Origin: Bacteroidota bacterium
GTDB taxonomy: Bacteria > Bacteroidota > Bacteroidia > Flavobacteriales > Flavobacteriaceae
Assembly (NCBI GenBank): GCA_018335575.1
Contig: JAGXRT010000084.1
Span: forward strand, 1 to 48,485
DNA: 48,485 nt
Direction of reading: 5' to 3'
A program made the translations under genes and the position numbers. Below the pieces are notes generated by a model. The model did no database searches and had not been told where the DNA came from. It saw only the letters and a program-made list of their open reading frames with translations. Every line of letters begins with the position of its first letter. Positions within the stretch are counted from its first letter, which is position 1. This document shows, piece after piece, positions 1 to 48,485 of this stretch.

Positions 1-2
1 TG

Positions 3-76
3 TGGTCCCACTTGGGCTCGAACCAAGGACCACCTGATTATGAGTCAGGTGCTCTAACCAACTGAGCTATGGGACC
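3..76 (-). tRNA. tRNA with CAT anticodon (Met, or Ile2 after modification)
   Basis: Read on the minus strand, a 74-nt cloverleaf folds. The acceptor stem GGTCCCA pairs with TGGGACC and is followed by discriminator A. The D-arm contains AGCTCAGTTGGTTAGAGC. The anticodon stem CCTGA/TCAGG encloses loop CTCATAA, so the anticodon is CAT. The T-arm CTTGG/CCAAG encloses TTCGAGC. The CCA end is not encoded. There is no 3G:C run in the anticodon stem, so it is not an initiator tRNA. Sequence alone does not separate elongator Met from the lysidine-modified Ile tRNA. Confidence 0.93.
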
Positions 77-88
77 CATTTGGAGTTG

Positions 89-119
89 CAATATTACTAC
101 ATATTTAGATTTTAAACAA
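89..119 (-). promoter_or_regulatory. possible tRNA promoter
   Basis: On the minus strand TTG (117-119) is followed after 20 nt by TAATATTG (89-96), one mismatch from the Bacteroidota -7 consensus TAnnTTTG. It lies 12 nt upstream of the mature tRNA 5' end. The rest of the 82-bp gap to the next gene shows nothing else recognisable. Confidence 0.4.
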
Positions 120-158
120 CTGATAAATTAAAAAACAATTACAATTAAATTACTATTC

Positions 159-515
159 TTAAGATTTACTCTTTGAACGCATCCAAACTTTTTGCCATTC
201 TCTTCTTAAGATCAAAAAAGTAACTTGATTTACAAGAACATCTATATCCGAACTATCTGTTTGTCTAATATCGCTTTCTGATACATCAATTCGATAAAGC
301 AAATTCAAATAACCTGCAAAATCTGAATTAATTAATTGCTTTAATCTTTTTTCAAGTGCCATTACCAAACTTGTAGGTGCGCAATTTTTTCTAAAAGTAA
401 GCTCGATACCAGAGAAATTGAAATCTTTTTCTAATTGTTCAATAAGCATTTTATACAGTTTTTGTTTGGTAGAAAATGTCACTAATTCTTGTGAGTTTTC
501 AAATTGTAAACTCAT
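159..515 (-). CDS. conserved hypothetical protein, 118 aa
   Basis: I do not recognise a characterised family. The product is soluble and has no signal peptide, membrane segment or cysteine pair. It is rich in charged residues, with predicted helices around residues 15-30 and 45-65, and ends in a basic tail (RSKSKS). The start ATG overlaps the stop of the upstream polyprenyl synthase in an ATGA arrangement, so the two genes are almost certainly co-transcribed and translationally coupled. Codon use matches the neighbours, which argues for a real gene. A role linked to isoprenoid synthesis is only inferred from this coupling. Confidence 0.75.
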   Translation of the reverse strand: MSLQFENSQELVTFSTKQKLYKMLIEQLEKDFNFSGIELTFRKNCAPTSLVMALEKRLKQLINSDFAGYLNLLYRIDVSESDIRQTDSSDIDVLVNQVTFLILRREWQKVWMRSKSKS

Positions 516-1471
516 ACCGTTCTATTCATTAAATTAATACCGAAATCAAATAACACTTGTTTTTTATCGTTTGATATTGATAATTTTTCAACATGACTAA
601 ATGCCATATCGGTATAAGCAGCAATAGCTTTTTGGGCAATCTCAGGAACTTTTTTATCAATATAAAAGTTGGTGACTTTTAAAATAGCATCCGCTTCCTT
701 GTATAGTTTATTTAATTGATATTGTTGTTCTAAACTCGAATTTTGAATTGCTGTTATGTACAAATAGGTTTTCTTATGCTCTAATATATCACCACCAATT
801 TTTTTCCCAAATGATTTTTCATTTCCAAATGTATCCAGGTAATCATCTTGTATCTGAAAAGCTAAGCCTAAATTTAAACCAAACTGATATATATGCCCTC
901 TGTCTTCTAAATTAGCATGTCCTATTATTGCACCAATTTCAAGCGAAGCTGCTAATAAAACGGCTGTTTTTAAACGAATCATTTCGATATAATCATCAAT
1001 AGAAACCGCCTGTTCCTTTTCAAAATCAATATCATATTGCTGACCTTCACAAACTTCTAATGCTGTTTTATTAAACAACTTCATAATTTCTCGGTATTCT
1101 GAATCAGGATACTCTTCTATGTATTGATACGCCTGAATTAACATGGCGTCACCGGATAAAATTCCCGTGTTAATGTTCCATTTATCATGAACAGTTTGCT
1201 TCCCTCGACGTAAAGAAGCGCTGTCCATAATATCATCATGCATCAAAGTAAAGTTGTGAAAAACTTCAACTGCCATGGCAGCTGCCAGTGCCTTCTGATA
1301 ATTATTACTAAATAAATCAGCAATTAAAAGCACTAATACTGGTCTTATACGTTTACCACCTAAATCTAATAGGTAGTGAATTGGTTCGTATAAATTTTTT
1401 GGGGCTTTTACGGTTATTTTATCGTTTAAATACTGATTAAAAACATTGCTTAATTCTAAAATATTGGTCAT
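512..1471 (-). CDS. polyprenyl diphosphate synthase (FPP/GGPP synthase family)
   Basis: Cytoplasmic trans-prenyltransferase that condenses isopentenyl diphosphate with allylic diphosphates to make C15-C20 or longer precursors for quinones and carotenoids. The motifs are GGKRIRP near the N-terminus, the first Asp-rich motif MHDDIMD, and the second Asp-rich motif QIQDDYLDTFG. There is a Phe at position -5 before the first motif, a non-aromatic residue at -4, and no two-residue insertion. That pattern resembles the archaeal-type GGPP synthases, so a C20 product is plausible but unproven. The chosen ATG at 1471 gives 319 aa, a normal family length. An upstream TTG at 1504 would place the -7 element inside the gene. 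The stop overlaps the next gene's start. Confidence 0.92.
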   Translation of the reverse strand: MTNILELSNVFNQYLNDKITVKAPKNLYEPIHYLLDLGGKRIRPVLVLLIADLFSNNYQKALAAAMAVEVFHNFTLMHDDIMDSASLRRGKQTVHDKWNINTGILSGDAMLIQAYQYIEEYPDSEYREIMKLFNKTALEVCEGQQYDIDFEKEQAVSIDDYIEMIRLKTAVLLAASLEIGAIIGHANLEDRGHIYQFGLNLGLAFQIQDDYLDTFGNEKSFGKKIGGDILEHKKTYLYITAIQNSSLEQQYQLNKLYKEADAILKVTNFYIDKKVPEIAQKAIAAYTDMAFSHVEKLSISNDKKQVLFDFGINLMNRTV

Positions 1472-1486
1472 ATAAACAACTTTATT

Positions 1487-1494
1487 CAAATTTA
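1487..1494 (-). promoter_or_regulatory. -7 element for the polyprenyl synthase operon
   Basis: The minus strand carries TAAATTTG, a perfect match to the Bacteroidota -7 consensus TAnnTTTG, 16 nt upstream of the chosen ATG. No clear TTTG -33 element is seen at the usual distance. It shares a 118-bp divergent control region with the TetR gene. Confidence 0.5.
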
Positions 1495-1530
1495 CTTTTA
1501 TCAAAGGTAATTTGATTTTTTAAATACTGT

Positions 1531-1558
1531 GGAAACTTTTTTTGTTTTTTAAGTTTCC
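1531..1558. promoter_or_regulatory. inverted repeat, candidate TetR operator
   Basis: GGAAACTT (1531-1538) and AAGTTTCC (1551-1558) are perfect inverted copies separated by 12 T-rich bases. The repeat spans the -33 element and part of the spacer of the regulator's own promoter. That is where a TetR dimer would block RNA polymerase. Total length 28 bp is within the range known for TetR-family operators. Binding by the adjacent regulator is inferred. Confidence 0.55.
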
Positions 1559-1571
1559 TTTTGTAAATTTG
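1541..1571 (+). promoter_or_regulatory. promoter of the tetR-RND efflux operon
   Basis: TTTG at 1541-1544 is followed after 19 nt by TAAATTTG at 1564-1571. This is an excellent match to the Bacteroidota sigma consensus (TTTG-N19-TAnnTTTG). The predicted transcript begins a few bases downstream and reaches the ATG at 1590 after a short leader. This fixes the regulator's start and excludes the longer frame beginning at 1542. Confidence 0.75.
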
Positions 1572-1589
1572 CGCACTCAAAATTCAAAA

Positions 1590-2186
1590 ATGGAGCAGAC
1601 AATTCTTAAGAAAGCAGCAGAATTATTTATCAAATTTGGTTTTAAAAGTGTTACTATGGATGACATTGCCAACGAATTAACTATCTCAAAAAAAACTATT
1701 TATGTTTATTACGAGAATAAATCAGAATTGGTTGAAGCTGTTGTTAATTACTTTTTTGAAGAGATAACTAAAATAATTCAAGGCATAATTTCTTTAAATT
1801 TAAATGCAATTGAAGAATCATTTAAAATTCATGAAACCGTATCGCAACTTTTTAAAGATGAAAATGAATCTATAGAATATCAATTAAGAAAATATTTTCC
1901 AGAAATTCACGAAAAAAATAATTGCACCAGAACAGATTTATTTCAGCAAACTATTTCCAATAATTTAGAAAAAGGGATTTCTGAGGGGTATTATAGGCCT
2001 TCAATTGATGTTAATTTTACAAGTAAATTTTTTATTGCAACAATAACTTCATTAAAAAATAACGATAACTCAGAATTAGTAGATTATCCAATTACCTACG
2101 CAAAAAATCAATTCTTCGATATTTATTTTAGGGGTATTGTAACAGAAAAAGGATTAGAAATTTTAAAAAAACAATTAAATAAGTAA
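1590..2186 (+). CDS. TetR/AcrR family transcriptional regulator
   Basis: DNA-binding repressor of 198 aa. The N-terminal helix-turn-helix is clear: an AAELFIKFGFKSVTMDDIA-like helix pair, then SKKTIYVYYENKSELV, the classic TetR recognition helix and following segment, at about residues 10-55. The C-terminal ligand-binding half is helical and divergent, as usual. The gene is first in an operon with an RND pump, and its stop overlaps the next start (TAATG). It is therefore probably a local repressor of the pump that responds to an exported toxic compound. An inverted repeat over its promoter supports autoregulation. The ligand cannot be told from sequence. Confidence 0.92.
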   Translation: MEQTILKKAAELFIKFGFKSVTMDDIANELTISKKTIYVYYENKSELVEAVVNYFFEEITKIIQGIISLNLNAIEESFKIHETVSQLFKDENESIEYQLRKYFPEIHEKNNCTRTDLFQQTISNNLEKGISEGYYRPSIDVNFTSKFFIATITSLKNNDNSELVDYPITYAKNQFFDIYFRGIVTEKGLEILKKQLNK

Positions 2187-3538
2187 TGAATTATATGAAA
2201 CAATTAGTTTTAAACATTTTAACTTTTTTGGTAATAACCACAGGATTTGCACAGGAAAGTATTTCATTATCTTTAGAGCAAGCCATCGATTTTTCTTTAA
2301 AAAATAGTTATGCTTCTATCAATGCAAATAGAGATATAGATGCTGCTAAACTTAAAAAATGGGAAACTACAACCATGGGATTGCCTCAAATAAGTGCAGC
2401 TATAGATTATCAAAATTGGTTAAAACAACAAGTGTCATTAATACCCGCAGAATTGTTTGGCGGTGTGTCTGGCGAATTTGCCGAAGTGGCATTTGGCACT
2501 AAACACAACATGAATGCAACCGCAACTTTAAATCAGTTAATTTTTGATGGGTCGTATCTTGTTGGTTTGCAATCTGCAAAAACCTATTTAAAAATTTCTG
2601 AAAACGCTAAAGAAAAAACAGAAATTGGTATTAGAGAAGCCGTTATAAATGCCTATGGAAATGTACTAATTAGCGAAGAAAATGTTTTAATATTAGAAAA
2701 AAACATAGCAACACTTCAAAAAAACTTAAACGAAATTAATGAAATTTACAAAAACGGTTTTACCGAAGAAGAAAGTATAGAGCAGCTTCAACTTACGTTG
2801 GCCAGTGTTAAAAGTCAACTTAGCAAAACAAAAAACTTACGAGACATTGCCTATAAAATGCTGAAAATTACTTTAGGTATAAACATTAACACTTCTATTA
2901 CTTTAACCGATAATCTACATAAATTAACCAAAGAAAATATAGATTTAGGTTTGTTAAATGCCAATTTAAGTATTGACAATCACATTGATTATAAAATTGC
3001 AAAAAACAATGAAAAAGCAAATGAACTCTTAGTTAAACTAGAACAAAGCAGGGCGTTACCTACTCTAAGTAGTTTTGTTAATCTGGGTTATGCTAGTTTT
3101 GGTCAAGAGTTTGACTTCTTTAAAAAAGAACAAAAATGGTTTGATTCATCGTTGATGGGCATTAGCCTTAAAATACCTATTTTTAGCAGTTTAGCACGAA
3201 GCTCTAGAACGCAACAAGCAAAGATTGAATTGGAAAAAGCTAAAACTAATTTAACAGAAATTGAACAAAAACTACAATTACAATTAGCATCATCTAAAAC
3301 CGAATATAATTTTAGTTTAGAAGAATTAGAAACTTCAAAAAAAAATCTTGAATTAGCTGAAAGAATTGAGAAAAAACATCAAATTAAATTCTTCGAAGGA
3401 CTTTCAACCAGCTTTGAGTTATCTGAAGCGCAACGTCAATTATACGCAATGCAACAAAATTATTTACAAAACATGCTTCAAGTAATTGTTACAAAAGCAG
3501 CTTTGGATAAAGCATTAAATACATCAATTAAAAACTAA
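2186..3538 (+). CDS. TolC-family outer membrane efflux protein
   Basis: Outer-membrane channel of a tripartite efflux system, 450 aa. A signal peptide with hydrophobic core ends near residue 23 (GFAQ). The mature protein begins with the typical SLSLEQAIDFSLKNS helix and has two long coiled-coil regions (about residues 140-235 and 335-445) with heptad-like Lys/Glu/Leu patterns, as in TolC trimers. The ATG at 2186 overlaps the tetR stop by one base, and a second ATG at 2195 is an alternative start giving a more standard signal peptide. It is followed by the adaptor and pump genes with short gaps, so it is one operon. Confidence 0.93.
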   Translation: MNYMKQLVLNILTFLVITTGFAQESISLSLEQAIDFSLKNSYASINANRDIDAAKLKKWETTTMGLPQISAAIDYQNWLKQQVSLIPAELFGGVSGEFAEVAFGTKHNMNATATLNQLIFDGSYLVGLQSAKTYLKISENAKEKTEIGIREAVINAYGNVLISEENVLILEKNIATLQKNLNEINEIYKNGFTEEESIEQLQLTLASVKSQLSKTKNLRDIAYKMLKITLGININTSITLTDNLHKLTKENIDLGLLNANLSIDNHIDYKIAKNNEKANELLVKLEQSRALPTLSSFVNLGYASFGQEFDFFKKEQKWFDSSLMGISLKIPIFSSLARSSRTQQAKIELEKAKTNLTEIEQKLQLQLASSKTEYNFSLEELETSKKNLELAERIEKKHQIKFFEGLSTSFELSEAQRQLYAMQQNYLQNMLQVIVTKAALDKALNTSIKN

Positions 3539-3552
3539 ATACACTAGATAAA

Positions 3553-4683
3553 ATGAAAAAAATAGTAATTGTAATTATTGCTGCAATATTTATAGTTTCT
3601 TGCGAAAAAGAAACAAAAACTACCACTGTAAGCGAGTTAAATACTCAAAAAGCAACTTTAATTAGTAAGATAGACAGCTTAAGTAAACAATTAAAGCTTG
3701 TAGAAACACAGCTAAGTAAGTTAGACACTACACAAAAACTACACGCGGTAACATTATTGCCTGTAAAAAAAGAAGTTTTTAAACACTATATAGAAATACA
3801 AGGTGTAGTACAGGCAGATAAGAATATAGAAATACGTCCAGAATTAGGCGGAACGGTAACGACTATTTACGTTAAAGAAGGTCAGCATGTTACTGCAGGT
3901 CAAACTTTAATTCAGTTAGATGATGCTGCTGTAAAAAACAGCATTGCAGAATTAACCACTCAATTAAATTTGGCTAAAACTACATTTGATAGACAAGCTA
4001 GTTTGTGGAATCAAAAAATTGGTTCTGAGATGCAATATTTACAAGCTAAAGCTCAAAAAGAAGGATTAGAAAACAATTTAGCTTCATTAAAAACGCAGGC
4101 TAAAAAAATGAAAATTATTGCTCCATTTTCTGGTATAATCGATGAAATATTTCCAAGAGTTGGAGAATTAACAAGCCCACAAAACGCTACTGTACGACTT
4201 ATAAATTTAAACAATGTATACATTGAAGCAGATGTTACCGAATCGTATTTGCCTGTAGTAAAAAATGGCACAGAAGTAATCTTAAATTTTCCTTCTATTA
4301 ACAAAGAAATTACATCAAAAATAACACAAGTTGGCAATTACATAAATCCAGATAACAGAAGTTTTAAAGTTAGAATTAATATCCCTAATAAAGATCAAAG
4401 TATTAAACCAAATTTGTTAGCTAATTTAAAAATTGTTGATTTTAAATCTGAAGGATTGGTTATTCCATCAACATTGGTTCAAAAAGACCAAACAGGAAAT
4501 GACTATGTTTTTGTTTCTACAACCTCAAACGATGAAACTGTTGTTGTTAAAAAACTTATTAAGGTTTTCAAAGAATACAATCAAGAAGTATTTATTTCAG
4601 AAGGACTTGAGGTAACAGATACTTTAATTGACAGAGGAGCCAGAATTGTAAAAGCAGGTGATGTTGTTAAAATAATCAAGTAA
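3553..4683 (+). CDS. RND efflux periplasmic adaptor (HlyD/MFP family), lipoprotein
   Basis: Membrane-fusion protein that bridges the inner-membrane pump and the TolC-like channel, 376 aa. A lipoprotein signal MKKIVIVIIAAIFIVSC places the lipidated Cys at 17. Next comes a coiled coil (about 25-55). A biotinyl-lipoyl half-motif with GGTVTTIYVKEGQHVTAGQ follows at about 97-117, then a hairpin (about 135-180), the second lipoyl half with IIAPFSGIIDEIFPRVGE, and beta-barrel and membrane-proximal domains. Order and spacing with the flanking genes match an AcrA-type adaptor. Lipidation is normal for such adaptors. Confidence 0.93.
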   Translation: MKKIVIVIIAAIFIVSCEKETKTTTVSELNTQKATLISKIDSLSKQLKLVETQLSKLDTTQKLHAVTLLPVKKEVFKHYIEIQGVVQADKNIEIRPELGGTVTTIYVKEGQHVTAGQTLIQLDDAAVKNSIAELTTQLNLAKTTFDRQASLWNQKIGSEMQYLQAKAQKEGLENNLASLKTQAKKMKIIAPFSGIIDEIFPRVGELTSPQNATVRLINLNNVYIEADVTESYLPVVKNGTEVILNFPSINKEITSKITQVGNYINPDNRSFKVRINIPNKDQSIKPNLLANLKIVDFKSEGLVIPSTLVQKDQTGNDYVFVSTTSNDETVVVKKLIKVFKEYNQEVFISEGLEVTDTLIDRGARIVKAGDVVKIIK

Positions 4684-4714
4684 AATTCTGCCAACTAATT
4701 TAGAAAACATTAAA

Positions 4715-7700
4715 ATGAAAAAAGATTTTAAAATATCTACCTGGTCTATTCACAACAAAATGACAGTGTTTGTGATTATTGCTATGATTTTTATTGCTGG
4801 CATCTTTTCATATACCAGCATGCCACGCGAAGCATTTCCGGAAATTGTTGTGCCCGAAATTTATGTGTCAACACCTTACCCTGGTAATTCTGCTTTAGAC
4901 ATCGAAAAATTAGTTACCAGGCCTTTAGAAAAAGAAATTAACGGAATTTCAGGAGTTGATGAAATTATATCAACTTCTATTGAAGGATTTTCTACTATCC
5001 AAGTAAAATTTGATTTTAGCGTATCTCCAACAGAAGCTTTGCGGAAAGTAAAAGACAAGGTAGATGCAGCTACTTCTGATAAAGATTTTCCTAAAGATTT
5101 GCCTGCTGATCCGCATGTACAAGAGTTAAATTTTGCTGAATTATTACCTATAATGAACATAAATTTATCGGGTGATTTTTCTATGGAAAAACTTAAAGAG
5201 TTTGCCGAATACCTAGAAGAAGAAATCGAAAAAGTACCCGAAATATCAAAAGTTGATATCAGAGGAATACAAGATAAAGAAGTCGAGATTAGTGTTGACT
5301 TGTTTAAAATGGAAACTTCGCAAATTAGCTTTAACGATATTGCTATGGCCATCCAAAATGAAAATATGACAGTTTCGGGAGGCGATTTACTTGAAAATGG
5401 AATAAGAAGAAATGTTAGAATTCTTGGCGAGTTTAAATCTGCTAAAGAAATTGAAAATATCATTGTAAAGCAAGAAAACTACAATATTGTTTACTTAAGA
5501 GATATAGCCGTTGTAAGCTTTAAAGAACAAGAAAAACAAAGTTATGCGCGCGAGTTTTTACATCCTGTTGTAATGTTAGATGTTAAAAAACGTGGAGGAG
5601 AAAATTTAATAAATGCATCAACCCAGATTGATAAAATCATAGCAAAAGCTAAAGCAGAGTTTTTACCTTCTAACTTAAATGTTTCTAAAACCAATGACCA
5701 AACAAACGATACTAAAACCATGGTTGCAGACCTTGAAAACAGTATTATTTTAGGTATTATTTTAGTAGTATTGGTATTACTTTTCTTCCTAGGTATAAGA
5801 AATGCATTATTTGTAGGTATTGCCATTCCCCTATCAATGTTTATGTCGTTTACCATATTAAGCGCTTTTGGAGTAACGTTAAACACCATGGTGCTATTTT
5901 CATTAGTAATTGCATTAGGAATGTTGGTTGACAACGGAATTGTTGTGGTAGAAAACGTATATCGATTGCTCGATGAGGGCTATTCTAAAATCGATGCTGC
6001 AAAATATGGTGTTGGAGAAGTTGCCATGCCAATTATTGCTTCTACAGCAACAACGCTAGCAGCATTTGTGCCGCTAGCATTTTGGCCGGGTATTATGGGA
6101 GAATTTATGCGATACTTACCAATTACATTAATAATTGTATTAAGTTCATCTTTATTTGTTGCCTTACTAATAAACCCAATGTTAACTTCTGTTTATATGA
6201 AAATTAAAGAAGATGAAGTTAACTTTAAAAAGATTGTACTCTACAGCAGTGCAATTTTTGCCGTAGGAGTTCTTTTTATAATTTTTGGATTATCGTCAAA
6301 TTCTAAAGTGTTTAATGCAATTGGATTATTGTTAGTTTTTGCAGGTCTATTAAGAATTATAAACACCAAGTTTTTAAGTCCGGCTACAGCATGGTTTCAA
6401 GAAGTACTGTTACCAAGATTAGAACTCCTTTATGAAAATATATTGATTTACTCCTTAAATGGCAAAAGACCAAGAATGTTTTTCTTTGGAACCTTTGGTT
6501 TACTCCTATTCTCATTTATACTTTTCGGATTATTTCCACCAAAAGTACTATTCTTTCCGGAAACACCGCCTAAGCAGGCTTATGTATACATAGAATATCC
6601 TATCGGTACTGATATCGAAGTAACTAACAAATTATCTATCGAAATTGAAGAAAAAATACAGAATTATTTAAAAAAATATGAAGTTAACGGAAAAAACCAA
6701 ATTTTAACTTCCATTATTGGTCAGGTTGGTGAGGGAACGAGCGATCCTAATCAAGGTCAACAAGGCGGAACAACACCCAATAAAGCACGTATTACAGTAG
6801 ATTTTGTAAAATTTATAGAACGAGGTGATATTAATACAGATGATGTTTTAAAAGAAATTAGAAACTTACTAAGAGACTTTCCAGGTGTAAACATTACTGT
6901 AGACAGACCTGCTGATGGGCCACCAACTGGAGCACCTATAAATATTGAAATTTCTGGCGATGATTATGAAGAATTGCTGACAACTTCCGTAAATATTAAG
7001 CAATTTATTAACGATGCCAACATTCTTGGAATTGAAGAATTAAAATTAGATGTAGAACAAGGAAAGCCTGAATTACCATTTATCATTGACCGTCAAAAAG
7101 CGAGGAGCTTAAATGTTTCCACAGGTCAAATTGGTGATGCTATCAGAACTTCACTTTTTGGAAAAGAAGTTTCTACTTTTAAAGATGGCGAAGACGATTA
7201 TCCTATAAACATCCGTTTGATGGATAAATACAGATACAACAAAGAATCTTTACTTAATCAAAAAATTACTTTTAGAAATGCCAGTAACGGCCAAATTGTA
7301 CAAGTTCCAGTATCAGCAGTTGCTCATACTGAAACTTCATCAACGTTTAGTGCCGTTAAACGTAAAGATCTTAACAGGGTTATTACTGTATTCTCCAATG
7401 TTATAGAAGGCTACAATCCGACTGAAATAAATGATCAGATTAAAAAAGTTTTAGAAACCTATCAATTACCAAAAAATGTTTCCATATCATTTACAGGAGA
7501 ACAAGAAACACAAGCAGAAGAAATGGCGTTTTTAAGTACAGCTTTATTAATTGCAGTATTCCTTATCTTTTTAATATTGGTTGGTCAGTTTAATTCAACT
7601 TCAACACCAATAATTATTTCATTATCGGTACTACTAAGTTTAATTGGGGTTTTACTTGGACTTATCATTTTTAGGATGGATTTTATAGTGATGATGACTA

Positions 7701-8131
7701 TGATTGGGGTAATTTCACTTGCCGGTATTGTAGTAAACAATGCCATCGTTTTAATTGATTACACCAATTTAATTATGCTACGCAAACGGGAAGAACAAGG
7801 CTTGGAAAAAGGTGTTTTAACCAAAGAATTAATTTACGAAAGTATTGTTGAAGGTGGTAAAAAACGTTTACGTCCTGTTTTATTAACGGCTATCACTACA
7901 ATTCTGGGATTATTGCCATTGGCTATAGGAATAAACATCAATTTTATGACCTTATTTACTGAGTTTGACCCTCAGTTTTATATCGGTGGAGAAAATGTTG
8001 CTTTCTGGGGGCCAATGTCTTGGACAATTATATTTGGTTTAACATTTGCAACATTCTTAACACTTATAATTGTTCCGATAATGTACTCTTTGATAAATAA
8101 TATGAAAATAAAATTGAAATTAGTACAGTAA
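4715..8131 (+). CDS. efflux RND transporter permease (AcrB/HAE1-like)
   Basis: Inner-membrane proton-driven drug/toxin exporter of 1138 aa, longer than AcrB (about 1050). It has the first TM near residues 17-35, a porter domain, TM2-6 (about 340-495), a second porter domain, and TM segments near the C-terminus. TM4 reads GMLVDNGIVVVEN (D406, N407), where AcrB has two Asp. TM10 reads VVNNAIVLID, where AcrB has Lys940. Thus only one acidic relay residue of the AcrB set is present at these positions, as in some other RND branches. Two extra hydrophobic segments (about 507-526 and 534-548) lie between TM6 and the linker. Hydrophobic drugs are a likelier substrate class than metals, but the substrate is unknown. 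Confidence 0.93.
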   Translation: MKKDFKISTWSIHNKMTVFVIIAMIFIAGIFSYTSMPREAFPEIVVPEIYVSTPYPGNSALDIEKLVTRPLEKEINGISGVDEIISTSIEGFSTIQVKFDFSVSPTEALRKVKDKVDAATSDKDFPKDLPADPHVQELNFAELLPIMNINLSGDFSMEKLKEFAEYLEEEIEKVPEISKVDIRGIQDKEVEISVDLFKMETSQISFNDIAMAIQNENMTVSGGDLLENGIRRNVRILGEFKSAKEIENIIVKQENYNIVYLRDIAVVSFKEQEKQSYAREFLHPVVMLDVKKRGGENLINASTQIDKIIAKAKAEFLPSNLNVSKTNDQTNDTKTMVADLENSIILGIILVVLVLLFFLGIRNALFVGIAIPLSMFMSFTILSAFGVTLNTMVLFSLVIALGMLVDNGIVVVENVYRLLDEGYSKIDAAKYGVGEVAMPIIASTATTLAAFVPLAFWPGIMGEFMRYLPITLIIVLSSSLFVALLINPMLTSVYMKIKEDEVNFKKIVLYSSAIFAVGVLFIIFGLSSNSKVFNAIGLLLVFAGLLRIINTKFLSPATAWFQEVLLPRLELLYENILIYSLNGKRPRMFFFGTFGLLLFSFILFGLFPPKVLFFPETPPKQAYVYIEYPIGTDIEVTNKLSIEIEEKIQNYLKKYEVNGKNQILTSIIGQVGEGTSDPNQGQQGGTTPNKARITVDFVKFIERGDINTDDVLKEIRNLLRDFPGVNITVDRPADGPPTGAPINIEISGDDYEELLTTSVNIKQFINDANILGIEELKLDVEQGKPELPFIIDRQKARSLNVSTGQIGDAIRTSLFGKEVSTFKDGEDDYPINIRLMDKYRYNKESLLNQKITFRNASNGQIVQVPVSAVAHTETSSTFSAVKRKDLNRVITVFSNVIEGYNPTEINDQIKKVLETYQLPKNVSISFTGEQETQAEEMAFLSTALLIAVFLIFLILVGQFNSTSTPIIISLSVLLSLIGVLLGLIIFRMDFIVMMTMIGVISLAGIVVNNAIVLIDYTNLIMLRKREEQGLEKGVLTKELIYESIVEGGKKRLRPVLLTAITTILGLLPLAIGININFMTLFTEFDPQFYIGGENVAFWGPMSWTIIFGLTFATFLTLIIVPIMYSLINNMKIKLKLVQ

Positions 8132-8140
8132 CTAAAATTA

Positions 8141-8170
8141 AATAGAGCTTCAAAAGAGCTCTATTTTTTT
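8141..8170 (+). terminator. intrinsic terminator of the efflux operon
   Basis: AATAGAGCT (8141-8149) pairs with AGCTCTATT (8157-8165) around a 7-nt loop and runs into a T-tract to 8170. It is 9 bp after the pump stop codon and 15 bp before the recX start. Confidence 0.85.
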
Positions 8171-8185
8171 GTTTATTTGTAATCT

Positions 8186-8665
8186 ATGAAATCAAATAAA
8201 TTTTACACTGTTGACGAGGTTTTATTACTGATGGAACATTATTGTGCTTATCAAGACCGTTGTCATAAAGAAATAGAACAAAAACTTATTGATTACAAAA
8301 TGATTCCGGCAGCGCAAGAAAAAATAATACTTCATTTAATAAATCAAAACTATTTAAATGAAGAGCGCTTTGCAAAGAATTATGCACGCGGAAAATTCAA
8401 CTCCAAGCATTGGGGAAGAATTAAAATTAAAGCTGCTCTTAAACAACGTAATATCTCTGATTATAATATAAATATTGCATTTAAAGAAATTGATATCGAT
8501 GAATATTACACTGTATTAAGCATTGAAATGGAAAAAAAACTAGGTGTTTTAAAAGAGAGAGATGAATGGAAACGCAAAAAAAAGGTTATTGATTACTTGC
8601 TTCAAAAAGGTTTTGAATACCATTTAATTGAACAGTGTTGGAATGATTTAGAACACAATACCTAG
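8186..8665 (+). CDS. recX: RecX family regulatory protein
   Basis: Modulator of RecA filament growth, cytoplasmic, 159 aa, a typical RecX length. The family hallmark is LINQNYLNEERFAKNYARGK followed by HWGRIKIKAALKQRNIS (about residues 48-95), with three-helix RecX repeats before and after. No recA is adjacent, which is usual in Bacteroidota. Because a terminator lies only 15 bp upstream of the ATG, expression probably depends on readthrough or on a promoter hidden in the terminator region. I see no perfect -7 element there. Confidence 0.9.
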   Translation: MKSNKFYTVDEVLLLMEHYCAYQDRCHKEIEQKLIDYKMIPAAQEKIILHLINQNYLNEERFAKNYARGKFNSKHWGRIKIKAALKQRNISDYNINIAFKEIDIDEYYTVLSIEMEKKLGVLKERDEWKRKKKVIDYLLQKGFEYHLIEQCWNDLEHNT

Positions 8666-8700
8666 AATACACATTTAGCTTTTATATAGTTATAATTTGT

Positions 8701-8708
8701 TATATTTG
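8701..8708 (+). promoter_or_regulatory. -7 element for the His/Cys-motif lipoprotein
   Basis: TATATTTG fits TAnnTTTG exactly and lies 21 nt before the ATG at 8730. The -33 region offers only TTTA at 8674-8677 with a 23-nt spacer, so the promoter call is moderate. Confidence 0.4.
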
Positions 8709-8729
8709 AATTATTGATAATTAAAATTT

Positions 8730-9143
8730 ATGAAAGCATCTCATTTTTTAGGCTACTGTTTAGCCGTTTCGCTGTTACTTGTATCGTGTAAAAAAGAACA
8801 AGAAAAACAATCAGAATCTTTACCGAATTCTAACACAGAAATTGCTACTGATACAATTCCACAAGGTATTAATACTTCTAAAACCACTAAGTTAAATCCA
8901 CCGCACGGACAACCAGGTCATCGTTGCGATATTGCCGTAGGAGCTCCTTTAAATACGCCTATTAATCCTAGCTCATTATATCAGGAACCTATTATTCCAA
9001 ACACACCTAAAACTCAGGTACAGCAACAGCAATCCAATCCGGTAACAACCCCAAATACACCTAGGCCTAAAATTAATCCTCCACACGGACAACCGCACCA
9101 CGATTGTAAAATACAAGTAGGAGACCCATTGCCAGATGCATAA
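8730..9143 (+). CDS. lipoprotein with duplicated NPPHGQPxHxC motif
   Basis: No characterised family is recognised, though short proteins with this kind of motif occur in Bacteroidota. The 137-aa product has a lipoprotein signal with Cys20 (LLLVSC), then a disordered Ser/Thr/Pro/Gln-rich mature chain. Two copies of the motif NPPHGQPxHxCxIxVGxPL occur at residues 56-74 and 116-134, the second ending three residues from the C-terminus. Each copy has two His and one Cys in fixed spacing, the second with an extra adjacent His, which suggests metal binding, heme contact or a disulfide. That is inference. It is convergent with the peptidase operon and shares a terminator with it. Confidence 0.85.
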   Translation: MKASHFLGYCLAVSLLLVSCKKEQEKQSESLPNSNTEIATDTIPQGINTSKTTKLNPPHGQPGHRCDIAVGAPLNTPINPSSLYQEPIIPNTPKTQVQQQQSNPVTTPNTPRPKINPPHGQPHHDCKIQVGDPLPDA

Positions 9144-9152
9144 TTATAGAAT

Positions 9153-9184
9153 AAAAAAAAAAGGCGCTTAAAGCGCCTTTTTTT
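9153..9184. terminator. bidirectional intrinsic terminator
   Basis: GGCGC (9163-9167) pairs with GCGCC (9173-9177) around TTAAA, flanked by an A-tract (9153-9162) and a T-tract (9178-9184). It can end transcripts from both the plus-strand lipoprotein gene and the minus-strand peptidase operon. Confidence 0.88.
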
Positions 9185-9186
9185 AT

Positions 9187-11229
9187 TTACCAAATAAGTA
9201 CCCTATCCTCAGGTTTAACAAATAAGCTTTCGCCTTCTTTTATATCAAATGCTTTAAAAAATTCTTCAATATTTTGTAACGGCACATAAGCTCTGAAATT
9301 TCCTGGAGAATGTGGATCTGTTTTTATAAGATTTCTGGTTGCTTCATCTCTAGCTTTAGTTCTCCAAATAGTAGCCCAAGACATAAAAAAACGTTGTTCT
9401 GGAGTAAATCCATCAATTTTATCAGGACGACTAGTGTTTTTAAAGTGAAGTTGTAATCCGTCATAAGCGGCAACCAACCCGCCTAAGTCACCAATATTTT
9501 CACCTAAAGTAAATGTTCCATTAACAAATACCCCAGGCAACGCCTCTAACTTATCGTACTGAGCAACAAGTTTTTTACCTAAAGCTGTAAAATTTTCTAA
9601 ATCTTGTGGTTGCCACCAATTTTTAAGATTTCCTTCAGCATCAAAACGAGCACCAGAATCATCGAATCCATGCGATATTTCATGACCAATAACTGCGCCA
9701 ATTCCACCATAATTAACAGCATCATCTGCCAAGTAATCGTAGAAAGGTGCTTGTAAAATTGCTGCCGGGAACACTATTTCATTAAATACGGGACTGAAAT
9801 AGGCATTCACTGTTTGTGGACTCATTCCCCAACGTGTTTTATCAACAGGTTGGCCTAAATCTTTTAAGTTGTCATAGTAACTCCATTTTGAGTAATCCAT
9901 CATATTACTTGCAAATGTTCCGCCTTCTTTGGGCGATTTAGTAACCAAAGCGCTATAATCTCTCCATTTATCAGGATATCCAATTTTTACAGTCATTTTA
10001 TTAACCTTTTCATACGCTTTTTCTTTGGTTTCTTCACCCATCCAAGTTAAATTCTTGATTCTGTTTAGATAAGCTAATTTTAGGTTTTGAACCATTTGAG
10101 CAGCTTTCGCTTTTGCTTCTGGCGGAAACTTTTCATCTACATACAATTTACCTAAAGCTTCACCAACAGTTCTGTTTACTACTTGTAATGCTCTATCATT
10201 TAAAGGGCGTTGTTTTTTAGAACCTCTTAATATTTTCTCTGAGAACTCCCAATTCATGCGTTCCATATCCATGGTTAATCGGTTTGAAAAACGATCGATT
10301 AATGTCCATTTAAGATAGTTTTTCCATTGATCAACTGATGTAGATTTAAACACTTCTTCTAAGGCTACAAAATATTTTGGCTCGCTAATAATAACAGTGT
10401 CCATATTTTTCACGCCAATTCCACTAAAATAGGCAGTCCAATTTATTGAAGGTGTTAACTTGTTCAAATCTGAAACTGCAGTTGGATTGTAACGTTTACG
10501 CGCATCACGGCGTTCTTCTTTTGTCATTCTAGGAACAGCCAAACTGGTTTCAAAAGCTAAAATATCTGCAGCTCTTTTTGATGCATTAGCATCTTTTTTA
10601 TCAACATACTGAAACATTTTGGCAATATGCGCTACATATTTTTCACGTTTATCTTTGGTGTCTGCATCTTCATCCACGTAATAATCGCGGTTAGGTAATC
10701 CTAAAGCACCGGCACCTAAATTACCAACATTTAAATTACTGTTTTTTAAATCGGGGCCAACTCTAAATCCAAAAAAGCCACCGCCACCATAAATTTCCAT
10801 TTCAATAAGGTATTTCTGTAAATCTTGCAAATTTTTGATGGCATCAACCTTAGCAAAATATGGTTTAAGTGGATTAATTCCGTTTTTATTACGAGCAATT
10901 GTATCCATTATTGTTAAGTAGATGTCTATTGCTTTATCTTGATCTGTTCCGTTGGTATACTTTCCACTTGCAATAGCTTTGTCTAATATTGCCTGAACGT
11001 CTTTATCGGTATTTTCTCTTAATTCATCAAAACTTCCCCAACGGGTTCTGTCATCAGGAATCTGATTTTTATCTAACCATTTACCATTTACAAACCTAAA
11101 AAAGTCATCACCAGGTTTAACTGATGTGTCTAAATAATCCAGGTTGATACCTCTTGTAGTTTGAGCCTGAACTAATACTCCCACCAATAAAAGTGAAAGA
11201 AAAAATGTGTGTTTAATTACTTTTATCAT
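9187..11229 (-). CDS. M13 family zinc metallopeptidase (neprilysin/PepO-like)
   Basis: Exported endopeptidase acting on oligopeptides, 680 aa. The signal peptide ends about residue 23 (VQAQ). The M13 N-terminal domain follows (about 35-410). The catalytic domain contains NAYFSP (475-480), zinc motif HEISH (516-520; His516, His520, catalytic Glu517), third ligand Glu577 in GENIGDLGG, and the C-terminal IW. All catalytic residues are present and length is normal. It lies 15 bp downstream of an S9 peptidase gene as the last gene of the same operon, suggesting joint peptide degradation in the periplasm. No lipobox is present after the signal, so it is probably soluble. Confidence 0.95.
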   Translation of the reverse strand: MIKVIKHTFFLSLLLVGVLVQAQTTRGINLDYLDTSVKPGDDFFRFVNGKWLDKNQIPDDRTRWGSFDELRENTDKDVQAILDKAIASGKYTNGTDQDKAIDIYLTIMDTIARNKNGINPLKPYFAKVDAIKNLQDLQKYLIEMEIYGGGGFFGFRVGPDLKNSNLNVGNLGAGALGLPNRDYYVDEDADTKDKREKYVAHIAKMFQYVDKKDANASKRAADILAFETSLAVPRMTKEERRDARKRYNPTAVSDLNKLTPSINWTAYFSGIGVKNMDTVIISEPKYFVALEEVFKSTSVDQWKNYLKWTLIDRFSNRLTMDMERMNWEFSEKILRGSKKQRPLNDRALQVVNRTVGEALGKLYVDEKFPPEAKAKAAQMVQNLKLAYLNRIKNLTWMGEETKEKAYEKVNKMTVKIGYPDKWRDYSALVTKSPKEGGTFASNMMDYSKWSYYDNLKDLGQPVDKTRWGMSPQTVNAYFSPVFNEIVFPAAILQAPFYDYLADDAVNYGGIGAVIGHEISHGFDDSGARFDAEGNLKNWWQPQDLENFTALGKKLVAQYDKLEALPGVFVNGTFTLGENIGDLGGLVAAYDGLQLHFKNTSRPDKIDGFTPEQRFFMSWATIWRTKARDEATRNLIKTDPHSPGNFRAYVPLQNIEEFFKAFDIKEGESLFVKPEDRVLIW

Positions 11230-11244
11230 ATTGTTTAATTTATG

Positions 11245-14049
11245 TTATTCTACTAATTCATATCCAAAAACAGTTCCTTTATCAACAGCTTCTACTCCGT
11301 TCACCATCCAACTAGGCGCTTTTTCTCCTTTTAAATAATGATCGAAAAACTGCATCATTCTAACCGATAAATCATATCTGTTTTTTTGCTTGCGCAAATT
11401 GTGAGCTTCATCTTTATACATTAATAACCACGATGGTTTTTGAAATCTTCTCAAGGCAATATAAAATTCAATTCCTTGTTCTTTTGGTACAGCGCCATCG
11501 CTTTCGTTATGCATAATTAATAAAGGAGTTTCTATTTGAGGTACTCCAAATAATGGGGAGTTTTCAATATATAAATCTAAGTTTTCCCACGGTGTTTTAC
11601 CAATTCTAGATTGAGTTTTCTCGTATTGAAATGCTCTGTTTCTACCCGATTCCCAACGAATACCACCATAAGCAGAAATCATGTTTGATACAGGAGCCCC
11701 TGCCATTGCTGCCTTAAATTTATTTGTTTTGGTAATAACATGGGCTGTTTGGTAGCCGCCCCAACTTTGACCTTGAATTCCTAAATTATTACTGTCAACA
11801 AATGGGAATTTTTCTATGGCTTCAACTCCTGATACAATGCAGTTATAGGCACTTTTTCCAGGATACCCAATTTCATAAACAATGTCTGGAACAAAAACCA
11901 AGTAACCATTACTGGTAAAGTAAGTAAAGTTTACAGTTGATGCGCTTGGCTGTGGAGTTACATAATTATTAAGTCTATCTGCATATTTTTCATAAAAATA
12001 AGTTACCATAGGGTATTTTTTAGTTGGGTCAAAATTCTCTGGTTTGTAAAGAATACCCTCTAATGGAGTACCGTCGTATGCATTCCATTTAACTAATTCT
12101 GATGTACCTCTTAAAAACTCTGTATCGTGTGAATTTACATTAGAAACCTGTTTTACATTCTTAAAATCTGTTGTAAACCAAACATTTGGAAACTCATTTA
12201 ACGACTGACGTGTATACACAAAAACATTTGCGTTTTTAGCTTTTTTTAGGTTTTCAAACAGTCTTCTATCTGATTTAAGTATGTTTGTTTTAACTTGATT
12301 TTTAGTGTTTAAGGTGTAATAGCTACTTTCTTTTGTTTTTTTATCAAAACCTCTTAACACCATTTGATTATTTATATAAGATACTTTATCTGCATCTTCT
12401 CTGTCGAATGACAATTGTGCCATTCGGTATTCAATTTTATTTAAACGTCCGTCTTTTGTAATATTTACAGGTGCTTTTTTACCACTTAATTCCACTTTCC
12501 ACACATCAAATTCATCATAAACTAAAGCGGTTTGATTATCAACAAAACCTCCAAATCCATATGGACTAGGTAAAGCTGGCAAATCGTTATCCACTTCATA
12601 AAAAGGCACCGTTAATGAAGCGGTTAAATTTACTTCTTTTTGGGCAGCTATATCCATTGCAAACCAATGTTTTAGCTCGTGATTATAATAAATTGCATAG
12701 GTACCGTCTTCAGTAAGTTTTGGATTAGAACTTATTTTTTTGATAATTTTTTCGCGTTTACCTGTTTCAACATCTATTCTGTAGATATCTCTGAATGATG
12801 GGTAGTCCCACGTTGATTCTATCTCATAGCCATTATTGGAAACACCTAAAACATACTTATTATTATTTTTGTTGGTTGAAATTATAATATCGAAAAAATC
12901 ATCTTGTAAATTAGTTACTTCATCTTTTTCTATATCGTAAACCGATAAAAATGATTTGTTTCTGTCTCTTTTTACATTAAACTCTTGCTCGGATTGAATT
13001 CTATTATCATTCCATGACCATATAGAAACTTCGGCTAATTCATCTTTTAATAGTGTTGTATCATTATCAAACTTTTTAGGAATTAATTGGGTGTAAAAGA
13101 ACATTTTTTTTCCGTTGTCTGAGAAAAAAGGTGCTCTTTGATTGCTTAGTTTATACCCGTTATTTAGTTTTTGAAACGAAGTGTCAACAACTTTTTTTAC
13201 AGTATTATTACTCCAATAAAACAAATCAAACTTTAAAGAATCTTTTTTAATGCTGTCTTTAGCTGATAAAAATGCCATTTTTTGTCCGTCTTTGGAAGCA
13301 GCAAACTGAGCTATTTTTATTTTATTGTGGTCTAATAGTGTAAGCTTTTTATCTTCTAGTGAATATTTGTATAAGGCTTGTTTCTTCTTAAGCGTGTCAA
13401 TACCTTTGGTAACCAACAGCGCTTTTTCATTCTCAATAAATTTATAGTCTTTAGCTAAAAATAAAGTGTCGTTGGTAGCAGCCTTTAAATTTTTAATAAT
13501 CAGATAATCGTCTTCGAATTTTAAATTCTTAGGTTTAGTGTTTGGAGAATCTTTTTTAGGCTTTTCTTTGACTGCACTAATTTCTTTTAATTTTTTAATT
13601 GCTACATAATTACCATATTTATCGGGCGATTTAAAATCTTTAATCTTTAAAATTGAATCTACAATTTTATTTAATCTTACATCATATACATAAAAAGAAT
13701 TGCGTTCTTTTTTATCTTTTTTCACTTTATCTTTTCGTTCTTTTCTGTCGGTTTCATACGATGGTTTTTGTTGAAAAAACACATAATTTTCATCAAAATC
13801 AATAGCTGGTGAAATTCCATTTAGTTGTTTAAACTTATTGTTAGTTTTAGTATTAAAAACTTCAATATAGGGATTTGCAAACGGTGTTATTGGCTGAACT
13901 TCATATGCCAAAACAGTACCTTTATTAGACAAAACTGTTTCGCCTATTCTCATCCATTTGTCATAATCGCTATGGGTTATAACTTTTTTCTGTGAAAATG
14001 AAATCATGCAGAAAAAGGATACTACTAAGACAAGTAATGTTTTTTTCAT
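11245..14049 (-). CDS. S9 family (prolyl oligopeptidase-type) serine peptidase
   Basis: Exported peptidase of 934 aa with a signal peptide ending about residue 20 (ISFSQ). A long Lys-rich beta-propeller domain (about 25-620) precedes an alpha/beta-hydrolase domain (about 650-910). The catalytic triad is visible: Ser762 in GQSWGGY, Asp851 in ESDGAVP and His883 in DEAHNL. The highly charged segment around residues 100-175 is unusual and may be a flexible surface insertion. It lies between a lipoprotein gene (6-bp gap) and the M13 peptidase gene (15-bp gap), in one operon. The dipeptidyl- versus oligopeptidase specificity cannot be decided from sequence. Confidence 0.94.
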   Translation of the reverse strand: MKKTLLVLVVSFFCMISFSQKKVITHSDYDKWMRIGETVLSNKGTVLAYEVQPITPFANPYIEVFNTKTNNKFKQLNGISPAIDFDENYVFFQQKPSYETDRKERKDKVKKDKKERNSFYVYDVRLNKIVDSILKIKDFKSPDKYGNYVAIKKLKEISAVKEKPKKDSPNTKPKNLKFEDDYLIIKNLKAATNDTLFLAKDYKFIENEKALLVTKGIDTLKKKQALYKYSLEDKKLTLLDHNKIKIAQFAASKDGQKMAFLSAKDSIKKDSLKFDLFYWSNNTVKKVVDTSFQKLNNGYKLSNQRAPFFSDNGKKMFFYTQLIPKKFDNDTTLLKDELAEVSIWSWNDNRIQSEQEFNVKRDRNKSFLSVYDIEKDEVTNLQDDFFDIIISTNKNNNKYVLGVSNNGYEIESTWDYPSFRDIYRIDVETGKREKIIKKISSNPKLTEDGTYAIYYNHELKHWFAMDIAAQKEVNLTASLTVPFYEVDNDLPALPSPYGFGGFVDNQTALVYDEFDVWKVELSGKKAPVNITKDGRLNKIEYRMAQLSFDREDADKVSYINNQMVLRGFDKKTKESSYYTLNTKNQVKTNILKSDRRLFENLKKAKNANVFVYTRQSLNEFPNVWFTTDFKNVKQVSNVNSHDTEFLRGTSELVKWNAYDGTPLEGILYKPENFDPTKKYPMVTYFYEKYADRLNNYVTPQPSASTVNFTYFTSNGYLVFVPDIVYEIGYPGKSAYNCIVSGVEAIEKFPFVDSNNLGIQGQSWGGYQTAHVITKTNKFKAAMAGAPVSNMISAYGGIRWESGRNRAFQYEKTQSRIGKTPWENLDLYIENSPLFGVPQIETPLLIMHNESDGAVPKEQGIEFYIALRRFQKPSWLLMYKDEAHNLRKQKNRYDLSVRMMQFFDHYLKGEKAPSWMVNGVEAVDKGTVFGYELVE

Positions 14050-14055
14050 GTTAAC

Positions 14056-14595
14056 TTAATTTTTGTTTTTAAACGATTGAATAATTAAACGGTCTTTTTC
14101 TTTTTTTAATTCTACAACTTTTGAAACATTTTCGTTTGGTATAACTATAGATAACACATAATGCTCTATTTTCCAGTTATTATTTTTTTTAGACAACACT
14201 CCAGAGCCTCTGCAAACACCCATCCAGGTGTCCAATAATTCATCAAACCAAGCTATATCTCCTTTTGTATTAAAATACAGATTTCGCTCTAAAACCATAA
14301 AATCCCAGGTTTTCTTTTTATCAAAATGAGGTTTAGCAAATTCTTTAAATTGTTGAATGGTCCAATTTTCAGAAGCATCAGTCCCAATAAAAATTGAGTT
14401 ATTCGACATTTTACCGAAATACGCATCAAAATCATAATTGGCGACATCTATATGCCATCGATTGAGAAAATAATTTAGATGTTCAATATTTCTTTCTGTA
14501 GTGTAATTTGGAGATTTATTAGTAGAATTATGGTCACTTATAATAATGCAATTGCTAAAAGTTAGCAATAAAATTACAATGTAAATTTTTTTCAT
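14056..14595 (-). CDS. SnoaL-like (NTF2-fold) lipoprotein
   Basis: Product of 179 aa with a lipoprotein signal and lipidated Cys16 (TFSNC). The mature part has the NTF2/SnoaL_3 pattern: an N-terminal helix with LNRWHIDVANYDFDAYFGKMS, then SIFIGTDASENW, IQQFKEFAKPHF, and beta strands around WMGVCRGSGVLSKKNNNWKIEHYVLSIVIPNE. Such domains bind small molecules or serve as accessory units. No enzyme activity can be assigned. Its ATG overlaps the stop of the upstream lipoprotein gene (ATGA), and it sits 6 bp before the S9 peptidase gene, so it is co-transcribed with the exported peptidases. Confidence 0.82.
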   Translation of the reverse strand: MKKIYIVILLLTFSNCIIISDHNSTNKSPNYTTERNIEHLNYFLNRWHIDVANYDFDAYFGKMSNNSIFIGTDASENWTIQQFKEFAKPHFDKKKTWDFMVLERNLYFNTKGDIAWFDELLDTWMGVCRGSGVLSKKNNNWKIEHYVLSIVIPNENVSKVVELKKEKDRLIIQSFKNKN

Positions 14596-15194
14596 TGTTG
14601 CTGCTTATTTGTTTTAAGTTTTTGAAGTTCAGTTTCAGTTGGTTTTACTATTTTTAAAACTGTATCATTTAATACTTTTGGAACAGAAAACTTAACATCT
14701 ACAGATTCCTCATTAGCATTTAACAAATACACCTGGTTAATTTTTGAAATTATTGATTCATATGCATAAACTATATTCTCAATTTTCTCTATTGTTTCCT
14801 CGGTAGTAATGGTGTTAATTTTACTCATATCATTTAACCGCAAGGCCTCATTATTAAGAATATTAAAGCGTGCAATAACATCGGGTCTCTTAATTTTATC
14901 AATTTTAATACTGTCTTTAATTTTAACTATTATATCACTTAAATCTTTGGATAAAAGCATTGCTTTAGAAGGAGTAGTGTTATAATATTGGCTTATAATA
15001 TTTTCAAACTCTTCATATTGACTCCATTCTTTAATTTCTTTTCGGGCAATATCGGTTAAATAAACTGTTTGTGAATATGTTTTTGTCAATGAATCATTTT
15101 TGGTTGAAGCAGCCTCTAATTGTGTTTCATTTACATTTTTTTTACACCCAATTAGAAAAATGCTAATAGCTACAAGAACGAACTTTTTTATCAT
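14592..15194 (-). CDS. hypothetical lipoprotein, 200 aa
   Basis: No family recognised. A lipoprotein signal with Cys17 (IFLIGC) is followed by a mostly helical mature domain (about 25-160) with regular Ile/Leu spacing and many Lys/Glu, suggesting a coiled or bundled helical protein. A short basic, Gln-ending tail (KTNKQQQ) closes it. It is the first gene of the four-gene peptidase operon and overlaps the next gene by 4 bp. I saw no perfect -7 consensus directly upstream on the minus strand. Confidence 0.75.
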   Translation of the reverse strand: MIKKFVLVAISIFLIGCKKNVNETQLEAASTKNDSLTKTYSQTVYLTDIARKEIKEWSQYEEFENIISQYYNTTPSKAMLLSKDLSDIIVKIKDSIKIDKIKRPDVIARFNILNNEALRLNDMSKINTITTEETIEKIENIVYAYESIISKINQVYLLNANEESVDVKFSVPKVLNDTVLKIVKPTETELQKLKTNKQQQ

Positions 15195-15318
15195 GAATTT
15201 GTATTAAAGTATAAAAGTAACAAATAGAAATAAATATTATGTTAAAATAACGTTAGCGTTTTAAAATCTTATCCTTGCGAAAAATTATTTAGCCTTGGCT
15301 TTTCTTTATCAACCTAAT

Positions 15319-15335
15319 TAAATTTGATAAATTTG
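15319..15335 (+). promoter_or_regulatory. two overlapping -7 elements before the threonine dehydrogenase gene
   Basis: TAAATTTG occurs twice, at 15319-15326 and 15328-15335, separated by one base. A TTG at 15295-15297 lies 21 nt before the first copy. Both fit the Bacteroidota -7 consensus, giving leaders of roughly 20-30 nt. The remaining upstream 120 bp hold only a small AACG/CGTT palindrome near 15250. Confidence 0.55.
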
Positions 15336-15360
15336 TAGCACTTAAAAAAACTTACTACTT

Positions 15361-16302
15361 ATGAGTGAAAAAATTTTAATTATCGGTGCTGGTGGACAAA
15401 TTGGTACTGAACTTACAATAAAACTACGCGAACTTTATGGTAAGGACAACGTAGTTGCTGCTGATATAAATTCTGGAAGTAATGAATTGATGTATTCTGG
15501 ACCCTTCGAAATTTTAGATGCAACTAGAAAAGATGATGTTAAAAAAGCTATTAAAAAGTACAAGATTACTCAGGTTTATTTAATGGCTGCCATGTTATCG
15601 GCGGTTGGAGAAAAATTTCCGGAAAAAGCGTGGAGTCTTAACATGAATTCGCTATTAATTGCATTGGATTTAGCAAAAGATGGTCTTTATAAAAAACTGT
15701 TTTGGCCTAGTTCTATGGCCGCTTTTGGACCAACATCGCCAAAGAAAAACACACCACAAGAAACTATAATGGATCCATCAACTGTGTACGGAATTAGCAA
15801 ATTAGCCGGTGAACGTTGGTGCGAATATTACTTTCAAAAATTTGGTGTTGATGTAAGAAGTATCCGTTATCCGGGTATTATTAGCTGGAAAACAAAACCA
15901 GGCGGCGGTACAACTGATTATGCAATTGACATCTTTTACAAGGCAGTTAATCATGAAGATTATAATTGCTTCTTGTCTGAACATACGCGTTTACCAATGA
16001 TGTATATGGATGATGCTATTAAAGCAACCGTTGATATTATGCAAGCGCCAAGCGAACAAATAAAAGTTCGCTCTTCTTATAATTTATCAGCCATTGATTT
16101 TACACCTGAAGAAGTGTACAACGAAATCAAAAAACATTATCCAGATTTCAAAGTTAATTATGTACCCGATTTTAGACAACAAATTGCAGACAGTTGGCCA
16201 CAAAGTATTGACGATAGTGTTGCACGTAAAGATTGGAATTGGAATCATTCTTTTGATTTAGAAAAAATGACCAAAGACATGATTAAAAACCTATCAAATT
16301 AA
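15361..16302 (+). CDS. tdh: NAD-dependent L-threonine 3-dehydrogenase, short-chain (epimerase-like) type
   Basis: Oxidises L-threonine to 2-amino-3-ketobutyrate in the threonine-to-glycine route, cytoplasmic, 313 aa. The Rossmann motif GAGGQIG (9-15) binds NAD. The SDR catalytic pair is Tyr143 and Lys147 in VYGISK, with Ser118 in WPSSMAAFG. Segments WKTKPGGGTTDYAIDIF and MYMDDAIKAT match the extended-SDR threonine dehydrogenases known from Flavobacterium and Cupriavidus rather than the zinc-dependent type. No kbl partner is adjacent. A palindromic hairpin follows the stop codon. It could be confused with UDP-glucose epimerases, but the substrate-loop sequence favours TDH. Confidence 0.88.
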   Translation: MSEKILIIGAGGQIGTELTIKLRELYGKDNVVAADINSGSNELMYSGPFEILDATRKDDVKKAIKKYKITQVYLMAAMLSAVGEKFPEKAWSLNMNSLLIALDLAKDGLYKKLFWPSSMAAFGPTSPKKNTPQETIMDPSTVYGISKLAGERWCEYYFQKFGVDVRSIRYPGIISWKTKPGGGTTDYAIDIFYKAVNHEDYNCFLSEHTRLPMMYMDDAIKATVDIMQAPSEQIKVRSSYNLSAIDFTPEEVYNEIKKHYPDFKVNYVPDFRQQIADSWPQSIDDSVARKDWNWNHSFDLEKMTKDMIKNLSN

Positions 16303-16307
16303 AACCC

Positions 16308-16331
16308 TAGAGCTCATAAAAATGAGCTCTA
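16308..16331 (+). other. perfect stem-loop without T-tract after tdh
   Basis: TAGAGCTCAT (16308-16317) pairs perfectly with ATGAGCTCTA (16322-16331) around an AAAA loop. No T-run follows on the plus strand (AAAATTTAT instead), so it is a poor intrinsic terminator. It could be an mRNA 3'-end stabiliser or a partial terminator between tdh and the thioredoxin-like gene, which starts 13 bp later. Confidence 0.6.
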
Positions 16332-16344
16332 AAAATTTATACCA

Positions 16345-16932
16345 ATGAAAAACATTATTCAACAAAGTTTACAAAACAGTTTATCATATACTGCATACCG
16401 TCAATTAATAAACGATTTATTAACCGAAGGAAAATCAACCGGAACTACTGAGAATCCAGATTATTTACAGTTTAGCGAGCTCAACAAATCTAGAATGAAC
16501 AGGCTTGATAAAACCCTAAAAGTACTTGAAAATCATAAGCAAAAATTGCTAAAATTAACAACGTCTTATACGTGGTTAGTAATTTCTGAAGGCTGGTGTG
16601 GCGATGCAGCACAAATATTACCGGTGTTAAACAAACTTGCAGAAGTATCTGATAACATCGATTTAAGAATTGTAATACGTGATGAAAATCTAGAATTAAT
16701 GGATCAATTTTTAACCAATGGAAACCGAGCAATTCCAATACTACTTATTTTAGATGCTGAAATGAATGTTGTAAACCAATGGGGGCCAAGACCGTTAACA
16801 GCTACTCAAATGGTGCTAGATTACAAAACTAAATACGGTTTATTGGATGCTGATTTTAAAATACAATTACAAACTTGGTATAACGAGAATAAAGGAATAG
16901 AAATTCAAAACGAAGTGATGAACTTATTTTAA
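16345..16932 (+). CDS. thioredoxin-fold family protein with single active-site Cys
   Basis: Cytoplasmic 195-aa protein resembling the Thioredoxin_9 group. There is a helical N-terminus (about 1-65), then the fold with WLVISEGWCGDAAQ. Cys85 occupies the first active-site position but the CxxC second Cys is Ala88 (CGDA). The cis-proline loop is present at Ile130-Pro131 (RAIP), followed by the WGPRP segment. A monothiol protein cannot run the usual dithiol cycle, so it may act through glutathionylation-like or peroxidase-type chemistry, or bind a partner. It ends one base before the convergent truB gene with no terminator between them. Confidence 0.8.
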   Translation: MKNIIQQSLQNSLSYTAYRQLINDLLTEGKSTGTTENPDYLQFSELNKSRMNRLDKTLKVLENHKQKLLKLTTSYTWLVISEGWCGDAAQILPVLNKLAEVSDNIDLRIVIRDENLELMDQFLTNGNRAIPILLILDAEMNVVNQWGPRPLTATQMVLDYKTKYGLLDADFKIQLQTWYNENKGIEIQNEVMNLF

Positions 16933-16933
16933 G

Positions 16934-17641
16934 TTAGTTTGACTTGTCTTGGTAACCTATTTCATTGAGAAATACATCCAAGCTTTTTGCGTTTTCAACT
17001 TCAAATTGACCAATTTTTGTGCGTCTAAGGCTGGATAAATAAGCCCCAGTGTTCAATGCTTTCCCAAAATCATTGGCAATAGAACGGATATAAGTTCCTT
17101 TACCACATTTAATTCTGAAATCGATATTTGGCAAGTCTATGTTTGTAATTTCGAATTCGTAAACCATAACTTTTCTGGAATCTAAAACCAACTCTTTTCC
17201 TTTTCTGGCGCTGTCATACGCACGCTTTCCGTCTTTTTGGATAGCAGAAAAAACAGGTGGAACCTGATCAATTTCTCCTATGAATTTTGAAACTGTATTA
17301 TTTAACAGCTCTTCCGTTATGTGAGTATAAGAAAATTCGCCATCAAAATCAGTTTCTAGGTCATAACTTGGCGTTGTTTTTCCTAGTGTAAATGTGCCCG
17401 TATATTCCTTAAATAACCCTTGAAATTCTTCAATCTTTTTAGTGAATTTTCCCGTACACATTATTAACAAACCTGTTGCAAGTGGGTCTAGCGTTCCGGC
17501 ATGTCCAATTTTTATTTTTTTTATGTGATACTTCTTTTGTATAGTGTATCGCATTTTGTTAACAACTTGGAACGATGTCCAACGTAAAGGTTTATCAATC
17601 AGTATTACCTGACCTTCTTGAAGTTTTTCTAATAAATACAT
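16934..17641 (-). CDS. truB: tRNA pseudouridine(55) synthase TruB
   Basis: Converts U55 of tRNA T-arms to pseudouridine, cytoplasmic, 235 aa. The catalytic motif GHAGTLDPLATGLL holds Asp52. It also has the KPLRWTSFQVVNKMR segment near the N-terminus and KCGKGTYIRSIANDFG of the RNA-binding site. The C-terminal PUA region is short, as in many Bacteroidota. The start ATG overlaps the uppP stop by one base (TAATG), so translation is coupled. It is the last gene of the ftsX-DUF3098-uppP-truB operon. Confidence 0.95.
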   Translation of the reverse strand: MYLLEKLQEGQVILIDKPLRWTSFQVVNKMRYTIQKKYHIKKIKIGHAGTLDPLATGLLIMCTGKFTKKIEEFQGLFKEYTGTFTLGKTTPSYDLETDFDGEFSYTHITEELLNNTVSKFIGEIDQVPPVFSAIQKDGKRAYDSARKGKELVLDSRKVMVYEFEITNIDLPNIDFRIKCGKGTYIRSIANDFGKALNTGAYLSSLRRTKIGQFEVENAKSLDVFLNEIGYQDKSN

Positions 17642-18438
17642 TAAATGGTAGTTATTGGATATATAAAATAATGAATCACCAAAATTGCAATTCCGACTAA
17701 AACTCTGTAATATCCAAAAAGTTTAAATCCGTGTTTGGTTAAATACTCTATAAAAGATTTTATAGCAATCATGGCAACAATAAAAGCAATTACATTTCCT
17801 AAAATAAGGATGTAATATTGTTGTGTAGTTAATACAAATCCGTTATTAAAATACTCGTATAATTTTAAACACGTTGCGCCTAACATTGTTGGTATAGCCA
17901 AGAAAAAGGAAAACTCAGCTGCAGCCCTTCTGCATAATTTCTGTGTCATACCGCCAACAATGGTTGCTCCACTTCTTGATACACCTGGTATCATGGCAAT
18001 GGTTTGAAAAAATCCAATTTTTAAAGCTGTACTATACGTTACATTGGTATTGGTTATTGTTTCTTCAGAATCTGGAAACCAGGCATCAACTTTGAGTAAA
18101 ATTAACCCACCAAAAACCAACGATACTGCAACGGTTACTGGGTTCTCAAGTAAACTGTTAATTAGGTTATTAAACAACAGACCTAAAAAGGCAGCTGGTA
18201 AAAACGCTACTAAAAGTTTTAAATAAAAATTGACCGATTGAAAGAAGCGTTTCCAATACAACACAATAACAGAGAAAATTGCTCCTAACTGAATTACAAT
18301 AATGAACAATTTAGTAAAATCGTCTTGGGCAATTTTCATGAATGATGAGGCAATAATCATATGACCTGTAGAAGAAATAGGTAAAAATTCTGTAATCCCT
18401 TCTATTATGGCTATAATAATTGCTTGTAAATAAGACAT
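17641..18438 (-). CDS. uppP: undecaprenyl-diphosphate phosphatase
   Basis: Integral membrane enzyme of the BacA type that dephosphorylates undecaprenyl diphosphate, recycling the lipid carrier of peptidoglycan and other polymers. It has 265 aa with about eight membrane segments. Signature 1 is EGITEFLPISSTGH (Glu13, Glu17, His26). Signature 2 is PGVSRSGAT (151-159) with Arg155. Both are intact. It is 3 bp downstream of the DUF3098 gene and overlaps truB, in a cell-envelope operon headed by ftsX. Confidence 0.96.
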   Translation of the reverse strand: MSYLQAIIIAIIEGITEFLPISSTGHMIIASSFMKIAQDDFTKLFIIVIQLGAIFSVIVLYWKRFFQSVNFYLKLLVAFLPAAFLGLLFNNLINSLLENPVTVAVSLVFGGLILLKVDAWFPDSEETITNTNVTYSTALKIGFFQTIAMIPGVSRSGATIVGGMTQKLCRRAAAEFSFFLAIPTMLGATCLKLYEYFNNGFVLTTQQYYILILGNVIAFIVAMIAIKSFIEYLTKHGFKLFGYYRVLVGIAILVIHYFIYPITTI

Positions 18439-18441
18439 TTG

Positions 18442-18696
18442 TTATTTTTTAGGCGATGCAAAAATAGCATAAATTTCAATAGCGAATCCTATTAAAACAA
18501 GTGTTGGTGCCAATCTTATTCGTTGAAAATTGTAAATTTCATCATTAAATACATTTGGGTCATCACTGCCGCCACCTGCCATAAGTATAAATCCAACAGC
18601 AATAAAAATGATACCAATTATCATTATGATATAATTTTTCTTCCCAAATAAAAATTGGCTGTTTGATTCGTTGTTTTTTGATTGATCCTTTTTCAT
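18442..18696 (-). CDS. DUF3098 small membrane protein
   Basis: An 84-aa protein with a polar N-terminus (KDQSKNNESNS) and two membrane segments (about 24-41 and 62-79). The segments are joined by a loop GGGSDDPNVFNDEIYNFQRIRLAP that is typical of DUF3098 proteins of Bacteroidota. Function is unknown. It is consistently placed here between ftsX (4-bp gap) and uppP (3-bp gap), suggesting a role in division or envelope synthesis, by context only. Confidence 0.85.
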   Translation of the reverse strand: MKKDQSKNNESNSQFLFGKKNYIIMIIGIIFIAVGFILMAGGGSDDPNVFNDEIYNFQRIRLAPTLVLIGFAIEIYAIFASPKK

Positions 18697-18700
18697 GAGC

Positions 18701-19579
18701 TTAATAATATAATTCGTCTGTACGTAAATTTAAAAATCGTTGTGTAGCAAAGAATGTACTTAACGCTGTAATTAATATACCTAGCAAAATTGTTCCTGAA
18801 AAAAGGGTTAACAATATGCCGTAATCTTTTAACAATAGCAATTCTGGTAAAAATTTATTTATATAAATAACTAAAGCAAAAACCACTACGTTAGCTATTA
18901 ACGCACCAATGATACCTAACTTTACACCTTGTTTTATAAACGGAATACTGATAAAACTTCTTGTTGCTCCAACCAATTGCATGGTTTTAATGGTAAATCT
19001 TTTGGAATAAATTGATAATCTTATTGCATTGTTTATTAATAAAACTGCCATAAATGTCAAAACACCACTTACAACAAGAACCCAAAAACTTACCTTTTGA
19101 ATATTTTGAGTTAAGAGAGTTATTAAAGGTTTATCGTATGAAACCTCTTCTACCACTCTGTTTTTGAGTAATTTTTTTTCTATGGCTTCAATTTTTTCCG
19201 GCGCTACATAATCTGCATTTAAAACAATATCAATAGCATCTTTGAGTGGATTTTTGCCTAAAAACTTCAAAAAATCCTCGCCAATATCTTTACTAAATTC
19301 TTCAGCAGCTTGTTCTCTAGAAATAAAGGTCATAGACTTTGTATACTCAGCCTTTTCAACCTCTTTTTTAAACGATGCCACTTCTGTATCAATAGCTATA
19401 TCTTTAAAATAAACCGTAACTACAATTTGTTCTTTAAAATGATCGGTAATTTTTTTAGTTTTTAACACCAATAATCCTAAAATTCCAACTAAAAAAAGAA
19501 TTAAAGCGATGCTAATAACTACAGAAACGTATGATGATCGTAACTTTCTTTTTTGATATTTTTCGAATGAAGTAGTCAT
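18701..19579 (-). CDS. ftsX: cell division ABC transporter permease FtsX
   Basis: Inner-membrane partner of the ATPase FtsE that controls peptidoglycan hydrolases during division, 292 aa. The topology is standard: a cytoplasmic N-terminus (EKYQKRKLRSSY), TM1 (about 18-40), a periplasmic domain (about 42-165), then three C-terminal TMs (about 172-195, 223-247, 255-280). The segment KTMQLVGATRSFISIPFIKQG matches the conserved FtsX cytoplasmic coupling helix. ftsE is not in the window. It heads the operon with DUF3098, uppP and truB. Confidence 0.93.
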   Translation of the reverse strand: MTTSFEKYQKRKLRSSYVSVVISIALILFLVGILGLLVLKTKKITDHFKEQIVVTVYFKDIAIDTEVASFKKEVEKAEYTKSMTFISREQAAEEFSKDIGEDFLKFLGKNPLKDAIDIVLNADYVAPEKIEAIEKKLLKNRVVEEVSYDKPLITLLTQNIQKVSFWVLVVSGVLTFMAVLLINNAIRLSIYSKRFTIKTMQLVGATRSFISIPFIKQGVKLGIIGALIANVVVFALVIYINKFLPELLLLKDYGILLTLFSGTILLGILITALSTFFATQRFLNLRTDELYY

Positions 19580-19601
19580 TTATTCTATTTATTTTAGGGT
19601 T

Positions 19602-19609
19602 GCAAGATA
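19602..19609 (-). promoter_or_regulatory. possible -7 element for the ftsX operon
   Basis: On the minus strand TATCTTGC lies 22 nt before the ftsX ATG. It is a one-base-short variant of TAnnTTTG followed by CAACC. A nearly identical string precedes lepA (23997-24004). No clear -33 element was identified. Confidence 0.35.
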
Positions 19610-19649
19610 CAATATTAATCAACTATGTTACTTTTTTACTGATTGAAAT

Positions 19650-20051
19650 CTACGAAATCTCCTGGCAAAGTTCTATTAACACTCCGTTAGTAGACTTTGG
19701 ATGTAGAAATACTATCAATTTATTATCAGCTCCTTTTTTAGGTTGTTCATTTAGCACTATAAAACCGTTACTTTTTAATCGATCAACCTCGGTAACTATA
19801 TTGGTAACTTCAAAGGCAATGTGATGAATTCCTTCTCCTCTTTTTTCAATAAACTTTGCAATTGGACTATCGGCATTGGTTGCTTCTAACAATTCAATTT
19901 TGTTGGGACCACTTTTGAAAAAAGATGTTTTAACACCTTCACTAGCTACTTCTTCAATTTTATAAGGTGCTTGACCGAACAGTTTTGTATACAATTCATT
20001 TGCAGACGCTAAATCTTTTACTGCAATACCTATGTGTTCTATTTTGTGCAT
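19650..20051 (-). CDS. mce: methylmalonyl-CoA epimerase
   Basis: VOC-superfamily metalloenzyme interconverting (2R)- and (2S)-methylmalonyl-CoA in propionyl-CoA metabolism, cytoplasmic, 133 aa, normal length. The start MHKIEHIGIAVKDL holds ligand His6. GEGIHHIAFEV supplies His77 and LIELCQE supplies Glu127. Loop FKSGPNKIELLEAT is also family-typical. The methylmalonyl-CoA mutase is not in the window. It lies upstream of ftsX on the same strand with a 70-bp gap, and is divergent from rbfA across 68 bp. Confidence 0.94.
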   Translation of the reverse strand: MHKIEHIGIAVKDLASANELYTKLFGQAPYKIEEVASEGVKTSFFKSGPNKIELLEATNADSPIAKFIEKRGEGIHHIAFEVTNIVTEVDRLKSNGFIVLNEQPKKGADNKLIVFLHPKSTNGVLIELCQEIS

Positions 20052-20072
20052 AACTTTATGTGCTTATTTCAA

Positions 20073-20080
20073 CAAAAATA
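20073..20080 (-). promoter_or_regulatory. -7 element for mce
   Basis: The minus strand has TATTTTTG, an exact fit to TAnnTTTG, 21 nt upstream of the mce ATG. A TTTG at 20096-20099 on the same strand lies 15 nt upstream, shorter than the usual 19-nt spacer, so this is a tentative call. Confidence 0.35.
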
Positions 20081-20107
20081 ATCATTCTTTGAATACAAAT
20101 TATAATG

Positions 20108-20115
20108 TAAATTTG
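20108..20115 (+). promoter_or_regulatory. -7 element immediately before rbfA (possible leaderless transcript)
   Basis: TAAATTTG matches the consensus exactly and ends four bases before the rbfA ATG at 20120, so transcription would begin at or within a base or two of the start codon. A TTTG at 20088-20091 lies only 16 nt upstream, a short spacer. Confidence 0.45.
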
Positions 20116-20119
20116 CCAC

Positions 20120-20512
20120 ATGGAAACAAATAGACAGAAAAAAATTTCAGGAACCATTCAGCAAGACTTAGCCGAAATCCTACAAAAAGATGCCAACGAT
20201 GCGCAGCTAAAAGTAATAATTTCGGTAACCAAGGTTGATGTAACTACCGATTTATCCATTGCTAAAGTATTTGTAAGCATTTTTCCAACAGAACAACGCA
20301 ATGAAATTTTTAAAAATATTGCCGATAATACTCAAAAATTCAAACATCTTTTAGCACAACGAACCCGTCATCAATTACGAAAAGTTCCTAATTTAATTTT
20401 CTTTAACGATGACTCGTTAGATTATATTGATGGCATTGAAAAAGCACTGCGAGGCGAGGTTGAAAATCCTATTAAAAATCCAGACATTTTACCAAAACGT
20501 AAAAAAATATAG
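20120..20512 (+). CDS. rbfA: 30S ribosome-binding factor RbfA
   Basis: Assembly factor for the small ribosomal subunit, cytoplasmic, 130 aa. The KH-like fold is recognisable: SGTIQQDLAEILQKDAND, VTKVDVTTDLSIAKVFVSIFP, and the C-terminal RHQLRKVPNLIFFNDDSLDYIDGIEKAL with the RKVP-L-F motif. The stop TAG shares a base with the GTG start of the permease gene, an arrangement that couples the two. The start ATG is supported by the promoter element just upstream. Confidence 0.95.
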   Translation: METNRQKKISGTIQQDLAEILQKDANDAQLKVIISVTKVDVTTDLSIAKVFVSIFPTEQRNEIFKNIADNTQKFKHLLAQRTRHQLRKVPNLIFFNDDSLDYIDGIEKALRGEVENPIKNPDILPKRKKI

Positions 20513-21717
20513 TGAACTTTCCGTTTTACATTGCTAAACGCTATTTAATTTCAAAAAGTAGTAATAACACTATAAACATTATTACGTTTATTGCTTTTCT
20601 AGGAGTTGTAATTGGAACTATAGCTTTGTTTATTGTACTTGCAGGTTTTTCGGGACTTAAAACATTTAGTATATCTTTTTTAAATATTTCAGACCCCGAT
20701 TTAAAAATAACTGCTGAAAAGGGTAAAACCTTTGAATTTAATACACCGTTTCAACAAAAAATTAAGAGTATAAAAGGTATTGCATCCTACACTAAAGTAC
20801 TGGAAGAACGAGCCTTTTTTAGTTATCACAACAAAGAGATGGTAGCTTATATTAAAGGCGTAGACACTAATTATTTAACAGTAAACAAAATAGACACAGC
20901 GTTGGTTGCAGGAAATTGGCTTCATAGCAATGTTGAAAATACCGCTGTGGTTGGTAACGGGATTTCAAGAAAATTATCCTTGGGAATTTATGATTTTATC
21001 GAACCGTTAAAAATTTATGTTCCAAAAGCAGGTTTGGGATACATCAACAGTCCTCGTGATGGATTTAAAGTAATAACAACACAAAATGTAGGTATTTATG
21101 CGTTAACAGAAGACATTGACAATAAATTTGTATTTGCTAATTTAAATTTGGTTCAAGGATTATTGTCATTAAATGCTAATGAAATTTCTGCTATTGAGCT
21201 TAAGGTAACAAAAGCAGCTACTGTACTAGAAACTCAAAAGTTATTGCAACAAGCTTTGGGGAGTGGTTTTAAAATAGAAACACGTGAGCAGCTTAATAAA
21301 CTGTTTTACAAAATGTTAAATACAGAAAACTTGGTGCTCTATTTCATTTTTACCTTGGTATTAATTATTGCTCTTTTTAATGTTATTGGAGCAATTATTA
21401 TGATGATTTTAGATAAAAAAGCCGATTTAAAAACACTGTCAAATTTAGGATTAACCCTAAAAGAAATTAAACATATTTTTATCCTTCACGGTTTTCTACT
21501 AACATTTGTAGGAATGATTACCGGAATATTTTTAGGCAGTATTTTAGTACTATTACAACTAAAGTATCAACTCTTTATGATTACCAACACCTTACCTTAT
21601 CCGGTAGAATTTACTTTGCTAAACTTAATTATTGTAGTGGTAACCATAAGTTTATTAGGATTTATTGCATCTATAATTGCCAGTATCCGAATATCATCTA
21701 ATGTAATTAACCAATAA
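20512..21717 (+). CDS. FtsX-like ABC transporter permease (LolC/LolE-like)
   Basis: Inner-membrane permease subunit of 401 aa. TM1 is at about 22-46, followed by a large periplasmic domain (about 50-265) and three C-terminal TM segments (about 272-300, 320-348, 365-395). The coupling segment MILDKKADLKTLSNLGLTLKEIKHIFILHG is typical of LolE/MacB-type permeases. This family extracts or moves lipoproteins or other hydrophobic substrates with a separate ATPase, which is not adjacent. Start is GTG at 20512, overlapping the rbfA stop. Its 3' end overlaps the convergent dusB gene by 11 bp. Confidence 0.88.
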   Translation: MNFPFYIAKRYLISKSSNNTINIITFIAFLGVVIGTIALFIVLAGFSGLKTFSISFLNISDPDLKITAEKGKTFEFNTPFQQKIKSIKGIASYTKVLEERAFFSYHNKEMVAYIKGVDTNYLTVNKIDTALVAGNWLHSNVENTAVVGNGISRKLSLGIYDFIEPLKIYVPKAGLGYINSPRDGFKVITTQNVGIYALTEDIDNKFVFANLNLVQGLLSLNANEISAIELKVTKAATVLETQKLLQQALGSGFKIETREQLNKLFYKMLNTENLVLYFIFTLVLIIALFNVIGAIIMMILDKKADLKTLSNLGLTLKEIKHIFILHGFLLTFVGMITGIFLGSILVLLQLKYQLFMITNTLPYPVEFTLLNLIIVVVTISLLGFIASIIASIRISSNVINQ

Positions 21718-22699
21718 GTTCGTTGCTGTATTGGTTGATGATTGATTCAAATACTTGTTCTATAGTATTAAAATCATCTGCAGTAACCAATTGAAGTCTG
21801 TATTCTTTAAAATGTGGAATTCCTTTAAAATAATTGGTATAATGTCTGCGGGTTTCCAACAAACCCAAACGCTCTCCTTTCCAATCCATAGCCATTTCCA
21901 GATGGCGTTTGGCAACCGCCACCCGCTCTGCAATAGTTGGTAGTTTCAAATGTTCGCCTGTTTCAAAATAGTACTTAATTTCTCTAAATATCCACGGATA
22001 TCCAATGGCCGCACGCCCAATCATCGCTCCATCCAATCCGTAATCATCACGCATGGATTTTGCTCGTTCGGGTGAATCTACATCGCCATTGCCAAAAATA
22101 GGGATATGCATTCGTGGATTGTTCTTTACCTCTGTAATTGGTTTCCAGTTAGCCACTCCTTTGTACATTTGGTTCCTGGTTCTGCCGTGAATGGATAAAG
22201 CTTTAATTCCGGCATCTTGCAAGCGTTCGGCAACATCCACTATTTCTATGGATTTTTCATCCCAACCCAAACGGGTTTTTACTGTGATAGGAAGTTTGGT
22301 GTGTTTTACCATGGCTTCGGTAAGTTTTATCATCAGCGGAATGTCTTTTAAAATACCAGCTCCGGCACCTTTACAAACCACTTTACTTACCGGACATCCG
22401 TAGTTAATGTCAATAAAATCAGGATTGGATTGCTCTACAATTTCTACAGTTTTAAGCATGGAATCGAGGTTGGCACCAAAGATTTGGATACCCACCGGAC
22501 GCTCTTTTTCGTAGATATCGAGCTTTACTTTACTTTTAACGGCATCGCGAATTAATCCTTCCGATGAAATAAACTCGGTATACACCACATCAGCGCCTAA
22601 CTCCTTACATATTGCTCTAAAAGGAGGATCGCTCACATCTTCCATCGGGGCTAATAATAAGGGAAATTTTCCTAAATCAATCGTACCAATCTTTGCCAT
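21707..22699 (-). CDS. dusB: tRNA-dihydrouridine synthase (DusB type)
   Basis: FMN enzyme reducing specific uridines of tRNA to dihydrouridine, cytoplasmic, 330 aa. The TIM-barrel starts LLLAPMEDVSDPPFRAICKELGAD. The active site NYGCPVSKVVCKGAGAGIL contains Cys109. SIHGRTRNQMYKG and GNGDVDSPERA are further family motifs, and MIGRAAIGYPWIF binds FMN phosphate. Length and motifs match the DusB/NifR3 group. The 3' end overlaps the convergent permease by 11 bp. Confidence 0.94.
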   Translation of the reverse strand: MAKIGTIDLGKFPLLLAPMEDVSDPPFRAICKELGADVVYTEFISSEGLIRDAVKSKVKLDIYEKERPVGIQIFGANLDSMLKTVEIVEQSNPDFIDINYGCPVSKVVCKGAGAGILKDIPLMIKLTEAMVKHTKLPITVKTRLGWDEKSIEIVDVAERLQDAGIKALSIHGRTRNQMYKGVANWKPITEVKNNPRMHIPIFGNGDVDSPERAKSMRDDYGLDGAMIGRAAIGYPWIFREIKYYFETGEHLKLPTIAERVAVAKRHLEMAMDWKGERLGLLETRRHYTNYFKGIPHFKEYRLQLVTADDFNTIEQVFESIINQYSNELIG

Positions 22700-22717
22700 C
22701 TATCATCTTTTGTGGTG

Positions 22718-22725
22718 CAAAGTTA
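22718..22725 (-). promoter_or_regulatory. -7 element for dusB
   Basis: The minus strand carries TAACTTTG, an exact TAnnTTTG match, 18 nt upstream of the dusB start. The same octamer is used before the ferredoxin gene (26274-26281). No -33 element stands out. Confidence 0.45.
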
Positions 22726-22775
22726 GGAAATTCTGTAATTTGTATGTTGATTACATTCTAATTGACTAAAAATTG

Positions 22776-22783
22776 TATTTTTG
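22776..22783 (+). promoter_or_regulatory. -7 element for the beta-propeller lipoprotein gene
   Basis: TATTTTTG fits the -7 consensus and lies 25 nt before the ATG at 22809. The region is T-rich and no -33 element is at the usual distance, so the call is tentative. Confidence 0.35.
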
Positions 22784-22808
22784 ATTAATTCAACAACATT
22801 AATACTTT

Positions 22809-23927
22809 ATGAAACATATTTTTAAATTTTTGATTTTATCCACACTAATTTTAGTTGGTTGTAAAACTCAAAAAACAACCCAAAGCACAACAGTTTACGA
22901 TGCAAAATCAGGTGCAACAAAAATCGTAAACACTGTACATTACCCACAAGAAAAACACTTAAAAAATGTGCGTCAGCTTACCTTTGGCGGAGACAATGCT
23001 GAAGCTTACTTTAGCTTTGATGACACAAAAATTGTATTTCAAATTACTGACAAAGAGAAAGGTTTGGAATGTGACCAAATTTTTACCATGGATATCAACC
23101 AAGATTTAAAAGATGGTAAACTACCACAATTAATCAGTACCGGAGTTGGACGAACTACCTGCAGTTATTTCCTGCCGGGAAATCAATCCATTGTTTATTC
23201 CTCAACCCATTTAGGTAATCATGCGTGTCCGCATGTGCCTAATAAAGAAGATTATGGCGGAAAATACATTTGGCCTATTTATGATACATATGATATTTTT
23301 ACAGCCGACCTCAACGGAAAACAACTCAAACAACTAACCTACGAACCGGGATATGACGCTGAGCCAACAGTATCGCCTAAAGGAGACAAAATTGTATTTA
23401 CCTCTACCCGTAGTGGCGACTTGGAATTATATACCATGAATATTGATGGCACCGACGTAAAACAAATTACCTTTGATTTAGGCTACGACGGCGGTGCATT
23501 CTTTTCCCCAGATGGCAGCAAACTGGTTTTTAGAGCTTCACGCCCTAAAACTCCGGAAGAAATTAAAGAGTATAAAGATTTGTTAGCTCAAGGATTGGTA
23601 CAACCCACCAATATGGAAATTTATGTTTGCAATGCCGATGGTTCTGACCTAAAACAAATTACCAATTTAGGGAACGCTAACTGGGCGCCGTTTTTCCATC
23701 CATCCGGTCAAAAAATCATATTTTCATCCAATCATAAATCGCACAGAAGTTTCAATTTATTTATGATAAATTTAGATGGAACCGGATTGGAGCAAATAAC
23801 CTATGACTCGGTGTTTGACGCCTTTCCCATGTTCTCTTTTGATGGTAAAAAACTGATATTTTCATCAAACCGAAACAACAACGGAACCAGAGACACCAAT
23901 TTGTTTATTGCAGACTGGGTAGATTAG
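22809..23927 (+). CDS. TolB-like PD40 beta-propeller lipoprotein
   Basis: Periplasmic or surface lipoprotein of 372 aa with lipidated Cys18 (LILVGC). Several PD40/WD40-like blades are visible, each with a variant of FSPDGxKIVFxSxRxG followed by xLYxMNIDGT and LKQITF: about residues 60-100, 180-225, 225-255, 290-330 and 340-370. This architecture resembles the TolB propeller but there is no TolB N-terminal domain. Binding of a protein or peptide ligand is the usual role for such propellers. The exact function is unknown. It is monocistronic, with a strong terminator after it. Confidence 0.87.
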   Translation: MKHIFKFLILSTLILVGCKTQKTTQSTTVYDAKSGATKIVNTVHYPQEKHLKNVRQLTFGGDNAEAYFSFDDTKIVFQITDKEKGLECDQIFTMDINQDLKDGKLPQLISTGVGRTTCSYFLPGNQSIVYSSTHLGNHACPHVPNKEDYGGKYIWPIYDTYDIFTADLNGKQLKQLTYEPGYDAEPTVSPKGDKIVFTSTRSGDLELYTMNIDGTDVKQITFDLGYDGGAFFSPDGSKLVFRASRPKTPEEIKEYKDLLAQGLVQPTNMEIYVCNADGSDLKQITNLGNANWAPFFHPSGQKIIFSSNHKSHRSFNLFMINLDGTGLEQITYDSVFDAFPMFSFDGKKLIFSSNRNNNGTRDTNLFIADWVD

Positions 23928-23950
23928 CCCAATTTAAAACCATAACTAAC

Positions 23951-23993
23951 AATAGTTGAGCTAGTTAAAAAACAGCTCAACTATTTTTTTTTT
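23951..23993 (+). terminator. intrinsic terminator
   Basis: AATAGTTGAGCT (23951-23962) pairs with AGCTCAACTATT (23974-23985) around an 11-nt loop, and a long T-tract runs to 23993. It ends the beta-propeller gene transcript just before lepA. Confidence 0.9.
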
Positions 23994-24023
23994 GATTATC
24001 TTGCACCCGATTTTAGATTGAAC

Positions 24024-25820
24024 ATGAAGAACATTAGGAATTTTTGCATTATTGCCCATATCGACCATGGTAAAAGCACCTTGGCCGATCGTTTATTAGA
24101 ATTTACCAACACCATAACCGACCGCGAAAGAAAAGATCAGTTATTAGATAATATGGATTTGGAACGCGAACGAGGAATTACTATTAAGAGTCACGCTATC
24201 CAAATGGAATACGTATATAAAGGTGAGCAATATATCTTAAACCTGATAGACACTCCGGGCCACGTAGACTTTTCTTACGAAGTATCACGTTCTATTGCCG
24301 CTTGCGAAGGAGCCTTATTAATTGTAGATGCAGCTCAAAGCATACAGGCTCAAACCATTTCTAACCTCTATTTAGCTTTAGAAAACGATTTGGAAATTAT
24401 TCCAATTCTTAATAAAGTAGATTTACCCAGTGCCAATCCCGAAGAAGTATCAGATGATATTATAGGGTTATTAGGATGCAAACATGAAGATATTATACCA
24501 GCAAGTGGTAAAACTGGATTTGGCGTTGACACCATTTTAGAAGCCATTGTTGAAAGAATTCCTGCTCCAAAAGGCTCTGTAGAAGAACCTCTTCAAGCAC
24601 TAATTTTCGACTCTGTATTTAATTCTTATCGCGGTGTTGAAACCTATTTTAGAGTAATTAATGGCGAAATAAAACAAGGTCAAAAAATTAAATTTTTGGC
24701 AACCGGTAGAGATTATTTTGCTGAAGAAGTAGGTACATTAAAGTTAAATCAGGTTAAAAAGAATTCGGTTAAAGCAGGTGATGTTGGCTATTTAATTACC
24801 GGAATCAAAATTGCCAAAGAAGTAAAAGTAGGCGATACTATTACCGATGCAGTTAACCCAACCAAAAACCCGATTGAAGGTTTTGAAGATGTTAAACCCA
24901 TGGTGTTTGCAGGAATTTATCCCGTTGATACCGAAGATTATGAAGAGTTAAGAAACTCGATGGAAAAGCTGCAGTTAAACGATGCCTCCTTGGTTTATGT
25001 ACCCGAAAGTTCTGCTGCTTTAGGTTTTGGTTTCCGTTGCGGATTTTTAGGAATGCTACACATGGAAATCATCCAAGAACGCTTAGAGCGTGAGTTTGAC
25101 ATGACGGTAATTACTACAGTTCCAAACGTTTCGTATCATGCATACACCAAAAAAGAACCTGAAAAAGCAATAATTGTTAACAATCCATCAGACTTGCCCG
25201 ATCCTTCAAAACTAGATCGTGTAGAAGAACCTTTTATAAAAGCTACAGTAATTACCAAAGCAGAATTTGTAGGAAATGTAATGAGCTTATGCATAGAAAA
25301 GCGTGGAGTAATCAAAAATCAATCCTATTTAACACCAGAGCGTGTTGAGTTAATTTTTGATATGCCATTGGCTGAAATTGTCTTTGATTTCTACGACCGA
25401 TTAAAAACTGTTTCAAAAGGATATGCTTCGTTTGATTATCATCCAATTGGAATGCGTGAATCAAAATTGGTTAAAGTTGATATTTTATTAAATTCACAAA
25501 CGGTTGATGCGTTGTCATCGCTTATGCATCAAGACAATGCGTATTCTATAGGTAAAAAAATGTGTGAGAAATTAAGACAACTTATACCGCGTCAACAATT
25601 TGATATTCCAATTCAAGCAGCTATCGGAGCAAAAATTATTTCGAGAGAAACCATCAAAGCTTTAAGAAAGGATGTTACAGCCAAATGTTATGGAGGCGAT
25701 ATTACACGTAAACGTAAATTATTAGAAAAACAGAAAAAAGGTAAAAAACGGATGCGAATGGTAGGAAATGTTGAAATTCCACAATCGGCATTTATGGCTG
25801 TATTAAAACTAAATGATTAA
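24024..25820 (+). CDS. lepA: elongation factor 4 (LepA), translational GTPase
   Basis: Ribosome-associated GTPase affecting initiation, back-translocation and stress translation, 598 aa. G1 AHIDHGKST is at 11-19. G2 lies in [10 protein letters not shown]3 is DTPGH, and G4 is NKVD. The LepA-specific C-terminal domain ends with [25 protein letters not shown], a diagnostic motif. The ATG at 24024 is chosen over a TTG six bases upstream, because it gives the usual [17 protein letters not shown] start and length. A TATCTTGC element at 23997-24004 may serve as -7 sequence. Confidence 0.97.
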
Positions 25821-25840
25821 ACTCATTACTATATAAAATA

Positions 25841-25868
25841 AAAAAAGTGCCAATAAGGCACTTTTTTT
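25841..25868. terminator. bidirectional intrinsic terminator
   Basis: GTGCC (25847-25851) pairs with GGCAC (25857-25861) around AATAA, flanked by an A-run (25841-25846) and T-run (25862-25868). It lies between convergent lepA and the ferredoxin gene. Confidence 0.87.
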
Positions 25869-25887
25869 ATGTGTAATTACTAAACGA

Positions 25888-26241
25888 TTACTCGTTATAT
25901 AACCATGCTTTTTTAGATAATAAAGCTTCTTCAGATTCAACGTGATCTTCATCAGGTACACAACAGTCAACTGGACAAACAGAAGCACATTGTGGCTCAT
26001 CATGGAAACCTTTACATTCAGTACATTTATCAGTGATGATAAAGTAAAACTCATCCGACATAGGTTCGTTCATTGCATCAGCATCTACCTCAGCGCCAGA
26101 ACTTGGTAATTTTACCATTCCACTTAATCCTGTGTTATCAGAGTACGACCACTCTGCATCTGGTTCATAAATTGCATTGTTCGGACATTCAGAAACACAA
26201 GCATCGCAATTAATACAGTCTTCAGTTATTTTAATAGCCAT
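25888..26241 (-). CDS. 2[4Fe-4S] ferredoxin
   Basis: Small acidic electron carrier, cytoplasmic, 117 aa. Cluster motif I is C9xxC12xxC15xxxC19P. Motif II is C73xxC76, eight residues, then C85xxxC89P, the pattern of Alvin-type ferredoxins with a loop in the second motif. An extra C93-C94 pair follows. About 50 residues separate the motifs, much longer than in clostridial ferredoxins (about 26 residues), and include an acidic stretch. It is transcribed divergently from korA across 115 bp, so it is the likely electron acceptor of KorAB, and by context a donor to the adjacent NuoEFG-less complex I. Confidence 0.93.
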   Translation of the reverse strand: MAIKITEDCINCDACVSECPNNAIYEPDAEWSYSDNTGLSGMVKLPSSGAEVDADAMNEPMSDEFYFIITDKCTECKGFHDEPQCASVCPVDCCVPDEDHVESEEALLSKKAWLYNE

Positions 26242-26252
26242 AATTAAATTTT

Positions 26253-26330
26253 TAATGTTTTAAACTTATGTAGCAAAGTTATAAATATTTATTATTTATT
26301 GTTTAATTTTGCAAAATATTTTAAACATTA
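26253..26330. promoter_or_regulatory. divergent ferredoxin/korA control region with paired motif
   Basis: Two -7 elements face outward: TAACTTTG on the minus strand (26274-26281) for the ferredoxin gene, and TAATTTTG on the plus strand (26304-26311) for korA. Just downstream of each lies a related 12-mer read in transcript direction: TTTAAAACATTA (26253-26264, minus) and TTTTAAACATTA (26319-26330, plus), 11 of 12 bases equal. They sit 9 and 7 nt after the respective -7 elements. No clear -33 elements are seen. A shared regulator or leader element is inferred. Confidence 0.45.
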
Positions 26331-26356
26331 CACAAAAAGTATAATTCAAGTACATT

Positions 26357-28222
26357 ATGATTTCAGACGAAAATAATACAAAAGAACATTTTGCGAGGGA
26401 AAATCATAAAATTGATACAGCCGTAATTCGGTTCGTAGGTGATTCTGGTGATGGAATGCAATTAACCGGAACTCAGTTTTCTGATACCGCAGCATTGTTT
26501 GGCAATGATGTAGCGACTTTCCCTAATTATCCCTCAGAGATTCGCGCTCCTCAAGGTAGTTTATACGGAGTTTCTGGCTTTCAAGTTCAATTTGGAAGTG
26601 TAGAAGTAACTACACCGGGTGATGAATTAGATTTATTGGTAGCCATGAATCCTGCGGCCTTAAAAACCAATTTATTTGCATTAAAACCAGGAGGTACTGT
26701 TATTGTTGATACCGATGCTTTTAACAAAAAGAATTTAGAGAAAGCTAAGTATCAAAACAACCCTTTGGAAGATGATACATTAAACAATTACCGAGTTATA
26801 AAGGCAGATATAACTGCTTTAACTCGCGAAGGATTATTAGACTTAGGTCTAGACAACAAGAGTATTACCCGTAGTAAAAATATGTTTACACTTGGAATGG
26901 TGTACTTTATGTACAACCGTTCTTTAGAACATTCTGAAGAATTTTTAACTAAAAAATTCAAAAGCAAACCACTTATTGCTGAGGCTAACATCAAAGCATT
27001 AAGAACAGGTTATTATTATGCAGAAACCTTAGAGTTAATGTCATCTACCTATGTGGTTGAACCTGCTAAAATGGATGCAGGAAAATATCGAGTAGTAATG
27101 GGTAATGATGCGACCGCCTGGGGATTTATGGCAGCAGCCGAAAAAGCCGGTCTTGAATTGTTCTTAGGATCATATCCAATTACACCAGCCACCGATATCT
27201 TACACGAATTGGTAAAACACCGTCATTTTGGTATTAAAACATTCCAAGCAGAAGACGAAATTGCTGGTATAGCATCGGCTATTGGAGCTTCCTTTGCCGG
27301 AAGTTTAGCAATTACCACAACATCGGGTCCTGGTTTAGCATTAAAAGGCGAAGCCATTGGTTTAGCCATGATTGCAGAATTACCACTAGTAATTGTTGAT
27401 GTACAACGTGGTGGTCCATCAACCGGATTACCAACCAAAACCGAACAGTCTGATTTATTACAAGCAATGTACGGTCGAAACGGAGAAAGTCCGGTAATTA
27501 TTGTTGCTGCAAGCACACCTGCCAATTGTTTTGAATTTGCCTTTGAAGCTTCAAAATTGGCTTTAGAGCATATGACACCAGTTATTTTATTAACCGATGG
27601 ATTTATTGCAAACGGATCGGCACCATGGAAAATTAAAAGCGTAAAAGATTTACCTGAAATTAAACATCGAATTGTACCAAAAGGAACAACAGAATATTTA
27701 GCTTATGTAAGAGATGAAGATCGCTTAGCCAGAAGTTGGGCATTGCCTGGAACACCTGGTTTAGAACACCGTATTGGTGGTTTGGAAAAAGACAAAGTTT
27801 CTGGTTGCGTAAATCAGGGGCCTGAAAACCACGAATATATGGTAAACATCAGGGCTGAAAAAGTAAAACGTGTAGCTAATTATATTCCGAATATTGAAGT
27901 AGAATATGCTCAAGAAGGCGATTTATTGGTTGTAGGATGGGGAGGAACTTTTGGAAACATCCATGCAGCCGTAAAAGAAATGAACGACCAAGGTTATAAA
28001 GTAGGTCATGCTCATTTTAATTACATCAATCCATTACCGAAAAACACTGCAGAAATTTTTGCTAAATACAAAAAAATTGTTGTGTGTGAACTAAATCTTG
28101 GACAACTTGTTCAATTATTTAGAAGCGACTTCCAGCAATACGAGTTTTTACAGTATAACAAAGTACAAGGATTACCTTTTACAAAATCAGAATTAACTCA
28201 ACATTTTAAAGGGTTACTCTAA
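26357..28222 (+). CDS. korA: 2-oxoglutarate (2-oxoacid):ferredoxin oxidoreductase, fused gamma-alpha subunit
   Basis: With KorB, oxidatively decarboxylates 2-oxoglutarate with CoA to succinyl-CoA and reduces ferredoxin. It has 621 aa. The N-terminal gamma domain (about 21-215) has FVGDSGDGMQLTG and SEIRAPQGSLYGVSGFQ. The alpha/pyrimidine domain (about 240-470) has YPITPATD (273-280), FQAEDEIAGI and QRGGPSTGLPTKTEQSD (350-366), the last typical of KorA-type enzymes. The C-terminal domain has VVGWGGTFGNI. No four-cluster ferredoxin domain is fused, so an external ferredoxin is required, and one is encoded divergently. KorB starts 11 bp downstream. Substrate preference (2-oxoglutarate versus other 2-oxoacids) is by family resemblance. 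Confidence 0.92.
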   Translation: MISDENNTKEHFARENHKIDTAVIRFVGDSGDGMQLTGTQFSDTAALFGNDVATFPNYPSEIRAPQGSLYGVSGFQVQFGSVEVTTPGDELDLLVAMNPAALKTNLFALKPGGTVIVDTDAFNKKNLEKAKYQNNPLEDDTLNNYRVIKADITALTREGLLDLGLDNKSITRSKNMFTLGMVYFMYNRSLEHSEEFLTKKFKSKPLIAEANIKALRTGYYYAETLELMSSTYVVEPAKMDAGKYRVVMGNDATAWGFMAAAEKAGLELFLGSYPITPATDILHELVKHRHFGIKTFQAEDEIAGIASAIGASFAGSLAITTTSGPGLALKGEAIGLAMIAELPLVIVDVQRGGPSTGLPTKTEQSDLLQAMYGRNGESPVIIVAASTPANCFEFAFEASKLALEHMTPVILLTDGFIANGSAPWKIKSVKDLPEIKHRIVPKGTTEYLAYVRDEDRLARSWALPGTPGLEHRIGGLEKDKVSGCVNQGPENHEYMVNIRAEKVKRVANYIPNIEVEYAQEGDLLVVGWGGTFGNIHAAVKEMNDQGYKVGHAHFNYINPLPKNTAEIFAKYKKIVVCELNLGQLVQLFRSDFQQYEFLQYNKVQGLPFTKSELTQHFKGLL

Positions 28223-28233
28223 ACTAATTAATT

Positions 28234-29241
28234 ATGGAAAATAGCATAAAATATACATTCAAAGATTTTGCATCAGATCAAGAAGTTAGATGGTGTCCGG
28301 GTTGTGACGACTATGTAGTACTTAGAGCGATGCAAAAAGCACTCCCTGAAATGGGATTAAAAAAAGAAGATGTAGTGTTCATATCAGGAATTGGTTGTTC
28401 ATCACGATTCCCGTATTATATGGATTCTTACGGATTTCATGGAATTCACGGTAGAGCACCCGGAATTGCAAGCGGTGTTAAAATTGCCAATCCAAATTTA
28501 AGTGTTTGGGTAATGACCGGAGACGGAGACTCTACTGCTATTGGAGGAAATCACTTTATCCACTTGTTAAGAAGAAACCTTGATATTAACATCGTATTAT
28601 TCAACAATGAAATTTACGGATTAACAAAAGGTCAGTTTTCACCAACTTCACTATTAGGTCAAAAAACAAAATCATCGCCTTACGGAAATACGCAAGCACC
28701 TTTTAATATCGGACAATTAGCGCTTGGAGCCAATGCCCGTTTCTTTGCAAGAATACCAGGAAATGAACCAAAAACATTAACCGAAGCCTTTATTGAAGCT
28801 GAAAAGTTTAAAGGAACCGCTTTAGTAGAAGTATTGCAAAACTGTGTAATTTTTAATGACGGATGTTTTACCAAATATACTGACAAAGAACTAAGAGACG
28901 ATGCTCAATTAGTTGTTGAACACGGTAAACCGATGATTTTTGGAAAAGACAAAGATAAAGGATTAATGCTTAAAGGTTTTAAACTAGAGGTTGTAACTAT
29001 AGGTGAAAACGGTATTACAGAAGCTGATGTTTTAGTTCACGATGCTGAAGAAGTCGATTTAACCTTACACCAAATGCTTATCAAATTACAGTATCCGCTT
29101 GTAACGGGAGTAATAAGAAGAGTAACCGAGGTAACCTTTGAAGACTTAGAACACCAACTAACTAGCAAAATAAAAACTGCATCGCCTGTATCTTCAGTTG
29201 ATGAGTTATTTTTCTCTGGTGAAACATATGATGTAAAATAA
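28234..29241 (+). CDS. korB: 2-oxoglutarate (2-oxoacid):ferredoxin oxidoreductase, beta subunit
   Basis: Thiamine-diphosphate and [4Fe-4S] subunit, 335 aa. The TPP motif GDGDS (96-100) runs to the NN at 124-125. Cluster cysteines are C21 and C24 (WCPGC), C55 (GIGCSS) and C204 (LQNC), the usual four-Cys set of OFOR beta subunits. Conserved HGRAPGIASGVK and EIYGLTKGQFSPTS segments complete the active site. The stop codon is embedded in a stem-loop, and nuoA starts 62 bp later with no clear promoter between. KorAB and the nuo genes are therefore plausibly one transcription unit. Confidence 0.94.
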   Translation: MENSIKYTFKDFASDQEVRWCPGCDDYVVLRAMQKALPEMGLKKEDVVFISGIGCSSRFPYYMDSYGFHGIHGRAPGIASGVKIANPNLSVWVMTGDGDSTAIGGNHFIHLLRRNLDINIVLFNNEIYGLTKGQFSPTSLLGQKTKSSPYGNTQAPFNIGQLALGANARFFARIPGNEPKTLTEAFIEAEKFKGTALVEVLQNCVIFNDGCFTKYTDKELRDDAQLVVEHGKPMIFGKDKDKGLMLKGFKLEVVTIGENGITEADVLVHDAEEVDLTLHQMLIKLQYPLVTGVIRRVTEVTFEDLEHQLTSKIKTASPVSSVDELFFSGETYDVK

Positions 29242-29265
29242 TGGGGTATCTCATTATTTTACATC
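29230..29265 (+). other. long stem-loop over the korB stop codon
   Basis: GATGTAAAATAAT (29230-29242) is perfectly complementary to ATTATTTTACATC (29253-29265). The inner bases can add three further pairs, leaving a four-base loop. The TAA stop of korB is inside the left arm. CCCCAATTAA, not a T-run, follows. Terminator-like attenuation, RNA processing or mRNA stabilisation between korAB and nuo are possible roles. Confidence 0.65.
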
Positions 29266-29303
29266 CCCCAATTAATTTTTCTCAACCCTTAAATAATTTT
29301 TAA

Positions 29304-29654
29304 ATGGGATCAGAAGCACTTATAGTATTTTTATTATCTGGTGTCGCCTTAGTTGCCGGCGCCAATTTTTTATCTAATTTAATTTCACACAAGTCAGACA
29401 ATCCAAGTAAAAGAGAACCTTATGAGTGTGGTATGGAAACAATTGGACCTACATGGGTTCAATTTAAAGTTGGGTACTATTTATTTGCAATTTTATTCCT
29501 CATTTTTGATGTGGAAATTGCATTTTTAGTGCCTTGGGCCGTAGCTTTTAAAGAAATCGGTTTTGTAGCTTTAGTTGAAATACTCATCTTCTTATTAATT
29601 CTTGGATTAGGATTGTTGTACGCTTGGAAAAAACGCGCATTACGATGGGAATAG
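29304..29654 (+). CDS. nuoA: NADH-quinone oxidoreductase subunit A
   Basis: Small membrane subunit of complex I near the quinone-module junction, 116 aa. There are three TM segments (about 4-24, 56-78, 85-108). The conserved loop has [16 protein letters not shown] with Cys and the acidic [12 protein letters not shown] motif. It is the first nuo gene. The upstream 62 bp contain no perfect TAnnTTTG element, suggesting readthrough from korAB. Its 3' end overlaps nuoB by 10 bp. Confidence 0.95.
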
Positions 29655-30202
29655 AACAAAATGCAACACCGAAAGATTTTCCTGGGCAAATAATACCCGC
29701 TGGAAATGGTGGTAACATTACCATTACCACGTTAGACAAAGTGATTAACTGGGGACGCTCCAATTCGCTTTGGTCTCTTTATTTTGGTACTAGCTGTTGT
29801 GCAATAGAAATGATGCAAACAGGAGCAGCTAGACACGATTACTCCAGATTTGGTTTTGAGGTAGCTCGGCCTTCACCAAGACAAGCCGACCTTATTATCA
29901 TTGCAGGAACCATAGTAAACAAAATGGCACCGGTTTTACGTCGTTTATACGACCAAATGGCCGAACCAAAATATGTTATTGCCATGGGAGCTTGCGCCAT
30001 ATCTGGCGGACCTTTTTATTACAATACCTACTCTGTAGTAAAAGGAGCTGATCACGTTATTCCGGTTGATGTTTATGTTCCTGGATGCCCTCCAAGACCA
30101 GAAGCATTACTTGAAGGAATGATGATGTTACAAGAAAAAATTAGAACAGAAAGCCTTAAACATAAGGTAAATCCGATTGACGGATTTGATCAAGGTTTAT
30201 AA
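29645..30202 (+). CDS. nuoB: NADH-quinone oxidoreductase subunit B
   Basis: Peripheral subunit carrying terminal cluster N2, which passes electrons to quinone, 185 aa. The four ligands are visible: the tandem C51-C52 in GTSCCAIE, C117 in MGACAISGG and C148 in VPGCPPRP. The conserved [20 protein letters not shown] segment lies at about 63-81. The ATG at 29645 is preferred over a TTG 21 bases upstream, because it gives the usual length and a modest 10-bp overlap with nuoA. Confidence 0.96.
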
Positions 30203-30212
30203 AATTAATAGT

Positions 30213-30674
30213 ATGACAAATAGCGACCTACAAACTTTAATAAGCTCTTGGAATTCTGAATTAGAATTCTCGGAAGCTGAATCGCAGTTTTTAAACATTA
30301 CTGTTAAACCTGAACATCTACACGAACTTTTATCACAACTTAAATCGAACACCGAAACATCATTTGATTATCTATTCTGCTTAACCGGAATGGATTGGGG
30401 AACTGACTTAGGAGTTGTGTATCACTTAGAATCAACTACACACAGACATCAGCTGGTTGTAAAAGTTAAAACTTCCGACAGAGAAAATCCAACTTTTGAC
30501 AGCGTTTGTGATATTTGGTCTACCGCAGAATTTCATGAAATGGAAGTGTTTGATTACTTCGGTATCAAATTTAACAACCATCCAAACTTAAAGCGTTTAT
30601 TTATGCCTAAAGACTGGGTGGGGTATCCATTAAGAAAAGATTATGTAGATGAGGTTAATATGATTATTAAATAA
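30213..30674 (+). CDS. nuoC: NADH-quinone oxidoreductase subunit C
   Basis: Peripheral-arm scaffold subunit (30-kDa-like), 153 aa from the ATG at 30213. A TTG in frame at 30177 would overlap nuoB and is unlikely. The family signature WSTAEFHEMEVFDYFGIKF, then HPNLKRLFMPKDWVGYPLRKDY, is intact. It is encoded separately from NuoD, unlike the fused E. coli form, and 7 bp before nuoD. Confidence 0.94.
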   Translation: MTNSDLQTLISSWNSELEFSEAESQFLNITVKPEHLHELLSQLKSNTETSFDYLFCLTGMDWGTDLGVVYHLESTTHRHQLVVKVKTSDRENPTFDSVCDIWSTAEFHEMEVFDYFGIKFNNHPNLKRLFMPKDWVGYPLRKDYVDEVNMIIK

Positions 30675-30681
30675 CAGATTA

Positions 30682-31803
30682 ATGGAAACAACTTTCGAAA
30701 AAAACAGTTTTAAATCTGAAGAATATTTCATCAATATGGGACCTCAACACCCTGCAACGCACGGTGTTTTACGTTTACTTTTAACTATTGATGGTGAGAT
30801 TATAAAAAATGTGGAACCCGATTTAGGGTACATCCACCGCTCGATTGAGAAAATGTGTGAACGCGATAGCTATCAGCAAATTGTTCACCTTACAGATCGA
30901 ATGGATTATTTATCTGCTCATATCAACAATGAGGCAGTATGTTTAGCCGTTGAAAATGCCTTGGGACTTGAAGTACCAGAACGCGTTAAGGTAATCAGAA
31001 CGATTATTGCCGAGTTAACCCGTTTGGCATCACACCAACTTTGGTGGGGTGTTATGGGGATGGATGTTGGAGCTTTAACTACGTACTTTTACGGTTTTAG
31101 AGACCGCGAAATGATTAATGATATTTTTGAAGAAACCTGCGGAGCTCGTTTAACGATGAATTACAACATCCCTGGTGGATTAATGTTTGATATTCATCCA
31201 AACTTTGTTCAACGTACCAAAGACTTTGTAGCACATTTCAAAACTAAATTACCTGAATACGATACCTTGTTAACGGGTAATGTTATTTTTCAAAAACGTA
31301 CGAAAGGTGTGGGTATTTTAACCAAAGAAGATGCTATTTCGTTTGGAACCTCTGGGCCTGTAGCACGTGCTTCGGGTTATTCTTGCGACGTAAGAAAACT
31401 GCATCCGTATAGCGCCTATGATCGTGTTAATTTTAACGAAGCTCTATTCACAGAAGGTGATACGTTTGCACGTTACCGCGTTAGAATTCAAGAAATGTGG
31501 GAATCATTAGCAATTATTGAACAATTAATTGACAATATTCCGGAAGGCGATTATAAAACAGCTACCAATGCTGTTATTAAATTACCAAAAGGAGAATTCT
31601 ATCAAAAAGTGGAGACAGCTCGTGGAGAATTGGGAGTATTTATCGTGAGTGATGGGAAGAAAAATCCATACCGATTAAAATTCCGTTCACCAGGATTTTC
31701 AAACCTATCGGCCTTGAAAAAAATGGCGGTAGGAAGTAAGTTAGGAGATTTAGTTGCCATGATGGCTACTTTAGATATTGTTGTACCAGATATTGACCGA
31801 TAA
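30682..31803 (+). CDS. nuoD: NADH-quinone oxidoreductase subunit D
   Basis: 49-kDa-type subunit forming the quinone site with NuoB, 373 aa. QHPATHG (22-28) supplies the quinone-interacting His27 loop. LTDRMDYLSAHINN contains Tyr76, the likely quinone-binding tyrosine. FEETCGARLTMNYNIPGG and SGPVARASGYSCDVRK are further family motifs. All look normal. Immediately after it most complex I operons carry nuoE, nuoF and nuoG. Here nuoH begins 4 bp later. Confidence 0.96.
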   Translation: METTFEKNSFKSEEYFINMGPQHPATHGVLRLLLTIDGEIIKNVEPDLGYIHRSIEKMCERDSYQQIVHLTDRMDYLSAHINNEAVCLAVENALGLEVPERVKVIRTIIAELTRLASHQLWWGVMGMDVGALTTYFYGFRDREMINDIFEETCGARLTMNYNIPGGLMFDIHPNFVQRTKDFVAHFKTKLPEYDTLLTGNVIFQKRTKGVGILTKEDAISFGTSGPVARASGYSCDVRKLHPYSAYDRVNFNEALFTEGDTFARYRVRIQEMWESLAIIEQLIDNIPEGDYKTATNAVIKLPKGEFYQKVETARGELGVFIVSDGKKNPYRLKFRSPGFSNLSALKKMAVGSKLGDLVAMMATLDIVVPDIDR

Positions 31804-31807
31804 GATT

Positions 31808-32872
31808 ATGAATATACCTTTAAGTATAACAAAAAATATCCACGATTGGCTTTTCGAAGTAATGTCGGCTCCGGTAGCCACAGTAGTAGAAAAGGTTCTG
31901 ATTGCGGTGGCATTCCTTGGGTTTTTTGCCTTAGCGGGATTGTTATTAGTATATATGGAGCGTAGAATTGCTGCATTTTTCCAATTGCGTTTAGGTCCGA
32001 ACCGAGTAGGTCCGCAAGGAATTTTTCAAACAATTGCTGATGCGCTTAAATTAGTTTCTAAGGAGTTAACCGGAACGGTAAAAGCAGATCAGTTTTTATA
32101 CAAACTGGCTCCTTATTTCTTAATTGTTGCTTCTTTAATGGCATTATCAGTATTGCCATTTTCAAAAGAATTACATGCCTTTGACATCAATATCGGAGTG
32201 TTTTTCTTGATTGCGATTTCATCCATAGGAGTTATCGGAATTTTAATTGGAGGCTGGAGTAGCAACAACAAATACGCCTTAATTGGTGCGATGCGAAGCG
32301 GATTACAAACAGTCAGTTACGAACTATCTGTTGGTCTGTCTATTTTAACCATCGTAGTGTTGGCTGGTTCATTGCAAATTTCAGAAATTATTGAAGCACA
32401 ACGCAATGGATGGTTTATCATTCAAGGACATATCCCAGCGGTTATTGCTTTTATGATATTTATGATTGCAGGAACTGCCGAAACCAACAGAGCACCTTTT
32501 GATTTGGTAGAAGCAGAATCAGAATTAGGAGCAGGTTTCCATACTGAATATTCAGGGATGAACTTCGCCTATTTCTTTTTAGCAGAATTTATAAACATGT
32601 TTATTATAGCAGCTATTGGAACGATTTTGTTCTTTGGAGGGTATTTGTCTCCTTTTGGAATAACAGAATCAATCCCGCTGTTGGGTGTGTTTTGGTTTAT
32701 GATAAAAGTATTAGGATTGGTTTTCTTGATGATGTGGTTCCGTTGGACCTTCCCTCGTCTAAGAGTAGACCAGTTATTGACTTTAGAATGGAAGTATTTA
32801 TTACCAATTAACTTATTCAATATAGTGCTGATGGCCATTATTGTTTGGTTAGGATTAACCATAAATTTTTAA
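31808..32872 (+). CDS. nuoH: NADH-quinone oxidoreductase subunit H
   Basis: Membrane subunit that closes the quinone chamber and starts the proton path, 354 aa with about eight TM segments. Conserved loops are GPNRVGPQGIFQTIADALKLVSKE and AETNRAPFDLVEAESELGAGFHTEYSG, with their acidic residues intact. The ATG at 31808 is taken. An upstream in-frame start at 31778 lies inside nuoD. It follows nuoD by 4 bp, the point where nuoEFG is missing. Confidence 0.96.
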   Translation: MNIPLSITKNIHDWLFEVMSAPVATVVEKVLIAVAFLGFFALAGLLLVYMERRIAAFFQLRLGPNRVGPQGIFQTIADALKLVSKELTGTVKADQFLYKLAPYFLIVASLMALSVLPFSKELHAFDINIGVFFLIAISSIGVIGILIGGWSSNNKYALIGAMRSGLQTVSYELSVGLSILTIVVLAGSLQISEIIEAQRNGWFIIQGHIPAVIAFMIFMIAGTAETNRAPFDLVEAESELGAGFHTEYSGMNFAYFFLAEFINMFIIAAIGTILFFGGYLSPFGITESIPLLGVFWFMIKVLGLVFLMMWFRWTFPRLRVDQLLTLEWKYLLPINLFNIVLMAIIVWLGLTINF

Positions 32873-32875
32873 ACT

Positions 32876-33358
32876 ATGGGATATTTTTCAGATATATATA
32901 ACGGGATAAAAACTTTGTTAACGGGAATGTCTGTTACCGGAAAGTATTTTATCAATGCCCGTAAAGAAATTATAACACAAGAATTTCCAAACAACCGAGA
33001 TACCTTAAAAATGTTCGATCGTTTTAGAGGTGAGGTAGTAATGCCACACGATGAAAACAACGAACATCGTTGTACCGGTTGTCAGAAATGTGAATTAGCT
33101 TGTCCAAATGGTTCAATAGAAATTATTTGGGATAGAGTTATTGATGAAGAAACAGGAAAGAAAATAAAAGCGATTGATAAGCATATTTATCATCTTTCTA
33201 TGTGTACCATGTGCGGATTATGTATTGAAGCTTGTCCAACTGATGCTATTAAATGGAGTCAAAACTTCAGTAATTCTGCCTATGACAGAACTGTTTTGAC
33301 AAAAGTGTTAAACAAACCCGGCTCTAAAATTATGCCTGGTGTAAAAGACAAAGAATAA
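32876..33358 (+). CDS. nuoI: NADH-quinone oxidoreductase subunit I
   Basis: Subunit with two [4Fe-4S] clusters (N6a and N6b), 160 aa. Cluster motifs are C66xxC69xxC72xxxC76P and C110xxC113xxC116xxxC120P. An amphipathic N-terminal helix anchors it to the membrane arm. In a complex without NuoEFG this subunit and NuoB are the exposed electron entry, the position where ferredoxin-dependent relatives receive electrons. Confidence 0.95.
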   Translation: MGYFSDIYNGIKTLLTGMSVTGKYFINARKEIITQEFPNNRDTLKMFDRFRGEVVMPHDENNEHRCTGCQKCELACPNGSIEIIWDRVIDEETGKKIKAIDKHIYHLSMCTMCGLCIEACPTDAIKWSQNFSNSAYDRTVLTKVLNKPGSKIMPGVKDKE

Positions 33359-33360
33359 TT

Positions 33361-33876
33361 ATGGAACAAATCATTTTTTACATCTTATCACTTATTATGG
33401 TGGTGTTTGCGATTGCTTCCGTAACAAGTCGTAAAATTTTAAGAGCTGTAGTGTACCTGTTATTTGTATTAATAGGAATCGCCGGATTTTATTTCTTAAT
33501 CGATTATAACTACCTGGCTGCTATACAACTTACCGTATATGCAGGCGGTATTATTGTACTGTTTATTTTCTCGGTATTATTGATTCATCACATCGAATCA
33601 AAACTGGAAGTACCTTCTTTGGGAAGACGTCTTTTAGTTGGATTTGGTAGTTTAGTAGGTGCTTCTGTAACACTTTTCACAATTTGGTCACATCCATTTA
33701 ATGTTGCAGAAAATAGCACTAAAGCAACTGAAGTTGCAGATATTGGGAGAGGATTTTTAAGTTATGGCGAAGGCGGATTTATTTTACCGTTTGAAGTGAT
33801 TAGTATCTTATTACTTGCAGCCATGATTGGAGCAATTATCGTTGCCAAAGGAACCCGTTTAACTCAAAAAAATTAA
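33361..33876 (+). CDS. nuoJ: NADH-quinone oxidoreductase subunit J
   Basis: Membrane subunit of 171 aa with five TM segments (about 2-20, 28-47, 55-75, 90-110, 138-162). The third TM has QLTVYAGGIIVLFIF, with the conserved YAGG flexible pi-bulge region. The C-terminal region has LLLAAMIGAIIVAKG. Starts 2 bp after nuoI and ends 4 bp before nuoK. Confidence 0.93.
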   Translation: MEQIIFYILSLIMVVFAIASVTSRKILRAVVYLLFVLIGIAGFYFLIDYNYLAAIQLTVYAGGIIVLFIFSVLLIHHIESKLEVPSLGRRLLVGFGSLVGASVTLFTIWSHPFNVAENSTKATEVADIGRGFLSYGEGGFILPFEVISILLLAAMIGAIIVAKGTRLTQKN

Positions 33877-33880
33877 CAGT

Positions 33881-34198
33881 ATGATTCCAGGAGTAACTAT
33901 ATACGAAATATTAACCGTTACAACCCTCCTATTCTTTATCGGAGTGTACGGATTTGTAACGCGCAAAAACTTAATCTCAATTTTACTTTCGGTAGAATTA
34001 ATGTTAAACGCAGTGGCTATAAACTTTGTTGCTATCAACAAATATTTATACCCTGATATGTTAGAAGGAGTTTATTTTTCAGTATTTATTATAGCAGTAG
34101 CTGCAGCAGAAACTGCCTTGGCTATTTCAATAATAATCAATTTATACCGATTGGTAACCTCTGTAGATGTTAACGTAACTGAAACTATGAAGCATTAA
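33881..34198 (+). CDS. nuoK: NADH-quinone oxidoreductase subunit K
   Basis: MrpC-like membrane subunit, 105 aa, with three TM segments. The conserved acidic residues appear in SVELMLNAVAINFVA (TM2 Glu) and AAAETALAISIIINLYR (TM3 Glu), both needed for proton transfer in the family. Confidence 0.94.
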   Translation: MIPGVTIYEILTVTTLLFFIGVYGFVTRKNLISILLSVELMLNAVAINFVAINKYLYPDMLEGVYFSVFIIAVAAAETALAISIIINLYRLVTSVDVNVTETMKH

Positions 34199-34209
34199 TA
34201 TTTAAGACG

Positions 34210-36141
34210 ATGGATTTTACATATACAATATTAATACCGTTAATTCCGCTCGCAGTTTTTCTTATTTTAGGACTTAATGCCTTAAAGATAAAAGAAAATG
34301 TAGCCGGAATTGTAGGAGTTTTAGGATTACTTGCTTCTACAATTTTATCATTTTATACCGCCTTTCAGTACTTTTTTAAGGTTGGGAAAGTAGATGGCGT
34401 TTACCAAACCTTTGTTGAAAAAACAACTTGGATGAATTTCACCGACACCTTAGCTATCGATATGGGTGTTTTAATTGATCCGATTTCAGTAATGATGTTG
34501 GTAGTTGTTTCTACCATTTCATTAATGGTGCATTTATACAGTAGAGGATATATGCATGGCGACCAAGGATTTACACGATTCTTCGCGTATTTATCGCTGT
34601 TCTCATTCTCTATGTACGGATTGGTGCTGGCTACCAACTTATTCCAAATTTATATTTTCTGGGAATTGGTTGGGGTGTCATCGTTCTTACTAATTGGATA
34701 TTATTACACAAAACCATCAGCCATTGCTGCCTCTAAAAAAGCCTTTATAGTAACTCGCTTTGCTGATTTTGGATTTTTAGTAGGAGTTATCATGATTGGT
34801 TTTTATACCGGAACATTTGATTTTGTTACCTTAAATGACCCAATTGCATTGCAGGATACGGCATCACCAATCATGCAGAATATTGGAGTGACTTTTATGG
34901 GCTTTTCGGTAATCACAACTGCTTTGGTATTGATTTTTGTAGGCGGAGCCGGTAAATCGGCTATGTTCCCGCTTCACATTTGGTTACCTGATGCGATGGA
35001 AGGTCCAACACCGGTTTCTGCGTTAATACACGCTGCAACCATGGTTGTTGCGGGCGTATACTTAGTAGCTAGATTATTCCCGATGTTCCACTTCATTGAA
35101 GGCGGAATTGCACTGGAAGTAGTAGCCTATGTGGGAGGATTCTCCTCATTAATAGCAGCTGTAATCGCTTTAACACAATACGACATAAAACGAATTTTAG
35201 CCTTCTCAACCATGTCACAAATTGGTTATATGATGATGGCATTGGGTATTTCAGGATATGGTGGTGTTGAAGGATTAGGATTTACAGCTTCGATGTTCCA
35301 CTTATTTACACATGCAATGTTTAAGGCTTTATTATTCTTAGGCGCAGGTTCTGTAATTCATGCTGTACACAGCAATGTGTTGCAAGATATGGGTGGCTTA
35401 AGAAAATATATGCCAATAACCAATATTACCTTTTTAATTGCTGCTTTAGCAATTGCAGGAGTTCCGCCATTTGCAGGCTTCTTCAGTAAAGATGAAATCT
35501 TGGCAGCGGCTTATGAAAGCAATCAATTATTGTTCTGGGTTGAATGGATTGTAGCTGGTTTAACAGCCTTTTATATGTTTAGATTGTACTTTGGTATATT
35601 CTGGGGTAAAGAACGTGTTTACAAGCATGCTCCACATGAATCGCCTTTATCAATGACATTGCCTCTGATGTTTTTAGCAGTTGTATCTGCGATTGCAGGT
35701 TTAGTTCCTTTCAGTCAGTTTGTAAGTCCAGATTTAGTTGGATATACTACTCACATTCATATGGATATTGCAGCAATGTCAGTGGGAATTGGAGTTTTAG
35801 GAATTGCAATTGCATGGATAATGTATAAAAAAGAAACAACCATTGCAGATAAAATTACATCGGCATTTGGATTCTTCTATAAATGGACTTACAACAAGTT
35901 TTATATTGATGAGCTTTACTTGTTTATTACGCGTCAAATAATTTTTAAACGGATTGCTCAACCATTTGCTTGGTTTGACAAAAATGTCGTTGATGGAACC
36001 ATGAATTTGATAGGTAATACAACAGTTGATATTTCTAAAAAAATAAAAGGTGCACAATCGGGCAAAGTACAAGATTATGCTTTTGCTTTTATTTCAGGAG
36101 TTGTAATTGTCATAATGGTTTTCATCTATTTTATGAACTAA
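34210..36141 (+). CDS. nuoL: NADH-quinone oxidoreductase subunit L
   Basis: Distal antiporter-like proton-pumping subunit, 643 aa, with the long C-terminal lateral helix and final TM. Key residues are present: Glu152 in WELVGVSSFLLIGYYY (TM5), Lys249 in GGAGKSAMFPLHIWLPDAMEGPTPVSA (TM7) and His274 in LIHAATMV (TM8). Length is slightly above the E. coli form (613). Normal subunit with 11-bp spacing from nuoK. Confidence 0.96.
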   Translation: MDFTYTILIPLIPLAVFLILGLNALKIKENVAGIVGVLGLLASTILSFYTAFQYFFKVGKVDGVYQTFVEKTTWMNFTDTLAIDMGVLIDPISVMMLVVVSTISLMVHLYSRGYMHGDQGFTRFFAYLSLFSFSMYGLVLATNLFQIYIFWELVGVSSFLLIGYYYTKPSAIAASKKAFIVTRFADFGFLVGVIMIGFYTGTFDFVTLNDPIALQDTASPIMQNIGVTFMGFSVITTALVLIFVGGAGKSAMFPLHIWLPDAMEGPTPVSALIHAATMVVAGVYLVARLFPMFHFIEGGIALEVVAYVGGFSSLIAAVIALTQYDIKRILAFSTMSQIGYMMMALGISGYGGVEGLGFTASMFHLFTHAMFKALLFLGAGSVIHAVHSNVLQDMGGLRKYMPITNITFLIAALAIAGVPPFAGFFSKDEILAAAYESNQLLFWVEWIVAGLTAFYMFRLYFGIFWGKERVYKHAPHESPLSMTLPLMFLAVVSAIAGLVPFSQFVSPDLVGYTTHIHMDIAAMSVGIGVLGIAIAWIMYKKETTIADKITSAFGFFYKWTYNKFYIDELYLFITRQIIFKRIAQPFAWFDKNVVDGTMNLIGNTTVDISKKIKGAQSGKVQDYAFAFISGVVIVIMVFIYFMN

Positions 36142-36154
36142 CTAATTTAAGATT

Positions 36155-37648
36155 ATGGATATATTATCATTATTTGTTATAGTTCCTGTTTTAACCGTTT
36201 TAATTTTAGTATTTGCTAAAGATTTAAAACAGGCACGCACCATTGCTTTAATTGGAGGATTAGTTCAATTAGGCATGGCTGTTAATTTACTTTTTGAATA
36301 TTTCAAAGAGCGCGCACTAGTACCAACTTCAGAAAGTCCAATGTTGTTTGTTAAAGACTACATTTGGTTTGAGAATTTCAACATCCATTACACTATTGGA
36401 GTTGATGGAATATCAGTAGCTATGTTAATATTAACATCAATAGTAGTATTAGCTGGTGTATTTATATCATGGAAAATTAAAGATTTGCCAAAAGAATTCT
36501 TTGTGTCTCTAATTGTATTAGCAACTGGGGTGTATGGATTTTTTATTTCAATTGATTTGTTTACCATGTTTATTTTCTATGAAATAGCAGTTATTCCAAT
36601 GTACTTATTAATTGGTATTTGGGGTTCTGGACCTAGAGAATATTCAGCAATGAAATTAACTTTGATGTTAATGGGTGCTTCAGCTTTATTATTAGTTGGA
36701 ATTTTAGGTATTTACTTTAATTCAAATGCCGATGGAGGAGCATTAACCTTTAATATTTTAGAAATTGCTAAAGTTAACATCCCGTTTGAAGCTCAGAAAT
36801 TGTTCTTCCCATTAACATTTATTGGGTTTGCAGTTTTAGGTGCTTTATTCCCGTTTCATACGTGGTCACCTGATGGTCACGCATCAGCACCTACAGCAGT
36901 ATCAATGTTACACGCAGGGGTATTAATGAAATTAGGAGGTTACGGTATTTTTAGAGTTGCCATGTATTTATTACCATTAGGCGCAATTGATTGGTCTTGG
37001 TTCTTCATCATACTTGCAGTAATTGGAGTTGTTTACGGAGCTTTGGCAGCTATTCGTCAAAATGATTTAAAATACATCAACGCCTATTCATCAGTGAGTC
37101 ACCTTGGAATGGTGTTGGTTGCTTTATTAATGTTGAATAAAACCGCTTGGAACGGAGCCATCTTACAATCCCTATCACACGGATTTATGACGGCACTTTT
37201 CTTTGCCTTAATTGGTATGATTTACGAAAGAACACACACCCGTGATATTCAGAAATTAGGAGGCTTATTAAAAGTGCTTCCGTTTATATCTGCAGTATAC
37301 ATTATCGGTGGTATGGCATCCTTAGGATTACCTGGATTTAGTGGTTTCGTTGCTGAGATGAACATCTTCGTAGGAGCATTCCAACATCAGGATTTATTTC
37401 ACAGGGTAGCAACTATCGCTACGATATCAGCTATTGTTGTAACTGCAGTATACATATTACGTGTAGTTGGAATAATGTTGATGGGGCCGATTAAAAATGA
37501 AGAGTTTAATGATTTACCGCCATCGACCTGGTTTGAGCGTTACGGACTTTATTTATTATTGATTCCGATTATCGGTATGGGTATGGCGCCGCTTTGGTTA
37601 AGCGATATGATTTTAGATAGTTTAACGCCTTTTATAGCGCGTTTTTAA
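36155..37648 (+). CDS. nuoM: NADH-quinone oxidoreductase subunit M
   Basis: Antiporter-like proton-pumping subunit, 497 aa with about 14 TM segments. Glu143 of TM5 (FYEIAVIPMYLLIG), a TM8 Lys259 (HAGVLMKLGGYG) and the TM12 Glu (GFVAEMNIF) are conserved. The TM7 segment reads GFAVLGALFPFHTWSPDGH. The lysine of the usual FAVKxP motif (E. coli Lys234) is replaced by Leu228. Starts 13 bp after nuoL. Confidence 0.95.
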   Translation: MDILSLFVIVPVLTVLILVFAKDLKQARTIALIGGLVQLGMAVNLLFEYFKERALVPTSESPMLFVKDYIWFENFNIHYTIGVDGISVAMLILTSIVVLAGVFISWKIKDLPKEFFVSLIVLATGVYGFFISIDLFTMFIFYEIAVIPMYLLIGIWGSGPREYSAMKLTLMLMGASALLLVGILGIYFNSNADGGALTFNILEIAKVNIPFEAQKLFFPLTFIGFAVLGALFPFHTWSPDGHASAPTAVSMLHAGVLMKLGGYGIFRVAMYLLPLGAIDWSWFFIILAVIGVVYGALAAIRQNDLKYINAYSSVSHLGMVLVALLMLNKTAWNGAILQSLSHGFMTALFFALIGMIYERTHTRDIQKLGGLLKVLPFISAVYIIGGMASLGLPGFSGFVAEMNIFVGAFQHQDLFHRVATIATISAIVVTAVYILRVVGIMLMGPIKNEEFNDLPPSTWFERYGLYLLLIPIIGMGMAPLWLSDMILDSLTPFIARF

Positions 37649-37667
37649 TAATATAAACAGATAAAAA

Positions 37668-39095
37668 ATGGATTTTAGTAGTTTATTATTAATGCGTCAC
37701 GAATTTGTTCTTCTAGCAATCTTATTACTGATGATTGTAGCAGAAATCTTTGTGAGCGAAAAAAATAAAAAAAACCTGGTTAATTTAGGCATCGTTCTTT
37801 TTGCAATTCACACTGCAATTGGTTTACTGCCGTTAACAGAAGGAACGCTTTTTGGAGGCATGTACAAAACAACCGTGTTAACACATTTCTTTAAAAGCGT
37901 ATTAAATATAGGAGTGTTAATTTTATTGCTTCAGTCGGGTGATTGGTTACGTGATAAAGTAGCAAATCAGAATAAAGCGACAGAATTCTTTATGTTAATA
38001 TTCTCATCTTTATTGGGATTATTTTACATGATTTCTGCTGGAGATTTCCTGATGTTTTACATCGGTTTAGAACTTTCTACCTTACCGATTACTGCTTTAG
38101 TAGCTTATGAATCATTAAAACAAAAATCGAGCGAAGCTGGTATTAAATTAATTTTATCGGCTGCATTAGCATCAGGTACTTCGTTATTTGGTATTACTAT
38201 GATGTATGCTACTTCGGGATCACTTTATTTTGATTTGATGACCATAACAGCAGATAACTTAACCATTTTAGGGTTTTTAATGTTCTTTGCAGGTTTAGCA
38301 TTTAAAATATCATTAGCGCCATTTCATTTTTGGACTGCAGATGTTTATGAAGGAGCACCAATTAGTGTTGCATCTTACTTGTCTGTTATTTCAAAAGGAG
38401 CAGCTGCCTTTGTGTTGATGATTTTACTATTCACGTTGTTTAGACCTTTAGAATCTATCTGGATAAACTTAATGTATGTGATTGCTTTGTTAACCATGTT
38501 TATTGGTAACTTATTTGCCATTCGTCAACAAAATTTAAAGCGATTCTTAGCTTTTTCTTCTATTGCACAAGCAGGTTTTATTTTATTAGGCTTGCTATCA
38601 GTGGATCAATTAGGAGCTACAACCGTAATCTATTTTGTCATGATATATGTGTTTTCTAATTTAGGAGCTTTTGGTGTGGTACAAGCTATATCAAATGCAA
38701 CCGGTAAAGAAGAAATTGGTGATTATGATGGTTTGTATAGAACGAATCCGTTATTGAGTTTAGTAATGTTATTAGCTTTATTCTCATTGGCCGGAATTCC
38801 GCCAGTTGCAGGTTTCTTTGGTAAGTTTTTCTTATTTATGGCTGCTGCCTCTAAAGGATATTATTTATTAGTATTCTTGGCTGTAGTTAACGTAACAATT
38901 TCATTATATTATTATTTATTGGTAGTAAGAGCTATGTTTTTACGTAAAAGCGACACTGCAATTCCATACTTTAAAAGTAAACCAATGATGAAATTAGGTT
39001 TGATTATAACAGTAGTTGGTATACTTTCTATTGGATTATACGCTCCTTTATACGATTACTTATTTGAAATTAGTAACAGTATTTTTAAATTATAA
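37668..39095 (+). CDS. nuoN: NADH-quinone oxidoreductase subunit N
   Basis: Antiporter-like proton-pumping subunit nearest the NuoK-J hinge, 475 aa with about 14 TM segments. Key charged residues are retained: Glu135 (GLELSTLPITALVAY), TM7 Lys213 (GLAFKISLAPFHFWTADVYEGAP) and TM8 Lys243 (VISKGAA). It is the last canonical nuo gene, and a small unknown gene begins 3 bp after its stop. Confidence 0.95.
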   Translation: MDFSSLLLMRHEFVLLAILLLMIVAEIFVSEKNKKNLVNLGIVLFAIHTAIGLLPLTEGTLFGGMYKTTVLTHFFKSVLNIGVLILLLQSGDWLRDKVANQNKATEFFMLIFSSLLGLFYMISAGDFLMFYIGLELSTLPITALVAYESLKQKSSEAGIKLILSAALASGTSLFGITMMYATSGSLYFDLMTITADNLTILGFLMFFAGLAFKISLAPFHFWTADVYEGAPISVASYLSVISKGAAAFVLMILLFTLFRPLESIWINLMYVIALLTMFIGNLFAIRQQNLKRFLAFSSIAQAGFILLGLLSVDQLGATTVIYFVMIYVFSNLGAFGVVQAISNATGKEEIGDYDGLYRTNPLLSLVMLLALFSLAGIPPVAGFFGKFFLFMAAASKGYYLLVFLAVVNVTISLYYYLLVVRAMFLRKSDTAIPYFKSKPMMKLGLIITVVGILSIGLYAPLYDYLFEISNSIFKL

Positions 39096-39098
39096 ATT

Positions 39099-39425
39099 AT
39101 GGCACTTTTAGGATCACATCAGTTTGGAGATATAGAAGGTACACGTGTTACTTTCGTAGAAAAAGGAACTTCTAAAGAACGTGCAGATTTTTTATCGGCA
39201 TTGTTAAAACATAATAATTTTGAAGTTATTATAGCAGAAGATAAACGAAAATCAGAAGAAGAGCCACAATTGTATACCGTTGCTGTTACTGATATGGTAT
39301 TTAACCCAACCGTATGGGTATATCAACGCAGATTAAAAACCTTTGACGGGAGAAAAGTTACTCCTGCCTATTGGAATCAGGTTGATGAAGATACCAAACC
39401 ACAATATTGGGAATACATGAAATAA
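39099..39425 (+). CDS. uncharacterised 108-aa protein at the end of the nuo operon
   Basis: No family is recognised. The product is soluble, has no Cys, no signal peptide and no TM segment, and ends in an aromatic-rich tail (PQYWEYMK). It has an alpha/beta look with SKERADFLSALLKHNNFEVIIAED as a helix-strand pair, then YTVAVTDMVFNPTVWVYQRRLKTFDGRKVTPAYW. It is not NuoE-like, because it lacks cluster cysteines. The 3-bp gap to nuoN and the terminator right after it show co-transcription with complex I. Assembly factor or regulator roles are speculation. Confidence 0.82.
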   Translation: MALLGSHQFGDIEGTRVTFVEKGTSKERADFLSALLKHNNFEVIIAEDKRKSEEEPQLYTVAVTDMVFNPTVWVYQRRLKTFDGRKVTPAYWNQVDEDTKPQYWEYMK

Positions 39426-39440
39426 CTATTTCATTTACTT

Positions 39441-39470
39441 AAAAAAAGCTACCAGATGGTAGCTTTTTTT
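39441..39470. terminator. bidirectional intrinsic terminator
   Basis: AAAAAAAGCTACC (39441-39453) pairs with GGTAGCTTTTTTT (39458-39470) around AGAT. It ends the nuo operon and also overlaps the stop codon of the convergent antiporter gene. Confidence 0.9.
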
Positions 39471-41304
39471 ATACTTCTAATCCTTCAAGTTCTTTGCCTA
39501 AATAAATAAACTTATAACCTTTCTGAACTTTAGAAACGGATTTAAATGTGGTAATTATATGAATTATCCCATAATTATCTTTTACAAATAATGGGATAGA
39601 GTATTTAGCGGCATTAATTGATGCTAAAACACTTTCATAATGTTCTGTAGATTTCAAATGAAGTTCATTTATAACGGGATAATCTCTTGCTACTTCACTT
39701 AAATTAATAAAATCATCCGTTACTGAAAATAAAATTTCGTCGGCAACAGACTTAGGATTTTTTAATTCATGTGGACTGATAAGTCTAAAAGAACCGCTTT
39801 CTCCAAATTGTTCACTAAACTTACTCATTGCAAACTTATTTACCTCATTACTACCTGATAGGGCTAACAGATATCCTATATCATTTAACTCAATATTTTC
39901 TAATAAATCATCAGAATAAATATTGTCTTCAAAAGCTTCCAAACTTAATTCTTTAGCTTTATCAACCAAAATTGGATTGCTATCAATTAAAACAACTCTT
40001 CTGCCTTGTTCTTGTAAGTACAATGCAATTAATCTTGACACTTCGGATGCTCCAATTATTAAAACACCGGTTGAGTGTTTTAAGTATACTCCTAAGCCTT
40101 TTGCTACTAATCTTGCAGTAGTAGCATTTAAAAGTACCGTTCCCAGTACAACCATAAAAACCAAGGGTGTTATATATTCTGCGCCCTCTTTGCCCGCCAA
40201 TGCTAATTTCAAACCAAAGAGTGAAGCAATACCGGCAGCTACAATTCCTCTTGGTCCAACCCAACTGATAAAAAATTTTTCTTTACTATTTAACGATGAA
40301 TTTCTGGAACTTAAAAATACGCCAATTGGTCTTATTATAAGTATAATAATAAGGAACAAAATTAATATATTGTTATTTAACAGTAATTTTAACTCTCTAA
40401 TATTAATGTTAGCTGCTAATAATATAAACAGCATTGATATTAATAAAATGCTAATAGTCTCCTTAAAGTAAATAATGTCTTTTAACTCTGTAACATTTTT
40501 GTTGCCAATTACCATTCCCATAACAACAACCGTTAATAAACCCGATTCGTGGGCAAACAAATCGGATATAACAAAAATTAATAAAACGGTTGCCAGTGTT
40601 ATTAAATTCATCAAATAATGTGGAATCCAATTGCGTTTAATGGCAAAATACAAGGCATGCGCTGCGGTAAATCCAAGAGAAAATCCGGTAACAACTATCT
40701 TGGAAAAATCAATAACTGCTTGTGTTGTGTACGATTCTCCGCTGCCTTGACCAACATTGATAAACTCAAAAATTAATACTGCAACTAAGGCTCCAATCGG
40801 ATCAATAAGAATACTTTCCCATTTTAAAACCGTAGAAATTTCCTTTTTTAAGGGTAAATTTCGCAAAATAGGATTGATTACTGTTGGGCCTGTTACAATT
40901 ATTAGTGATGAAAATAAAAATGACATTGCCCAGTTTAACCCAATCAAGTAATGCACAGCCAAAGCTCCACCAATTAACGTTACCAAAGAACCAAGAGTAA
41001 TTAGTTTAAAAATAACAGGACCAACACTTTTAATTTCACTTTTTTTAAGTGTCATACTTCCTTCAAATAAAATTATTCCGATTGCTAAAGACACAAAACT
41101 AAATAGCTGATTACTAGGAAATAATCCATGGGTTCCATTCCAGATGGGCTCAATCCATTTACTTCCGTCAATTGTTAAAAAAGTAGAAAAAGGACCAACT
41201 ATTAAACCAATTAAAATTAAGGGTAAAATGGCCGGTAATTTTGATTTCCATGCAACCCACTGAGCAAAAATTCCAAGAATTACTATACTTGATAACTCTA
41301 ACAT
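39469..41304 (-). CDS. CPA1-type cation:proton antiporter with TrkA-N-like C-terminus
   Basis: Inner-membrane antiporter (NhaP/KefB-like), 611 aa, with about 12 TM segments over residues 1-400. The ion-binding helix has WESILIDPIGA with Asp168, a CPA1 position that usually reads GESLLND. The TM near residues 135-145 has VTGPTVINPI. Residues about 405-520 form a TrkA-N-like Rossmann domain, GVLIIGASEVSRLIALYLQE then VVLIDSN. Its glycine motif is incomplete (GASEVS), so nucleotide gating is uncertain. A further C-terminal domain (about 525-605) follows. Whether Na+, K+ or both are exchanged for H+ cannot be read from sequence. Confidence 0.88.
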   Translation of the reverse strand: MLELSSIVILGIFAQWVAWKSKLPAILPLILIGLIVGPFSTFLTIDGSKWIEPIWNGTHGLFPSNQLFSFVSLAIGIILFEGSMTLKKSEIKSVGPVIFKLITLGSLVTLIGGALAVHYLIGLNWAMSFLFSSLIIVTGPTVINPILRNLPLKKEISTVLKWESILIDPIGALVAVLIFEFINVGQGSGESYTTQAVIDFSKIVVTGFSLGFTAAHALYFAIKRNWIPHYLMNLITLATVLLIFVISDLFAHESGLLTVVVMGMVIGNKNVTELKDIIYFKETISILLISMLFILLAANINIRELKLLLNNNILILFLIIILIIRPIGVFLSSRNSSLNSKEKFFISWVGPRGIVAAGIASLFGLKLALAGKEGAEYITPLVFMVVLGTVLLNATTARLVAKGLGVYLKHSTGVLIIGASEVSRLIALYLQEQGRRVVLIDSNPILVDKAKELSLEAFEDNIYSDDLLENIELNDIGYLLALSGSNEVNKFAMSKFSEQFGESGSFRLISPHELKNPKSVADEILFSVTDDFINLSEVARDYPVINELHLKSTEHYESVLASINAAKYSIPLFVKDNYGIIHIITTFKSVSKVQKGYKFIYLGKELEGLEV

Positions 41305-41447
41305 ATCAATTAATTTCTTCTAATATAATTAATTATAATTTAACTGCTGCATTTCTGTAAAAATTGCGCATTTTTATATCATTTGATTATAAAATACAAT
41401 TTTTATGGTCTATATTTACTCAAGTTTTACATCTTAACTACTAACAT

Positions 41448-42722
41448 ATGAAACTCAAACAACTAACTGAAGATTGGACCTCAGTAGTTATAGCATCACT
41501 TTTAATATTTGCTATCGTTGCTACATCGTTTTTTCCTGAACTACCTAAATTTGGCCCTAAAGAAGGCTGGACAGGGTGGACCGTATTAAGCGCTGAGGTA
41601 TTTACAACCGGAAACTCAATTAGATTACTCTTAACTTTTTTATACTTCTTCTTATTTACCTTAATTGGAGGAAGCTTAATGGGTAAATCTATTAAAAACA
41701 TCGTAAGAGCATTCCCACTCGTTTTTTTATTATCCATGGCAGCTCAATTTATTGCATCGAGTGGTTCCATGAAAAATTTAGGTTTAGAAACTGTACTGTT
41801 TTCATTACTTATTGGGTTAGCCATTAGCAATATTTTCAAAGTTCCACAATGGTTAAAGTCTGGAATTCAAAGCGAATTTTACATTAAAATTGGATTGGTG
41901 ATGCTAGGTGCCTCAGTATTGTTTTCAGAAATTATGAAAGCCGGATTTTTTGGTCTAATTCAGGCAGTTATCGTAGTAATTTCTGTATGGTATTTTGCTT
42001 TTTGGATTGCCAAAAAGATGAAAATTGATGAAGAACTTTCTATAATGATGGCAAGTGCCGTAAGTATTTGCGGTGTATCTGCCGCTATTGCAACCGCCGG
42101 AGCCATTAAAGGCGATAACAAGAAATTAAGTTACGTAGTGTCCTTGGTGCTCATTGTAGCCATTCCTATGATGATTTTCATGCCGCTTATTGCACGTTGG
42201 TTAGGGCTAAGTGATGAGGCAACCGGTGCTTGGTTAGGCGGTACTATTGATACCACAGGAGCGGTGGTAGCATCAGGAACTATAGCTGGTGATATTGCTT
42301 TAAAGTTTAGTACTATCATTAAATTTTCACAGAATATTTTATTGGGTGTTGCTGCTTTTCTTATTTCTATTTATTGGACCTTTAAACAAGTAGAAGGTAA
42401 TAAAGCTGCAGAAAAACCAACACTTAAAGTTATTTGGGATCGTTTCCCTAAATTTGTGCTTGGATTTATTTTAGTTTCACTATTTTTCTCATTTGTAGTT
42501 TCACCAGAAACTGCCGAATTAACAGGAAAAACCATTAAGAGTTATCAGTCTTTATGGTTCAATTTAGCTTTTATTTGCATTGGTTTGGAAACCCGATTTA
42601 AAGATATTATTGAACTTGACAGAGGCCGTCCTTTGATGGCATTTTTAACTGCTCAATTATTTAATATTATAATTACATTAGCTGTTGCTCATGTATTGTT
42701 TGAAATGCTTTGGGTAGGATAA
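41448..42722 (+). CDS. YeiH/UPF0324-family membrane protein (putative sulfate exporter)
   Basis: Polytopic inner-membrane protein of 424 aa with about ten or eleven TM segments. Diagnostic segments are MASAVSICGVSAAIATAGAIKGD and GAWLGGTIDTTGAVVASG. The family is annotated as a putative sulfate exporter, with little direct experimental support, so the substrate is uncertain. It is preceded by a 143-bp AT-rich region shared divergently with the antiporter gene, in which I find only imperfect -7-like strings. A terminator follows directly. Confidence 0.86.
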   Translation: MKLKQLTEDWTSVVIASLLIFAIVATSFFPELPKFGPKEGWTGWTVLSAEVFTTGNSIRLLLTFLYFFLFTLIGGSLMGKSIKNIVRAFPLVFLLSMAAQFIASSGSMKNLGLETVLFSLLIGLAISNIFKVPQWLKSGIQSEFYIKIGLVMLGASVLFSEIMKAGFFGLIQAVIVVISVWYFAFWIAKKMKIDEELSIMMASAVSICGVSAAIATAGAIKGDNKKLSYVVSLVLIVAIPMMIFMPLIARWLGLSDEATGAWLGGTIDTTGAVVASGTIAGDIALKFSTIIKFSQNILLGVAAFLISIYWTFKQVEGNKAAEKPTLKVIWDRFPKFVLGFILVSLFFSFVVSPETAELTGKTIKSYQSLWFNLAFICIGLETRFKDIIELDRGRPLMAFLTAQLFNIIITLAVAHVLFEMLWVG

Positions 42723-42740
42723 TTTAATATTAACTTATAA

Positions 42741-42773
42741 ATAAAAAACCCTTCAGTAAGAAGGGTTTTTTAT
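42741..42773. terminator. bidirectional intrinsic terminator
   Basis: ATAAAAAACCCTTC (42741-42754) pairs with GAAGGGTTTTTTAT (42760-42773) around AGTAA. It serves the YeiH-family gene and the convergent giant surface-protein gene. Confidence 0.9.
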
Positions 42774-42783
42774 TTACAGTATT

Positions 42784-45700
42784 TTATTTCTGCTTATCAA
42801 TTAATACTTTTTTAACAGTAATTCCGTCAACAGATTTTATATGAAGTATATAAACTCCTGTTGCTATGTTGTTAACCGATAACTGAACATTTCTAGAATC
42901 AGGTACGTTGATCCACGTTCTAATTACCTGACCTAAATAATTGTACATGGTTACATCTTCAATTTTAGTGTCAACAATTTTATTAACGTTTATAATAGCA
43001 TTTCTATTATCGGCATAAACACTGATTCCTTTTTCTATAGATATTTCATCCAATCGCATTAATCGAGATTGGAATACCAATGAGAATCGGTCTTTATATT
43101 CGCCCGGTTCTAAATTAATTTCAAACGGACTTTCATTAATCTTATAGGTTTCTCCATTCAAATTATCTTTGATATACAAATCAATTTTATTATCTAAATT
43201 TTCAAGAGAATCAAGTCGAATTCGAGCAATTCCAGCTTGACTTATTTTAATACTAAGTGGTAATTCCTGATCGCTATTAAAGTTATTAACTCCCTGTATT
43301 ACAGCTTTTAATCCGTTAATTAACCAAACAATATCTTCTTTATTATTTTCTGCTAATAAACCGTCATAACCCAGATCAAAGTTATTGGATGCATTTGGAT
43401 CGACACCAACCAACAACTCTCTGTGATATCCTTTAGGGGAATCAAACATCAACCTAATTTTAGAGCGTTTGTCATTTTCTTCTATAGGATTTTCTGTGCT
43501 TACATTACCTGGCTTTTTGGTTTTTATTTGCATGGTTCTGATGTGAACAGATCCTTCATTGGCTAATCCTGTAACTTTTTCACGTTGGAATGCCCGTTGA
43601 TTGTTTCTAAACAAGATATCACCACCTACTACAGGTGATGTAATATTTTCATCGCCTAATTGAGCATCTAAAGTTGCATTTACAAAGAATCCTTGGCTTA
43701 CAGCAATAAAACGTTCTGGGACCTTTGTACCTGTTGCTCCGGAGGCATTTATTCGGTAATCGTTAGAAATGGCGCTTGATCCACCCATTAGTGTATAAGT
43801 AGCATAACCGCCAATGTATTCTGCTAAATTATGCGTATGCCCACTAAAATGATCCCAGAAATATAAGGTACCATTGATAACATTATCTGAATTTCTACCA
43901 CCACTATCTTTAATATTATCCTTAATAAATTCATTGGCATCGATGGCTGATGGATACGGATTTCCAATGAGTCGGTTATTACCAGCCATGATTGATAAGG
44001 TTAAAGTACCATTGTTTGGTTTTCCTCTGAAAACATAATTCTGCGTATCAGCAATAGCAGCAAAACCAGAGGTTCCTTTCATGGTGTATCCTTCGCCTGG
44101 GTATACAAGTCCGGTACTTCCAATATGTTTCCACTCTTCGTATATACCTGAAGTTCCGTTATGTTTCCAAAGCCAGTAGTTACTCAATTTTATTGGATAG
44201 GTCAATGCAAAATCGGCATGCTTTACCCAGTTGCCAAAATTGATAGGTCCGGCTCCGTTTGGATTTTGAGAGTCGGTTCCATCCATCAACATTTGGGCAA
44301 CACTAAATGGTGCATTATTGGTAACCGCACCTTGATAACTTACCGGTGAAGACCAATAGTTATAATTATAACTGCTTTGGGTTCCTTGCTGATCGCGCTC
44401 TACATAACCAGGACTATCAGCATCCAATATACTTTCGCTAAACTGATCCGTTACAAATTCCTTACTAATAGGATGTAAATAGCCGAAGCGTCTTTGCAGC
44501 AATTGCGATTCCCCAACCAAATCAATATTACCAGCTAATTTAAGATAATGCGTTATCCACAACATTTGTCCGTTATTAAACTCATCCGGAGTTTGAGTTG
44601 GATCCACCACTTTAATCAATTTACCTGGAGTGTCTGAAATTAATCCCATTAGGGTAATTCCTGAAGCATTAGTTATTGCAGTTGTATTGATGTTATGTGA
44701 TGTTCTAACAATATTCCAGTCAATTTTTGTATTGTTATAACCAGTGCTGTTTGGATAATCCCAAACGGTTGCACCCCATCTCCATGGTGTAATTCCCGCC
44801 GTTCTGTTTGTCCAATCTCCATCTCTAACGGTATAGTATGGTAACGGCGCTGTTTCGTCTTGTGCTGTGGTGATGTTTCTTAGTTTACCATCTACACCTT
44901 TGCCTTCAAACGGTTTAAGGTATCCACAATCAATTTGATTCATGCGGTAATATCCTATTAAATTTGACCACAATAACGGATCGTCATCAACTCCATTATT
45001 GTCGGCATCAGGTCCATTGATATCAATTGGTACTACTGCACCTCTTACAGCAGTTCCATTTGCATTGATTTCCTGGTTCATCATTTGACGAATATGGTGT
45101 GGATGTAAGGCTCTGTTCCAAATTCTGAGTTCATCCATCCATCCAGAGTAATGATTTACCGGTTTATTAGGAGGATTTCCAGCTTGATCCATCGCTCCTA
45201 CTATACACTCTTGCGAATTGCTGGAAGGAGCCGAACCGGTTATTGATATTACTTCAATACCATCAACATATATTTTATACGTACCACTTCCATAGGTCAC
45301 TGCAATATGATACCACCTGTCAGTATTAATTGGGAATGGCGAAGTAATTGGGCTACCGTTATTAACATTAAACGTTAGGGTATTTCCAACTAATCGTAAA
45401 TCATAACCACTGGTTAAACTATTGGCATTTCGTTTAGATATTAAACTTTGAATGGTGCTTGGAGCGCCTGCAGGTTGTGCTTCCGGTTTAATCCACATTT
45501 CAATGGTAAAAGCATTTCCTAGGTTGTAATTGTTTTTAAATGCTATATAATCGTCAGTACCATCAAAATCAATTACATCACAATTTCTAAGAGTAACAGA
45601 AACATCATCTGTACAACCAGCTACGGTCCATCTCAAAATATATGTTCCTGCCTGACCAGAGAAGGTAGCCCTTGGATCTCGAGTAGGATCTGGATATAAC

Positions 45701-48485
45701 GCTGGATTACTTGAAGTAAAACTAGCAGTTCCACACGTAGTTCCTGGTGATGAAACAATTGACCATTGACCTGGAGCCTGAGTTCCTGGGTCATCACAAT
45801 TTGTACATCCAGCAGGTAAAGTAAATGCACCGTTTGCGGCATTTTGATTGGCTGTTAAAGTGTTATCATATGCATTTAAAGCTACCGTAGTTCCGCCACA
45901 CTCTCCAACTAAAGGAGTGTAATCTTGACCAGCATAAGCATAGTTAACCGCTACTGTTGCAAAAGCTGTACCAGCTGGGTCGTAGGCTCTACATCCGTTA
46001 ACAAGTGTTGTTGCCCCGTACTGATGAACACCCGGTGCTTGTGGCTTAAATACGTACGTAGCATTTAATTCGTTTCTAATAATGTATTGACCAGGTTCAC
46101 CTAATCCATCCGTCCACTCAATAATATTGCTATACGGTTTTACTGGAACCTGAATATTATCTATTGCCCACACACTTTCGTCTGTAGTACCAAAAAAGGA
46201 CCATCTAACTCTTACATTGTCATTTCCAATATAGGCTGAAATATCGAAAGAAGAATTGTCGTTATTAAATACATAATTGGTTGAAGTTGAAGGAGGATTT
46301 GCAGACCAATTCCAGGTTAATGGTGGGTTTTTACCTATTAATTCTTGTAGTGTTACCGTATACGTTAATCCACCATCTAGTGACAATTCAAGTTTTGCAT
46401 AGTCACCCTCGTGAAGATTAAATGCTTGATCAAAATCAATGGATGCTGTTGTTAAGCCTTCAAGACTAAATATTGGTGTTTCTAAAGTTGTTGGTAATCC
46501 ACCGCGTCCAGGGTATTTGGTTATGTATTCCGAACTATTGAAATTTCCGTGAGCAATTCCAAATTTCTTACCCTCTTTACCATTGTCATATTTAATGATA
46601 TAGTTTGTTCCAATATTTTTTGAATCGTTAACTCCAGACCAATTATTAAATTTGGTTGCATCGGCTGCAGCCGTCCATTGGGCTCCAGCTACCTTACCAT
46701 CTATTTTCCATTGTGTAGGATTCCACTTATCAGGAAATTGACCAGCATTAAAATCACCACCCTCGCCAACATTAACTGTTGAGACATACCCACTTCTGGC
46801 AACTAAGGTAACATCATCATTTAAACATATGACAAAATTATCTTGATCTAAAATTGGCGGTACATCTGGTGGTATTGCATGAACATTTACCATGTTAGAA
46901 TACTCAAAACAGGTTCCTACCTGAACCAATACCCTAAATAAGGTTGATTTCGTATTATTAAAAAAGAACTCAATATTATGTGTATTATTGGTATTCGGAA
47001 TAGCCGACCAAACTGTATCCCCCGCTTCATATTTCTCCCATCTGACAATTGTGCCAATCGCTCCATTTAAATTAAGTGTAATTGGATTTGGATCGTGACA
47101 AGATGCAATAGCAATATTGGTTGATGGTGCCGGCAATGGCACAATATCACTAATGTAACCTGTTAAACTTCCTCCTGAAATAGGTGGTTTGGTTAATACA
47201 ACATTTTGAGTTTGAGTTGTTGTGTTTCCATTTCCATCAACAAACGTCCAGGTTACAACTGTTGTTCCTTGTGTGGTTATTGGAAATACTGTTGTAGTAG
47301 TACCGGTAATCTGTCCCGTACAACCGTCTGTAGCGGTTGGAGGAGTAATAGAAGCTAAGGAACAACCCTCGTTAATGGTCGGCAAGGTCGCAATATCTGG
47401 GACCGGTCCTGTTGTATCCCTTACAATTACCGTTTGATTAGCGGTTGTTACATTATTACTTGCATCACTGAAGGTCCAGTGAATAGTATAAGTACCTTGT
47501 TGGGTGTACGTTAATGGATCTACTGTCGTTCCTGTAACAACAGTATCACAGTTATCAGTAGTTGTTGGCGCTACAACAGTTACCGAACATTGTTCGTTGA
47601 TAGTAGGTAAACTTGGTAAAGCCGGAGGAATATTATCAATTACTGTAATGGTATACGAACAAGTAGCAAAATTTCCTGCAATATCTTCTACTCTGTATGT
47701 TACTGTTGTTGTTCCAAGGTTAAAGTTTCTACTTCCAATATCATTTATACCTGTTGCCGGTGAACTTCCAGAAGTAGCACCTGTTAAAGTCCAAGTTAGT
47801 TTAGTCACAGCACAATTATCAGCTCTTGTTGGAGCGATGGTTGCAACGGTTGCAACGCAAGAACCTGAGTTTACATTTACTGATCTATAAGCTGGACAAC
47901 TAATGGTAGGATTTGTCACATCTTTAGCAGTTAACACTACTGTTTTAATGTCAGTATTTCCAGCTGCATCGGTTGCAGTTACTGTTACATTGATTGTTTG
48001 ATTATGAACAGCTGCTTGTGTTGATCCTATTGCAGGACTTTGTGTGATTACCGTGCCAGCACAATTATCTGTCGCCGTTCCACGCACATCGGGAATTGTT
48101 ACTGAACAGCTTGAGTTTAAATTTATATTTTGATTTGCAGCTGGAGTTAATACTGGTTTCTCATTGTCTGTTACCGTTACCGTTTTTGATCCTGTAACGG
48201 TTAATCCTGCTGCGTCTGTAACTAGGTAATCTATCGTGGTAACTCCTTTGTTAAATGTATAGGTGCCTACTTGACCCGAAGTCGATAGGGCTACCGTAGC
48301 TCCACTCAATGTATAAGAAATCGTTGAACCAGGACAGTTGTCCCCAAATGTAGCATCCGTTACCACAACTGAAGCCGTACACAAACCTGCTGCTGTATTG
48401 GCTGTCTGATTCGCACCTGCCGTTAGCGTTGGATCTATATTATCCGTTACCGTTACCGTTTGACTAGCCGTAGCAGTTCTTCCAC
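42784..48485 (-). CDS. giant type IX-secreted surface protein with HYR-like repeats and LamG domain (5' end missing)
   Basis: The frame stays open to the window edge, so at least 1899 residues are present and the true start lies beyond. In order it shows: Thr-rich HYR-like repeats with VTVTDN and TDNC signatures (visible residues about 1-450), an Ig-like region (about 450-570), a jelly-roll segment (about 575-790), and a LamG-type domain with DFDGTDDYIAF and FTIEMWIKPE (about 970-1135). A large T9SS-associated module follows, then a C-terminal type A sorting domain over the last 80 residues (VYADNRNAIINV, YNYLGQVI, GVYILHIKS, KKVLIDK). It is probably an adhesin or glycan-binding protein secreted by the Bacteroidota type IX system. 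Confidence 0.9.
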   Translation of the reverse strand, partial: GRTATASQTVTVTDNIDPTLTAGANQTANTAAGLCTASVVVTDATFGDNCPGSTISYTLSGATVALSTSGQVGTYTFNKGVTTIDYLVTDAAGLTVTGSKTVTVTDNEKPVLTPAANQNINLNSSCSVTIPDVRGTATDNCAGTVITQSPAIGSTQAAVHNQTINVTVTATDAAGNTDIKTVVLTAKDVTNPTISCPAYRSVNVNSGSCVATVATIAPTRADNCAVTKLTWTLTGATSGSSPATGINDIGSRNFNLGTTTVTYRVEDIAGNFATCSYTITVIDNIPPALPSLPTINEQCSVTVVAPTTTDNCDTVVTGTTVDPLTYTQQGTYTIHWTFSDASNNVTTANQTVIVRDTTGPVPDIATLPTINEGCSLASITPPTATDGCTGQITGTTTTVFPITTQGTTVVTWTFVDGNGNTTTQTQNVVLTKPPISGGSLTGYISDIVPLPAPSTNIAIASCHDPNPITLNLNGAIGTIVRWEKYEAGDTVWSAIPNTNNTHNIEFFFNNTKSTLFRVLVQVGTCFEYSNMVNVHAIPPDVPPILDQDNFVICLNDDVTLVARSGYVSTVNVGEGGDFNAGQFPDKWNPTQWKIDGKVAGAQWTAAADATKFNNWSGVNDSKNIGTNYIIKYDNGKEGKKFGIAHGNFNSSEYITKYPGRGGLPTTLETPIFSLEGLTTASIDFDQAFNLHEGDYAKLELSLDGGLTYTVTLQELIGKNPPLTWNWSANPPSTSTNYVFNNDNSSFDISAYIGNDNVRVRWSFFGTTDESVWAIDNIQVPVKPYSNIIEWTDGLGEPGQYIIRNELNATYVFKPQAPGVHQYGATTLVNGCRAYDPAGTAFATVAVNYAYAGQDYTPLVGECGGTTVALNAYDNTLTANQNAANGAFTLPAGCTNCDDPGTQAPGQWSIVSSPGTTCGTASFTSSNPALYPDPTRDPRATFSGQAGTYILRWTVAGCTDDVSVTLRNCDVIDFDGTDDYIAFKNNYNLGNAFTIEMWIKPEAQPAGAPSTIQSLISKRNANSLTSGYDLRLVGNTLTFNVNNGSPITSPFPINTDRWYHIAVTYGSGTYKIYVDGIEVISITGSAPSSNSQECIVGAMDQAGNPPNKPVNHYSGWMDELRIWNRALHPHHIRQMMNQEINANGTAVRGAVVPIDINGPDADNNGVDDDPLLWSNLIGYYRMNQIDCGYLKPFEGKGVDGKLRNITTAQDETAPLPYYTVRDGDWTNRTAGITPWRWGATVWDYPNSTGYNNTKIDWNIVRTSHNINTTAITNASGITLMGLISDTPGKLIKVVDPTQTPDEFNNGQMLWITHYLKLAGNIDLVGESQLLQRRFGYLHPISKEFVTDQFSESILDADSPGYVERDQQGTQSSYNYNYWSSPVSYQGAVTNNAPFSVAQMLMDGTDSQNPNGAGPINFGNWVKHADFALTYPIKLSNYWLWKHNGTSGIYEEWKHIGSTGLVYPGEGYTMKGTSGFAAIADTQNYVFRGKPNNGTLTLSIMAGNNRLIGNPYPSAIDANEFIKDNIKDSGGRNSDNVINGTLYFWDHFSGHTHNLAEYIGGYATYTLMGGSSAISNDYRINASGATGTKVPERFIAVSQGFFVNATLDAQLGDENITSPVVGGDILFRNNQRAFQREKVTGLANEGSVHIRTMQIKTKKPGNVSTENPIEENDKRSKIRLMFDSPKGYHRELLVGVDPNASNNFDLGYDGLLAENNKEDIVWLINGLKAVIQGVNNFNSDQELPLSIKISQAGIARIRLDSLENLDNKIDLYIKDNLNGETYKINESPFEINLEPGEYKDRFSLVFQSRLMRLDEISIEKGISVYADNRNAIINVNKIVDTKIEDVTMYNYLGQVIRTWINVPDSRNVQLSVNNIATGVYILHIKSVDGITVKKVLIDKQK

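Follow-up and report, generated by a model that had tools for sequence, protein, structure and literature searches.

A tandem His-His-Cys motif defines an unnamed family of small envelope proteins in Bacteroidota, with a possible role in soft-metal handling

What does a small bacterial lipoprotein do with two copies of one 19-residue motif in which His and Cys hold fixed places? The question is raised by an open reading frame at 8730–9143 (+) of the window (the whole stretch of DNA analysed, 48,485 nucleotides from a member of Flavobacteriaceae), which has an ATG start, 137 codons and a TAA stop and encodes a protein of 137 aa with a hydrophobic N-terminus. By pattern, this N-terminus is a signal peptide (8730–8789) with the lipobox LVSC at residues 17–20, the mark of a bacterial lipoprotein, and Cys20 (codon 8787–8789) is the predicted site of lipidation. 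The first motif copy, NPPHGQPGHRCDIAVGAPL, occupies 8895–8951 and starts at residue 56; the second, NPPHGQPHHDCKIQVGDPL, occupies 9075–9131 and starts at residue 116, and the protein terminates six residues past the VG of this copy. The linker between them (8952–9074) is rich in Pro, Gln, Thr and Asn. The gene begins 64 bases past recX and may form its own transcription unit: upstream, TATATTTG at 8701–8708 fits TAnnTTTG and is a weak candidate for a promoter element, resembling what we take to be the -7 element of Bacteroidota promoters, and just past the stop codon, at about 9156–9184, there is a hairpin followed by a T run that looks like an intrinsic terminator (-16.7 kcal/mol, z -4.8).

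The duplication proposed for this protein in the earlier note is real. The two copies share 14 of 19 residues, and the chain has no better self-match; when the part beyond residue 20 was shuffled 300 times, the match reached at most 9/19 (mean 6.1), which rules out a chance repeat. "Near-identical" is nevertheless a little strong a term for such a match. At the DNA level only 37 of 57 bases are identical (20 differ), and the 13 changed codons comprise eight synonymous and five non-synonymous changes. A recent DNA duplication is thereby ruled out, and we regard the copies as an old duplication that has been maintained at the protein level. Comparison with a congener (locus L012) revealed 11 synonymous changes and one non-synonymous change in copy 1, and five synonymous and eight non-synonymous changes in copy 2; constraint is thus clear for copy 1 and weaker for copy 2 outside its core. 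A pattern search of the window's genome matched only the two copies in this gene.

Searches of domain and structure databases name no known relative, as the earlier note had anticipated. Pfam returned no family for the window protein at E-values up to 10, including the HMA domain (PF00403). NCBIfam returned five families, all far below their cut-offs, the best three of which align N-terminal to the motif cores; HYC_CC_PP (NF047658, cut-off 28 bits) was not among these matches. A phmmer search of the PDB gave no hit, the sole match of the motif profile was a zinc finger (E-value 5.7 over 9 residues), and tblastn against plasmids and phages gave no match. Heme binding, which had also been suggested, finds nothing to support it, and a c-type cytochrome is ruled out, as the CXXCH heme site is absent from the window protein. 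Neither searches with letter variants of the motif in open-licence PubMed Central papers nor the literature on HYC_CC_PP, copper, TonB receptors and Bacteroidetes yielded a description of the motif family, which we thus found without prior description in these papers, Pfam or NCBIfam.

The AlphaFold2 model of the window protein, calculated with 19 relatives, has a mean pLDDT of 66.5 and a pTM of 0.26. Ten-residue blocks across the motifs reach pLDDT 75–92, and most linker blocks remain below 50. The chain had been described as otherwise disordered: this agrees with pLDDT values below 50 at residues 24–31, 33–50 and 83–103, but the motifs themselves are predicted to be ordered. The model contains isolated bridge residues at 55/73 and 115/133. 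In a three-copy relative (mean pLDDT 62.6, pTM 0.25, motif blocks 67–89) they occur at 73/91, 147/165 and 200/218, with one more pair in a linker; the spacing of 18 residues is thus seen in all five motifs of the two modelled proteins. We read the two residues of each pair as bridging each other, which would make every motif a closed loop. Since the pTM values are low, no fixed arrangement of the loops relative to one another is predicted. AlphaFold2 does not model metals. A Foldseek search of the PDB with the window model gave no match at E-values up to 10, for which loops of this size may be too small to detect.

A search for the motif across Bacteroidota, noting copy number and neighbours as the earlier note had suggested, revealed that it defines an unnamed family of small envelope proteins. 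Our local profile search of 252 loci recovered 128 distinct proteins with 306 motif copies: 76 proteins have two copies, 51 have three and one has a single copy, i.e. two or three in 127/128. The single-copy protein falls short of the length of its three-copy relatives and seems to be truncated. Loci L222 and L246, with one copy left against three in relatives, are a case of natural decay. Both His residues (positions 8 and 13 of the profile) and the Gly between them are present in 306/306 copies, Cys15 in 304/306 and the Pro between the His residues in 292/306, although part of this conservation is selected by the search, as the loci were gathered with the motif itself. The two copies lacking Cys are the first copy of L063, decayed at several positions, and the third copy of L199, in which a stop codon precedes the Cys, another case of natural decay. 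Gly, Asn, Pro, Val and Leu of the motif are about as conserved as His and Cys. The motif profile (A1) matched 22 of 296 genomes across the phylum, in every case with two or three copies sharing a single open frame; the lack of weak matches in this search suggests that the search bias is not large. The same profile matched 45/120 genomes of a sister family (f2) and 15/120 genomes of the family of locus L043, which we call the Prolixibacteraceae-type group after the titles of several relatives. In the window's own family (f1) a strict DNA pattern, which may overlook members, matched 21 of 199 genomes; one match (G133, locus L022) proved to be due to chance, hence 20/199 are counted. With the window protein as query we found 40 loci in GTDB contigs, with titles including Flavobacterium, Capnocytophaga, Pedobacter, Sediminibacterium, Ferruginibacter, Draconibacterium and Prolixibacteraceae. 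Even two loci of genus g353 with weak second copies (25–29 bits) keep the two His and the Cys. The prediction that the fixed His and Cys would be kept in homologs is therefore borne out, and the near-invariant triad, the constraint on copy 1 and the lack of a matching catalogued domain agree with the idea of a functional unit. The linker of one family member (L050: 5812–6360, +) holds a stretch, HEDHTGHDHG, of the His-rich kind often seen in metal-binding proteins. In eight contig loci the motif gene is immediately preceded by a gene for a protein of ~1135 aa (L031: 2525–5932, +) that has no Pfam match above cut-off.

How the protein is held in the envelope varies. A lipobox-like site precedes the motifs in 121/128 proteins, an upper estimate based on a simple pattern in stop-to-stop frames, and was found by pattern or by eye in 74 of the 79 loci that we read individually. 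The remaining loci have, by eye, a transmembrane-looking N-terminus (L106, L108 and L140; 3/79) or a plain signal peptide without the lipobox Cys (L051 and L064; 2/79). Judging from these N-termini, what all the anchors have in common is a location outside the cytoplasm. Of the proposed "surface or periplasmic" location, the extracytoplasmic part thus stands, but exposure on the surface is not required. The surface export signal LES of Bacteroidota lipoproteins is described in PMC5080379 as minimally K-(D/E)2 just past the lipobox Cys; it is absent from the window protein, which reads CKKEQE from the lipobox Cys onwards, and a simple LES pattern is found in 19 of the 121 relatives with a lipobox-like site.

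Upstream of the window gene, at 1590–8131 (+), there are genes for a TetR regulator, an OEP protein, a HlyD/CusB-type fusion protein and an AcrB-type RND pump, followed by recX; downstream, on the opposite strand, there are genes for an M13 peptidase, an S9 peptidase and a SnoaL-like protein. Locus L110 from a congener shares the pump, recX and the downstream genes by clustering. The pump is of the AcrB type according to Pfam and scores 304.5 bits against a CusA/CzcA cut-off of 701.45, so the window itself gives no pointer to metals. Neighbours vary within f1 and include, among the scanned loci, a DUF1028 gene (L107) and an ArsR-type HTH gene directly upstream (L106), and no HMA-like gene was detected within 3 kb in any of 32 loci from 19 genera (one of which, L111, is only 3.2 kb long). 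Any metal-related reading of the window copy therefore rests on homology. The presence of HYC_CC_PP is uninformative in f1, as it occurs in 19/20 motif-bearing and 159/179 other genomes.

In the sister family f2 the picture is different. Of its 45 loci, 36 (8/11 genera) have an HMA-type gene no more than 3 kb from the motif gene, and the next four 1.5-kb bins contain HMA-like genes in 0, 1, 2 and 0 loci; the nine loci of genera g337, g345 and g353 show no such linkage. As HMA-like genes were detected with regular expressions, the 36 matches were cross-read against the neighbour tables. The usual f2 set consists of the motif gene, a gene for a secreted, Cys-rich protein whose C-terminus is IWQPPK, and a gene for a receptor of ~890 residues, which in the scanned locus L121 combines a TonB barrel with an HMA domain; the HMA part of this receptor scores against models of the copper chaperone CopZ, under their cut-offs. 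The motif gene comes last in the cluster in 9/11 loci of g201 and 4/4 of g335, and first elsewhere in f2. The Cys-rich partner (at least 100 bits) occurs in 41/45 motif-bearing and 15/75 motif-lacking f2 genomes (8 of the 15 in g335), a difference inflated by relatedness and by the fact that the profile was built from motif-linked copies. At E-values up to 0.001 this profile matches 92/120 f2 genomes, and the Cys-rich protein of L131 (9328–9624, -), which adjoins the HMA-TonB receptor, has no match in Pfam or NCBIfam.

The Prolixibacteraceae-type group has an assembly of its own, seen in three of its 15 loci (L250–L252), where genes for a Cys-rich protein, an HMA protein and an RND pump come after the motif gene. 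In L043, model scores exceed the cut-offs for HYC_CC_PP (65.7 bits; cut-off 28), HMA (31.5; 24.8) and CusA/CzcA (762.3; 701.45). HMA-like matches are also seen at 7.5–9 kb in 4/15 loci, three of which belong to the same metal clusters. Among the 40 contig loci only L043, L047 and L054, from the same genomes as the 3/15, have an HMA-like gene at a distance of up to 3 kb; a laxer frame length gave false matches, by eye, in 3/15 and 3/40 loci. Across 79 loci, only nine (L043, L047, L054, L121, L131, L132, L135, L136 and L137) have an HMA-like gene within 1.5 kb, so the linkage characterizes certain groups and not the motif family as a whole. Two pattern matches in L129, at 0.7 and 2.1 kb, were not HMA-like by eye and were lost with a stricter pattern. 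Because loci in one family share ancestry, the 36 f2 loci do not represent 36 events, and the f2 linkage may be an inherited chromosomal block. We count two separate HMA assemblies, one in f2 and one in the Prolixibacteraceae-type group, and one change of gene order within f2 that kept the partners together.

From these data we favour, with a probability of about 0.45, the interpretation that the motif protein is an envelope-tethered chaperone or buffer for a soft metal, probably copper. The lipoprotein would resemble beads on a string, with two or three similar closed loops of the approximate consensus NP[PA]HG[QE]PxH[RD]C[DE][IL]xVG[AS]PL joined by a disordered tether. The two His and one Cys that a loop displays (H-x4-H-x-C) would bind a soft metal ion, for which Cu(I) is the most likely candidate, and with several such loops flexibly tethered, the metal could be shared among them or handed over. 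In the periplasm such a protein might serve outer-membrane uptake where an HMA-TonB receptor is its neighbour, and efflux where it neighbours a Cus/Czc-type RND pump; the window copy would have the same role by homology. A soft-metal site is the plainest reading because two His and one Cys are placed in a tight extracytoplasmic loop and genes for handling soft metals adjoin it where linkage exists. Copper is the first choice because it is often the metal handled by HMA proteins and Cus pumps and because of the CopZ scores of the L121 receptor. The presence of two or three loops in almost all members suggests joint action. As to the earlier suggestion of metal binding, the gene neighbourhoods in two other groups speak for it, if indirectly, but the window's own family does not. 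Counting against the metal reading are the 0/32 result, the scarce linkage among the contig loci, the nine unlinked f2 loci, the HMA-like matches at 7.5–9 kb, the uninformative HYC_CC_PP distribution, the sub-cut-off pump and the equal invariance of Gly, Asn, Pro and Val.

The last of these points would also be expected of a docking motif. The loop could be a module for binding a protein partner in the envelope, with the copies giving avidity and with His and Cys in the binding face or holding the loop; this we consider rather unlikely, even though the prediction of folded loops along a disordered chain, conservation of Leu as well as of the residues just named, varied neighbourhoods and the lack of HMA linkage in f1 are all in keeping with it. 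No partner gene is common to the neighbourhoods, and docking would leave the HMA linkage in two groups unexplained. The Cys might instead act in the envelope as a sensor or as a carrier in redox or sulfur (persulfide) chemistry, its reactivity tuned by the His residues. Genes that fit such a role include those for Rhodanese-ArsR, DsrE and DUF302 proteins upstream in L043 and, by eye, thioredoxin-like genes adjoining the motif gene in L041, L052 and L241, a rhodanese-like one in L244 and MsrB-like ones close to many f2 loci, but such genes accompany only a part of the loci, and most were identified by eye. Moreover, each loop has one Cys and an invariant pair of His, an unusual combination for a pure thiol carrier, and we judge this alternative to be distinctly unlikely.

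If the ligand is a soft metal(loid) other than copper, arsenic comes to mind, since ArsR-type, arsenate-reductase-like (under the NCBIfam cut-off and over that of Pfam) and ACR3-type genes adjoin the motif gene in L048 and L065. These are few loci, and the HMA and CusA/CzcA neighbours indicate metal cations, which makes arsenic improbable. That the repeat is a low-complexity stretch without function, as the low-complexity linkers might suggest, is scarcely credible: it is contradicted by the shuffling test, the synonymous changes and the near-invariant core in 306 copies.

Should the copper reading hold, a widespread unnamed lipoprotein family of Bacteroidota would gain a role in the handling of metals in the envelope that experiments can test, and peptides could be used to study a repeated His/Cys loop of very small size. 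A bolder version, which we consider possible if doubtful, is that the 19-residue His-His-Cys tandem loop is a new minimal metal site and the protein a periplasmic copper carrier of Bacteroidota that replaces the CusF, CueP and Csp1 types. The account of copper genes in one flavobacterium in PMC11213822 reports no CusF, CueP or Csp1 by BLAST, and a phylum-specific carrier would fill this gap, at least in that organism. Even if metal binding fails, the near-invariant signature and the strict multiplicity demand an explanation.

Among known systems, the window protein shares with the LES-bearing outer-membrane lipoproteins of PMC5080379 the lipobox and the charged residues after the Cys, but it lacks K-(D/E)2, and some of its relatives are not lipoproteins. 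HYC_CC_PP (NF047658) is likewise a small secreted Bacteroidota protein with Cys and His, and its gene adjoins the motif gene in L043 (scanned) and in L047 and L054 (by clustering), but the window protein does not match its model. The HMA domain (PF00403) and copper chaperones of the CopZ and CusF types are small metal-carrying modules, as we propose for the motif, and HMA genes adjoin the motif gene in two groups; in contrast to them, the motif protein has neither the HMA fold nor CXXC and would rely on 24-residue loops, each with two His and one Cys.
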